A DNA stretch of 64,000 nt, from assembly GCA_963971405.1 (NCBI GenBank), contig OZ020485.1, positions 6,572,001 to 6,636,000 on the forward strand, read 5' to 3'. The DNA is from Psococerastis gibbosa. Its lineage: Eukaryota > Arthropoda > Insecta > Psocodea > Psocidae. Below, in pieces: positions 1 to 64,000 of this stretch (positions within the stretch are counted from its first letter, which is position 1; the number at the start of each line of letters is the position of its first letter). The notes below the pieces were generated by a model, which saw only the letters and a list, made by a program, of their open reading frames with translations, did no database searches and was not told the origin of the DNA. Both the position numbers and the translations under genes were made by a program.

Positions 1-610
1 AAACTCTACAAGCACTGAAATATGACCAAAATAGGTACAGTATTTTATATTTATAGTATGTATGTCCGATGAGTCCTCGCTCCTCGAGCCAGTAGCCACA
101 CTTTAGTGATACACTGATACTTTTACTTAGACTTACCTTGTCGGCTTTGGCTTATCACTTATGAGTTTGAGTGTGAATAATAACTTAATAAGTTATATTT
201 AAGTATATAACGGCTACTTCAGCATGTAAGCCATATAATATTTTATAAGAAAACGCGTCGCTCAGTTGATTACAATAAGTTATTAAAGGAAACTCAGAAA
301 CGCGTTTAAAAATAGACAACAATGAAAACGCATCAACGCAACTACGAAGAACAAGAGCTGTAAAATGTAAATATCTAATAAGCGGCAGAAAAGTAAACAA
401 AGTGAAAAGTGCGCCACTGAACTGCTGCCACTTCAAAGCAACCTAATGCTGGCAGCACCTTCTAGCGGATGCACGCCTTACTAGCCTGTTTGATGATAGA
501 ACCGGTTGTCACCGCAGTCAGTGCTGAAGAGCTGTTTTACTTTTGTCATAGTTGCAGAACACCACAAGTTATATATAGTTACACAATTTTAAATAGGCTA
601 TAATATATAT
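1..610. other. No gene seen, AT-rich flank
   Basis: Open frames here are short and without recognisable domains. I see no splice-bounded coding exon and no clear repeat. Confidence 0.5.
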
Positions 611-612
611 TA

Positions 613-757
613 GGGGTATTCGCGCTGGTCTGCTTGCTTGCTAATCGAAACTTTTTTTTGTCGATTGACCAATCAAAAGGTCGCATTGACAAAAAAAAGT
701 GTCAATAGACAAGAAAAAGTTTCGATTAGCAAGCAAGCAGACCAGCGCGAATACCCC
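613..757. repeat. Hairpin MITE with ~50-bp terminal inverted repeats
   Basis: The left end GGGGTATTCGCGCTGGTCTG is repeated as its reverse complement at the right end. The arms run about 50 bp with few mismatches, so nearly the whole element folds on itself. TA dinucleotides at 611-612 and 758-759 may be the target duplication, which would suggest Tc1/mariner-type mobilisation. The element has no coding capacity. A single copy is visible in this window. Confidence 0.8.
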
Positions 758-998
758 TATTATATTATCATTATACTGAATGAAATCTCACTTTTCTACC
801 CGAAATGCATATTTTCCTGACTTTCCTGACCAAATTCGTATTTTCCTGACTTTTGCTGACTTAAAACGAAAAATCTGACTTTCGTGGGAAAAACTGACCT
901 AGTTCCAGCCCTGCAGGATCTAAGTGAAGACATCCTATGGCTTCATAATCGGTAATTGAGGTCTCTGGCAATATGTCACCAGGGTTGTTCTGTAAGTA

Positions 999-2291
999 CG
1001 AGGGTGGATTGAAAAGTCCGTAGAAACTCTAAACTGGTACAATGTATTAACAATGCTTACTACTACTTTTCAACATAGTCCCCTTGTCGCTCAATGCAGG
1101 TGGTCCATCTTCCCTCAAGTTTTTTTATTCCACCCAGAAAATAATCTTCCGTGAGCCCTGCAAAATATTCGGTTGTTTCGCGCATTACTTCCTCATTTGA
1201 GCCAAATCTTTTCCCTCCAAGCCATTTCTTCATATTGGGAAACAGAAAATAATCGGACGGTGCCAGGTCAGGGGAATAAGGAGGGTGGCGCAATAGTTCG
1301 AACTTTAATTCCTGAATTTTAGAGGTCACCAACACTGCGGTATGAGCCGGCGCATTGTCATGATGAAAAAGAATTTTCTTTTTTGCTAAATGGGGGCGCA
1401 CAGTTTGAATTTCTGCTTTAAGGCGGTCAAGAAGGGATGCGTAGTAGGTGCCGGTAATCGTTTTTCCTTTTTCTAAATAATCTACTAAAATGACACCTCT
1501 TGCGTCCCAAAAAATGGTGGCCATGACCTTGCCTGCTGACTGGACGGTCTTTGCCTTCTTCGGGGCACGTTCTCCACTGGCTACCCACTGCTTAGACTGC
1601 TGCTTCGTTTCTGGGGTGTAAAAATGAACCCAAGTTTCATCTACCGTTATAAAACGACGAAGAAATTCTTTGGGGGCTCGTTGAAACAGCTTTAAATTCT
1701 CTGCACAAAGCTCGGCGCGACGGTGTTTTTGTTCAGCTGTCAGCAGTCGCGGCACCCATCTTGCTGACAATTTTCTCATTTTAAGGTGATTATGTAATAT
1801 ATTGTGAACCCTTTCGCTCGAGATCCCCACAATGTCAGCTACCTCTCGCAGTTTCATTCGACGCTCTCCTAGCACTAAATCACTGATTTTTTTTACAGTT
1901 TCTGCCGTAGTGACGTCAGAAGGCCGCCCAGAGCGTTCGGCGTCTTCTGTGCCCATATGCCCAGTACGAAAATTTGAGAACCACTTATAAACAGTTTTAA
2001 TTGACGGAGCAGACTCCCCATAATGTTTATCAAGGCTTTTTTTCGTTTCTTGCACATTCTTCTTCTTTAAAAAATAATGCTTAATAACGACTCGAAATTC
2101 TTTTTCATCCATTGCTCACAATTACCTGCAACTCCCCGAACTTAAAAAATCACTGTGATGTCAATTATGATCGAATAACGCTCAAACTTTGACTGAGTTC
2201 CGATCAGACAGTTCGCTAAATGAGGTGATATTTGGCCTTGACGAGTGGCGCCATCCCTCGGATTTTCTACGGACTTTTCAATCCGCCCTCG
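999..2291 (-). mobile_element. Full-length mariner element
   Basis: A 1293-bp element with 28-bp terminal inverted repeats that differ at one position (CGAGGGTGGATT... and CGAGGGCGGATT...). It is flanked by TA at 997-998 and 2292-2293. Copies B and C of the host repeat hold the uninterrupted site GTAAGTAGGCTT (near 3690 and 5095), as does diverged copy D (near 20971), so the insertion boundaries are certain. It contains one intact transposase ORF. Confidence 0.97.
1063..2112 (-). CDS. Mariner transposase, apparently intact
   Basis: A 349-residue uninterrupted frame from an ATG, the usual length for mariner transposases. The N-terminal half holds two helix-turn-helix regions for binding the terminal repeats, including a GRPS-type linker (SGRPSDV). 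The catalytic domain shows the first Asp in VDETWVHFY, the second in HHDNAPAHTA and the third in SPDLAPSDYFLF. There are 34 residues between the second and third Asp, which is the DD34D signature of mariner. WVPHEL is replaced by WVPRLL. It would excise and reinsert the flanking element at TA sites. The intact frame and near-perfect termini suggest recent mobility, but activity cannot be read from sequence. Confidence 0.96.
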   Translation of the reverse strand: MDEKEFRVVIKHYFLKKKNVQETKKSLDKHYGESAPSIKTVYKWFSNFRTGHMGTEDAERSGRPSDVTTAETVKKISDLVLGERRMKLREVADIVGISSERVHNILHNHLKMRKLSARWVPRLLTAEQKHRRAELCAENLKLFQRAPKEFLRRFITVDETWVHFYTPETKQQSKQWVASGERAPKKAKTVQSAGKVMATIFWDARGVILVDYLEKGKTITGTYYASLLDRLKAEIQTVRPHLAKKKILFHHDNAPAHTAVLVTSKIQELKFELLRHPPYSPDLAPSDYFLFPNMKKWLGGKRFGSNEEVMRETTEYFAGLTEDYFLGGIKKLEGRWTTCIERQGDYVEK

Positions 2292-2834
2292 TAGGCTTAT
2301 TTTTGCACTTCCTGATTAGAGATTCAAACGTTATATTTCCATTGAACCTAATAATCATTGAAATACATTTATCAGTGCGTCGAACTATTTTGCCATCGAG
2401 GTAACGATATTTCTGTTTTCTGTGAAGGGATTCAAAGAACATATTGGTTTCCGCTTTCCGAAAAAATAGCCCCCACTGCTTAGGCTTGCAGGATCAGCCT
2501 TCGAGCGGTTGACAAGGAGTGTAAGGCAAGAGTTAAACTCCTCATCATTTAACGCCATAAGTGTGCGGCAAGCCTTAAACACTTTATATTTCGATAATTT
2601 TCCTGAACCACATAATTTGTATTCCGTAAACGTCATAATCGAAGAACCCATATATGGGTATTACGGTTGGCTAATTGCTTAATTTATGCATTAATTTTTG
2701 TGTCATTTCGGATGGCCAACCAGCTCCTGTTATTATCGACGAGTCCTTTGTTGTTAGTTCTTGGCCTTCCTCCCACGACCGTGACGGCATTCAGCCGAAG
2801 CAATTTCTGAGGCCTGCTTGTGTCTCTATATACT

Positions 2835-2993
2835 CTATATAAGCACGATCTCATGGATCATTCCCCAAAGACTCACCTTTAAGGGGGGTAGGGCGGAGGT
2901 GGGGTAGCCCTTCCACCTCACCAAGTATTCTCTGATACCGTCCCGGGTGCGCTCGCCAACAATCTCCTTGACTTCAAAGTGTTCCTCCATTTC
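2835..2993 (-). pseudogene. Chromodomain-like exon in copy A
   Basis: The minus-strand frame reads EVKEIVGERTRDG, then YLVRWKGYP, a typical chromodomain core with its aromatic and charged residues. An AG acceptor-like site preceded by a T-rich tract lies just upstream. A good donor (GTGAGT, seen on the plus strand as ACTCAC at about 2871-2876) follows after a short PTSALPPLK linker. The same exon appears in copy B (about 4390-4276) and truncated copy C (about 5795-5680). In copy D a 7-bp duplication shifts the frame. The source may be an integrase-type or host chromodomain protein; I cannot tell which. Confidence 0.65.
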
Positions 2994-3461
2994 CTCAAAA
3001 AAACAAAAAAAAAAAACAAATTTGCAACCGACGTTAAAAGCCATTGGTTCAGCAGCTCGATAATTGAAGATACATAGCTTTATGCTCCAACAATATAGAT
3101 TTTTTTTATTGATATGAAATCCCATGTTGTATCCTTATGGATGACTTTATCGTCAACAACCACTGAAAAAAAAAAAACAATATATATATATATTTGGTTA
3201 ATGACGTATTTATTATATTGTATGTTTTATTACTATTAATGCAAGTGGTTAGGGCTATGAAATGAGATCAGAAAGTAACCGGATAATACTCACTGTTATT
3301 AATGTGTTGATAACATTGTCCGTTGATGGACATTAATTTCATTTTGCACATTTAACAATTTTTTAATTTTTTTAAGAGCGGATAATGAAGCATTGTTATT
3401 CTTGAAATATTTTGTATTGCTAGAATTTCTAGTTAATAATATTAGGTCGCCAAAAAGCTTT

Positions 3462-3689
3462 TTAGTATGTAAATAATTTTGATGTTATAATAGAGTTTGA
3501 AACAATTCCAGCCATGAATATCCAGAATGATAGTGGCTCAGTGATTTTATCTGGAAACCCCCTGATTAAAAATCTGGTTAATGCCATCCCACAAACACCT
3601 CCTAACGCAGGATCTAAGTGAAGAAATCCTATGGCTTCATAATCGGTAATTGAGGTCTCTGGCAATATGTCACCAGGGTTGTTCTGTAA
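3462..3689 (-). pseudogene. Hydrophobic terminal ORF of the composite unit
   Basis: The minus strand has an acceptor-like TTACAG, then an open frame of about 75 codons ending in a stop. It includes [18 protein letters not shown] and a hydrophobic stretch near [11 protein letters not shown] that could span a membrane. It recurs at 4867-5094 and 20746-20970 with near-identical sequence. I do not recognise the family. It lies downstream of the MULE-like segment on the same strand and may be another captured exon. Confidence 0.4.
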
Positions 3690-4015
3690 GTAGGCTTATT
3701 TTTGCACTTCCTGATTCGAGATTCAAACGTTATATTTCCATTGAACCTAATAATCATTGAAATACATTTATCAGTGCGTCGAACTATTTTGCCATCGAGG
3801 TAACGATATTTCTGTTTTCTGTGAAGGGATTCAAAGAACATATTGGTTTCCGCTTTCCGAAAAAATAGCCCCCACTGCTTAGGCTTGCAGGATCAGCCTT
3901 CGAGCGGTTGACAAGGAGTGTAAGGCAAGAGTTAAACTCCTCATCATTTAACGCCATAAGTGTGCGGCAAGCCTTAAACACTTTATATTTCGATAATTTT
4001 CCTGAACCACATAAT
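3629..4015 (-). pseudogene. MULE-like transposase segment, frameshifted
   Basis: Two overlapping minus-strand frames together encode a segment with LMALNDEEFNSCL, then ESLHRKQKYRYLDGK and VRRTDKCISMI. This pattern resembles the C-terminal part of MULE-like proteins common in insect genomes, as I recall that family. The frame break is a 1-nt loss relative to copy D (TTAGGCTT versus TTAGGCCTT), where the same protein segment is uninterrupted (20949-21314). Copies A (2651-2385 and on) and C (5455-5034) carry the same break. The assignment to MULE is from pattern memory and moderate. Confidence 0.5.
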
Positions 4016-4016
4016 T

Positions 4017-4155
4017 TGTATTCCGTAAACGTCATAATCGAAGAACCCATATATGGGTATTACGGTTGGCGAATTGCTTAATTTATGCATTAATTTTTGT
4101 GTCATTTCGGATGGCCAACCAGCTCCTGTTATTATCGACGAGTCCTTTGTTGTTA
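4017..4155 (-). pseudogene. Spo11/Topo VI-A TOPRIM-like segment
   Basis: The minus-strand frame contains SSIITGAGWP, then QKLMHKL, then IPIYGFFDYDVYGIQIM. Spo11 and topoisomerase VI subunit A share the order ITGKGxPD, an L-rich helix, then a metal-binding D-x-D followed by a GI-hydrophobic motif, and this matches well, including DYD. Acceptor-like AACAAAG precedes the segment. A and C carry it too; copy D lacks the DYD part through a deletion of about 75 bp. The N-terminal winged-helix with the catalytic Tyr is not visible, so this is a fragment, possibly a captured exon. Confidence 0.5.
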
Positions 4156-5011
4156 GTTCTTGGCCTTCCTCCCACGACCGTGACGGCATTCAGCCGAAGC
4201 AATTTCTGAGGCCTGCTTGTGTCTCTATATACTCTATATAAGCACGATCTCATGGATCATTCCCCAAAGACTCACCTTTAAGGGGGGTAGGGCGGAGGTG
4301 GGGTAGCCCTTCCACCTCACCAAGTATTCTCTGATACCGTCCCGGGTGCGCTCGCCAACAATCTCCTTAACTTCAAAGTGTTCCTCCATTTCCTCAAAAA
4401 AAACAAAAAAAAAAAAACAAATTGGCAACCGACGTTAAAAGCCATTGGTTCAGCAGCTCGATAATTGAAGATACATAGCTTTATGCTCCAACAATATAGA
4501 TTTTTTTTATTGATATGAAATCCCATGTTGTATCCTTATGGATGACTTTATCGTCAACAACCACTGAAAAAAAAAAAAAAAACAATATATATATATATTT
4601 GGTTAATGACGTATTTATTATATTGTATGTTTTATTACTATTAATGCAAGTGGTTAGGGCTATGAAATGAGATCAGAAAGTAACCGGATAATACTCACTG
4701 TTATTAATGTGTTGATAACATTGTCCGTTGATGGACATTAATTTCATTTTGCACATTTAACAATTTTTTAATTTTTTTAAGAGCGGATAATGAAGCATTG
4801 TTATTCTTGAAATATTTTGTATTGCTAGAATTTCTAGTTAATAATATTCGGTCGCCAAAAAGCTTTTTAGTATGTAAATAATTTTGATGTTATAATAGAG
4901 TTTGAAACAATTCCAGCCATGAATATCCAGAATGATAGTGGCTCAGTGATTTTATCTGGAAACCCCCTGATTAAAAATCTGGTTAATGCCATCCCACAAA
5001 CACCTCCTAAC

Positions 5012-5798
5012 GCAGGATCTAAGTGAAGAAATCCTATGGCTTCATAATCGGTAATTGAGGTCTCTGGCAATATGTCACCAGGGTTGTTCTGTAAGTAGGC
5101 TTATTTTTGCACTTCCTGATTAGAGATTCAAACGTTATATTTCCATTGAACCTAATAATCATTGAAATACATTTATCAGTGCGTCGAACTATTTTGCCAT
5201 CGAGGTAGCGATATTTCTGTTTTCTGTGAAGGGATTCAAAGAACATATTGGTTTCCGCTTTCCGAAAAAATAGCCCCCACTGCTTAGGCTTGCAGGATCA
5301 GCCTTCGAGCGGTTGACAAGGAGTGTAAGGCAAGAGTTAAACTCCTCATCATTTAACGCCATAAGAGTGCGGCAAGCCTTAAACACTTTATATTTCGATA
5401 ATTTTCCTGAACCACATAATTTGTATTCCGTAAACGTCATAATCGAAGAACCCATATATGGGTATTACGGTTGGCTAATTGCTTAATTTATGCATTAATT
5501 TTTGTGTCATTTCGGATGGCCAACCAGCTCCTGTTATTATCGACGAGTCCTTTGTTGTTAGTTCTTGGCCTTCCTCCCACGACCGTGACGGCATTCAGCC
5601 GAAGCAATTTCTGAGGCCTGCTTGTGTCTCTATATACTCTATATATGCACGATCTCATGGATCATTCCCCAAAGACTCACCTTTAAGGGGGGTAGGGCGG
5701 AGGTGGGGTAGCCCTTCCACCTCACCAAGTATTCCCTGATGCCGCCCCGGGTGCGCTCGCCTACAATCTCCTTGACTTCAAAGTGTTCCTCCATTTCC
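5012..5798 (-). repeat. Composite tandem unit, copy C (truncated)
   Basis: It matches copies A and B from GCAGGATCTAAG through the chromodomain-like exon and stops abruptly within CCATTTCC, where A and B continue into a poly-A tract. Unrelated sequence follows. It retains the 1-nt frameshift in the MULE-like part and the TOPRIM-like segment, and lacks the intron-like and 3' portions present in B. Confidence 0.85.
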
Positions 5799-6055
5799 AT
5801 TTCCACAGTAACCGTTGTTGTAATTACTTGTGGAACTCACCTACAATGTATACCAAAACAAAACATGCGACACAGTTAGTAACGCTGAAAACTTGAAGCT
5901 ATACCGAAGAGTCGTAGACCCTTCCTGCCTTTCACAGTTGCTGTTGAAATGTCTGCAACCTGAAAAATTAAAACTTTCATTAAAATACCTACATCTATAT
6001 GCAATGAAGACACTCTCCTTAAAGAGGATAGAAAGAAATTTGAAGATAAAAAAAA

Positions 6056-6149
6056 CTGGACTCGTCGGGATTCGAACCCGCGATCTACGCTTATCCGGGG
6101 AAAAAGTGCATTCCCTCTAAATCCTCTATATATGTCATACATAGGTCCC
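6056..6149 (-). pseudogene. tRNA-like relic with a B box
   Basis: The minus strand contains GGGTTCGAATCCC, a perfect T-arm and pol III B box. About 35 nt upstream, AGAGGATTTAGAGG resembles a D-arm/A box. The 3' part GACGAGTCCA could be an acceptor strand, and the 5' GGGACC only partly pairs with it. It is followed by a T-run. I cannot draw a normal cloverleaf or anticodon stem, so this is a decayed tRNA or an orphan SINE head. Confidence 0.45.
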
Positions 6150-6181
6150 ATTAAAAATAAAAACAAGCTTTGAGAATACAA

Positions 6182-7400
6182 TACAAATAGCCCTAGTCAC
6201 AATAACAAGTCCATATTATACTTGTTACAATTAATTGAAAAATGTATTCAAAATGTATGTACAAACAAAAGAATAAATAATATGGGGGGGGGGGGGGGTT
6301 GCCATGACATTGTTGCGTTTTCTCCCCGGCTTAGGGTTGTTTAGGAGAGGCTGTAGGATCGAGGAATGAATGTTGTGAAATAATTACAACAAAAATTATT
6401 TAACAGAAATTATATATTCTTGATAGTATTAGGAAACCCTAAGGTATAGATAAGAAACTGGTAAGCACCTGGCAGCGCGTGGCTAATAAGCGTTCCATGA
6501 ATGAATAAGCCATCACTTCGTCGTAATTACCGTACGTCACATCGTCTGGGGTGAGGAGGGAGCGAGATCAGAACACCACCTTCCTGGGTTGTTTAGCCCA
6601 TCTTAATTCTTTATGGCTTTGGCTTTCTTTTTTTTTAAAGAATCCACATCGGGTTATTTCAAAATTTCAACCATTTTTTTTTTTTTTTTTTTTGGCACCT
6701 CTTTTCAAGCCCCCACAAATCCAACAGGCCGCCAACCTCCTGTCAAATACTTTTAGAAATAATAAAGATAATAATAAAAGTATTTTTATTAATAAATAGA
6801 AATAAATAATAATAGATACTTTGTTAAACTTGAGATTTTGTATTTTTAAAAGGTCTGACGATAAATAAATTGCGAATAATAATAAAAGATAGAAAGAAAT
6901 TAATTTATTTTAAACCGAATGTGATATTTGGAGGTTGGTTAATTGTACTAAACAAATATGGCGGATCTACAAATAAAGTGAAAAAAGAATTTTAATAAGT
7001 TATAATAATAAGAAATAGCCTATAACGTAATATTAGGGATTAGTGTATCCAGTAAACTGGATACACATATAAAAAGGTAGGGTTGCACGCTACAACATTA
7101 GCTAGCATTTACGTCCATTCCCAATAATGTACAGTTATGAAGCTCTTGGAAAAGTGACGTCAAATTGACGTTACGAACCACATCTTCCCAATAGGAAAGT
7201 GTTTTCGATTGTTTTGATTCTACATGAATGATACAAGCCACTTGTATAGTTTGAAAATCAAATAATTTTGAAAGAGAACAATTGCTTAGTGCTGTGTGCT
7301 AAACACTATAATCCAATAAAGACTACATACTGCAGCTAAAAATGGAAGAATGAAAAAGAGAATTCCTATAGTATATACTGTAGCTAACAGCGGAATAAGA
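6182..7400. other. No gene seen; poly-G and poly-T tracts
   Basis: AT-rich sequence with a G-run at about 6283-6298 and a long T-run near 6676-6693. No domain-bearing frame was found. Confidence 0.5.
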
Positions 7401-7408
7401 ATCTGGTT

Positions 7409-8865
7409 TCAATTGGCAATTTGGCACCAACTGTTAACACACATCAACCACCTTGCTGAATCGTCAGCAAGGCGATTTGTGTGCTTTCTGATGGTTAGCC
7501 CCGCTTTGGAGAAAAGTCTCTCAGCTGGCGCCGATGTTGCTTGTATGGCCAAAAAATCCTTAGCCATTCGCGAGAGTATGGGGAAATCCTCGTCTCTTTC
7601 AGCCCACCATTTGGTAACATTAAGTGTCTTGCGGCATTCGCTTGGCTGACAAATATCGACTGATTTCATCCCGCCCTCCTTGCGGTTCATATAGAATGTT
7701 GAAATCGACATCGGCATCGTCCCGCGTGGTCTCCGGCTGTGAAGGTGAGGATGATATGGAAAATTTGCGTTCGTAAATTTGAAATTGCTCACGAAAGTTA
7801 TCCTCCGTATGGAGAATCCAATATTAGGACTAAACATAGAATCCAGTTGGTTTTATGATAGTGTTTTAAAATTTTATCCCTGGCTGCTTGGAATGCTAAA
7901 ATTAGCGTCTCGTCTACAGAAGTTCTGTCTTCCTTTCCATCCAATTCTTTTGTGGTGTTTTCGATGCGGTCGACAAGTAAATTTAACGATACAACTGTTG
8001 GTAGCGTACTTGCGCCACACAGTTTTTCAGACAATGCCTTAAATGGCTTTAAGAATCTTTGGACTTGTGTTAAAATTTGCCATTCTCCCTCTGACAGAAA
8101 AAAATCATTGAGTCATCGGTCATCTGTTCACTTTTTCGAAGTTTTGAGAACACGGAACGTATTTTCAGCAAAGAATTACTTGAGTCATTGTACTCAGTAT
8201 CCCCATCTTCGTCATCGTCGTTGGCGTCTGTGTCGTTCCAATCCTCCACGGCATCGCTTTCCTTATTTTGACTTGGTGAGAAGTTCAAATTTTTCATTAG
8301 ATCTTACGCTCCCAAGTTTAAAATGTGCGCCATGCAGCGGAAATGATTATCTTCGTTAAACAAATGTGGTTCAAGTTGTTGCAGTACTTCAATCACCTTG
8401 TCATTAGCTGTTGTATTATATGTGGTTATATCGATAATTCTCTCTCTTATGCCGTACTCTTCTAAACAGTGAAGAAGAAGTTTCGCTATATCGAAGCCAC
8501 TGTGCTTCCCATGAGCTGGCAAGAAGTCTAGGACCATATTTTGATGTTCCCATTTATTACTTATATAGTGAATGGTGATCCCATAGTAAGATCTTTTCGA
8601 TATAGACGTCCAACTGTCGATCGTTATCGCAAATGACGATGGGATGGCATTTAATTTTTTCTTCACGTCAACTTGAAGCGATTTGAATCGCTTCTCGAGT
8701 GCCAACTTCAGCACTTTTGAAGAATGTGGCTTCCATTTTGGAGCAATATACGAAAAAAAAATCGGCACTAGCACCATCTTCAAAAAATGAAAGAGGAAGA
8801 TACTATCGGGCAATAAAGTCGATCGCTTTAATCTTGGACTCGTCTTCATCTGGCTGATTAACGCT
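7409..8865 (-). pseudogene. Broken hAT transposase
   Basis: Minus-strand pieces in several frames follow the order of a ZBED-type hAT transposase. At 8849-8304 are a YIAPKWKP segment, the first catalytic region ITIDSWTS, then ITTYNTTAND, where the family usually has DNA, so the second Asp is replaced by Tyr, then FRCMAHILNL. An acidic stretch follows at 8297-8070. At 7837-7409 is the C-terminal dimerisation domain (ILSRMAKDFLAIQATSAPAE, then RLFSKAGLTIRKHTNRL). Frameshifts separate the pieces, so it is inactive. The BED finger at 19.4-19.7 kb is the same strand and superfamily but probably not the same copy. Confidence 0.88.
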
Positions 8866-9049
8866 TACCTGATGCGAAACAATTTTTCATGAAAATTGAA
8901 CATTTTTTATTCTGTAAACCAAGCTATTAAATAGTTTTTTTTTATTACTAGGTGCAAGTGGTGCAACAGTGTGAATAACCTACAGTACATTATGCGAAAT
9001 TTCATTGAAATTGGCCGTGTATTTCGCCGCAATCGAGTTACAGACCAAC

Positions 9050-9247
9050 CAAGGCCGTAGCCAAGGGGGGGGGGGGTTCATGGGGGTTCACCACCACCAC
9101 CACCACCCCCCCCCCCCCCGAAATGAAATGGCTTTAAACTAGATAGAATAGGATTTTGAGAGGAAAAATAAAAACCACCGTACTATGTAATATCCAATGA
9201 AATTTCTGAACCCCTTCCCCCCGAAAAATGTCCTGGCTACGGCCTTG
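9050..9247. mobile_element. Non-autonomous hAT-type element with G-tracts
   Basis: Terminal repeats CAAGGCCGTAGCCA and its near complement TGGCTACGGCCTTG are flanked by the 8-bp duplication AGACCAAC (9042-9049 and 9248-9255). An 8-bp duplication with CA-starting ends is the hAT pattern. The interior (TAGATAGAATAGGATTTTGA) is shared with the copy at 42501-42839. It carries long G and C runs. Confidence 0.88.
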
Positions 9248-9295
9248 AGACCAACATTTCGTAAAAAAAAAACTTTTTGGATTCGTAGGAGTCCA

Positions 9296-9370
9296 AGCCC
9301 GTAGCCAGGATTTTTTCCGGGGGGGGGGGGGCTGTGCCAACTGAGATCCTATCTAGTGTAAATTTACTTC
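9296..9370. repeat. Partial copy of the G-tract hAT-type family
   Basis: It carries CGTAGCCAGGATTTTTTCC followed by a G-run, then an interior remnant GATCCTATCTAGTGT that is the reverse complement of the interior of the full copies. One end is missing. Confidence 0.6.
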
Positions 9371-9733
9371 TTGAGAATTCAATTGTATCTAGTGTATTCC
9401 TTAGAGGTTATGGTGTTAAGCTGGCCACACACGACCGCGCCAAGCCACTTATTTTGGCGCGCTCATCCAAAATCGCATCGTGTGTGGGGAAACCCGTCAA
9501 GAATTTCAGTGGAGCGGTCGGACGTGTTGGATATCCAACCGGTTGGAAATCCACCGCGCCACACTAATGGCTGAGCAAGTCGACGCATCGTGTGTGGGGA
9601 AACCGCGCGTCCAAACCCACCGCTCCAAGCTGTTGGCACATGCCCGTCTGTGGAGAAACCCTGTTTTGGCATATACCTGGCTGCCTGACTTTGGCTCAGT
9701 GCTCATTCAGTTCAGCCACCTTTGAAAGCAGGC

Positions 9734-11023
9734 ATGACCTCAAAACGAGAGTTTGTTTTGGCCGTAATCGATTTATACAAAGAGTTGCCATGCCTGTGGC
9801 AAGTATCAAATCCGGAATACCATGACAGAGTTAAAAGAAACGTAGCGTTGGAAAAAATTCTACTTCTATTCAAAACTGTCGATGAAACAGCAACGAAAGA
9901 CGTTGTAATTAAAAAACTAGCGGCCCTGAGGAGCGGCTTCAAAAAAGAATGGAATAAAGTAAGTAGGCCTAAATATACATATATCTCCATCGTACCATTT
10001 TTAATTGAAGACAAAAAAAAAAGTAAAGTAAATTATATTAAACCAGTAAATGTTATTTCCGAATTATTGAGCCAGTTCTTTGTTGATGGTAAAAAATCTT
10101 TTTTTCTTAGTAAATCTGTAATATGAGTGGGGAGAGCATTTATAATTTTCGTTGACAAGAAAACAGGCGAGAAAGTCGTGCGGCTTTTGGTGATGTTTGG
10201 GAAATAACTAATGTTCTGTACTGATCTTGTGTTGTAGTATTTAACGGAGGCTGGTGGTAGGCAAATTTTCTTATTGTGGACCAATTTTAACATTTCCCAG
10301 GTGTAGGTATGGTATTACAGGCTTTGTCCTGTTTCAGTACAGGCTATCAAAACCGCAACCATACCCCCAAAATTTTGTAAATCTATTGTAGACCCTAAAT
10401 TAATTTGTTACGCTTTGATTTAATCGATCCTACATATATTTTTCCTTGCGGTATGCAGTCACAATTATTATCGATGATAGAGAATTAAACTGAACCGTTT
10501 TGGATTTCTCGTTTAAATTATATTGTTGTGTTACCGTATGCTCAAGTCTAAGCTGCAATACATTTCTGTTTACCGCATTGAGAATAGATAATTCCACCTT
10601 GAGGTCAATGGACCTAGGCTAGATTAGGCTAACAGCTAATAATACACTACTTTTGTTGTTGTCTTGTTAGTGCTGACACTAAGTTTTCAATAAAGCACCT
10701 TATCGTTATTTCATATTACAATATATATTCTTTATAATACAGTCATTACTATAGAAAACGTATAGACTGTTATATTATTTGTTTATCTACTAGCCTATTG
10801 CTAACTTCTACCTATATATGAATTTTTCCTCTTGCTCTAGGTGAAAGCATCTCAAAAATCTGGTGCAAGTTCTGATGACATACATGTTCCCAAGTTATGG
10901 TACTACGATTTATTTTTGTTTTTAGAAGATCAAGAAACTCCAAGACCGGCTAGGAGTACTTCGTCGATCATTGACGAAATGCCTTTTGGTTATGATGAGG
11001 TATATATTATAAATTATGCGTAG
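9734..11023 (+). CDS. MADF-domain protein of the Harbinger element (two exons)
   Basis: Exon 1 is 9734-9958 and ends at a GTAAGT donor. Exon 2 starts at 10841 after TTGCTCTAG, phase 0 on both sides. The protein starts MTSKREFVLAVIDLYKEL, continues with CLWQVSNPEYHDRVKRN and then LRSGFKKEWNK. Exon 2 begins VKASQKSGASSDD and includes LWYYDLFLFL. This is a MADF (Myb/SANT-like) DNA-binding domain with the characteristic LW, Y and final aromatic-Leu segment. It then either runs to a stop at 11021-11023 or splices at 11000 (GTATAT). In Harbinger elements this partner helps the transposase enter the nucleus and bind DNA. The frame is intact. Confidence 0.85.
10033..10293 (-). pseudogene. Non-LTR reverse transcriptase tail fragment
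   Basis: The minus-strand frame shows YYNTRSVQ, then SRTTFSPVF and INALPTHI, the C-terminal tail typical of CR1/Jockey-type reverse transcriptases (Y/H-NTRS, R-T, N-x-LP). It lies within the MADF intron, so it inserted after the Harbinger element formed. The catalytic core is absent. Confidence 0.7.
10350..10447. repeat. Partial copy of the GGATCC-ended repeat family
   Basis: The core TTACGCTTTGATTTAATCGA followed by TCCTACATAT matches copies at 18.5, 43.3 and 47.1 kb. The ends are not preserved. Confidence 0.6.
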
Positions 11024-11032
11024 GGGTGCCAT

Positions 11033-11281
11033 CAAGGACGTAGCCAGGATTTTATTTCGGAGGGGGCTAACTACCAAGGGGTCGGGAGGGGGGAGGTATG
11101 GAATACCCCAGTAAAACGGGGGGTCCACCCCCGGAAATTTTTAAGAATTTACGTGCGAAAACACAGTTTTAGTGTTTTTAGAGGGAGAAAAAAAATTGAA
11201 GTGAAACATTAAACTGAACAATGCAATTTTTTTCATTTCGGGGGAGGGGGGGCTTCAGCCCCCTCCCTGGCTACGTGCCTG
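11033..11281. mobile_element. Non-autonomous hAT-type element nested in Harbinger
   Basis: Ends CAAGGACGTAGCCAGG and the complement of CAGGCACGTAGCCAGG are flanked by the 8-bp duplication GGTGCCAT (11025-11032 and 11282-11289). G-rich tracts lie at both sides. It belongs to the same family as the copies at 9050-9247 and 42501-42839. Confidence 0.85.
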
Positions 11282-11395
11282 GGTGCCATAGTAGGTCGAG
11301 GTAGGTCTCAAAAACTTAATGAAAATTTACCAACCCTTTAATTAACATTTCATTATGGTGATTATTGTTACATGTACGTATAGCGCATATTATAT

Positions 11396-12121
11396 TTAAA
11401 CTATTTCGTTTTGCCAGTAGACCTCTCCTTCCCCATTGAAGTACTCCGTGAACATTTCCCTCACTAACTTTGTTTGATTACTTGCATTACGCGGAACGGT
11501 TTCCAATGGGGTTAAATTTTGTTCAAAATTTAACGCATCGTCTTCGTCATCCTCTGTGAAGTATCGTGCACAATTTCTTCGTAGAAAATTATGCAGAATG
11601 CAGCACGTCAGTACAACAATGTCTATGTTATGCAAACTCAATGTTATGCTACTATGGAAAATTCGGAAGCGATTGGCCATTATGCCGAAAGCATTTGCAA
11701 CCACTCGTCTCGCTCTTGACAGTCTATAGTTGTGTATACGTCTTTCGTTATTCAATACTTTCTGACTGAAAGGCTTCATGAAATCGGGTCTGAGAGCAAA
11801 AGCCTCGTCCCCCACAAATACGTATGGCAATTCCATTAGAGATCCTTCAACTGGTTCTGCAGGAGGGATGTCCAATCGACCAGCAACGAGATTTTTATGA
11901 AACGTAGTGTTCTTTATTGCTCCACCGTCTGATACCCTTCCATTTGTACCTACTTCTCTCCCTTGCATCAGACAAGGAGGGCTAGGAGCATCTGTACATA
12001 CTCGTGCGTAGACATCCAAAAAAACCTGTTTCATAATCATAAAATTGGCAAAATCGGTACGCCCCACCAAATAGTAGGCCAGACTTTCGTTCGGGAGAAG
12101 GGGCTTTAACAAATGTGCCAC
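11396..12121 (-). pseudogene. Harbinger (HARBI1-type) transposase, catalytic Glu lost
   Basis: The frame of 241 codons carries the C-terminal half of a DDE_4 nuclease: GRVSDGG, LPYVFVGDEAF with the second catalytic Asp, SRARRVVANAFGI, then CCILHNFLRR. In active relatives the last block reads VVENAFG with the catalytic Glu; here that codon is GCA, so Ala. A good acceptor (AAGTAG) precedes TNGRVSDGG, so the true exon may start there, near 11955. The preceding residues do not resemble the usual N-terminal helix-turn-helix or first-Asp region, and I cannot find that region upstream. The product is predicted nuclease-dead. Confidence 0.85.
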
Positions 12122-12132
12122 CCCCGGCAGAC

Positions 12133-12812
12133 TCAGGGCCTCCGCCTCAACTTCTCAATCGCCATTCTGGCGACATTTGCGATTTCGACTTCTGACGACA
12201 AAAGCTTCAACTGGCGGAAGGTCAGAGCGAATCTAATATAGGAAGCACCCGTCAAGACAATTAAGTCTGATTTCAGCAGTTCTTTCAGCACCGGTTCAGA
12301 AATTTGCCTTAGTCTTTTCCTTCTCCTTCCCATGTATTTGGTCTTCAGAATTGAGTCGCAAATATGATTTAACGAGTGCTGCAAGTAGTAGACCAATGTT
12401 GATAATATGTCTTGGGATATTTCGGCCAAATTCACACCCGCATTTCTGGTTGTCCGTATTTTGAGGTCCACCAGAACTGCGACAAGTTCTGCGACTATTG
12501 CAAGATATTCGGATAGTCACTAATTATGGATTTCAGCACCGATCCGCGCTTTGGCATACTCCAAATTTCCCCACTTGCCACTTCAGATTTCACCTCTCTG
12601 TGTAACATTTTTACATTCTTAAATAAAGTTTTTATCTTAAAGCAGCCGATCTCTTCTCTGACCGCTTGCTCCAGCAAATTCATCCATGGAAACTTTATCT
12701 TTGCTCGAATCTTTGCGCTTACAGCAATTCGTATCTCCTCATCATTGGCAGATTGCTCCATAGGTTCCTGGGCACCTGTATCCCTCTCCACTTTGATGCG
12801 AAAATTTTTCAT
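12133..12812 (-). other. Unassigned minus-strand frames upstream of the Harbinger transposase
   Basis: Overlapping frames at 12812-12495 (starting MKNFRIKVERDTG), 12520-12296 and 12471-12133 lie inside the element on the transposase strand. The 12471-12133 frame has a basic stretch MGRRRKRLRQI. None shows the conserved motifs of a Harbinger N-terminus. They could be exons of the transposase transcript or a captured sequence. I do not recognise them. Confidence 0.35.
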
Positions 12813-13483
12813 CTTTGTGGATTGTGAGTAGGTAGATCAGTAAATGCCAATGGTGGAGCACTGTTCAAAAGGGAGACGACTGTCTGAGAGCTGCAGAGCC
12901 GGAAGAAGAAGCGACCTTATTTGTCCGAGCCACCACAATAACTACTCACTACTGAACTTCTGACTCAACTGAATCACTTCGTCTACAACTCCAATGCCTT
13001 TCTGACTTTCTGTATCTCAGCTTTGCTTTCAAAATTCACAGCGGTCAAACGGGACACATTTTTCCTTCTTCTGAGTTGTTTTTCAACTTTTCAAATTCAA
13101 AATATAAAAATATAAATAAAATATGTATTTTTATTTAAATACTGATACAATAATGACGTAGCAGTCATTCATTATTTTGTTTGACGTCATTGAGCAGACA
13201 GCCATGCATTCACATTTTGTTATTAGTATTTTATTCTAACTATAAACAAAAAAAACAGTACTAGATGAATTCGTTGGCGCGGTGAAATCGGCGCAGTCGT
13301 GTGTGGCCAGCTTTACTCGTATATACTATGACAGCATAGGCACATCAAAAGGCAATTTATTGGAGGGTTTAGCTTCGGTGTGAACACAGGTTTATAACAT
13401 ATTGCGGATATGCGGACTAAAATGCGATGATAACATTAAGATGGTTTAGAAAGTATAGAAATAATATTACATTTAACCCGAAG

Positions 13484-13915
13484 AGGGGGGCCCGGGGGTC
13501 TCCCCCGGGGGAAAAATTTGAAAATATGAACGCAAAATAGTGGGGTTTTAGGCCTACGCATTTTAACAGCAGTAAAGTATGGATTTGACAAAGTCTACAA
13601 AAGAATGCTTATTCATAAAAATTATATTGCATTTAACCGAAAGAGGGGGGCCCGGGGGTCTCTCCCGGTGAAAATTTTTGCAAATGTAACTGCAAAACAG
13701 TGGGGTTTTACGGTAAAGAAAGCTTGCAGAGGAATGCATATTCATATTGCGCCAAACAGGGGGACCGGGGTCTCCCCCGGGGGAAAATTTTGAAAATGTA
13801 AGTGCAAAACAGTGGGGTTTTACGGCAGGAAGGCTTGCAAAGGGATGCATATGCTTATTGCTCCAAACAGGGGGACCGGGGGTCTCACCCGGGGGAAAAT
13901 TTTTGAAAAAATAGA
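13484..13915. repeat. Four imperfect tandem G-rich hairpin units
   Basis: Units begin near 13484, 13643, 13757 and 13869. Each has a palindrome of the type CCCGGGGGTCTCCCCCGGG, then GGAAAATTTTTGAAAAT, then a GCAAAATAGTGGGGTTTTA segment. Spacing varies from about 112 to 160 bp. It looks like decayed tandem growth of a hairpin-bearing repeat. No coding. Confidence 0.75.
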
Positions 13916-14229
13916 TGCGAAATAGTGAGATTTTAAGATTTTAACAGCAGTTAAGTTTATAATTTACTTCGGAAGACATATTCATGTTATTTTTTTTTAT
14001 ATAAATTGGGGTACAGGTGTTACCTGTGTGCACTTAAGCCTATTGGCCTATTGTGCCCCATACAACAAAGTATCTACATCACTTTCTTGAGGCCTATCTC
14101 CCTCACGAGAGCCAGGATCTTGAGGGGATTCAGAAGTGGTAGGTCTTTTACATGTAACTGCAAGCTTTCCGAGCATGCTGCTCTTCTTCGTGCGATTGCA
14201 TCGCATCGCATCGCAGGTCCTCCGCACCT

Positions 14230-14784
14230 TCATTGCAGAATCTGCAAGACTATAGTTTTCTCCCTAAGAGACTCCAGATATTTAACCCCAGGACCAAAGA
14301 CGCCAAGGCCTGTTCTTGGTTTGGTACTTCCTAGCCTAGAGCCATCAGTATACCACTTGATTGTGTGACTATTGAGAATTCCTGCTGATTCGCAGCATTC
14401 TTTCATTGTCCCTAATATAGTTTCAAATTCCCTCCTAAAACAGTATTTTGGATGGATTCTATCGCTTGGCATATCCAAGCAGTGGTCAGACGTAGTCAAA
14501 GAGGCTGAGTCTCTCTTAATTGCCCTTCCACTCCTAGTAATGCCATTTCCGCTGAAGTTTCCACTGCAACATGGAGGGGTGGGAAGTCCAGTACTATCTC
14601 CATTGCTGCAGTGGGCCAGGATTACATAGCCCCTGTAAAGCATCATGTTAGAGAATACGGGCTTCTGAATGTAGCCATAATTTGGATTATTCAGAGAAAA
14701 ATTCTCATGTGGTTTGATTTTGCCATGTCCATGAAGCTGTATGGTTAGACTTGGGAAGAGATAGAAAATACCAGCAGGCAACAC
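14230..14784 (-). pseudogene. Non-LTR retrotransposon RNase H region
   Basis: The C-terminal part of this minus-strand frame reads CLDMPSDRIHP, then IKWYTDGSRLG and TGLGVFGPG. YTDGS with a following G-x-G-V-F is the first catalytic block of RNase H as found in I/R1/Jockey-type elements, and MPSDRI is the usual linker before it. The upstream part is degraded and the frame ends after this block, so the remaining RNase H motifs are missing. Confidence 0.72.
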
Positions 14785-14929
14785 ACAAAACCGGATAAAC
14801 CCCGGGATCTATCTCAATCCAACTCCGCCTTAACAAGGGTGGCCTCAGTCGGTGCGTCGGTAGCTCAGGGACGGCAGAAAATAAAGGGCGTGAGTAATAG
14901 GGCTTCACAGAGAACAACAGGTTATTCAT

Positions 14930-17900
14930 TCTAATTCAGTGGCGTTATATTGATACAATTCTTCTCGATATCACAATTAGACGGCTTCCGTCGCAACTCC
15001 ACCTCCAAAAGATAATGTCACAAAACAAAGCAATAAGACGGCGATCTAAGGAGAGCCTGAGAGAGGGATGTGGAGGACCATCCCAACCAGTACACTGGTT
15101 ACAAAACTGAATCCTAGGCCTCCACCTCTCTCTCTCAGAACACCCGGATCAGCACAAAATTTGAAAATATAGCCAAACAAAACTAGAGAGGTCCTGCCGG
15201 AAGCTCTTTTATAAACGAAATTAAATTATGGTAAGCAAATGGTGCCTACCGGACAGTCTCTCTAAATGGTAATTACAATTTAGTTCCCTACTGTGGAGGA
15301 ACGAGCTCTTCAGCCCAGAAGACGGAAAGCAACACTGGTTCTAAGAATCAGGGCGGCGAACCCTTTTCTCGACCCAATCATACTTTCCCCTCCCGGACCG
15401 AATCACTACCCTCCCGATGAGATAATTCTCTTACAACATTTTTAAAATTGGTACGGTACATCAGAAATAATACTGGATAAAACTTACATAAAACCGGCAA
15501 TCAGGATTACCCATACAGGATTAGATTTGAAGTGAAGGAAGAACGTTCTCGGCCTAGGACATCGTCCTCTGCCCGTTAAGCCTTTAGCCCATCGAAGCTG
15601 ATACCACCGCCGACGATCGCGGATTCCCCTCCCGTTCCTCGCTGTTCTGACCCATGATGGTTAGGTCACCACCGCCCATAACCATCCATAAAGCCATAGG
15701 AAGATTCCTAGGGTGACTCCCATAAAATGGGGAATCCTCTGGCGACGGTTAGATGTTACCCTTTCCTCTCTTCGCCCTATCCATCAGAAGCGTCTGTACC
15801 ACTTAAAAAAAAAAATGAATTGGCAGTCGGTTCTTCAATATCTCACTATGTCCTGGTCTCTCAGTTTGTAATAAAAAAATCTATCTGCTGTGTAAGTACT
15901 GTACTATTATGGAGACTAAAACTGATGATGTGAAGTGTCTACTATATTTACCTGAATGTAAATTTATAAACCGCTGATGATACTGTACTACTTTCTTGAA
16001 CAATTATAATTCTAACGCTTGTGAAAATTGAAAGGTTACATCCGACTTGCATATTTATAATTTATTAAATTCTATTGTATTTTACTATTAAAATATCTTT
16101 GCTTTACTTTATTCATGCATTAAGTTACTTATTAGACTTATATCGAGTTACTCCAAAGCGAACACCGCCCCTAGTACCTCGCAGGTGATAGGGTTTGCCC
16201 AACTAGCTAGCTCAGAATGGCAATGCGAACATGCAGTAGGGGCGGCCTACGCTCGCTGGCAGAAGCCATGAGACTTGCTTAACTAAAACAAAATTAACAA
16301 AATCAAGGTGAAGTGGAAGGGAAAGTCGGCCTATCCTAGATTGGAATAGTCCAAAGGAAGACAGCACTGCTCAGAGAACGCAGTAGGCCCTCCTGTGGCC
16401 TACTCCAACCCAAGGACTCTCCTAACCCCTTGCCGAGACCCCCCTTCCACCTCAGAACGTGGGTCTGCTTCGTCAAAAGAGGAAATCCGGTTATTTGATC
16501 CATAACTGCGGTTATTTTAGAGAAAGTATTCGTATAATGACAAAATATACTAAGTGACGGGGAAAAACCCCTCAGCGGGAGAGGTGCAGGGTCTGTCCGC
16601 GGACCTACCAAGACGCTCGTCACTGATCCACTCCTGGGGGAAGGAATGTACACTAGTCCATTGAGGGAGGAACCTCCATCCAAAACCGATCAGCATACAC
16701 CCCAACTCCCAGGACAGGATCAGCCACGAACGCCCTAATAAGGCCGCAGACTCGACCAAAACAGTACGGAATTAAATAGGCTATAATGCAAAGTGAACAA
16801 ATTATAAGAGGAAAATTCCACTGTTCCTTGACACAAGTGAGAGCTTCTGAGAGAGAGCAGGAAACGCGTACCGCTGAACAGTCCACTAAAAATGTCTAAC
16901 AAGGCGCCACTGGCCCAAGCAGTCTACTTGAACAATTCACACAACTAAAATCCCGGCAATGGCCAGAATGCCAGGGACGAACGCAATCGTCACCTTACCC
17001 AATACCTACCCCCCTCGCAGAAGCTCACACAAGGACAAGGAATGCGACTAAATAATTAACAAGTTAATGATGCTACTGGGTAGGACGCAGACAGGCTGCT
17101 CCGCCCTCTCGGAGATCGAACAAGAATGCTTGGAGAGCAACAGAACTTTACTACACGACTTTGGAAAAATGGCTTGATCTTACTTGAATTTGGAATTACT
17201 GCGGGGTATGAAGTTGGCTGGCTCTAGGTCTGACGAGTGCTGGTACATGACATCTGCAGGTCCGGCAGTTCGACTGCTTTCTCTGTACTGCAACCCCCAC
17301 AACTCCTGGTCAAATGGTGCTCAGTCTCATCTTGGGGCCATCTTCCGCCCAATCATGGTGTGGCGCCGTAGCCACCCGGCCCAAGGGCGACTCCCTTTCA
17401 CCACATAATGGTATAAAACCCAAAAAACGATCACAAAAAGAAAAAGCTCTCTTCCACCTCAAGGCTCAAGTTACGCCAGGAAAAAACAAGAACTCCGCTG
17501 ACACTCTCTTCATCGCTCTTTTCTGCTGCCTCTTCGCGCCAAATTCAAACACATTACAAGTTACATTTTGAAAATCACTTAATGTTTAATGGAGGCTATG
17601 GCCTTCTCCGTTCAAGAACTGGGTGATAATGTCGGCCCAATTTACCGCCTTCAAAGACAATAACTTTCTGCATAGAGGGCGCTGGCTTCGTTCGCGCCAA
17701 AATTTGTTATTAGTTTTAGCCAAGGAGTTTCTTTACAACTTAAAGGAGTCTGCTTGAAGTAATTGTCTTAAATTTCCTTATCGGTAGAACTTGACGGGTT
17801 ATCGCCTCTTGGGGAGGAAATTAACGATATTTTTGGAAAGATTCGGAAATTGGAACGAGATTTCCATGCCATGATTTCTAACCGCAATGTAATTGCTAAC

Positions 17901-18170
17901 ATCATTCGAGAATTGCCATCGATATCGTTTGCGGAGTTAAATCACAACAATTATGGAGACGTGTCGTAAACAAGCTGAAAATTTAGTATGTAATTTGGAA
18001 TATTTTAAAGGAATTATCTAATTCAGCGTTTCGACCCCTAAGGTCGGAATGAACTGATCGGTGACGGAAAATAACCGTTACAAAGCCATGACCAATGGTA
18101 TGGTTACAGCAGGAAAAGACAGGCAGCACATATTCATGTTACCGAACGAAGATTTATTTAATTCTCAATT
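14930..18170. other. Long stretch with no recognisable gene
   Basis: Only short frames without domains are visible. GC is higher near 15.0-17.5 kb than in the flanks, and fragments with proline and serine-rich translations look accidental. I see no terminal repeats or pol III boxes. Decayed mobile DNA is likely but unproven. Confidence 0.4.
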
Positions 18171-18177
18171 TTTCATT

Positions 18178-18240
18178 CGGGGGGGGGGGGGGGGGCTGCA
18201 GCCCAATAAGCCCCCCCCCCCTTTGCCTACGGCCTTGCGT
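18178..18240. repeat. G-tract element fragment
   Basis: CATTCGG followed by a long G-run, then a C-run and CCTACGGCCTTGCGTAGG. This matches the ends of the hAT-type G-tract family, but no duplication or full ends are seen. Confidence 0.55.
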
Positions 18241-18519
18241 AGGGCCACCAAATGTGTAAATCAATTGAAATCTCGAAATGTAACATTTTTCACCAGCGCT
18301 AACCTTTCCTTATACTACTGGTACATAGGCCTGTTGTATAAATAGGAAAGCAATTAGGGGTGAGGGCCTAGGGTTGCCAACTTTTTTTTCTCGAAATAAA
18401 GTAGGTACATATGACTTTTGAGGAGGAAAATAAAGGGTACAGTATTTAAAAAAAGCACTTAGCATATTTACTGTTAAATGAGTCAAAATCACGCCGAAAA
18501 TACACTGTAACACAAGGGC

Positions 18520-18678
18520 GAATACATGGGGGGCAGGGGGGTAGCTCCCCCCCCCCCAAATTTGGCAAATCATTTGTAAATTAATTTATTACGCTCTGAT
18601 TTAATCGATCCTGCATATGTTTTCCCTGTTTTGACCCACAACTACCCCCCCCCCCCCAATATACTGGATCCGTCCCTG
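18520..18678. repeat. GGATCC-ended repeat copy
   Basis: It shares the core ATTACGCTCTGATTTAATCG with the copies at 10.4, 43.3 and 47.1 kb and ends in CTGGATCCGTCCCTG after a C-run. The left end is degraded. Confidence 0.7.
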
Positions 18679-19159
18679 CTTTAGCATTGTATTGTAAATC
18701 CGGGGGGGGGGGGTTCGAATTACGACCTATTTACTATTTAAAACAATATTTTTTGAGGTTTTCGCAGAATTGTTTTTTTTTTTTTTTAATAGGTCTACTA
18801 GAAGCCTCTTCACACTGCAAATCTAAATTTATAATAGCTTATTTATAATTAAATTTATAAAAAGCTTTAAAAAATATTTTGCTTCTTACATGTTTCGGAT
18901 AAAGAGTATTTTTGCATAGGGGCCTACTCTAAATGACTTTCAGTTTGTACAGTACACACACATGAAAAAGAGTACAATACTCTGAAATAGAGTAGGCTAC
19001 GGTTGGCAACCCTAAGTGAGGCACAAAATGTTTGCTATCCGGATGAGGGGCCTGAACTTATTCGCATATCTGGTCTACTCAGTAAAAAAGGTCGAGTACC
19101 ACTGTTCTAAATTATCTTATTCTTTGTATCATCTAAGCTATACTGCAATCATAATGAGG

Positions 19160-19303
19160 GGACTGAAGAATCCGGGCAGATAGCGATGCAACTGTGGAAG
19201 TGTATGTAGTGCCAATGAAGATATCGACAGAAAATTAGTTGACGAAACGTTTGGATGCATTTTTCAAATTGACCACGGCCTCTCAGCCCGGATTCTTCAG
19301 TCC
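19160..19303. repeat. Hairpin-bounded repeat (copy 1)
   Basis: It is bounded by the perfect inverted pair GGACTGAAGAATCCGGGC / GCCCGGATTCTTCAGTCC. The interior AATGAAGATATCGAC, then TTGACGAAACGTTTGGA and GACCACGGCCT, matches the locus at 62344-62519. The pattern GAAGAT...GAAACGTTTGG is often seen near ends of Penelope-like or non-LTR elements. Confidence 0.65.
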
Positions 19304-19377
19304 ATTCAAATTTTAATATTGAATTTGGCCCGTCGATTAAAAATAGTTTAGATGAAGTCAAACTTACCACGGAGCTG

Positions 19378-19685
19378 ACACCTTTAGACCTATTGAAACA
19401 TTCCGCCATTGTCGTCTGTTTTTGCTGAGATGATGCAGATGCAGAGGAGGAAGGGAACAACTCGTCGTGTTCTTTTTTGTGCATCGCCTTCAAATGTTTC
19501 CTTAAACCACTTGTGCTTCCATAACTAGTTTTAATTTCCGTTCTTTTGTGCTTCTTCTTGCAGAGGAGGCACACTCCAAAATCCTTTGTGACCAAGTCAT
19601 AATATTTCCCAAATTTACTTTTGGACTTTTTTTGAGGGGGTCCTGATGCCACCTCAAACTCTTCCAATTCATCACTATCACTCAT
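19378..19685 (-). CDS. BED zinc-finger first exon (hAT-type)
   Basis: The exon begins MSDSDELEEFEV and carries a BED finger: FGVCLLCKKKHKR, then TSGLRKHLKAMHKKEH, giving C-x2-C and H-x4-H. A Ser-rich linker and a CFNRSKG segment follow. A consensus donor GTAAGT is at 19377-19372. This is the usual N-terminus of ZBED-like hAT transposases or domesticated derivatives. The next exon is not identifiable downstream; the sequence beyond the donor holds the hairpin-bounded repeat. It could be an orphan first exon. Confidence 0.7.
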
Positions 19686-19699
19686 TTTATACTATACTA

Positions 19700-20280
19700 C
19701 GTACACTGTAGGTTGTGACTGTTGGTTGGTACTGTTGTGAGGAACGATCGGAAACAGACTAATTGTGTTATGATAACATCGGATGCCCAAGACATGCTAA
19801 GGTGACGCGTAGACGTGCAGTCAGCAGCCTGACTATACATCCCTCCCCTTTTATTGAAAGAAAATAACCCATTGCAGCATCGGAATGTGCAATGGTGAAG
19901 AGTCAGCAACTACACCGTGTTTGTTTAACACTTGAAGCCATCTATTTCGCTCATATTCATTATTGTTACACTAGACTGTATCTGTGGTATGGCAGTATTT
20001 TAACGACCTTATCGTTATTCTTAAGGACTGACCCACACAATATCGCCCTGAGCACCCAGACAAGATAATTATGTTAAGCTTGCTTGCAATCAGTAAATCA
20101 ACCCTTTGGACAAATCAAAATATAAAAGTTATTATCCGGGACCGGGACTTTCGGGACCGGTACCGGGACATGATTGGTCCCGGTACCGGGCGAACACTAT
20201 TTGAGACTACGACAAAGTAGTGGAAATATATAAAATTTTCATAACCGTTATTATTAATGAGTCCTTAGTGAGATCTCCAT
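19700..20280. other. No gene seen
   Basis: It contains a short self-complementary stretch around 20136-20188 (GGGACCGG and GGTACCGG repeats). No coding signal. Confidence 0.4.
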
Positions 20281-20284
20281 CTTT

Positions 20285-21672
20285 AATAAATTGAAGATAC
20301 ATAGCTTTATGCTCCAACAATATAATTTTTTTTATTAATATGAAATCCCATGTTGTATCCTTATGGATGACTTTACCGTCAACAACCACTGAAAAAAGAA
20401 AAAAAAACAATATATATATATTTGGTTAATAACGTATTTATCATATTGTATGTTTTATTACTATTAATGCAAGTGGTTAGGGCTATGAAATGAGATCAGA
20501 AAGTAACCGGATAATACTCACTGTTATTAATGTGTTGATAACATTGCCCGTTGATGGACAATTTTACATTTGGTCCATGCATCAGTCCGGTCGGGATAGC
20601 TCTTATCGGCAAAACATTAATTTCATTTTGCACATTTAACAATTTTTTAATTTTTTTAAGAGCTGATAATGAAGCATTGTTATTTTTGAAATATTTTGTA
20701 TTGCTAGAATTTCTAGTTAATAATATTAGGTCGCCAAAAAGCTTTTTAGTATGTAAATAATTTTGATGTTATAATAGAATTTGAAACAATTCCAGCCGTG
20801 AATATCCGGAATGATAGTGGCTCAGTGATTTTATCTGGAAACCCCCTGATTAAAAATCTGGTTAATGCCATCCCACAAACACCTCCTAACGCAGGATCTA
20901 AGTGAAGGAATCCTATGGCTTCATAATCGGTAATTGAGGTCTCTGGCATTATGTCACCAGGGTTGTTTTGTAAGTAGGCTTATTTTTGCACTTCCTGATT
21001 AGAGATTCAAACATTATGTTTCCATTGAACCTAATAATCATTGAAATACATTTATCAGTGCGTCGAACTATTTTGCCGTCGAGGTAACGATATTTCAGTT
21101 TTCTGTGAAGGGATTCTAAGAACATATTGGTTTCCGCTTTCCGAAAACATAGCCCCCACTGGTTAGGCCTTGCAGGATCAGCCTTCAAGCGGTTGACAAG
21201 GAGTGTAAGGCAAGAGTTAAACTCCTCATCATTTAACGCCATAAGTGTGCGGCAAGCCTTAAACACTTTATATTTCGATAATTTTCCTGAATGATATATT
21301 AGTTTCTGCGCCATTTCGGATGGCCAACCAGCTCCTGTTATTATCGACGAGTCCTTTGTTGTTAGTTCTTGGCCTTCCTCCCACGACCGTTACGACATTC
21401 AGCCGAAGCAATTTCTGAGGCCTGCTTTTGTCTCTATGGTCTTGTCCTATGGTTCCCCAAAGACTCACCTTTAAGGGGGTAGGGCGGAGGTGGGGTAGCC
21501 CTTCCACCTCACCAAGTATTAAGTATTCTCTGATACCGTCCCGGGTGCGCTCGCCTACAATCTCCTTGACTTCAATGTGTTCCTCCATTTCCTTAAAAAA
21601 AACACACATTATCTTATTACATATCCCGATGAGCCCGTAGCAAATTTGCAACCGACGTTGAAAGCCATTGGT
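20285..21672 (-). repeat. Composite unit, diverged copy D
   Basis: Related to copies A-C over nearly its whole length but more diverged. It has an extra segment of about 65 bp (20562-20622, including CAGTCCGGTCGGGATAGC) that A and B lack, and it lacks the TOPRIM DYD part. Its MULE-like frame (21314-20949) is intact, while a 7-bp duplication (AAGTATT) breaks its chromodomain frame. The mariner target site is empty here. Confidence 0.85.
20949..21314 (-). pseudogene. MULE-like segment, uninterrupted frame in copy D
   Basis: This 121-codon frame joins what is split in copies A-C: KACRTLMALNDEEF, then PNQWGLCFRKAE, TNMFLESLHRKLKYRYLDGK and VRRTDKCISMI. The order W-x-x-C-(F/Y)-R, N-M-x-x-E-x-(F/L)-H, then a Y-L-x-G-K and R-R-x-D block resembles a MULE-like C-terminal region. 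The upstream catalytic part is not visible, so this is a fragment. Confidence 0.5.
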
Positions 21673-21696
21673 TCAGCTCGCTACTGCCGTGAGGGG

Positions 21697-22597
21697 ACAC
21701 TCCAAATACCACTAATTGGGACCTTCTATAGATTAGAGTATTCAGAGTGGACTTATGAGAGGGGAATTATATATAAACATATAGGATGGTACCAAATACC
21801 TTATATTATATTAATACACTTAACATTAATACCACATAATAACTTAGGGACAACTTAAGCACTTAAGGGACAAGGGACAACATAATGAATTGGGGGGGGG
21901 ACTTAGTTACATAAGGGCTACATGATAACGTACTTACTCATACATCCATAGGAGCTTACTCCTACTTGCACCGTGTATCAACTCACATGGTGAATCAGTT
22001 CTGTCTCACTAGACTCTATCGACTCTAACTACTCTTGCCAACGGCCTTACCATGTTGATTCCATTAGAGCAGAGCATGTTTCAAACTGCGGCAACTCGGT
22101 AGTGTGCACAGCGTTGGCAGGGAAACATGGTGGGACATGATAACGCGCTTAGGCACTATAAGTCGAGTCCTGGTCACCTCCGATTTAATCGTGTGACTTG
22201 ACCATGTTCCCCAAGTGGTTCGGAATCCACTATAATCAGGAGGTCCACCCTGTTAGTCAGCTCCCCTTTCCCCGAGGTGAAAGAGTCTGCCCTTAGGGTG
22301 CCTCAAGTTAACAAACAGACTCACTCCCCCCGTCAGGCTGACAGGGTTGCTTAAAGCAGAAATGCTGAAAGCAGGCGTTAGAAACTAACTAACGACTCTA
22401 ACTACTCTATCCATAGTCTCCAAACTCTCTATACTCTCTACTTCTTCGAACCCAAGGTTCGTGATTTATACATTATGGCTAAGGACATACGTGACGACCG
22501 ATATAACATTTACACAACAGAGGTTTGCCGTCTGTCCTCAGCCCTGAGCCTAGGCCAAGAAGAGCGTATGCTCTTGTGTTAGGCCTAGGGCGTAACA
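21697..22597 (-). repeat. 3' LTR, interrupted by a SINE
   Basis: Downstream LTR on the minus strand. It aligns to the other LTR throughout except for the insertion at 22036-22392. The direct repeat CGACTCTAACTACTCT flanks that insertion. Confidence 0.85.
22036..22392 (+). mobile_element. SINE-like insertion with a 5S rRNA-like head
   Basis: A 357-bp insertion with a 16-bp target duplication (22020-22035 and 22393-22408); the other LTR shows the empty site. It begins GCCAACGGCCTTACCATGTT, nearly identical to the 5' end of arthropod 5S rRNA as I recall it. About 75 nt later AGCGTTGGC could re-form 5S helix I with GCCAACG. The interior between is not 5S-like. It ends in AAACTAACTAA. A part around 22160-22250 is also found at about 40310-40440. 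Confidence 0.7.
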
Positions 22598-23657
22598 CCC
22601 ACCACCCTCACAGAGTTGAAAAAACTCATCGTGATGGGGTTTTTTCATAAAGACAGATTCGATCGTATTAAAACACAATACAGTAAGTTATCATGGGACA
22701 CAATATTAGCAGATCATAGAAAATAGAGGGACAAACAACTTTACAACATTGGTACAACAAACACAACAAAACAAAATATAAAAAGATAGATGTGCGTGTG
22801 TGTGTGTGCCCGAGATGGCTGGGAAGTGATGCTTAGACTTGTAGGGGACTCGACGTGTAGGCGACTGGACTCGAAACAGGCGCGAAGAGAGCTCGAAATG
22901 GGACGATTGGAGGAGGGTAGACCAGCGGAAGACTTCGTGAAGACTCAAGGGGACATTGACCAGTGGGAAACTCGATGTGGACTCAGGAGAAATGGAGCAG
23001 TGGAGGACTCGATATGAAGACTCAAAAGTAAACGGACTAATGGTGCTTGGCCCGATGCATGGTTACATGGACGGGAATGGGTCGACTCATGGTGCGTGGA
23101 TCTGGAGGTTGATCAGCAAGCAAAGCATTGCCTGGTGTGGCGGATTTTATGTGGCACCGCCTGGTACATGGTTGTGGCACGAATATTCAGCATGGAGGCG
23201 ACTTTGATGTAGGACGCCTGGGGTCGTGGAGCTCAATGATCGACTTGTATATGTACGATGCAAATGGCCAGATCGAGTAGAATGTACACTTTGACTGCAT
23301 GGTCTCAGGACTGACTGGTCTCGGGAATAACTGGTCGAAGAGAACATGGGCTGGGAGGACGTTGGGTGGCTGGTCGTGGTGTTGAACTGGACGAGACGTG
23401 ACGTCGGTGGGTAGGGGCACATCTCGGGCTATAACTTAGACTGAACAATCTTAGAAACATAGCCATACTTACAGTTTATAATTACATTTTTTTTTCTTTT
23501 GAATATACAAATCAATTCTTAAATTTAAACTTAATTGCTACACTTAGGGTTGAGGAAAACGTCTTTACATAGACTAATAACATTTAAATTGTAGGGACTA
23601 TGGACTGAAATACTTGTCTGGGGGTTTTATGAGGCAAATGTATAGAAAAGTAGTATT

Positions 23658-24186
23658 TCAGACCATACTGATGAGAGATGGTAGAGAATCACGAATTCTC
23701 TGAGCCGTCCAAATTCCGGTCATGTTTGCACCAGTAAATCCATTTTGAACGTAGATGAAGGGAGGTGTCAGGCAATAAAAATGCTCCACATGTGGCTTTA
23801 TTACAGCCAAAGACGCCATCAGTAGTGGTAAGTTGTTAAAATTGCCATTGGCAAATTCATCAACAATCATTCTCTGGGTTTCAGAGATGAGTTGTCTTTT
23901 TAAGGAGTCAACGTGCCTTTTCTTTATTGCAGCCCAGGTGTCGACATTAAGTCTCCCCCTTTCCCCATGTGTCATGTTGTATAACTTTTTTAGCTGTTGA
24001 ATGTGTATAAGAGGACCTAGAGCCAAATTCCTTGACTTTTTCAACTTATTCGCTATGGACTTCCCTTCAGCATAAATTTCAGTCCATGGTGGCAGCCCCA
24101 GCTCTTTTGAAACGGCATTTTTATGGTACAAAATTTCCTCCTTTGCCTTCATAGCATTCTGCAGTACAAAGAGAATCGGAAATAGT
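23658..24186 (-). CDS. Unrecognised exon inside the LTR element
   Basis: The minus strand shows a pyrimidine-rich acceptor (TTTGTACTGCAG) followed by an open frame with AMKAKEEILYHKNAVSKELG, then KKLYNMTHGERGRLNVDTW and a C-terminal IKPHVEHFYCLTPPF. It runs about 170 codons to a stop. Composition is protein-like and evenly mixed. It lies just inside the upstream LTR, where gag would be, but no zinc knuckle or gag motif is visible. It may be a captured host exon. I do not recognise the family. Confidence 0.45.
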
Positions 24187-24223
24187 TTCCTCGGATTCAA
24201 TAAAATTCAAAAAAAAACTTGTC

Positions 24224-24763
24224 ACACTCCAAATACCACTAATTGGGACCTTCTATAGATTAGAGTATTCAGAGTGGACTTATGAGAGGGGAATTATATA
24301 TAAACATATAGGATGGTACCAAATACCTTATATTATATTAATACACTTAACATTAATACCACATAATAACTTAGGGACAACTTAAGCACTTAAGGGACAA
24401 GGGACAACATAATGAATTGGGGGGGGGGGACTTAGTTACATAAGGGCTACATGATAACGTACTTACTCATACATCCATAGGAGCTTACTCCTACTTGCAC
24501 CGTGTATCAACTCACATGGTGAATCAGTTCTGTCTCACTAGACTCTATCGACTCTAACTACTCTATCCATAGTCTCCAAACTCTCTCAAACTCTCTATAC
24601 TCTCTACTTCTTCGAACCCAAGGTTCGTGATTTATACATTATGGCTAAGGACATACGTGACGACCAATATAACATTTACACAACAGAGGTTTGCCGTCTG
24701 TCCTCAGCCCTGAGCCTAGGCCAAGAAGAGCGTATGCTCTTGTGTTAGGCCTAGGGCGTAACA
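24224..24763 (-). repeat. 5' LTR (uninterrupted)
   Basis: Upstream LTR on the minus strand, 540 bp, carrying the empty SINE target site. It has a short extra repeat (ACTCTCTCAA) relative to the other LTR. Confidence 0.85.
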
Positions 24764-24779
24764 GGGACATGGGATTGTA

Positions 24780-25730
24780 CTGACATTGGTTGAGACTTGC
24801 AATTTTGTTGAATTGTTTGGGGTGGCTTCGGTGGATTACCGAATTGACACCATTTGCTTTTCGAACATTAATCTGGAAGCTTTGGTACCATTTATATTGA
24901 TAGCCTTCATCATGCGCTCGTTGTTTGGGTAACCACAGTAATTTTTTATAGAACGCTCTCTCTTGGATCATTCCCCAATGACTCACCTTTAAGGGGATTT
25001 ATACGTAATCTTGATAGTTTTGCTCTTATGGGGTACTAGATCTCGTGCTCGTACCCGCTCTTCGTCATCATTTATATAAAAGGCAATGCTGTTTTTTATT
25101 CATTTATTTATTCGTAAACTAGTCCTTTTTAGCTGGAGCGCTATTAGCATTATGCAGGTGCTGTTCCCAACTGACCTGAACCTGAACTCCGTTTTGGTAA
25201 TGTGTAGCGTTAGTAGGTTCGTGTGCAGCCAGGCCAGTCTTTGAATTTGCGTACTGCGGTGATTGGATGTATTTCCGGATTTGCATGGCCTTCCGGGCCT
25301 GGCGTCGTCCTGGACTGTAGGGTGGGTGAGACACCATTTTCCAATTTGCACGTGGAGCCAAGGTGCCAATAACAATATAAGAACTAAAAATTTAAAGTAG
25401 TAATATGTATAAGTACAGATCCATTTGGTATACAGATGGTAATGTAATGTATTGTCACGTTATAGGATTAATTCTTTACTCCTACAACAAAGTTAGTTAA
25501 ACATTGATAAACTAATAATCACTTAGGTTGCGATTAATTAAACGAAATGTTTGTAATAGAAGAAATGGCTAGACAAAGTATTTTAGGACAAGTCATGACT
25601 TTTAATTACCACCTACCTCGTTTTGAACATTGGTATTTGCCATATTCTCAATTTTTTTTTAAATGTCGATATCCTTTTTTCGGCGTTTATGCTTATTATT
25701 TCAACGTGCGATTGTACTTTTCGGAACCAC
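24780..25730. other. No confirmed gene; fragments of the composite unit
   Basis: A short match to the composite unit occurs at about 24962-24998 (GGATCATTCCCCAATGACTC), including its donor-like ACTCACCTTT. The minus-strand frame at 24986-24645 and two at 25375-25100 have no recognisable motifs. Confidence 0.4.
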
Positions 25731-26328
25731 TTCCTTATGTCATCTTCCTTGACGCGCGCTCAGGTTGCTGTCCACTTTTCAGTAGTTCTGAAGGCAATAT
25801 TGTGCCGTTTAAAAAAAGCTCGATCCATTTTTTGCCCGGTCGCCCATCCTTGAATTTTGTTTTTAGATTTAAACTATCCACTATCTTCTTCACCGAGCCA
25901 GTGAGGTCCAAGGACCTAACTGGAAATCCCCTTGCCGCCATTGCTTTGACCCAATTGGCCAGCATTTCCTCATTTTTCCTCCCGATTTGGCATTCTGGGC
26001 CCATTCTGCAATAAAACATCACTTTGTTTACACATAGTTCAGTCAGCACACATAGGTAGGTACTGTCGCCCAACTCCTACCTCGTTATGGGGCTACCTAA
26101 ATAGATAGGTTGGTACCTCTGGGAACTTCACGAGACAAGTGATTATTACCTTTTTCGTTTTGAGGTGTTGTCTTTCAGCCTAAGCTGCAATGTTGCTCTG
26201 GGTACATTGAATTTGTGGCACGCCTTCAGAACATTTAATTTCTTCCTATTCACTTCTTCAATTGCCATTGCCATGTCCTCTTCTTTCCAAGGCATTCGGG
26301 GCCTTTTCTTTTTCGGTGCAGGCACCAT
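25640..26328 (-). pseudogene. Pogo-type transposase N-terminus, spliced and frameshifted
   Basis: Exon 1 is 26328-26150 and encodes a psq-type helix-turn-helix: MPWKEEDMAMAIEEVNRKKL, then KACHKFNVPRATLQLRLKD. Its donor GTAATA is at 26149. An acceptor TTTTATTGCAG ends at 26006, and exon 2 continues in phase with MGPECQIGRKNEEMLANW, then GFPVRSLDL, TKFKDGRPGKKW, a Tc5/CENP-B-type helix-turn-helix. Near 25752 the frame breaks, and the +1 frame resumes with DDIRKWF. This matches pogo/Tigger transposases, but the DDE nuclease is not found. It is either a relic or an N-terminal fragment. Confidence 0.8.
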
Positions 26329-26767
26329 GGTTCTAAAACATAATCTGCGTGATTAGGGAAAGAGGAGATTTTTTGCCATGCACTGGATTACCATTGAACC
26401 CAGTAGATGGCAATTTCTGCCATCCACTAGGTTTTGGTTAATTTTCGGCTCCAGTAGATGTCACAGGGTTCCTAGCCTTTGTTTTAACAAATACAAGACA
26501 AAAATGTCCATAAAGCACAAATTTAGAGTAGTATCTGACGATAATTTCATATTTCAAATAAATCGGATAAAGTATGCCAGCCAGGTGAACGGATAAAAAA
26601 AACATTCACCTTATCAGCGCTGATAACAATGGCGGAAATACTCACCGGCTCTCAGTTTATAATTTTTTGCAACTCAACTGCACTTTAGATAGTTTACAAA
26701 CTATTATTTAAATGGAAGCGTGTCTTCTGCTTGAGGATTACGTTTTACTGCTTTACGATTACGACAT

Positions 26768-26975
26768 CAGAAAGTAACCGGATAATACTCACTGTTATTA
26801 ATGTGTTGATAATATTGCCCGTTGATGGACAATTTTACATTTTGTCCATGCATAAGTCCGGTCGGGATAGCTCTTAATCGGCAAAACATTAATTTCATTT
26901 TGCACATTTAACAATTTTTTAATTTTTTTAAGAGCGGATAATGAAGCATTGTTATTCTTGAAATATTTTCTGCTA
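26768..26975. repeat. Composite-unit fragment (D-type)
   Basis: It matches 20498-20700 of copy D, including the GTCCGGTCGGGATAGCTCTT segment missing from copies A and B. A further trace of the same parent repeat. Confidence 0.75.
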
Positions 26976-27418
26976 GAATAACAAAAATATCTGAAAACAA
27001 TAAATGGATACACTGTAAACATTATAACAAATTCATAAACTACAAGCCGACTTGTTACCAATTCCCAGGGACATACGGCTTAGGTTCCGGTATATACCAA
27101 TGCAGTTTTTAATAGCCTTTTAATCAGCAGTAATGTTATTGACGTCAAGGAAAGGAATTTATAACAAGTTAACTTGCATATACTGTACTTAATAAATATC
27201 CTACGTCTAGTCAATCCTTTCCGTTCCTTTTTGACCAGTGTTACATTTATAAGCTGGGCTTGGCCTTAACCGTGATACAATGAGTCAAGCATTTGTAAGG
27301 GCGGTCTTACTGACACACCTTTTACACCGCCTGATTAAGTTTACCTTCAGGAATTAGGGTAGAGAGAGTTTAAATATCGCGTTATTGTAACAGCATCTGC
27401 TCAGCTAACGGAACGATA

Positions 27419-27985
27419 AAATGAAGAAATGGCAGAGAGCTTCGCATTTTTTTAACCTCTTTGAAAATTATCCATGCGTTAGCTACTGCGGTGAGCAGGA
27501 ATTTCATAAATACTTTTTTCCACCACTTTTTAGATTTCCGATCAAAATCATAGAGTCCCACGATTTGGTCTGACTAATCTACGCTGCCCATATTTTTGTT
27601 GTAAAATGCCAACATTTCAGGACAAAGTATATCTTTTTTTCTCCAGTTTTCATATTTCGCAAGACAGTAGTTGTTTCATTGCCAAAACAATTGCTCAGGC
27701 AGAGTAGTTGGTGTCCTTCCAATGGACTGCGGTTGTATTGCTTGGGTTTTGAAGGAACTGGCAGTCTCCACGTTCTTTCAGCTTCTTATGAAATATTGGT
27801 AAGCACTTTCTATTCGACATGCAAGTACCAATAGCTGGGTATTTCAAATTGTCAAAAAGGCCTACTGACGTGAAAAATCTGTCACAAATAAGGTTTACTG
27901 TCCCAGGGGCCTCAATGGACTCACAAAGACCCTCTACTACCCTTTTTTAATTTTTGTGATAAGTCAATTCTCCATTGGATCCCAT
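27419..27985 (-). pseudogene. piggyBac-type transposase relic
   Basis: The minus strand reads GTVNLICDRFFTSVGLFDNL with the catalytic Asp of the DRFFTS block. After a frameshift near 27699 it continues CFGNETTTVLRNMKTG, then NKNMGSVD, a TAG at 27576-27574, then SDQIVGLYDFDRKSKKWW and FLLTAVANAWIIFKE. The order and spacing match the DDE_Tnp_1_7 domain of piggyBac. Upstream sequence to about 28150 may be the degraded N-terminal half. At least one frameshift and one stop make it inactive. It has no long open frame and is easily missed. Confidence 0.85.
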
Positions 27986-28565
27986 TGTTGCTATAATCCT
28001 ATTTCGATCTTAAAAATGCATTTTGTCCACCATGTCTTTTATTTGTTTCTTCGCTTCTAAAATATTTAAAGCATCTCTTTAGTGTTTAGGTTTCATTCCA
28101 ACAACGGAACATATTATTTTATCAGTAAAGTAGGTACTGCCGTAGAGATAGAATGAATAAAATTTATGTATGTATGTAAAAGCGATTTTTCACTTAAAAC
28201 TGTAAATGCAGAAGAAGCAAAAAACTTCTAAAATCTAAATTCTTCATTGTGGGATATATTTAATTAATATTCTTTGTTACTATTGAATCGCATTACCGTA
28301 TGTACTGTGTGTATTGATACTGTGTTTGTAATATATCGTATATAACAACTAACCTGTGTACTACCTATTACTGAATCACCCATAACCTTTCAGCATGTAT
28401 ATATAGACCTTTATACAAATGTCTAAAACTAGGGCAGGTTTCAAAATAATATTGACCAGGAATGGCCGTGCTTTTTTGACGAAATCAATTATTTCCTCGT
28501 TCCACAGCCGTCAGTAAAAAATGCATAGTACATTCAAGCCTTGTCGAAAAGCAGTTTTTTAAGAC

Positions 28566-29946
28566 ATTAAATTATAGTAGAATGAAACCCATTGAAAATG
28601 GAAGATAATATGACAGACATTAGAGGAAAAATAAATTACGGGCGATCTGAGTTCGGGAGAAGGTAGGGGTGGGTTTTTAAGGGTGAATACGGTATATCTT
28701 AATTTCCGGCAAAAGCACATGTCCTATGGAAAAACGTAAAATAGCAAAACGGTAGGTAATAAGAAGATGTACAACTTTGGTGATTACACTTCTTTCACAT
28801 AACCTCGAATTTTATGAGAAAAATGCCAAAAACCATGGTTTTGGTTTTTTATTTTTAACTTTTACAAAAAAAAAAAAAACATTTACGTGAAATTCGGTGA
28901 AAACTCACCTTTCTATGTTTTAAATACACTGTGATTTTTTTGATTTAGAATATTAATTTTTTCAACCTAATTTTGACTATATATGGAAAAAGCACCCTAA
29001 TTTTCCATCGAAAAATCTCATTTAAAAAAGAAAATTAGTTGGGCTTTTTCTCTCTATTTTCCGATGGTATGAAGAACAATATGCAAAATTTTCTTAAAAA
29101 ACGCAAAAAACGAAATCGAAAAATGATGTTAATATTTAAAATATAGTCCGGTCAATTTACGTAGTTTAGTAGGCCCTATATTTATATGTCATTCAGCTCT
29201 AAAATAAAAATAGTAATATTTTCGTTCTTAAATAGTATGTTTAACGTTACATAACCTTAAAAAAATAAAATCGAATGATATTTTAGTATAATATTAGATG
29301 CGAGTTATTATAATTTTCGAAGACTAAATTGACCGGACTATGTTTTAAATATTAGAGACTTCATTTTTCTATTTGGTTTTTGCTTTTTGTAAGAAAATTT
29401 TGCACAGTAGTGTATATTGTTCTTTATACCATCGGAAAGTAGAGATTTCAATGAACAAAAAGCACACCTATATTTAAAAAAAAAAAAATCGATATTTTGA
29501 CGTGGGATTTTTCGTTTGAAAATTATGGTGTTTTTTTTAATATATAGTCAAATTTAGTTGGAAAAAATTGATATTTTAAATTAAAAAAATTACAGTGTAT
29601 GTAAAACAAAACAATAAGTTTCCCCCAATTTGCATGTAAAAAATGTTTTTTTGTAACAAAGGTAAAAATAAAAAACAAAACCTTGATTTTTGCCATTTTT
29701 CATATAAAATTTGAGGTTATGTGAAAAAAGTGTAATCATTAAAGTTGTACATCTTATTACCTACCTTTTTGCTATTGACGTATTTCCATAGGACTCATAC
29801 TTCTGCCAGAAATGAAGTTGTACCGTATTCACCCTTAAAAAACCCCTACCTACTCCCGAACTCAGATCGCCCGTAATTTATTTTTCCTTTAATGTATGTC
29901 AAATTATCTTCCATTTCCAATGGGTTTCATTCTACTTTAATTAATT
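28566..29946. repeat. Large foldback (palindromic) repeat
   Basis: Arms of about 600 bp (28566-29160 and 29322-29946) are reverse complements with moderate divergence, around a ~160-bp loop. The outer ends both read TAGAATGAAACCCATTG. Internal landmarks such as ACGGGCGATCTGAGTTCGGG and AGTCCGGTCAATTTA occur once in each arm. No coding frame. Arm divergence shows it is old. Confidence 0.88.
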
Positions 29947-30179
29947 GTTTTATTTAACCATTTTTCATGCGATCTACCCTGGGCTATTTACCGGGGTTCT
30001 CAGAAGTAATTTACAATAATTCTCAATTTCAATTTCCTTCCGACATTTTGTATCAATGTTTCATAACTGGAACGAGAAATTAACGAATTTTGTTAAAAAC
30101 CTCGGCCATTTCTTTTTTACACACAATAATTTGAGACCTCTTTGAGATATCTTGTCGGTATTACTGTAGAGAATTTTTA

Positions 30180-30720
30180 GGAAAAAAGAGGATACAGAAA
30201 CAACTGGACTGGACTTGGCGGGATCACTTTTAGTCTAAGATCCGAAGTAAGATCGACCTTCACCGATCTGGTTATTGGATGAAAATGGTTTTATAAGCAA
30301 TTTAGTAGGCTAAAGATCATAAAAATAATGGGTTGCCTGGAAAAATCCTGACCAGGCTACCCTTTATTCAAAATTCAAAAATCACTTTTTTGTCGAATTT
30401 TCACCGATGTGTTTATCGAAAAAAAAAAATAAGTATAAGTAATATCTTATAAGTACTAAGTCAATAGAGTATGAAAACGTAGGGTTGCCTATATTTTTCT
30501 TGGCCATACATAGGGTTGCCAGGGTTTAAACAGGTACTAAAAATATAGGTATCTTCACCTACTTGTTTATTGGATGAATTCAACATATAAATAAGCGCCG
30601 TTTTATTGCGAATACGATGACGTAGGGTTGCCTGCATAAATCCTGGCCAGAATGAGGGTTGCCGAATTTTAAAAAATGAAATTTTAATGCGAAGGTGACC
30701 GTATGACAAAGAGATCCGGG
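30180..30720. repeat. Degenerate tandem units of about 190 bp
   Basis: Three loosely similar blocks share the motifs ATTGGATGAA, GGGTTGCCT and TCCTGGCCAG (or TCCTGACCAG). Divergence is high. No coding. Confidence 0.45.
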
Positions 30721-30927
30721 AATATGTCTCGTATGATAGGTGAAGACACAGTTTTCTAGCTGCTAGTGGCTGAATTCCTGGAAGTAATTAATAAATATCA
30801 CTTCCAGCATTCTGCAATGAGAGGTCGGTAGAAACCCCGCCAAAGGCATAAAGCAAACAATGTTATATCTTGTGTACGGGCAAACTGGGCATGTTATTTA
30901 GGACATGTAGGGTTAGTGGAATAGTCC

Positions 30928-30966
30928 CCCCCCCCCCCCGAAAAAAATCCTGGCTACGGCCTTGCT
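30928..30966. repeat. G-tract hAT-type end fragment
   Basis: A C-run followed by GAAAAAAATCCTGGCTACGG and CCTTG, identical in form to the right end of the full copies. No other end seen. Confidence 0.6.
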
Positions 30967-30969
30967 TGA

Positions 30970-32390
30970 GATGCGCGGCAAACCGCTTGCTATAAAAAGA
31001 CCCTTAGGTATAGGATGATAGTGTAGGAGACAGGAAAGGAACGAACGTGCAGGTACTGTTCGAAATAAGCCAAGCTTTAAATTTGGCGCGAAAGGCACCC
31101 TGTGTGTTGATTATATAACTATTTATATTCTGCGCTCTGTCGTATGCATGGACATATTAACGTAATGTATATAAAAATAAATCATCCTTGGTCGTTGAGG
31201 CGTGCTACCTTTTTTTTTTAGATAAAAGATAGAAAGGGTGCTTCTATAAACTGGTAATTTGAAAGGAAAGATTGCACTTGTGGTGTACTAGAGACTTGCA
31301 GGCGACCTGGCGCGGAGGCTTTAAGCTTGGGGTACGTACAGGTAAGCAATTTTGGTAGAGATTAGGTGAATGTTAAAAATACGTAATTAAAGTAACTTAT
31401 CAAAATTGGAAAAAAACCCAAAGACATGAGGACTCTCTGACGTTCGGTAGCGGACTGATTGGGCCAAATCGGATGCAGGTTCAATCAGAATGACAGAATA
31501 GAGCATGCTTTCCTCTAAATGAAGGTCGTAGGTCGCTTCAGAGTGTGAAGAACTACCTGCACTACACATCGCTTTCAAATCGTGTCTCTTTCATGTCGAA
31601 CAGGCAGAAATCGCGTATGTGTGAAGCTAGCCTTTAGCGATTTCGTCGTAGAAATAGTGATTTGAAACATTAACTAAGTTAGTTGTCATAAATACCTACC
31701 TACCTACCAATTAACAATTTTGTAATGATCTATAATAAACACCCTTTTGGCGCCCCTTTTGTGCGCATGCGCTGGGAGGCGGCGACGCCTGTGTGTTTTT
31801 TGATCTATGGTATGAAGGCTTGATGTTTGAATTATAATCTTTTCTTTTATGTTAAATCTGCATTAATTATTAAGCGGAAGCTGTTACACATTTGATAGTC
31901 AAAGTTCCGGAGTTTAAAAATATAGCCTAAGAGTAAAACGTATGCTATGATCAAAATCCAATTCATATACTGCTTGCATTTAGGCTAATAATAACGTTTA
32001 AGGACTATGAAAAGCTATTGATACAAAATGAGTGTTGGAGGCAAGAAGGGATGCACTCGAAAATGTATGTGAAAAAGATACAACTATTCATGAAGGGGGG
32101 GGGGGGAGAGTCCATTGCGCCAGCACATGCCCAGTAACTCAGTAAGTCAGTAACAAGGAGTCACCCCTAGAGGCTAAAGCGGCCTAGCGCCTTACGCCTA
32201 CCCCCTAGGGCCTAGAGGCTAGATGAATAACTCACCCCAGCAGGCAGCAGCACTCATGTGTTTGTCTATACTCTAGTCTGTACCCAGGGTGTTATATATT
32301 ATTTCATCTTGGACTTGGAGGGACCCAAGTCCTAACATGCGGTGTTCTGCCCCCCTCTACTTCTCAATTGCGCGGCACTAGATCTTTCTC
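30970..32390. other. No gene seen
   Basis: AT-rich with a G-run near 32096-32106. No domain-bearing frame or clear repeat boundary. Confidence 0.4.
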
Positions 32391-32394
32391 CTAA

Positions 32395-32502
32395 GGCGCA
32401 GATTCCACCAAAGTCAATAGTGATATTAAATGTTTTTTGGCGTGGTAGCAGACATTTTTAGACAGTTTTAGCCATACTATTGACGTTGGTGGAATCAGCG
32501 CC
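32395..32502. mobile_element. Harbinger-type MITE (short copy)
   Basis: Ends GGCGCAGATTCCACC and its near complement are flanked by TAA on both sides (32392-32394, 32503-32505). It keeps the family core GTGGTAGCAGACATTTTTAG. The most diverged of four copies. Confidence 0.75.
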
Positions 32503-32967
32503 TAAGGGAAATGAGGAAACTGAGGTAAGAGGAAAAATAGAACTTCAGTTTTTATAATTAATAGAAAAATGATGCCAAAAGGAAACCTTTTTAACAAACA
32601 TGTCCACTTTAACAGCTGTTACCGAAAGGGAGTTAAGCGCACACTATGGTCGGGGAGTTGGGCACGGAGTTATTCATGAAGACTAATTAACAAGTCAGAG
32701 GATCCGAACTGAATGCTACATTATATAATAATGGTAGGCTAGTATACAATCGTTTACGTTATTAGGTACTTATTAGGCAGTGGCAGGTACATAAGGGGAG
32801 AGTAATGTATTACACTGCACCTGGAGAATCGAAAAGAAGCCAACCGGTCGGCCATATTTTTAGGGAGATTCATCTACCTATTGAGATGGCGACCAATGTT
32901 CGGAAAATTTCTTCACAACTTTTCATTTCATGACCCCCTGAGCCTAAAACCACCCTCCGTTCAAAAT

Positions 32968-33113
32968 GTTATATATATAACCAGCTAGATCCACAATTTA
33001 GTTACAAGATAGCGGCCGATTGAAACCTTGTATAATTCATATCTCAGTTAATATTGGTCGCTGAGGAATGAATTAAAATCTAACTGAAAGTCCGTATTAT
33101 TATCTACGATAAT
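32968..33113. repeat. Direct repeat flanking the second foldback copy (left)
   Basis: Contains ACCAGCTAGATCCAC, GCGGCCGATTGAAACCTTGT and TCTACGATAAT. Repeated in direct orientation at 33546-33700 with few differences. Confidence 0.8.
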
Positions 33114-34380
33114 TTATTTTAAAGACATTAAATTATAGTAGAATGAAACCCACTGGAAATGAAGATAATATGACAGACATTAAAGGAAAAATAAAATACG
33201 GGCGATCTGAGTTCGGGAGGCAGGTAGGGGTGGTTTTTAAGGGTGAAATACGGTAGGCCTACATCTTCATTTCCGACAAAACTACATCAAGACCTATGGA
33301 AAAACGTCAAGTAGCAAAAAGGTAGATAATAAGATGCACAACATTAGGGATTACACTTTTTTCACATAACCTCAAATTTTATGAGAAATATGCCACCCTT
33401 CCACCCTTCGTTCAAAATATTATATATAGGTGTATATACAGTATGTATATCGATTTTGATTAAACTTGGCACAAAAATTGATCATACAAATGTCTTGATC
33501 GAGTTCGTTAAAAATTAATATAAATTTATATACAGTATATACATACATAACCAGCTAGATCCACTATTTAGTTACAAGATGGCGGCCGATTGAAACCTTG
33601 TATAATTCATATCTCAGTTAATATATTGGTCGCAGAGGAATGAATTAAAATTTGACTGAAAGTCCGTATTATTATCTACGATAATGATAATCACCACTTT
33701 TTACGACATATCAACCATTTTAAGATGGCGTCCAGTCAAAGTGAAAATAATTTGATAAATAAATGATCATAAATTTAGTCGGCATTGTGGTTCGAAATTT
33801 GGAACACAAGAGTGCTTTGTGTGTTGATGTTGTGGTCGGGAAAATAATGAAGTATTTTTTTTTTTTGGTTATTACATACATAGCGTAGGTAGCATAGAGG
33901 AAAAGCAGGGTCTGCCGAATCTCCCTGCTCCTGATCGGCCAGAGCCGAAAGGGATTTTTTTATTTTTAACTTTCACAAAAAAAAAAAAACGTGAAAATTG
34001 AGGAAAATTTACTTTTATGTATTCTAAATACACTGTAATTTTTTGTATTTAAAATATTAATTTTTTCCAACTAATTTTGACTATAGGCCTACATGGAAAA
34101 AGCACCCTAATTTTCAATCGAAAAATCTCACGTCAAAATGTCGATTAAAAAAAAATAGGTAGGCTATTTTTTCGTTGAAATCTACTTTCCGATGATATTT
34201 ATATCATTATCTTTATAAAGAACAATATAGGCCTACACTGCTGTGCAAAATTGTCTTAAAAAATGCAAAAACTAAATCGAGAAATGATGTCTCTAATATT
34301 TAAAACATAGTCCAGTCAATTTACTTTATCTAAGCCTTATATTTATATCTGTGTCAATCAGCTCTAAAATAAAAAAATAA
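33113..34380. repeat. Second foldback copy, one arm, split by an insertion
   Basis: 33113-33390 matches the outer part of the 28.6 kb foldback arm and about 33955-34370 matches its inner part. The 33391-33954 segment interrupts it. Only one arm's worth is present, so it cannot fold on itself. Confidence 0.75.
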
Positions 34381-34473
34381 AAACCCTTTCGGCTCTGGCC
34401 GATGAGGAGTAGGGACTCGATCAAGACATTTGTATGATAAATTTGTGTGCCAAGTTTAATCAAAATCGGATAA
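33448..34473. repeat. Inverted pair enclosing part of the second foldback copy
   Basis: AAACTTGGCACAAA...CAAATGTCTTGATCGAGT at 33448-33506 is repeated as its reverse complement at 34417-34473. A second pair, CGGCCAGAGCCGAAAGGG near 33937-33954 and CCCTTTCGGCTCTGGCCG at 34384-34401, sits inside. The arrangement suggests a local inversion or a foldback insertion. Confidence 0.7.
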
Positions 34474-34772
34474 TATTTACGATATAGCCTACATACATTG
34501 TGTATACATACTATTGGACCCGGCCAGGCGGCCACGCGTTGCTGTGGCTAAGTTTCTTGTTATATTATATTGTAGTGAACTATTCAAGGGTATGAATGTG
34601 GTAGGTATAGGGCAGATATCGGCATCTGTTGGAATCCTTTGGAGCTGGAGTTATTTTTTACGCTTTTCCTGTGAATTTGCAATTATGCAATCATGTAATT
34701 TAACCAAATAATTTGCAATAAAATAATATTGCTATCCCATCTTTCAACATTCTCCGTTGTCTGCATTATATT

Positions 34773-35345
34773 TGCTTTCCAATTTATACGTAGTATAAGG
34801 AAAGCTTTGTGACGATCGAAATTTTCGATTCCGAGATTTAAACGGATTTACACGTTTTGGGGTCCCAGGAACCCAAAAAGGTTTTTTTTTACGAAATGTC
34901 GGTCTGTCTGTTCGTCGATTTCCGGGCAAACTACTCGGTGGATTTGAGTGAAATTTGGCATGTAGGTTCACAAAAATCATACCTCGGGACCATTTTTTTA
35001 TTTTGGGCTAACTCAATTTGGGGGGGTTTTATTCTCAAAAAAGTCTAAAAAAAGTATTTCTCAAAAATGGCTCCAACGGTATCTTTTAAATTCACATATA
35101 TTCTAGTCGTTCTTAATGTTGATAAAATGCGGGGGGTCGCTTACCCCTTGATAGTTTGCTTCTGGGGGTAAAAAATAAAAATAACTTCATTTTAATGAAA
35201 AATGACTAAAAAATAATATTTCTACGAAACTTTTCTATCGATGATTTCTACCTTCAGGCATGTTTTAGGTGTTAAGTTGAGTAACGAAACCGGACAGTTT
35301 GCTTTCCCAAAAACCTATTTGCTTTTGCGCAAATTTTTTTTTTTT
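34773..35345. repeat. Interspersed repeat, TGCTTTCC family (copy 1, truncated)
   Basis: Starts TGCTTTCCAATTTATACG and runs through GGAAAGCTTTGTGA, GGTCCCAGGAACCCAAAAA and TTTGGCATGTAGGTT. It aligns to 52966-53575 over its whole length. The right end is lost. Confidence 0.8.
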
Positions 35346-35445
35346 TTTAAATGATAGAAACTTGACGCTGAAATGCATTGCCTGCCCTGCCATTATTACT
35401 GTGTTGTAATGTGACGTCTTCATAAAATAATCTTCATAATTTACA

Positions 35446-35656
35446 AGTAAATAAATAAATATTGAATTTTTTGTTCCATTATAACTAAGCCAACCTAGCG
35501 GAGTTTGGGCTGTAAAGGCCTCTCCTACACTCAACTAGGAAAGCCCGGGACCGCCTGTTTTATGTATCCTCCGAAGCATGGCCAGTAAATTTAGCAAGTG
35601 TGGGACTCGAACCAACAACCTTTGGGGTGAAAGCTCTACTCTACAAGTCTCTCAAG
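35446..35656 (-). mobile_element. tRNA-derived SINE, copy 1
   Basis: The minus strand has an A-box-like GTAGAGTAG, a B box GGTTCGAGTCC, a body with CAGGCGGTCCCGGGCTTTCC and CTAACTCCGCTAGG-type sequence, and a (TATT)n tail. Two more copies occur at 48.3 and 50.8 kb. Confidence 0.85.
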
Positions 35657-36093
35657 GTCATTGTTAGAATAAATCCCATGGGAGTTTGATATCAAATTGA
35701 TCCAAAAGTCATTGTTAGTAAGGCTCCCATTTAATTTTATTAACTTACATTCATACAGAATATCAGTCACACCCATCACACACACATTTTCTTACACATT
35801 CACACGCAGCCTTGGCTTGATCAACCGGTGACAGTTTGTTTGCCCACGTTGAGAGGAGAGGCACAATTTCTATGGATATTGAGTTCCATTAGCGTTTTAT
35901 AAATATTTATTCTATGCAAGAAACGGCTACCTTCTTCTTATTCTCAATAAACAGACCCGACGACTTCTTATGAATTCGCATACTGCTTGTGAGACTGTCC
36001 TTATATTTCTCTCATAAAAATAGGTCACATGTCTCTTATTAGGCCAATTTAGAGGCAACTTGCAACCACATCTCTAAGTATTTTAAAACCTCT

Positions 36094-37106
36094 TCAGTGC
36101 ATTTTTGGAAAGTGAAGCCGTAAGTTACGTTTACAGTTGAAACTATTTAAACATATCGCACAATGGTATAAATTCAAACCATTGTGCTGCGTTTTCTCAT
36201 GTACCTGCAGGTTACTAGATCGGGCAAACATTTTTGCACAAATCTGACACTTATAAGGTTTCACTCCTGAATGCACTCTTGCGTGTTTATGAAAATTGCC
36301 AGACGAAACGAAACATTTCGAACATATATGGCACTCATAGGGCTTCTCCCCGGTATGTAACCTGGTATGTTCTTGTAAACTAAGATTTCGTCTGAAGGAT
36401 TTTGCACAAATCCGACACTTATAAGGTTTCTCTCCTGTATGCACAATTGCATGGCCCTGTAAGTTTCTGGCCGTGCTGAAACGTTTCGAGCATACATCAC
36501 ATTCGTAGCGATTCTCCCCGGTATGTGTGTTTTTATGTTCCACTAAACCCCTACGTCGCCTGAAACATTTTGAACAGATCTGGCATTTATAAGGTTTTTC
36601 ATCTGTATGTAACCTGGCATGTTCCAGTAAAACACTACTTCGAGAGAAGCATTTTGCACAAATCTGACACTTGTAACGTTTCTCTCCTGAATGCACTCTT
36701 ACATGTTTATGAAAGTTGCCAGACGAAACGAAACATTTCGAACATACATGACACTCATAGCGCTTCTCCCCGGTATGTATCCTGGTATGTTCCCGTAAAC
36801 CACGATTTCTAGTGAAGCATTTTGAACAAATCTGACACTTATAAGGTTTCTCTCCTGTGTGCCCAATTGCATGGTCCTGCAAGTTTCTGGTCGTGCTGAA
36901 ACTTTTCGAGCATATATCACACTCGTAGCGATTCTCCCCGGTATGTAACCTGGCATGATCCACTAAGCCCGTACGTTGCGTGAAACATTTTGCACATGTT
37001 GGGCACTGATAAGGCTTCTCGTCTGTCCCTCTCGTCAACGTAGGTTCTGATAATGTCTCGTGAATGTCCAATTTACCACCCTCATCTCTGCCGTGTTCGT
37101 CAGACA
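36094..37106 (-). CDS. C2H2 zinc-finger protein, terminal exon with 11 fingers
   Basis: The open frame encodes eleven consecutive C2H2 fingers with TGEKPYKC-type linkers, so a sequence-specific DNA-binding nuclear protein is expected. Fingers 10 and 11 have H-x4-H endings. No ATG precedes the first finger. The sequence TTATTTTCTAG at 37117-37107 is a good acceptor, so this is the last coding exon, and upstream exons (on the right) were not identified. A short acidic leader (SDEHGRDEGGKLDIHE) precedes finger 1. The stop follows FPKMH. Fingers 1-5 and 6-10 are paired copies. A possible polyadenylation signal AATAAA on the minus strand lies at 35911-35906. Confidence 0.92.
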
Positions 37107-37110
37107 CTAG

Positions 37111-38880
37111 AAAATAATTAAATTACTCGTGATCTCGTGGTATTTCATTTTAATCAACAAAGACAAAAACTTTGTGTTTCAGCTAAACTTTTTATAACTC
37201 CTAAAACTAGAATTAGTAAAACCCAAATAATCGTTTAAAAAATTAACTTTGTCTAAGAAACCCACTGGTGTATAAAACCCTGAGCGCCTTCAGCAAGAAC
37301 TGTCATCTACGGAGGGAAACCCACTAGCACAGTTACACCTTGTCAACGATTTGAGACTTGCTCACCTCAAGGAGATTGCATCTGCTCATTTTGCTAAGTT
37401 TTTGTTTGTTGATCATTCAGAGACAATCGGATACCTCACACTTTTTCACTTTTGCAGGAAATAATTACAACAATTGTACAGCCATAAAAATGATGTCTAA
37501 ATTTAGAAGAAATGCTCCTCTACAATTTGGTAGATAGTATGCGGCCGGTACTAACACCAATTGGCGAAAGTTTTGGAACTCCTTAACTTGCCCTCCTCAG
37601 CGTCCGCAATTTTTTCAAATTAAAAAAAATGCCAATTGGTGTTATTAACGCCTACGGTACTCAATGTACATCAAAATGGGGAAGATTAATTTTCTTCTAC
37701 TATCTCATTCATAGCTCACTATCAGGGGTCACAGGAGCACAGGATCTTATGAGCTGGACCAGGACCACACTAAAATAGGTTGGTTTCTATTTTTAATTTA
37801 AGTTAATACTTATAAAGTTTAATAATAAAGTTATAAACATTTGGGCCACTCAATTGGTAGAGGACTATTTCATGCATAGTACTACGAAGAAAATTTTTGG
37901 TTTTGGTGCAGGGTTTTTTTTCTGTGAAAGTGATAATACGAGGGAAGGTCCAGAATTCCGTGGCCTAGCCTAGAAGAGGAAATAAATCAGGCAAATAGTG
38001 TTGTTTACCGTGTAGGCACATCCTTTACTAGAGCTAATGCCAAATTATAGCATTCGACACGTCTTAGATCAGACTCGCGGGGACCGAGAGTGCGCGAGGT
38101 ACACGGAAATTTAAACATTTCGCATGTTTAGCAATAACGGGTCGTTTTGTGTTTTGCTGCTGAGACGGTCAGTGACTGCGGTTAGTTTATGTGGCATGTT
38201 TGTCCTAAAGACAAGAAATGTGTGTCTGAATGACACCTGACAGGATTGAAACAAACGATTTGGATGGCAAGTCCCTTGTTTAAAAAAAAAAAATTCTACA
38301 ATGTGTGGTCTTTTGGTAACAATCATTTCCCAACGACAGTATGATCACTTGAGTAAATGCTGCGAAAGCTGCGTACCCCAAACTTCTGAAAACCCATTGC
38401 GAACCAGACGGGTTGGCATTTGGCATGTGATTTCGGCTCTGTCAAAATCCTCCGTTATAGCTTTACAAAAAAAAAATGTATTATGTAATCGAAATCGTGC
38501 ATTAGTGTCGGCTCAGCGAAACAAATCTTCAGAAGTAGACTATGTGGTTTTGTACCAAACATTCACCAACTCATTTCCTCCAATGGCAATTCCACCGCGA
38601 CGTTCGAATCGACAAAAATGACGAAAGGTTTGACTCTCTTACCACTTGCTATGTCTGAAAATTCGTTTTCCTCGACTAGGCTACTCCCCAATGCTGTTTT
38701 CTCCTTCTTAACGGAGAGGTGACAGCCGTAAAAGTCTGAAACAAACAGGACATGTAGAGAAGTGTGACGGACTTTCACCCGAACGGATGTGGAAAGGTTT
38801 AAACAAAAGCGACTTCAAGCAACAAGGGGCGCATTGAAAACTTCCACCGCAACACCAAAATATCTTAGGGAAGAGAAAGA
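37111..38880. other. No recognised gene
   Basis: The plus frame at 38301-38621 and minus frame at 38778-38563 are open for 70-106 codons but show no motifs. Upstream exons of the zinc-finger gene could be here; I could not place them. Confidence 0.35.
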
Positions 38881-38899
38881 ACGCAATGATGCACAGTTA

Positions 38900-38970
38900 T
38901 ATAACTATTGATATGAAAGGTTTCAGGTTCAATCCATCATCAGGTAAACAAACACGTGAAAAAAAGGTCA
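38900..38970 (-). ncRNA. Hammerhead-like motif, degenerate
   Basis: The minus strand reads CCTGATGATGGATTGAACC then TGAAACC, the CUGAUGA ... GAAA arrangement of hammerhead cores in Penelope-like elements. Stem II is weak and the usual CCGGUC after GAAA is not kept, so a relic is likely. Confidence 0.35.
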
Positions 38971-38979
38971 GCTTATATA

Positions 38980-41690
38980 TTACGGGGTTGGACTTGGAAG
39001 TGGGGATTGGGGGTGTACAGTGTATACTAGGGTTGCAAACCGTACTATATTATATATATAGTATTGTACAATACTACAGAAACTAAGCATCCACTAATTC
39101 AATAAAAAACGAGCTATTGGTTTCTATGAACGTGAAATTTGAATGCAGTGTTAAAGGGGGGGGGGGGGGGCAGGCGCTGAGTGCAGGAAATACTCTTTTC
39201 AATTGCGAAAACCTAACTTTAGGCTACAAGTGCATTAAATTGGTACATAACTGTAGTAATAATACAAAACGATTTCAATCATTATACGGGATAATGTATT
39301 CTCCAACTGCTCTCTTCTCCAACCGCCCGAATTCCCAACCGACAACACCGACCCCCAGCGCCCGCTCTCTCACTCACAGATTCCCGCTAAATTCAAAATA
39401 ACTACATGCCCCCATGATGTCTTCCTCATCCAACTATGTTGTCTTCAAACCGGACTTCGACGTTCTCTGTGACTCCTTCTAGACGCTGCTTCTCCATCAC
39501 CAGTAGCCACAGGCAACTCATTCCACGGCTGCTCTCTCGATAACGACTCCAAACTGGCGTCAGACGACTCCTCATCTCGCATTGCCACCGGCGCTCGCCA
39601 CACATCTGCCACATGAAGAGGCAAATCCGTCCACTTCAACACCGTGAGATGAATGCGCTCCTGTCAGTTGTCATTTCCAGTTCACCATTCGGTAGTACAA
39701 TTAGCATGTTGAGGCTTCACACATACTCTCTCTCCTACTACATGTTTATTGCTGGTTGCTTTGAGCGCTCGTCCTCGTCTGCACAAGCCAACGAGCATCT
39801 CCACTCGTAGTCTTTCACCAATTTGTAGGGAACAGACGAACTTCTTCCAGGTTGGTGAGGCACACACACACTCAGATATGCTGCATCTACTTCTTTCTGC
39901 GATCCTCTTAATAGTTCTGTGATTCCTCTAGATTATTCCGTTCCCACTTGCATCTAAAATTCAATTTCACATGACAAGCTATCGACAAGCATTTTTCTTC
40001 GGGCTAAAATTAAAATATTATAGCCTGTCTGCCCTATACATGTCAACCTGTCATTCGTCCACACACGGAATTCTGCACGCAACCGAAAAAAAACATGTAA
40101 TCTAGGAGGGGATCAGTCTTGTGCCCCGTCCGCTGCAGTACTTGCAGCGTGCGAGAAAAATAGTGCAGTGGGAAAGCATTCTGACTGGCAAAACAACGCC
40201 AAATTCTTCAGGAAGACAAGAGAAATGAAACGCCCGCTAACCCTCTCTCTAAGCCGGCCGCCATGCCAAGTTGAATCCAGCGGACCAGAGCAGGTTCAAA
40301 GCTGCAGATAACTTGGTCGCGTGCACAGTGCCGGTAGGGAAACATGGTAGGACATGTCCGAACTAATCGTGTGACTTCACTGTGTTTCTCAAGTGATTCA
40401 GAATCCACTATAATCAGGAGGTCCACTGTCCTATTGGCTGGCATAGGACAGTCAAGTCGGGGTCGCTCTATGGGCCCAAATATGAGGCCTAAGTCGTTAT
40501 TAACCCGACCAACACTACTACTACTACCACCTACCATTTGCTGTGATACAAAGTGCGGCTTCATCAAGAGGATTGTTCTCAAAATCGGCTGGCTCATCTT
40601 TAACTAAGACATCTGTTAAATCTGCAACAAGGTAGCCTATATCATTACTGATGCATACATATTTATATATATCCAAAAATGTTTTATTTATTTAATTTTT
40701 CAATATTTTTTCAGATCCTATCACGGGGCAATTATGTTTTCTATAAACCACGCGCACCGGGTCCTATTTTGATTTCCAAGAACACCCTCCGCCGGCAAAT
40801 GTGTCCGCCGGACGCCAGTTGAAAGGCAATAATTTTAACATCTCTTGTTAATAGGCAGACTGAGGAGACTTACCAAAAACTTAATTAATGCTTAAATTTG
40901 AGGTCAATTATTCTGTTCTTGTTAGTGATAAATTTGCCTATCAATTAATCATCCTAGACATTCTCATCCCCCTTCTCCATAATATACGAGAGCAGGTCAT
41001 TTCATTGTCATTTGAATTGTTACAAAAAGAAGCGAGCCGATCCTGCCCCTTGGCGTTTCGAAGGGGGGGGGGGGGGGGGGTTTGTCAAGCGTAGTTAAAA
41101 TTTCATTTTAACATTTCATATCAAAAAAGTCTATTTACAAAAATTGTAGATCTTTAAATTCTCTATAAAAAGGTTCTTGTCATTTTTTTTCTAAGGGGCA
41201 CCATTTCTGACTCCTGAGATATAGCATATAGAGGCAGGATCTAGGGCTGACTCATCGGCTCCTCATTGAGCTGGGTGCAGCGAATGTTTTGAGTATGTAT
41301 CATCACACTGTTTGAGCTTTTTACAGCTCGAATTCGTGCCTGTCTACTTCTACTAGCAATGGAGAGGCAGTCGGAAATGGTGCCTCTACATCGTTATAGC
41401 TTAGCTGTTGTGAATTTTGGAACTAGTTCAGCTCATGGTTCTTTTTCGCTGGATTTTTTAAGTTTTAATTGTCTCTTCTAGAATTTGATGAACCTACATA
41501 CAAAATACACTTTTTTAGTTGAATTATTTGCCCGGAAAATTAGGTGAGGCACTGCCTCAGTTGCCTCCAATAACGAGCCGTCACTGCTAATAAGCTAATA
41601 GGAATCCGTTATCCCACAGAATGGCTAATTTTTGAGAGTACTTATTACTAATATATGCATTCGGTACAGAATCATTCGTCGATGAATTCC
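38980..41690. other. No recognised gene; G-runs and one shared repeat
   Basis: Poly-G tracts at about 39156-39170 and 41060-41080. The segment 40310-40440 (CCACTATAATCAGGAGGTCC) is shared with the SINE-like insertion at 22.1-22.3 kb. The minus frame at 40597-40208 overlaps it and is therefore not a unique gene. Confidence 0.4.
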
Positions 41691-41696
41691 TAGTTA

Positions 41697-41839
41697 GGTG
41701 CCCATTCCACATACGTACAACGTCAATGAAAATTATGAAATTGAAGGTGGTAGCAGAATTTTTAGTATGTCTTTAATGTCTGCTACCACCTTCAATTTCA
41801 TAATTTTCATTGACGTTGTACGTATGTGGAATGGGCACC
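41697..41839. mobile_element. Harbinger-type MITE, near-perfect hairpin
   Basis: Arms of about 60 bp starting GGTGCCCATTCCACATACGT are almost perfect reverse complements. TTA flanks both ends (41694-41696, 41840-41842). The loop holds ATTTTTAGTATGTCTTTAAT. The best preserved of the four copies. Confidence 0.93.
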
Positions 41840-42314
41840 TTAAAAATAAGTCAAGTGTTCACAGTTGAGGTGCATTATTTTTGTTCATTTAAACATACAC
41901 TATAGCTCCAGAATTCAGTAATAGAAGAACAAGGTTCTTATTATGACACTCAGGATTTACTTACCAAATTCTTCTTTAATTGTTACATCCATTACATTTG
42001 AATTATGAATAAACCAGATCTCTTGATTCAGCCATCCGCCATTAATTTTAGTATTTTTATTTTTTACTTTTTAGTTATTTATTTACAGCGCTTATAAAAA
42101 ACCTTTAATGGTCATTAACCATTGATATACATGGATTGCTACCACGGCACCTAGCCCACGCTGAACAAATGTCTTCACTTTTGGTCACGTGACAAAAGGG
42201 GGTTTATGGCAAGAAGTGGTTGACTCCATTGCGTTCAATGCGATTTAGACGTATTTCATTGCCTGTTATTTAATCTATTTACCCATTTATTGAGTTTTTC
42301 TTTGGTTTGACATA

Positions 42315-42397
42315 ATGGTCATATCTTGCTCTGCTTATAAATGCACTAATAGGTTCAAGATATGTCGAGAAACGGGGGGAAATATTACTTTTCACAA
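42315..42397 (+). CDS. THAP-like first coding exon
   Basis: The frame MVISCSAYKCTNRF followed by GGNITFH resembles the start of a THAP zinc finger (C-x2-4-C near the N-terminus, then N-x-(I/S)-F-H). It ends exactly at a consensus donor GTAAGT (42398) with two bases of a split codon, as THAP first exons often do. No continuing exon with the C-terminal Cys-His ligands was found nearby. It may belong to a domesticated P-element-like gene or be an orphan exon. Confidence 0.5.
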
Positions 42398-42500
42398 GTA
42401 AGTGTTCGCATGGTTTGGTCATTAGTTGATGCAACATTTATGGGTTTATTTCAGTTGTATTAATCATTATGTTAACAAATCGCACACTTTCAATTGTCCT

Positions 42501-42839
42501 CAAGGCCGTAGCCAAGGGGGGATCCTTGGGGGCGGAGGGGGCGGTCGCCCCCCCCCCCCCCCCCGAGAGAAATAGCATTATTCTAGTTAGAATGGACTTT
42601 TGAAGGAAATTAAGAGAAATTATTGCTCAAGTAAGGGAAACGCGATATTTTTTGGGCTACCACCCCCCCCCCCGAAAACTTTTTCTGAAACCGTTACTGC
42701 CTTGAAATGAAATGGCTTGACACTAGATAGAATCGGATTTTGAGAGGAAACATGAAAACCACTATGTAATACCCAATGAAATTTTTACCCCCCCCCCCCC
42801 CCCCCCCCAAAAAAAATAAAAATCCTGGCTACTGCCTTG
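42501..42839. mobile_element. Non-autonomous hAT-type element (long copy)
   Basis: Ends CAAGGCCGTAGCCA and TGGCTACTGCCTTG are flanked by the 8-bp duplication ATTGTCCT (42493-42500, 42840-42847). It has long C-runs and the shared interior TAGATAGAATCGGATTTTGA. Confidence 0.9.
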
Positions 42840-42847
42840 ATTGTCCT

Positions 42848-43268
42848 GTATAATTTTAAGACTAGGCCTAATTATTATTATTATTATTATTATTGTTTCA
42901 ACCTCAAGGCATTTTTTAGTTAGTCAAGTTTAAAATTCTTTTAGGAAGCTGAAAATTCCTGCTGCCTAAGTAGGTCTAGTCCTGCAGAACCTAAGTTTTT
43001 ATAGTGAATAAAAATAGCGAAACACTATAAGGCAAATTTACAGAGGAAAAAAGTGTTTTTATTTCCCATTTGGGCGAATTTCGTGGCTTTCTTGCAAATC
43101 ACACGCACTGCAAAATGTCTAGAAATTATTAGGCTTATTGATATTCATCACATTGAAATCAACACTGCAATATTTTTTCATTGATGATAGCACACAGAAT
43201 ATTCACATCGTGTAAGCATAATAAGTAGGCTATGAGATTTAAAAATTCGAATGCCGGTGTTGGTGGAT
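42848..43268. other. No gene seen; short ATT microsatellite
   Basis: An (ATT)n run lies at about 42870-42895. Nothing else recognisable. Confidence 0.5.
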
Positions 43269-43269
43269 C

Positions 43270-43587
43270 AGGGACGGATCCAGCTCATCATGGGGGGGAG
43301 CTGTGGGTCAAAATAGGAAAAACCTATGTAGTGTCGATTAAATCAGAGCGTTATAAAAATTACCTTATAAAATAGATTCACTGATTTTTTTTTGGGGGGG
43401 GGGATATCCGCCCCCTGTCAGACAGCTGACAGCTGAAGGGGGGGAGCTGCCCCCAAAATCTTATAAGCTAGCCTGTTGTAAGTTGCCTAACTTATTACGT
43501 TATAATGTAAAGGATACTACATTTGTTTATTATATTGTGAGCCAAATTACCCCCCCCCCCCCCCCCAATGGGCTGGATCTACTCCTG
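43270..43587. repeat. GGATCC-ended repeats in head-to-head arrangement
   Basis: Starts CAGGGACGGATCCAGC and ends GGGCTGGATCTACTCCTGG. The left part carries the reverse complement of the family core (TTAAATCAGAGCG). Two incomplete copies appear to face each other across G and C runs. Confidence 0.6.
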
Positions 43588-43599
43588 GTATAGGTAGGA

Positions 43600-44640
43600 G
43601 CCTAAATTTAGCAAGTTGAACACTTCACATTTAGTCCCAATGCAATTAAATAGATGAACATGGTTAGATTGGACTAAATAGTTTGACCATGTTTTGTTAA
43701 ATTGCTGCTTGACACAATTTTTCTTAGTAACATATTCCTAGCTAAATATTAATAAATCTTCATAAATGCCGGTGTGTGACCATAGAATATTGTTCTATAT
43801 TAAACAAAAAATATTACAAAAGCAGAAAATGTCAATAAATCGTATTAAAAAAATTATTGAAAAACATCAAATTTACACGTAAGTGTATATGGTATGGAAC
43901 GCTTCTGCCATAAAGTTCAAGATATCAGGTTTTGTCCGTTGCCGACATCCCTAGCGCTCCTGGTGTGTTTCCAGTGTATATATATATAGTTCAATGTCAT
44001 TAACATTAAATTGGTAAAATGGTAAACAACAAGCTGGCAACGCTGTAAGAATAATTGTATATATATTGACACATTTTCCCGCTGTTTTAGAGTTTTAAAT
44101 TGTATTAAAGTTTTGGCCATCCTCAGTTTTTTATGCTGAGTATGGAATGTGTTAAATGGTAATGTGGATAAGTCTATAAGATATGATTGAATTGAATTGA
44201 AAACGACTTTATTGAAAAATGCAAAACAAAAGGTGAACAATAAGACAATAAAGTAAAGGGGGATATGATGTGATAAATACAAAGAAGGGAGCCAACACAT
44301 TCTTCCAAGAGTTCCCAGAACCTAATAAGACAATACAACATAGTGTGACAGTTAATATTGGCCTAAGGGTACCTTCATAGCCTATATAATTTACAGTATA
44401 CTCCGCTTTTTGGATACCTAGACTCTGGGACGTGAGTGTTATGTTTCAATTAACCAATTGTTTCCATTACGCGAACAGACGTAAAAATGGTTCAAATGCG
44501 AAAAAAAAGAAAATGTATTACGGAAAAACCGGCCGCCTGATCAGGTGATACCCATACCTATGGGACCTGAAATAGGGACTGCTTCCTCCGGGAGAGCAGT
44601 CATCTTACGACTATACCCTTAGGTCTCCTAGGGAGATGGC
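43600..44640. other. No recognised gene
   Basis: The minus frame at 44300-43917 is open for 127 codons but is hydrophobic and low in complexity, with no motif. No repeat boundaries seen. Confidence 0.4.
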
Positions 44641-44643
44641 CGG

Positions 44644-44784
44644 ATCCGGTTGTTTGACAAACTACCCCGGGAGATTAGGACACTGGATGAGGTAAAGGTT
44701 TTTTCTGGGGCCGCCCGTCGGCTACTGTTGGAACAAGTTCCCTACTCGGTTAGGGAATTTTTGACGAACCCGATAATACGGTAA
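44644..44784 (+). pseudogene. Non-LTR reverse transcriptase C-terminal tail
   Basis: A 46-codon frame reads IRLFDKLPREIRTLDEVKVF, then RRLLLEQVPYSVREFL and a stop. The motif F-(D/N)-K-L-P-x-E-I with a terminal YS-x-x-EF is the tail of Jockey/CR1-type reverse transcriptases. Upstream domains are not recognisable. Confidence 0.75.
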
Positions 44785-45557
44785 TTGTGTTCTTTATTTA
44801 TTTACTATTATTTTGTTTTAGACGACAGAAATTGATGACGACGCCCAGAAGCTAGCCCTAGCTAGCTTGAAAATGGCATGAATAGGCCTATAACTGATAT
44901 AAACTGAAAGACAGAAACTGAATGTATACTGACACGATTTACTGTGAATCATACAGTACACAATAAGGAAGCAGTATAAACTATTATCGCTTCCCTTTCA
45001 CTTTTTGTTAAGACAAGTTTGAACACAATTTGTTTCAAGTAAACGATGTATTGTTTCCATTAGCCAATTATTTTCCTGTGCAGGCTATTAACATACATCA
45101 AACAAGGCATTTTGTTTCAATTAGGCGATTATTTCAATAAACCGTGGTTCTAATAAGCGGAGTCTATTGACTTACATGACTTGACTTAGGTTGGCGCGTC
45201 CAGCTCGAGGGACTTTTGGCCGCTGCCACTACACCGCGCCACCTCGGACGATCTTCCGCCGCTCGCTTCCAATCTCGGGTGCCGGTGGTCGCGTGCACAT
45301 CTTCGAGCACTTGGTCTCTCCATCTTAGTCTTGGCCTTTATACCGGGATGCCTACGGTGGTTGAAAGTGTCTTCGAAAACTAGCTAGCGGAGTCTATATA
45401 GCGTGGATAGGTCACGTAAAAAAGTTTTTCTAGGCATATATCAACTACCTATACTTTCCGCTAAGTATTTGGAATGTGAACAACCTGCTCTGTTTATAAA
45501 CTAGTAACATTATATTTTTCGGAACTCATTTTTCCAAATTATTAGTATTTTTACAAA

Positions 45558-48500
45558 ATGAGTTGTCAGGACTGGCATGCATTAGTGAAGTATGTACCCT
45601 AATACTTTTTAACACTTTATCGTAATATGCTGTACTCAGTATATTGTCAAATATTTTGATATCTGACTGTACATGCGGGTGTACATAGGTCTAGGCCTAA
45701 GTTGCAAGAGTTAGTATTGTACCTTTCATGACAACAGGGGTTTTTCTAGCAAATTGGCAGATCACTTAAGCGAAGCACGCTATAGGTAATGATTGTTAGA
45801 AGCCATCGAGTTATACGGTGCAATATACCGTATGGAATATATTACGATTCCCGGGGCCAAGAGGAGTTGCCCATATTCAATTTTCTGTTCAAACTTCAAT
45901 TTCTCATGAAATATGGAACGCAGAAAAATGAAAAAATGCTGAATCGCAAGAAGAATTTGTCTCCTAATTTTGATAGATAGTATGTGTGTGGCCTTAACTA
46001 ACCCCACTTCGCCACAGATGATGAACTCCTTTAACTTGAGCTCCTGAGTGACCGTTATTTCTTTATCAAGTTCACTAACTATAGCCGATCGGTATTGATG
46101 ATTGCAACATACTATATATCAAAATTAGGACAAAGAATTCTTCTTGCGACGTAGAATTTTTTCATTGTTCTACGTTCGATATTTCATGAGAAATTGAAGT
46201 TTGCACAGAAATGGAATATAGGCGACTCCGCGGTTTTTTCCCTTAATACGGTGTACGGTAAAAGCGTAATATACTATAGAATAATAACAAGATTTTATTA
46301 TAGTAATTTTTTATGTTAATTTTTCAGGTTGCCTCAAAATGAGTGCGGTACAAGTTGCCAAAAAGAGGTAAGCGCTGCACCCGGTAGGCCATAGCCTATA
46401 TTGTATGAAAATATATCTTACTGGTATGTAAGCTATACAGTAGGTACTCTGAGTTGGCCAAGTGACGCAATACATCAATACGGTACAAGATTAAAATGCC
46501 TTTGCATGAAGTATGCATAGGTATAATATTATGGATGCTTGAATAGATATAATAATAGGCCTAATTAAGTGCCAATTTTTGTAGATGTAATCAATGAACC
46601 AGATTCAAGCCCTATATATTTTCCGGGTTAATAAAATACAGTCGTCCTATCGTATATATATTACATGCAGTATGCACGTACCGGTATGTACGTGTAGCCG
46701 ATTTCAAATGAGGAATATGTATAAATGGGACTTTCGTAAAAGATATATTATTCTCAGTTTTCACATTAAGTGCTCTTGATAACCTATATGTTTAGATTGG
46801 GATAGGGCATACATAGGCTATATCATATATTATATACTGTAGCCTATCTCTGCTCGTTGTGGTGCAAGACTTTTTTTATCATTTTCATATATACTATACG
46901 ACAAACATGAAAATGCTTAAGGTTATTGTCAAGTACTCAAAACTCATGACTCACAGTTGAAATTCGTCAAGGTTTGGGGGACTCGGTCACGGAAATAACG
47001 GACATTATGGCGATGGCCCTTGAACTATAGGGGTATCATCGGTCCTGCAACAATGCCTTGCAAGGGAGTTGGACGATGTAGTCACGATTTAGGAGTATAA
47101 CTAAGTTTGTGCTGTAGGCAAGGATACAGGGGGGGGGGGGGTAGCTGCCCACAAAAATTTGGTAAAATCTAGTGTTAATTAATTTATTACCCTCTGATTT
47201 AATCGATCCTACATATTTTTTCCTATTTTGAGCCACACCTACCCCCCCCCCCCTCCCAATGGGCTGGATCCGTCCCTATGGCTGTAGGCCTACCTCGGCC
47301 TGCTATTGGCTTAGCCAAGTGGCCGTGGTAAAATATAAAAATAAAATATTGGCAAGTAAAAAATTACACATAGGTCACATATAGGCCTAAATTATGATTG
47401 TAAATAACTTACCTTTAAATCAATGTATTCATTATTTCGGCTCTACTTAAGTTACGGTGCATAATAAATGCGTATCCAATTTTCAGACCTACTACAAAAT
47501 TCTGGATCCTTCTGAGCCAACCTGCCCATCAAGAGAAAATAAATTGTCACATGATATTAGATGCAATGAACCAGAGCTAATGAATATAAGAGTAATCAAG
47601 TGTCCCCCAAAGGTAATGCTGCCGACCGCGATTCACAGCGAGAAGGCATCAGTAGGCCTACAGATCCAATCGTATCCGAAAGTTAACTGGTCCATAGAAA
47701 TTGCAGCCCATATAATTAATTATATGACAGCCCAGAATTATGCAGGAAACCCATCAAAGGCCTATATGATACGATTAAAGCATCATAGATGTATTGCATA
47801 TAGGCCATCATGTATAGGTCTATATAATTGAAGATATATTGGTATAGCGTATAGTTATACCTTATTTTAATTTGAATATTAGACCTATATAATGGCTATA
47901 TACATGGGTATCAGTTTTTTGGACGAGTTGTTCTTGTGCATCTGTAGACCTATATAGGTAAGCAAAGCGTTCGCGACATTGAATTGCATGAATGCGGTAT
48001 CATCAGTTCATGAGACATATATCAGTTGACTTATACGGTACGCTTATATGTTATAACTTCATGAGTAGATGAAGAAGAACGCAAAGATCCACAGTAAAAT
48101 ACTTTAATAGTGACCGGTTTCGGATAAAATCCATCATCAGACTTTATCCGAAACCGGTCACTATTAAAGTATTTTACTGTGAATCATTGCGTTCTTCTTC
48201 CTCTACTCACGAAGTTCCACGAAGTCACCAAGGAAACTCTCACAAGGATGTTATAACTTGTCTTTTGATTCTATTAATGCAGTCAGGACATGTATAGAGT
48301 AGTGGAACTCTCACCCGAAAGGTTGTTGGTTCGAGTCCCACACTTGCAATATTTTCTTGCCATGCTTTGGAGGACATGTAAAGCAGGCGGTCCCGGGCTT
48401 TCCTAGTTGAGTGTAAGAGAGGGCTTATAGCCCTAACTCCGCTGGGTTGGCCTAGTAATAGAACAAAAAAAGCCGATATTTATTTATTTAAAGTAGTCAG

Positions 48501-48793
48501 TGTTCAATTTTTAGGCTGAGCCACCGATTGGACTTATCACGAAAAACCAGGAGGTCGAACTCGTGGGATCAAAACTTATTAAAACCTGCAGATGTGGAAC
48601 TAGAAATGGTTTGGATACTGAATGCCCTCGATCCTCTTGCCGCTCAAACCCAGGCTGCTCAATGAAACCGTTCCCTCGGTGCTGGCCTCAGTACAGAGCA
48701 CAGGGCAAACCAGAGATCAAAGAAATAAAAGCCCATGTGCAGCTGTGCTACACTGTGCCCCACGATCATGAACATTGTCCATATTTTCAATAA
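45558..48793 (+). CDS. Candidate four-exon cysteine-rich protein
   Basis: Proposed exons are 45558-45589, 46328-46367, 47487-47612 and 48515-48793. All introns are GT-AG and phases agree, giving 477 nt or 158 residues. Exon 2 is tightly bounded by TTTTCAG and GTAAGC; exon 3 (TYYKILDPSEPTCPSREN to VIKCPPK) by TTTTCAG and GTAATG; exon 4 (KTCRCGTRNGLDTECPRSSC, later HDHEHCPYFQ) by TTTTTAG and a TAA stop. There are many Cys, several in CRC, C-x5-C and C-x4-C spacings, and no signal peptide in the modelled start. The first exon is the weakest; the THAP-like exon has the same splice phase. AATAAA at 49324 could be the polyadenylation signal. I do not recognise the family. Confidence 0.5.
47119..47280. 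mobile_element. GGATCC-ended repeat with 8-bp duplication
   Basis: It runs from CAAGGATACAGGGG to CTGGATCCGTCCCTATG and is flanked by GCTGTAGG at 47111-47118 and 47281-47288. The duplication length points to hAT-type mobilisation. It lies in an intron of the candidate cysteine-rich gene. Confidence 0.75.
48055..48214. repeat. Penelope-type palindrome
   Basis: Inner arms of 38 bp (48091-48128 and 48143-48180) are perfect reverse complements, and imperfect pairing extends to about 48055 and 48214. It contains ACCGGTTTCGG, typical of Penelope-like terminal repeats. Confidence 0.85.
48111..48145 (-). ncRNA. Hammerhead ribozyme-like core
   Basis: On the minus strand CTGATGA (48140-48134) is followed by GGAT-TTT-ATCC as a possible stem II, then GAAA (48121-48118) and the self-complementary CCGG, then GUC before ACT. 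This is the order of a type I hammerhead with a minimal stem III, as reported in Penelope-like elements. Stem I pairing is only partial, so activity is uncertain. Confidence 0.5.
48285..48491 (+). mobile_element. tRNA-derived SINE, copy 2
   Basis: A box TAGAGTAGTGG, B box GGTTCGAGTCC, body CAGGCGGTCCCGGGCTTTCC and tail TATTTATTTATT. AGTCAG occurs at both sides (48281-48286 and 48495-48500) as a short possible target duplication. It lies in the intron before the last exon of the cysteine-rich candidate. Confidence 0.88.
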
Positions 48794-48833
48794 TGCCGTT
48801 GCCGTATAGGCCTATACTTTCAGAAATACAGCA

Positions 48834-49700
48834 GTGGCTTGGCCTACTGGACTGCTGATGCAAGAACTCGCAAAATTAATTCTACGATTCACTGAAGATT
48901 ACTACTGTATATACCATAATATACAATTCACAGTACAGTACAGCAGCTATGTAAGTATGCCTGCCTTCCAAGCCAAACCAGCTAAAGTTATAATACCTAT
49001 AGCAACGGTACTGCCTTTCAACAATTCTTAATTATACCGGGCGCAAAAGGCCCGCCCGATCCCAAATGACTCCGGCAGCTATAGAAATGCTTAATTATTA
49101 TGGCGAGGGCCGAGGGCAGGCGGCTTGGAGATGGCAGGAGATTTGATTCATGAACAATTTATAAAGAAATGGAATATAACATATGTATGGGCCTTGGCTC
49201 ATGGTTGAGTTTATACAGCCTATGGATTATGACTTGTATTTTGTATTAAAAAAACTTGCCTTAGCAAAAGAATTAGAAACATTTGAATGTGACGGATATC
49301 ATTCTTTATTGAAGAGGATTGGAAATAAATTTAAAATTCTAATACTAGTATTAAAAAGAATCGTGAAATCGGGTCCCTTTTAAAAATGCGCCAATTTTTT
49401 CTAATTCCACGAAAATATTTCAAATCCGTCAAACAACTTTACAAAACATTTTTTTCTTGCTACTGATACAATTTTCTTTTTTGATAAAATAATAGTAAAA
49501 TATAAATTTAAGTAATATTAATTATATTCCAAATACGAGTAAATCAAAAAATATTTAAATGTAAAAGTTGATATTTGAACACCGTTGTAAATAATAATGG
49601 CCGCCACTAAAAGAACAATACATTGCTTCGCGTCGAAATTTAAGGCAATGTTAACCTAATTAATTGTATTTTTGTCTTCCTTGTGTCCAACATTATACGT
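48834..49700. other. No gene seen; likely 5' region of ABHD17
   Basis: AT-rich. The frames at 48834-49031 and 49183-49383 lack motifs. Promoter elements are not recognisable. A possible acceptor (TTAGTTGCACAG, ending 49733) just before the ABHD17 start suggests a 5' UTR intron somewhere here. Confidence 0.4.
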
Positions 49701-49738
49701 CCCTCTTGCTCCATTTGTTAATTAGTTGCACAGACAAT

Positions 49739-52700
49739 ATGAACGGATTAACGCTTAGTGAATTGTGCTGCTTGTTTTGTTGTCCGCCGTGCCCATCAAA
49801 AATTGCGGCCAAACTCGCCTTCTTACCACCCGAGCCTACCTACTCATTTCAAATGGGCGAAGTAGGTTCGAAATACATGCTGTGCTTCACGGAAAACGCA
49901 GAATGGCAGTACTCGGACCGGGATAAAGAGAATTTGGAAGGTTTTTACACAAGGACTGCAAGGGGCAACACGATAGCTTGTTTGTTTGTGAGGTGTAGTC
50001 CAAATGCTCGTTTCACTATTCTCTTTTCTCATGGAAATGCTGTTGATCTTGGACAAATGAGTAGTTTTTACCTTGGACTCGGGTCCAGAATTAATTGCAA
50101 TATATTTAGTTTTGATTACTCGGGCTACGGTGTGAGCACAGGCAAGCCCTCAGAGAAGAACTTATACGCCGATATTGACGCTGCCTGGCAAGCATTAAGG
50201 ACGGGCTACGGCATTAGCCCCGAAAATATTATTTTGTATGGACAAAGTATAGGCACAGTTCCAACCATTGATCTCGCCAGTCGCTATGAAGTAGGAGCAG
50301 TGGTATTGCACTCACCTTTAATGTCTGGAATGCGCGTCGCTTTTCCAAAGACAAAGCGAACATGGTTTTTTGATGCCTTTCCCAGGTAAGCTGTCCATTT
50401 ATAAATTTATAAACTGTGTTTTTATTTACATCGGCTTCGGAGTTAAGACGCTCAGACGTGCTTCAGGAGACAGTGCTTGAAGGTACCTATCTAGTTGACA
50501 CCATTTATTAGTAATTTACTGCAAATTGTTGGCATTATTTAATATTGCATGGCTCGATTGCACAAAAATTAATCTAACCTATTTTGAACGAGAGTTGGCC
50601 ATTCCATTGAGAAATTCATACTTTCGTATAGGCTAATGAAGAAGTGTATTTAAATTACTTTTTCTTAAATATTGTACGGTAAGATCTAGATAATCTTTCA
50701 TGCAGTCGCAACTTTGGAATACAGCATTTAGGCCCGGTACACACGGACGATTCTCCCAGTCGCGATTTACCGACGTCTTTTAAAGTGTGGGGATTGGGCT
50801 CGATGAATAAATAAATAAATAAGGACTTTTTTGTTGTTGTTCAATTACTAATTCAACCTAGCGGAGTTAGGGCTATAAAGCCCTCTCTTACACTCAACTA
50901 GGACGGCCCGACCGCCTGCTTTACATGCCCTCTGAAGCATGGCCAGAAAATGTAAGAAGTGTAGGACTCGAACCAACAACTTTTCGGGTGAAAGTCAGAG
51001 GCCGTACCACTACTCTACATGTCTTGACTGGTCGGTGCAAAACCGCAAAGTCTAATTCAGAAGATTTCTATGGTCTGGCCGGGTGTCTATGGGATACCCG
51101 TGCACTTTTGTGTCGGCGGTCGGCCGAAATGTCGAGAGCTCGACTCGACTCGACTTCTGCTAGCCGTACTTCTATAATGGACAAGCCTTCGCCTAATCAC
51201 TTCTGGGAGAATCGTCTGTGTGTACCAGGCCTTAGTGTGGAAATGACTCATTGGATGATATCACTACAATTATATAGCTAGTGACTTATCTGTCTATGCA
51301 TTCAAAGCAAAACCAACACATTTGAATCAGCTGTGTATAAATAAACATTGAGCACGAAAGAATAGAATAGATACTTTATTTTCTTCTTGAGCCAGAATAG
51401 GCCGATGCTTTTGCATATCGTGTAAAACAGCAAATGGCAATGGTTTGACATAGAGTATCCCTGCTTAATCCCAGAAACGCCGTTCTGCCATGGCAGGTAA
51501 AAAAGGGCAGACATTAAGTTTAAGGATGTTTTTTAAACCCGAAATCGCCGTGTTAAATTCAAGCTTAACGCATCGATTTTTATTATATTCATAATCTTAA
51601 TTATTTCCCCCTGTTACAATTTGCTTTGTGTCATATTTTTGCTTAGCTATAGGCCTCGTATCCATAACAACGCAAACTGGTAGATTTTGATGGTAACTAT
51701 CAGTGCTCAGTGAATGCTGCTCAAATTGCATTCGACATGATATTTCCAGCAAGTAGTGTGTTTCCTGAGTGATAAATCTGGGTGGATCGGATTAAGCAAT
51801 GTAGGGGCTTATGTAACGGAGCTGTAGACAAACAATATGATGTTCTTTAAAAAATTACAGGATGCACTCTGAGAATAAAGGGGTTAAACAGATTGGATTG
51901 GAAACGAATGGTGATGACAAGGCGGGGCGGGCGCGGGGGTAAGGGGAGAGAGGCTCCGGAAATAACCATCATTTACACATGATTGACGGCTTCAGCATCA
52001 TTTCATATTTCACAAACCTCGTTCATTCCCATTCCCAAACCAAAGTTCACACACCTCCTGCCACTACAATGAATTATTTGGGTGTAGTGCTTTATTTTAA
52101 AATCAACCTCAACTTTTCCTGCCACTCTGTGGCTCTAACTAAATCACACTCGACGTGTCAAGTTTGAGCCCTAATTAATTTAGTCTTCCTTCCACTTCTT
52201 CGTTTAAATGTGCCTTCAGTAATATGCGCTATTCGGGAGGTTTTTTATTGAAGGTTTAGTCAGCCGAAATTAAATTAATTTTTTTATTTAAGCAATATAC
52301 CTAGGTACTGTGTGTAGCTATAAGTTTTTAATGATTGATAGTTCTAATAAATATAAGAATTAAAGCCAGCGATTTATCAACATTGAATTTGTGTAGAACT
52401 GGCTTGTTTTTTGTTTACAACAATTTAAGCCAGATAGGTTGTTTGTATCTTAGTAGGAGTGGTCCTATAAAGAGCTTAATTCGAAGCCACCCCACAATGC
52501 CAGGGTAATGAAGCCACAAAAGTGACAAATTAGCGTTAACCCTTTGAAGGGCAGAAGATTTTTTTTTCTAATTTTGTATTATTATGCTGCACAGTTAGAC
52601 TACTCGTGGTGTGGCATTGAAAACTTCTCAAACTAATTAATTTCTATCTTTTAGGCGGGGTTTCCACATACGTCAATCGTCAATGAGAAATATGGTTTTG

Positions 52701-55700
52701 ACGTGGTAGCAGACATTTTTAGTATGTTTTTAATGTCTGCTAAAACGTCAATTTCATATTTCTCATTGACCATTAACGTATGTGGAAACCCCGCCTTACC
52801 GTTAGGCCAGAACATGAAACCACTGCCCCCTGTTACCATGGCACCATGTTATCTAAACTCGAAACAAGCGCTGTCGCGCGTTGAAACCAGTGCCCCTTTG
52901 AGGTTGGGCGACTTCCATTTGTGGTTTCACCACACAAGCACTACCCTTCAAAGGTTTACGTTTTCTGCTTTCCAATTTATACGTAGTATAAGGAAAGCTT
53001 TGTGATGGTCGAAATTTTCGATTCCGAGATTTCAACGGATTTACACGTTTTAAGGTCCCAGGAACCCAAAAAAGTGGTTTTTACGAAATGTCTGTCTGTC
53101 GCTCTGTTTGTCTATCTGTCTGTCTGTTTGTTTATCGATATCCGGGCAAACGACTCAGTCGATTTTGATGAAATTTGGCATGTAGGTTTACAAAAATCAT
53201 GCCTCGGGACCTTTTTTTATATTTTGGGCTAACTCAATTTGGGGGTGTTTTATTCTCAAAAAACTCCAAAAAAACGTCTAAAAAATTGCTTTCTCATAAA
53301 CGGCTCGAACGATTTCTTTTAAATTCACATATATTGTAGTCGTTATTAATGTTAACAAAATGCGGTGGGTCGCTTGCCCTTTGATAGTTTGCTTCTGGGG
53401 GTAAAAAAATAAAAATAACTCAATTTTCATAAAAAATAATTTTTCTGCGGAACCTTTCTATTGATGATTTCTACCTTCAGGTATGTTTTAGGTGTTCAAT
53501 AGGATAACAAAACGGGCAGGTTGCGTTCCCAAAAAAATATTTGCTTCTGTGCAAAAAATTTTTTTTTGAGAACCCCCCTCGAGGGTTCTGAAATTTAACC
53601 ATAGGGAAATTATTTCCTATGAAATTACGCATGTCAATATCTACTAATTTATAAATTGGAAAGCATGTTCGAGTAAACTCGGACCGGTTCTTAAACTTGT
53701 GAAAGATTATTCGCATACAAACCATTCAATGAATGTATCCGAATAATCTCTTCAGCCGCCTCTGTAGGTAATACCTGTGGGCTTTGTACGACAGGTGACC
53801 GATCGCATGAAGTGTAGAGATTCGCACAAGTAAGAACAAGCTACCACTATGTCACCAAAGTCCTTTGTATAATGGTGTTCTTTTAACCTGCTTCATGCAA
53901 TAGTATTCTGCATTGAGGTGAAACTGTACTATGCGTCCGACGATGAAGCCAAGCGCAGTTTTATTGGCATGTGTTCTATACTGGGACCACGTAGTGCATA
54001 TATCCATTGTCGTTGGTTTGGAATGAATGAGGCTCGGTCGCTGGCCTCTTGTGATTAATCACTCACTCGGCTGATTACTCTGCACCCGCTTCATGTTCAT
54101 TGAAATGTGTCCTGTCACACCCTCGACATGAGACCCCATTTTGCCAATTTCACCATTCTTCTTCTATACCTCCTGGCAACAAAGAATTACATCTTTCCCG
54201 TCCTATTCTGTTTTCGGTATCGCTCTTCATTCCCACAAATGTAGACCGCGATCTGTCGATCGTATTCTTATTTTTTTGACCATACTTGTCTAATGGGTTC
54301 CTTCAAGAATGATCATTGCTATTGTAACGTTGGCAAGTGTAATATAGAAAATTACCGTGTTGTCTTCTTCATGGGTAGGAAGTAGCAGGTTCTTAGAGAT
54401 ACACACATGCAATATGTACTAGCTGTAGAATTGATTTTGCGCTTTTATGGCTTGCGTAAAGGCTGAATCACTGAACAGAATGAGAAGCCGACGATGTGGA
54501 CACGTGTCCAAAAGCAGAACGGGGTTCATATCACAGCTGCCTTCAAACATTGAGCTCTATGCAGCATGAGCACATTTGTTCTAAATGAAATGCAATGTAG
54601 ATTATAGGACTTACCTAAGTATCAGTTACACGGAACTTACAATTAGAATTGCTATTGTAACTGCAATCAATGATATATTTCGAAGGATTGAGTACTTTGA
54701 GTGGCTTTTACCGAGAACTATTGCAGTTACCTTAGATGCTGTTTAAAAAAATCTACATGTGTCAGTTGGTAGATTACAATGGGCATGCTCATACGTGTAC
54801 AGTACGACCAGCAGCCCGATCATGGCGATTTGGGATTAAAGTAACACCGGGGTTTATTCAATTGTTTTAAACAAATGAGTGCAAAATGCGCGGGAAATTC
54901 AACTTGATTAATTAATGTTTTTTGGTGAGTTTTAAATTTTATCTCCCTTAGATGTACTGTAAGGTAGACGTTAATTAAAATTGTTACTAGGCTATATTTC
55001 AAAATTCTACCTGTGCATTTTAATGTTATTAGTATTTCCTTCCATTTTTGAACAATGGATTCTCTTGTATTCTAATAATTTATTAATTTGAATTTCCGCG
55101 CATATTTTAACACCGTCATGTGTCACCTTACTACTGCGGTATTAAAAAATAAAACCCGGTATTATAATAATCCCAAATCGCCATGATCGGGCTGCAGGAA
55201 TTGAAAACAACGAAGCACCGTGTTTCTTCGATGCTATAAATGTGTGTTTAATTTGTGTAAGCAAATTCTGGAATAAATAAACTGTTCTATGAACTTCAAT
55301 TAATGGTCCGACAGTATGCAAGTCTCTACACATTAGGCTGTTGTCGACTGGCGTACTTCAACTCGTACTGTCCATCTACTAAATGGCAGATTTGTTTCTT
55401 TTTTTGTTTAAATAATCATAGTAGTACGTCATAGGGAACTTCTTTACAAGAGATTTGTATTATTTCAGAAATGAAATTAATGCTACCTTTTGGGATTTAG
55501 GAAAATATGATTGTAGCTTGGGATTTTGTTAATATGCGGGCCTACTATACCGTTTAGTATTAACTTCTTCTTGGGGGTTAAAAAGGTAAACAAACTATTT
55601 TGAATAGCACTTTCTTAAATTATCTTGTTTACATTTTTAATCACAGTTAAGATTAAAAATAAAAACACCATAGTAGGTAGACCCACTGGGCAAAGCTGAT

Positions 55701-58641
55701 AACTTGTGACGTTTTAGATTTTCAATTGTTTACTTAAATTTTGTTTGATTTCAGTATTGACAAAGTGCCTAAAGTGACGTCTCCTGTCTTGGTGATCCAT
55801 GGTACAAAAGACGAAGTGATAGATCACTCGCATGGTGAGGCAATCTACGAGCGTTGCCCTGGCGCTGTTGAACCCCTCTGGGTGGAGGTGAGTACTCCCA
55901 TTCTAACATCTAACTATAACCAATTTAGAAAGTCACAATAATTACTACCCGACCACCATTTGGAACACTTATAAAAATCAAATAAACTCGTGCTCCGCTT
56001 AGGCGGCTATTCCACCGGCGATTTTACTTCATATTTGATTTTGTGAATTAGACATTATTAATAAGTCTACTATATTATAACTTAATTTATAATAGATAAG
56101 TTAAGTATCTACCTAATAGTCTCCTTAAAACAACTATGTAATATTTCAACACATAATAAAAGTTGACTTTACTAGGGGTATTCACTGTGTTTCGATTTCC
56201 CCAAGGGAATAGAACGCCAGTTTTTCTACGGTAGAAAAATAATGCCATAAGGAAATGTATTTCAAAACATTCCCACTTTCCCCAACTACTTTGGTTGGGC
56301 AAACTGAGCTTTGGAAATCGAAAACGCCAAACGGCCATATTTGTCGTTGTTTTGCATTTGAATTTGGTTTTTATTTTTATTTAATTAATAAAAAAAGGAA
56401 ACATGGCAAGAGGTGGACTACAGCACAGCAGATGTTCATAAGTTAAGCGAAAGCAAAGAAACTTTAGAAGTAGGTTAGGTTAGGTCGGTCAACAATAGGT
56501 GCTATTTCATGGCAATGTTTTGTGTGTTACCTGTTAAACATGAAACAGGTTCCTCATAGATGGGTTGCATAGTGTCGTCATTATCAAGGAAACCCCCTCT
56601 GTCATGTTGTTGGAGTAAAAGGGTCTGTCGCGATCGATAGCTTGATATCTTGTTGGTAAGCAATTGTACACATTAATATTTCAATGTTCATTTCCCTGCG
56701 AATTCCTTTCACGAGCAGTTTCGCTTTGGTCAACAGTTTTATCGCTCTGCAGGGAAATGTTTTACCAGTTTTGCTGTAAAGTTCAATTTTTTTTTTTTTT
56801 TTACGATGAACTATTGTTTCGTTGGCAGTACTGTAGTTTTGTTTAATACTTATTAGAAATACCTGCATACTCAATGTCCGGCTCTCATCGTACCGGGAGA
56901 GTAAACATTAACAATTATTTAAGCCCACATGCTAAATTACTGCATAAGGGTTGTGATTAAATTACATTACGGATGACAGTTCTTTCCCATGAAACCTTCG
57001 ACTTCTGCCTCTAGGGGTCAATTATACTAAAACCTGTAATGGGCTAGATAGAAGAAGATAGTGATGCTTCCTTTCGTTAAGCCCAGTGTGAATATTAAGT
57101 ATTATATTTAAATTTGGCGACTTCGGTGGCAAGGTGGTAGCGTGCTTGTACTTGTGCGAGTCTCCACACACCTTGCGTCGGAGACGTGTCATAACTCGAC
57201 ACAAGTACTGAATAGCTCACTTAGTGAGGCGATTGAAGAGGTTTATCGGATACATTCATTAAATTGTTTGTACGTGATTAACCTTTTATCTATAAAAAAA
57301 ATTGTTAAGTTTTGGATTTGGAAGTAGTCTATTTTCAGAGCATTTACCTGTGGATGTCTCAGGTTGAAATATTTAACAAACAAGGCGTGACTTTTAATCG
57401 TTATTAATGGTCATGGAATTTATGTTCAATATCGAAATCGTTGGCTTATTACTAATCAGTGACCTTGGTTTTTAAGGCTTGTACGTGGTTTGTCCTTAGC
57501 CACTGGCAGTCAACGGTTAATTTTGTAAACACTGACCATTGTAATATGTATTGACCTTGTACCACTACTCCAATGCTAGATTTTGTGATTCATCAATTGG
57601 TAGGCTACATAGCTACTCGTCGGAAATATAACATTGCCCCCTTGATTCCCCTTCGCTGAAGAATCTAGTTCCTTTTGAAAATTGAAATGCCTTGAAATGG
57701 AACGCAAAAAAAAAAAAAAAAAAAAAAAATAGTTTCTGTGCACTGCTACCACTTAGAAAATTTGAATACTGTATTAAGAAGATCAGTTTTATCTTACATA
57801 TTCCATTTTCTCATGGTTTGCTGTGATGTTACGGGATGGATAGCCCTTCTTCATTGTTTCTTAATACACATTTTGTAATTTCAATGCAGTTGACACAGAA
57901 AAAAAATTTTGCTGTTGGTATCTAAAATTCTTATTAATTTATAAAATTCTGTGTATTAATGAGTATGTGAATGCGATGCAATCCGCCAGTTCCTTTTTGT
58001 TCATCTGGGCATTGAAAATGCGGTGGGGGGGGGGGGGGGGTATTGTGCATAAAGAAAGAAAAGAAAATGTGGATATTTTGAATCAAAATATCCCCTCATC
58101 TTCTGTTTATTCGTCTGTAACTTTGATGAGGAAGGTTTTTCTATTGTTAGGAATATTGTTAGTTGAGAGTAGAGATGCATTTTTCTCGTTTTCTAATAAA
58201 CTCTTGTCTACTTTTATGTGCATATTTCCTGCGAATCGCGTGGCACAGCTGACAGGAAAGTTAGCTTTAATTGTATTTACCATATTTACACACACTCGTT
58301 CGCTACATCAGATTTGGCAGAGCAGCATCGAAACTGGAAGGTAGATTAAGACCAGGTACACAAGAACGATTCGCTGGCTATTGTCGTGGGAACAAACTGG
58401 GCTGAAAAAAAACTGCGGTCCATTTACTCCCATGACAAATTTCTTAGTGAATCACTAGCGTTCGAATCGTCCGTGTGTGTACTGGGCCTAAGAAATGAGG
58501 CGTTAGTTGAAAAACGAAATTTCCACGTGAACATGAAAAATGTACTTTTGTCAACAGGGCGCTGGGCATAATAACGTGGAGCTGTACCCTGAGTACTTGG
58601 AGCGACTAAAGCAATTCATTGAAGTGGAATTGACCAACTGA
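49739..58641 (+). CDS. ABHD17: ABHD17-type protein depalmitoylase (three exons)
   Basis: Exons 49739-50385, 55755-55887 and 58558-58641 give 864 nt, 287 residues plus stop; vertebrate ABHD17 proteins are about 290-330 residues. All junctions are GT-AG with matching phase. The N-terminus [20 protein letters not shown] carries a Cys cluster (residues 10, 11, 14, 15, 18) that is palmitoylated in the family and tethers it to membranes. The alpha/beta hydrolase fold shows [10 protein letters not shown] (oxyanion region), YGQSIGT with nucleophile Ser170, HGTKDEVID with Asp235, and GAGHN with His264. Relatives remove palmitate from Ras and synaptic proteins. No residue of the triad is missing. Introns of 5.4 and 2.7 kb contain several MITEs. 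The frame stays open past the stop (see findings). Confidence 0.95.
50731..51231. mobile_element. Harbinger-type element with nested SINE, in ABHD17 intron 1
   Basis: Terminal repeats GGCCCGGTACACACGGACGA and its near complement are flanked by TTA (50728-50730, 51232-51234). About 220 bp of the 501 bp is the SINE at 50804-51026. A related short copy sits in intron 2 at 58350-58488. Confidence 0.85.
50804..51026 (-). mobile_element. tRNA-derived SINE, copy 3 (nested)
   Basis: The minus strand shows TAGAGTAGTGGTACGGCC (A box), GGTTCGAGTCC (B box), the shared body and a (TTAT)n tail at the left. The most complete head of the three copies. Confidence 0.88.
51302..52650. other. ABHD17 intron 1, no other gene seen
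   Basis: Frames are short. No splice-bounded coding exon recognised. Confidence 0.5.
52654..52795. mobile_element. Harbinger-type MITE in ABHD17 intron 1
   Basis: Ends GGCGGGGTTTCCACATACGT are inverted at the right end and flanked by TTA (52651-52653, 52796-52798). The family core GTGGTAGCAGACATTTTTAG is present. Confidence 0.9.
52966..53665. repeat. TGCTTTCC-family repeat, complete copy
   Basis: Ends are the 16-bp inverted pair TGCTTTCCAATTTATA. It is about 700 bp, aligning over most of its length to 34773-35345. Short frames (for example 53002-53232) are similar in both copies, but no domain is recognised. It lies in ABHD17 intron 1. Confidence 0.82.
53670..54805. other. ABHD17 intron 1, no other gene seen
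   Basis: No long frame, repeat boundary or RNA gene recognised. Confidence 0.5.
54811..55195. mobile_element. Inverted-repeat element in ABHD17 intron 1
   Basis: A ~45-bp inverted pair starts GCAGCCCGATCATGGCGATT and encloses about 300 bp without coding. No clear target duplication. A non-autonomous DNA element is likely. Confidence 0.75.
55888..58345. other. ABHD17 intron 2, no other gene seen
   Basis: It contains poly-A (57709-57729) and poly-G (58024-58040) runs. Frames at 57967-58344 cross the poly-G run and show no motif. Confidence 0.5.
58350..58488. mobile_element. Harbinger-type MITE just before ABHD17 exon 3
   Basis: Ends GACCAGGTACACAAGAACGA and the complement of GGCCCAGTACACACACGGAC are flanked by TAA (58347-58349, 58489-58491). 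It ends 69 bp before the exon 3 boundary. Confidence 0.8.
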
Positions 58642-59232
58642 CAACTACTGTCAGGGGGTGACGACCCCGAGCAAGAGGGCTCGGTCGTCAGCTCGGCGGG
58701 CACGACCAGTTCCATCACGGAGAAGCTGCTGTAGCACGAGGCAGGCCACCCGGCCTGCTCGGAACCCGCAGACCCAGACGACTCGCTCACCATCCGCACG
58801 GACCCTAGTGAGGTTAAGCCACTGCTCGAAGAGACGCCCACCCTCCTAAGCCCCATCGCTGACTTCCGTCTCCTCAAATCCGAACAGTACTCAGCTTTGT
58901 TCGAGACTGCGTGTGAGATCGAGTACTATGCGTGTCACAAAACACTGCCTGAAAGCCGACCCTCATCACAAAAACGAAAACCGGGCACGCGAAAGTGTGT
59001 TCCAACGGGAAAAAGTGTTTCCTTAAACTCAAGTCCCGTATGGTCGGCTGTTTCTGGCTCGCCTTCGACTACGAATCGGCAGCGCTCAAATGACTGCAGC
59101 GCCGTTGAGGTGGAAGCTCGTACTAGCACTAGTTCAGTGAAGGACCTGTGGACGACGTCTACTGGAAAGGAGTCGCCGCCGCCGACTGCCAAGACTGACG
59201 TAGATCCGGAAGTTACTGAGACTACTTGTTAA
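58642..59232 (+). other. In-frame extension after the ABHD17 stop
   Basis: The ABHD17 frame continues 30 codons to a TAG at 58732-58734, then 165 codons to TAA at 59230-59232. By hand count third-position GC is 24/30 and then 50/72, against 15/30 and 32/72 at second positions, the pattern of selected coding sequence and unlike the AT-rich surroundings. The peptide is Ser/Thr/Pro-rich with acidic clusters and an ALFETACEIEYYACHK core. Alternatives are a GC-rich 3' UTR or an ancestral longer C-terminus now cut off. Other frames are also fairly open, which weakens the frame-length argument. Confidence 0.55.
58659..58690 (+). promoter_or_regulatory. Stem-loop downstream of the ABHD17 stop codon
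   Basis: TGACGA then CCGAGC pair with GCTCGG then TCGTCA, giving 12 bp with a 2-nt CC bulge and the loop AAGAGG. It starts 17 nt after the TGA. Such structures stimulate stop-codon readthrough in known cases. Confidence 0.65.
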
Positions 59233-61577
59233 TAATGCGTATTATGTCTGTCAAATGCGAAATCTCAGAGAGGCATTATAGGACAATTTTTATTCGCAGA
59301 AATGAAATACAAATGCTGTTGTAAGAGAAGTTTACGCTTTGTAGTTGGTCGACATGATACGTTGCCGCACTACTATACCAGTCATTGAGCTAAAATCAGA
59401 ATTCATTTATAAATGCTGGCTTACAAATGTTACGCCAGTCCTGGTGGTTGTCAAGACACTTGCAACGCCCGGATAATGCCGTGCACAGTACGTCAATATC
59501 GTATGTTATCATGTAACAACAATTAGAGCCGCAGACTATCTATTTAACTTTGTAGAAAGTCTATACAGTACTATACTATCTTGGAGCTGTCTACATCGAC
59601 CAGTTCGATCTGATTGACTTGCCATTGAAGACATGACTGTCTTTGCTAACAAGGTTAAGCAGTTGTTTTCAACAGTTGATTAATTGGCAATGGCCATAGT
59701 ATTCGAATGATTGGGATACACTGCTGTGATCCCAATAATTATGATGTTCAAAGGATCCCAAGACCTAGGCCAGCTTTAACTCTCTAAATAATAATGAATA
59801 ATAACAGGCAGGGGAATCAGAGAAAGGAAGATATGGAAAAATTTACGGGAAAGGGATTTGAATGCCGGGATGGTATGCACCAAATCCGTCGCCTCCCTTC
59901 CCTATCATGTACGTTAGCTCTTCTTCTTCTAATGCCTCTTCTATCGAAGATTGGCGACCATCATTGCAATTTGGATGGTGGAGACTGCTGCTCTGAAAGG
60001 GAAGTCGTGCTCTTGCCAAACCAATGCCTCAGGTTTTCCAATCAGGATCTTCTTCTGCGAGCCTTCTGTATTTTATCTTCACTTAGATTATTACATACAG
60101 AAGGCGATACTTTTCGTTCCTCATCACATTGCCGAAGTATGTTAGTTTCCGTTTCTTAACCGCCAGCAGCAACTCGGCTTCTGTATCCATTCGCCTCAGG
60201 ACCTCAGACTCTTGACACTATTGATCATTAGTCGAATATAGCCTTTACAGCTAGAGTTAGGATATTGCACGGTGCAATAACTAATGTATTTAATGTGTTT
60301 CAGATTTTAGCTCTTTGTCGTCTAATATTTTATTGTAAATACCGAAAATGCAATAATGTAAAAAAGTATCCAAATAGCACATTACAAACAAGTTAATATT
60401 GGCCTTTCGTCAAAATTATTTTTCTACGCACATGAATGGATGAATTTAATATTGAACGTGTCTGTAAGGCAGAGATTTCAAAGTATTTTGTAAACAATTG
60501 ATGGATGACTAAGCCGATTTAACGAAATTAATTAATTACTCGTTCTTCAATCGCATAGGTATGAAAATGGTCGGAAAAATTCATAAAAAATGCATGCTTT
60601 CGCAGTATATTTACATTTTTGCCCATATTTGGCTACACCAAGCACGTAAGTAGGGGGGGGGGGGGACTGTCAAAATTAAAATATGCGTATTGGCAATACA
60701 ATGAACTAGATAGCTCAGGTTTAGAACACCACACAAAAATATACATATACGTATACATGTACCTGCCTGAGTTACACAAACATAAAAATCGGAAAACTTG
60801 AAAATGGAAAGGTTTAATATGTTATTCATCCTTATGCGTAGAAAAATTGAGCTCTCACTAAGTAATCATTGTCGGGTAGTATTTTCGTTTGCCTGTAAAT
60901 ATTCTAAACACATTGCTTTTATGGGATTTCTCCAACACTTGTGCCAAAATGCTTTGGTAATTATTCTAGCTTTAGTTTATTGTTGATTATCGGACATTAT
61001 GCACAGTCTCTGTGTATGTAAGGTTTTCTTTTGCAAAATACTTTTTCTAGTGAACCTTATCATTTACTTTCCAACTCCAGGTATGTTGTAGGTGCTAAAT
61101 AGACTAAAAAAACCGTGCAGGATGCTCTTGATTTTGAAGAAATTATCGATAATACCGTGCCCCAATGCATTGCACACAATATCATTATTATTGTGTTGTG
61201 TTTTATTGGTATGCCCATTCTAGGTTATTCAATTACCCATCGATCGATCCCGTACTTTGGGATAGGGGTAAGCCAGAAAAAAATCACTTGTACACCAAAA
61301 GTTACATTTTTACCCATTAAGCGGTTGATCTGAAGTTTTCAAGTGGCTTTTTGAATATAGTCTATGTAATTTATTGTTTTTTTTCTTAATTTAGATGTGA
61401 CAGAAATTTTCGCGACGTTTTGTACAATTTGTAATGTGGAATTTTACCAAAAGACGAAAAAAAGGCCCTAACAACTAACAAGTGCACTTTTATGTCTTCT
61501 ACATAGCTTGTTATGAGGATGAATTAGTTAATAAACATAATAGTCTCCTTAGTAACTTTGTAAAACTTGCTGTCACT
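59233..61577. other. ABHD17 3' region and intergenic; no other gene seen
   Basis: The frame at 59794-60159 has no recognised motif. A poly-G run is at 60653-60664. No convincing AATAAA directly follows the extension, so the transcript end is not fixed. Confidence 0.4.
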
Positions 61578-62252
61578 CATTGTTAAAATTTACTTTGTTT
61601 AGTCTTACAATAAAATTAAAAACACAACCGGTTTCGGCTCACGCCATCGTCAAGTGCGATTGAAAAAAGGTAAACAAAAGGTATGCAAGCTAAAACAAAA
61701 TAAAATAAAACTCATTGTCAGGATAATACACAGCATCGCATAAAGTAAATAAATTTAAATTGAACAATTAAACATCAACCAATGGAAGCGTCAACAAGGG
61801 GGAACTACTTAAAAAGGTTATGTCATTAAGTAACGTTTTGTTTTTAACCATGGCTTCCCTAGCCCAACATATAAACACCCACAACCATGCCTGTGATTTC
61901 GATAATTTTAAGATCCTACATGTAGCCAACAAGGGGAAACTTCTTGATAATTTAGAAACCATTGAGATTAGGGAAGCTATGGTTAAAAACAAAACGTTAC
62001 TTAATGACATAACCTTTTTAAGTAGTTCCCCCTTGTTGACGCTTCCATTGGTTGATGTTTAATTGTTCAATTTAAATTTATTTACTTTATGCGATGCTGT
62101 GTATTATCCTGACAATGAGTTTTATTTTATTTTGTTTTAGCTTGCATACCTTTTGTTTACCTTTTTTCAATCGCACTTGACGATGGCGTGAGCCGAAACC
62201 GGTTGTGTTTTTAATTTTATTGTAAGACTAAACAAAGTAAATTTTAACAATG
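61578..62252. mobile_element. Penelope-like terminal palindrome with GIY-YIG remnant
   Basis: Near-identical inverted arms of about 284 bp (61578-61861 and 61969-62252) enclose a ~107-bp loop. The plus frame across the loop reads AQHINTHNHACDFDNFKILH, then NKGKLLDNLETIEI, the C-terminal part of the GIY-YIG endonuclease of Penelope-like elements (QH, H, FKILH, LD-x-LE-x-x-EI). Both arms contain ACCGGTTTCGG. The layout fits two inverted Penelope ends joined head to head. Confidence 0.75.
62177..62202 (+). ncRNA. Hammerhead-like core, diverged
   Basis: TTGACGA (consensus CUGANGA, first base changed), then GGC-GTGA-GCC as a stem II with a GNRA loop, then GAAA and CCGG. The mirror copy is on the minus strand at about 61642-61617. 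The first-base change would probably abolish cleavage. Confidence 0.45.
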
Positions 62253-62343
62253 AATGAACTAGTTAATTTTTGCCTCTTCTTATGCTGTGCTGATTTTTTA
62301 CCAAGCTTAGCGCCAATGAAATTAGGAAACAAAAGATAATTAT

Positions 62344-62519
62344 GACGAAGCAGTAGAATCCATTAGTAAACACCAACAGTTGCTGCTGAGCCTCCGAGAT
62401 ACAATCTTAGAAGTCTACGCAGTTCCACTGAAGATGTCGACCGCAGATGTTGATGAAACGTTTGGAAGTGCACTTTCAAAACGACCACGGCCTATCATCC
62501 CGGATTCTACTGCTTCGTC
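62344..62519. repeat. Hairpin-bounded repeat (copy 2)
   Basis: It is bounded by the perfect pair GACGAAGCAGTAGAATCC / GGATTCTACTGCTTCGTC. The interior CTGAAGATGTCGACC, then TTGATGAAACGTTTGGAAG and GACCACGGCCT, matches 19160-19303. Confidence 0.65.
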
Positions 62520-62529
62520 ACGTAACTCC

Positions 62530-63750
62530 GGTCGTGAAAGCCTTTGTAATAACATTAAAAGACAATCGGCCTAATAATTGAATTAGTTCATTATGAAACG
62601 TACCTACAATAATTTGTTTGAAAGTTTTACTGACTCAGTAGCCCCTGCTACCCATGCAGAGTCAATGCCTCTAACTATCTATTATGACTTAAACCCACAA
62701 TAATATATATTATACAGTATAAATAGTTGCTAAATCCTTGTATAAATTGCCCATTGTCGCATATCACTTTGTACAGTACATAAAAGTTTATCGTAATCCT
62801 CCTGTTTTGATTAGACATCTTTAAATACGGTAATAAACCGATTGTAGCTGTCAGGTGCCTATCTACAGCACCTACTGGAACTTGGAAGTTCATGTAAATA
62901 AAACTCAAAGCAGGTCCAGTATAAAAAACAAACCAGTTATTTAACACTCTGCGGACGGAAAAATGCTACATCCCATTCGGACTAGGCGGTGTCCAAGGGA
63001 CATTATATCTTAAATGCATTAGATTTTCAAATTTTGTAATTATTTATTGTTCTTATTGTCCCATAGATCATTAGTAATAGTTACTACCTTTCAGTATATG
63101 TTTGATTTGTGTTGTAAAAAGGGTAAACAGAAAGCAAGTATTAGTATAAGAAATGCTCCATCCTATTCGGACTATGGACACTGATATCTCCAGTGCATTA
63201 GATTTCCAAGTGTAATTATTTTTTGTTCTCATTGTCCCATATAGGTACCATTAGAATAGGAATTTGCTACAGCTTAGTTCAAAGATAATTCAGGAGAAAA
63301 CAGGTGCTTGCTCTGAAATACGACGTTCATTTTATGATGGGTGTCCAATAGTAGGGGAGCCCGTGATGCTAAATGGGGATTTACTCAAGCGTCATAGAGA
63401 CCGATTGGGTTGCAAAGCTTAGATAATAAAAAGAAAAAAATGTTCTATAATGTATTCCTCTGCTATAGATTTTCAAAAATGTAAAAAAAAACTTGCGTGG
63501 ACATACTCGAGCGCGTCAGATATTGATATATATGGTTCATCTATATATTCGAGACGTGCTGTATAATAATCTGACGATTATCCGGAGGGATCTGCCTAAT
63601 CTGACAATTAAAAGAAAACAAAATTTTCTTCGATTTTTTAAAATCATTGCACAATTATTTGAAAAGCTCAGGAATTATTAAATAAAATATTATATTCATA
63701 TTAATAATATTAAATAGTAAATATTTCTAAACTTTAATTCTCATAACTTT
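62530..63750. other. No gene seen
   Basis: It contains a loosely repeated block: ATTCGGACTA and TGCATTAGATTT occur near 62975-63030 and again near 63165-63210. No coding signal. Confidence 0.4.
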
Positions 63751-63752
63751 TA

Positions 63753-63914
63753 GGGGGGTATTCCATATACGTACAACGTCAACGAAAAATTGAAAAATGA
63801 CGTTTTAGCAGACATTAAAGACATACTAAAAATTCTGCTACCACGTCAATTTACGTCATTTTGACGTCATTTTTCAATTTTTCGTTGACGTTGTACGTAT
63901 GTGGAATGGGCACC
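63753..63914. mobile_element. Harbinger-type MITE (longest copy)
   Basis: Ends GGGGGGTATTCCATATACGT and the complement of GGTGCCCATTCCACATACGT are flanked by TTA (63750-63752, 63915-63917). It carries the core in the opposite orientation to the 41.7 kb copy. Confidence 0.9.
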
Positions 63915-64000
63915 TTATTAAAATCAATTAAAATAAGAAAATTAGCCAAAACGTTGGAAATACGCTGTAAATAATATCATGGCGTCATGGCAACAGAACT

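What the first reader, a model, noticed from the sequence alone, without database searches (positions are those of the whole stretch)
58558..59232. ABHD17 frame stays open beyond its stop: candidate stop-codon readthrough
After the expected TGA at 58639-58641 the same frame runs 30 codons to a TAG and 165 more to a TAA. TGA followed by C is a known leaky context, and readthrough is common in arthropods (established for Drosophila). By hand count GC at third positions is 80% then 69%, against 50% then 44% at second positions, which is coding-like. A C-terminal extension rich in Ser, Thr and acidic residues could alter localisation or regulation of the depalmitoylase. Two stops would have to be passed for the full product. 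Low stop density in other frames of this GC-rich block is a caution.
Basis: partly seen in the sequence, partly recalled or inferred. Interest (0 to 1): 0.88.

Follow-up and report, generated by a model that had tools for sequence, protein, structure and literature searches.

The report
Likely readthrough tail on ABHD17
In this gene, probably from an insect, for an enzyme that strips fatty acids off proteins, the reading frame carries on past two stop signals into a stretch that matches louse proteins and others of unknown origin, so the animal probably sometimes ignores the stops and makes a longer enzyme.

Summary
The anatomy is exact: ABHD17 ends at TGA 58639-58641; its frame runs 30 codons to TAG and 165 to TAA. 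Homology answers the low-stop-density caution: translated past both stops, the frame finds nine proteins (best single-sequence E 6.7e-9; nine with a profile), two from the louse Polyplax serrata. All share a core QYS[AT]LFETACEIEY..HK and end in ETTC; each matches the window only here, in the ABHD17 frame. In the own 409-Mb genome, ABHD17 exon A has one full match and the extension one match. The extension has no AUG; splice sites that could bypass the stops score weakly. The TGA is followed by CAACTA, a CARYYA readthrough motif, and hairpins. Best explanation: readthrough of TGA, then TAG, giving a 484-residue ABHD17 with a mostly disordered tail. Coding ancestry past the stops is shown; readthrough is inferred, since no relative's DNA and no RNA or ribosome data could be reached. 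The 30 codons between the stops lack reliable homology, so the TAG may be lineage-specific. New member of a known kind, unusually long.

The parts
49739..50385 (+). ABHD17 coding exon A (first ATG; N-terminal Cys cluster, GQSIGT motif)
   Evidence: donor score 11.8
55755..55887 (+). ABHD17 coding exon B (DEVID motif)
   Evidence: tblastn with a recalled human-like fragment; splice sites
58558..58638 (+). ABHD17 terminal exon, end of the first ORF (GAGHN ... VELTN)
58639..58641 (+). first stop, TGA, candidate readthrough codon
58642..58647 (+). CAACTA, fits the CARYYA readthrough hexanucleotide, directly after the TGA
   Evidence: 6 of 2202 TGAs in the window (both strands, this one included) have it
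58642..58731 (+). extension part 1, 30 codons, GC 64%; no reliable homology to relatives
58660..58689 (+). predicted RNA hairpin (7+4 bp) starting 18 nt after the TGA
   Evidence: z -3.07 for 58630-58760; z -3.6 for 58617-58716
58732..58734 (+). second in-frame stop, TAG (followed by CAC)
58735..59229 (+). extension part 2, 165 codons; tblastn matches of relatives lie between 58780 and 59139
58740..58759 (+). predicted 8-bp RNA hairpin starting 5 nt after the TAG
58798..58827 (+). TDPSEVKPLL motif (TDPSE in 6 of 10 sequences, KPLL in 9 of 10)
58873..58941 (+). conserved core LKSEQYSALFETACEIEYYACHK; predicted helix over 58879-58938
59218..59229 (+). C-terminal ETTC, in 10 of 10 sequences
59230..59235 (+). 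TAATAA, end of the extension; the relatives also end in ETTC

Best explanation
The region is a conserved C-terminal extension of ABHD17, made when a fraction of ribosomes read through the TGA (CARYYA context, hairpin downstream) and, in this species, also the TAG. The main product is the 287-residue membrane-anchored depalmitoylase; the minor one is a 484-residue form whose Ser/Thr/acidic, mostly disordered tail holds one conserved predicted helix and a fixed C-terminal ETTC. I infer that the tail is a targeting or docking module (a PDZ-type ligand, or a second S-acylation site at the terminal Cys) that changes where the enzyme acts. Shown: coding ancestry in the ABHD17 frame past both stops, one locus found in the genome, no AUG. 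Inferred: readthrough as the route, passage of the TAG, and the tail's function.
For: Homology past both stops: single-sequence search, 2 proteins at E 6.7e-9 and 8.2e-4; profile search, 9 proteins. Nine of nine match the window at E <= 1 only between 58780 and 59139, in the ABHD17 frame. The core beats 500 of 500 shuffles in 9 of 9 comparisons, the last 12 residues give p 0.002-0.048 in 9 of 9. Own genome: exon A has one 100% match plus two partial ones at 41% and 28%; P0001 has one match, here. No Met in 195 sense codons; relatives have 8 Met in 2249 residues after the first, 5 of 9 have none. Splice scores by approximate recalled matrices: real donors 11.7-11.8, real acceptors 7.2 and 8.4; donors in the terminal exon before the TGA at most 0.5, later donors at most 6.2, acceptors at most 4.2; the one phase-0 acceptor scoring above 0 before the conserved part scores 0.1. 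TGA-CARYYA: 6 of 2202 TGAs. CARYYA after UGA gave about 15% readthrough in an OPRL1 reporter (PMC4132726, passages). Fold z-score most extreme around the TGA. GC steps from 43% to 67% at the TGA and from 48% to 35% at the TAA (60-nt windows). The first AATAAA/ATTAAA after the TGA is at 60675, so the ABHD17 mRNA plausibly contains the extension. No fused protein of about 286-908 aa was found, as expected if annotation stops at the TGA.
Against: No relative's DNA could be read, so it is unknown whether their open frames follow an ABHD17 stop in frame. Polyplax has the homolog as a separate hypothetical protein. The 30 codons between TGA and TAG lack significant similarity to 8 of 9 relatives (P0008 p 0.028, uncorrected). 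The variable tail after the core is significant with only 4 of 9 relatives. Two stops must be passed, and TAG CAC has no known leaky motif. Codon-position GC in the last two thirds of the second block is not coding-like. The window departs from residues common in relatives (IETTC to TETTC, DVWEP to DLWTT), which allows relaxed constraint. GC also reaches 50% in one 60-nt window after the TAA, 59420-59479. How fully the protein database covers insect annotation was not tested, so the absence of fused proteins is weak evidence.
Confidence: 0.68

Rival explanations
1. Alternative transcript: the extension is a coding exon reached by splicing from an upstream exon, of ABHD17 or another gene, or an optional intron removes a stop; no readthrough.
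For: Detectable homology starts at 58780, just after weak AG sites at 58772 and 58778. A weak frame-keeping intron 58658-58771 would remove the TAG (donor 5.8, acceptor 4.2). Polyplax has it as a separate gene model.
Against: Candidate sites score well below the real ones. The putative intron has 68% GC against 36-38% in the gene's two introns. P0001 and P0007 look alike upstream of that point, by eye. N-terminal pieces of P0001, P0004, P0005 and P0007 have no convincing match elsewhere in the window (best E 0.39). No fused product was found.
Confidence: 0.14
2. Relict: ancestors read through a single stop, but here the TAG fixed a truncation, so only a 30-residue extension (or none) is made and the rest is decaying.
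For: No relative could be shown to have the TAG; the window departs from several otherwise common residues; GC periodicity fades in the last two thirds.
Against: 165 codons stay open (0.1% of shuffles for this frame), the core and the ETTC end are intact, GC falls at the final TAA, and a predicted hairpin follows the TAG.
Confidence: 0.1
3. A separate downstream cistron, started at a non-AUG codon or by reinitiation on the ABHD17 mRNA.
For: CTG is the third codon after the TGA and the frame holds 6 CTG, 2 GTG, 1 TTG and 9 ACG codons; relatives' entries begin with Met.
Against: No AUG in frame in 195 codons; the nine entries' first residues fall in four different alignment columns, and some may be mechanical start choices; the CTG has a poor start context (recalled rules).
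Confidence: 0.04
4. A-to-I editing turns TGA and TAG into TGG (Trp), so the full-length protein is made from edited mRNA.
For: Both inner stops are one A-to-G change from TGG, while the final TAA is not; both A's lie in predicted stems; TAG is a good ADAR triplet (recalled).
Against: The stems are short for ADAR, and the A of TGA has a 5' G, which is disfavoured (both recalled). No RNA data.
Confidence: 0.03
5. Chance open frame in a GC-rich 3' UTR.
For: Low stop density in one other forward and one reverse frame (4 and 2 stops in 195 codons); 165 open codons in any of six frames in 1.6% of shuffles.
Against: Homology to nine proteins, in this frame only.
Confidence: 0.01

Closest known systems
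Stop-codon readthrough in Drosophila and Anopheles (PMC5100048: abstract, sections 9 and 17, part 1 of 2 of section 5, and passages seen)
   Same: Protein-like conservation in frame past a TGA followed by C; RNA structure 3' of the stop; double readthrough has precedent (35 candidates in the A. gambiae set)
   Different: No codon-substitution score here; stop conservation across species unknown; the extension is long (195 codons; relatives' entries 138-333 residues), whereas more than half of functional regions are estimated there as under 10 codons
Drosophila bi (PMC3609751, passages)
   Same: TGA followed by a CARYYA hexamer, then CTG
   Different: Other gene; hexamer CAATTA there, CAACTA here
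TMV-type CARYYA readthrough and OPRL1-CARYYA reporters (PMC4132726, passages)
   Same: CARYYA directly 3' of the stop; works with UGA as well as UAG
   Different: Virus or reporter context; nothing measured in this species
ABHD17 depalmitoylases (PMC4755737, passages)
   Same: N-terminal Cys cluster, hydrolase with active-site Ser
   Different: No C-terminal extension is mentioned in the passages seen

Membership tests
Programmed stop-codon readthrough (insect type) | Protein-coding conservation in frame after the stop | tested here: met
   Nine relatives match the frame between 58780 and 59139; ETTC end in 10 of 10. The first 46 codons after the TGA, the TAG among them, are not covered by these matches.
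Programmed stop-codon readthrough (insect type) | Synonymous-biased substitution pattern (PhyloCSF) | not testable with these tools
   No DNA of relatives: 0 relatives of the extension in genome contigs and viral contigs.
Programmed stop-codon readthrough (insect type) | Same stop codon conserved across species | not testable with these tools
   Only proteins of relatives are held.
Programmed stop-codon readthrough (insect type) | Leaky stop context (TGA C, CARYYA or CUAG) | tested here: met
   TGA CAACTA; 6 of 2202 TGAs in the window share CARYYA. The second stop, TAG CAC, has no such motif.
Programmed stop-codon readthrough (insect type) | No downstream ATG explains the coding signal | tested here: met
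   No ATG in frame over 58558-59232.
Programmed stop-codon readthrough (insect type) | No alternative splicing explains it | tested here: inconclusive
   Only weak sites by approximate recalled matrices; no RNA data.
Programmed stop-codon readthrough (insect type) | Not selenocysteine | tested here: inconclusive
   No Rfam family at E <= 1 in 58400-61800 (that Rfam holds SECIS models is recalled); one of the two stops is TAG.
Programmed stop-codon readthrough (insect type) | Ribosomes or peptides past the stop | not testable with these tools
   No profiling or proteomic data.
ABHD17 depalmitoylase | Alpha/beta hydrolase fold | tested here: met
   PF12146 E 2e-13, 50.7 bits against a cut-off of 27.
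ABHD17 depalmitoylase | N-terminal Cys cluster and Ser/Asp/His motifs | tested here: met
   [25 protein letters not shown] in the translation; the roles of the motifs are recalled, the Cys cluster is from PMC4755737.

The most novel reading that the evidence does not exclude
A domain shared at least with lice that exists only as a readthrough product: it has no start codon of its own, is very poor in Met, sits at one locus and is kept to its last residues (ETTC) behind a leaky TGA, in this species behind two stops, giving ABHD17 a stop-controlled second address (PDZ ligand or second lipid anchor) and so tying termination efficiency to protein depalmitoylation.
Probability: 0.35. Interest if true: 0.78.

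Novelty: new member of a known kind. Interest (0 to 1): 0.62.

Why it matters
More than half of insect readthrough regions are estimated to be under 10 codons (PMC5100048, passage), and the function of most is unknown. This one is long, has an invariant end and a predicted helix, is shared at least with a louse, and sits on an enzyme type that controls palmitate turnover on signalling proteins. It offers a clear case in which the function of a readthrough tail can be tested, and a cheap way to find more: orphan proteins that align past a known gene's stop.

Tried and rejected
Chance ORF: rejected for the second block by homology. Selenocysteine: no Rfam match in 58400-61800. Paralog or pseudogene copy: exon A of ABHD17 has one full match in the genome and two partial ones at 41% and 28% identity; P0001 has one match; the tool calls such counts lower bounds, and exons B and C were not searched. 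Downstream AUG: none in frame. Known domain: no Pfam, NCBIfam or PDB match for the extension, apart from one Pfam match at E 0.25 in one of 10 members, taken as chance. Structure: AlphaFold2 mean pLDDT 57.5, pTM 0.22, one helix at residues 49-68 of the second block; no fold search was run, because a single helix would give meaningless matches. Relatives' DNA: extension profile in genome contigs and viral contigs, none; ABHD17 in viral contigs none, in genome contigs 55 loci, bacterial by their titles, not used. Tandem repeats in 57000-60500: none. Literature, main texts only: ABHD17 + readthrough lists 3 papers and 'stop codon readthrough' + depalmitoyl lists 1, all judged unrelated from title and abstract start and not opened; FAM108 + readthrough none; CG33096, the fly homolog by recall, lists one worm paper, not opened; 0 mentions of CG33096 in PMC3840789. 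Supplementary tables could not be searched, so the gene may be in one. Jungreis 2011, by a recalled DOI, is not held. The own genome has no relatives in the genome search (text).
Full report
Anatomy. The window lies at C2:6572001-6636000 of an unnamed 409-Mb assembly in 68 contigs. That it is an insect is inferred, not shown. A tblastn with a recalled ABHD17 fragment and the splice sites give a three-exon coding model: 49739-50385, 55755-55887 and 58558 onward, 287 residues to TGA 58639-58641. It has an alpha/beta hydrolase match (PF12146, E 2e-13), an N-terminal Cys cluster and the GQSIGT, DEVID and GAGHN motifs. The frame continues for 30 codons to TAG 58732-58734 and 165 codons to TAA 59230-59232, followed by another TAA.

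More than chance? From composition alone, 165 open codons in this frame occur in 0.1% of 5000 shuffles and in any of six frames in 1.6%: suggestive. Composition is sharper: GC is 43% in 58580-58639 and 67% in 58640-58699; 58642-58794 has 66%, and of 6380 sampled 153-nt windows of the whole 64 kb only 3, all overlapping it, reach that; GC falls from 48% (59180-59239) to 35% (59240-59299) at the TAA, though one later window, 59420-59479, has 50%.

Homology past the stops. The full product with X at both stops, scored over the extension only, found two proteins at E <= 10 among 1526 candidates: P0001 (6.7e-9) and P0002 (8.2e-4). A profile of these two with the window found nine at E <= 1 among 7977 candidates: the two members and seven more, at 1.1e-47 to 8.4e-18. 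Two are Polyplax serrata (louse) hypothetical proteins, RUM43_004185 and RUM44_011322; six are from the source 'lgn' and one from 'ena', without names. In the alignment of ten, the core LK..QYS.LFETACEIEY....HK, a K..S..SSP motif and the end ETTC are invariant but for gaps of one residue; KPLL is in 9 of 10 and TDPSE in 6 of 10 (three entries start later, P0007 differs). Searched back at E <= 1, nine of nine hit the window only between 58780 and 59139, in the ABHD17 frame; the ETTC end rests on the MAFFT alignment and on shuffles of the last 12 residues (p 0.002-0.048 in 9 of 9). In the own genome P0001 matches one place, this one, at E 8.5e-9; ABHD17 exon A matches one place at 100% plus two partial matches at 41% and 28% identity. 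A search for fused proteins of about 286-908 residues found none, only P0001, P0004 and P0005 again among 467 candidates.

Limits of the homology. In shuffle tests (500 each, uncorrected) the 30 codons between TGA and TAG reach p 0.028 with P0008 and nothing with the other eight; codons 32-50 reach p 0.026, 0.032 and 0.008 with P0004, P0005 and P0008 and nothing with the other six; codons 32-62 are significant with 7 of 9; the core with 9 of 9; the tail after the core with 4 of 9 (P0003, P0006, P0008, P0009). So conservation is shown from about codon 47 after the TGA, strongly only in the core. Whether the relatives have the TAG, or an ABHD17 stop upstream in frame, is unknown, since no relative's DNA was found.

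Why readthrough rather than another route. There is no ATG in frame from 58558 to 59232; relatives have 8 Met in 2249 residues after the first, five of nine having none; the sequences are related, so this is not a set of independent trials. By approximate recalled matrices, donors in the terminal exon before the TGA score at most 0.5, later donors at most 6.2 and acceptors at most 4.2, against 11.7-11.8 and 7.2-8.4 for the gene's real sites. A weak frame-keeping intron 58658-58771 exists but has 68% GC against 36-38% for the real introns. The TGA is followed by CAACTA, a CARYYA hexamer that 6 of 2202 TGAs in the window have; in an OPRL1 reporter CARYYA after UGA gave about 15% readthrough (PMC4132726, passages), and the fly gene bi has TGA CAATTA CTG (PMC3609751, passages). 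The 100-nt window 58617-58716 has the most extreme fold z-score of 43 windows (-3.6), with hairpins 18 nt after the TGA and 5 nt after the TAG; over 58630-58760, 1 of 200 shuffles folds as well. Structures 3' of the stop were predicted for 9-10% of mosquito and fly candidates against under 1% of other transcripts (PMC5100048 section 9). The first AATAAA/ATTAAA after the TGA is at 60675. Two-stop passage has precedent: 35 double-readthrough candidates (PMC5100048 section 5).

Function (inferred). AlphaFold2 gives a mostly low-confidence chain with one helix over the conserved core. An invariant C-terminus in an otherwise variable tail points to a short terminal motif; T-T-C fits a PDZ ligand loosely (recalled), and a terminal Cys could be S-acylated. 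Both are guesses. [quoted passage not shown]

Verdict. It is a new candidate of a known kind. The literature searches (main texts, mostly listings) showed no report of readthrough of this gene; supplements were not searched.

Noticed in passing
P0001-P0009 and window:58642-59229: The extension is very poor in Met (0 of 195 in the window, 8 of 2249 in relatives after the first residue), as if in-frame AUGs were selected against.
   Followed up: partly
window:58641 and 58733: Both inner stops are one A-to-I edit from TGG, unlike the final TAA; both A's lie in predicted stems.
   Followed up: no
P0004, P0005: Polyplax serrata lists the homologous ORF as a stand-alone hypothetical protein; possibly an ABHD17 extension annotated as a gene.
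   Followed up: partly
window:1063-2112 (-): Open 349-residue mariner-type transposase frame (Transposase_1 E 4.1e-26).
   Followed up: no
window:11399-12154 (-): DDE_Tnp_4 transposase frame (E 3.7e-18), PIF/Harbinger type by recall.
   Followed up: no
window:36097-37122 (-): C2H2 zinc-finger array, open 342-residue frame.
   Followed up: no
window:61768-62062: Two overlapping 96-residue ORFs on opposite strands begin and end with the same residues, which looks like a large inverted repeat.
   Followed up: no
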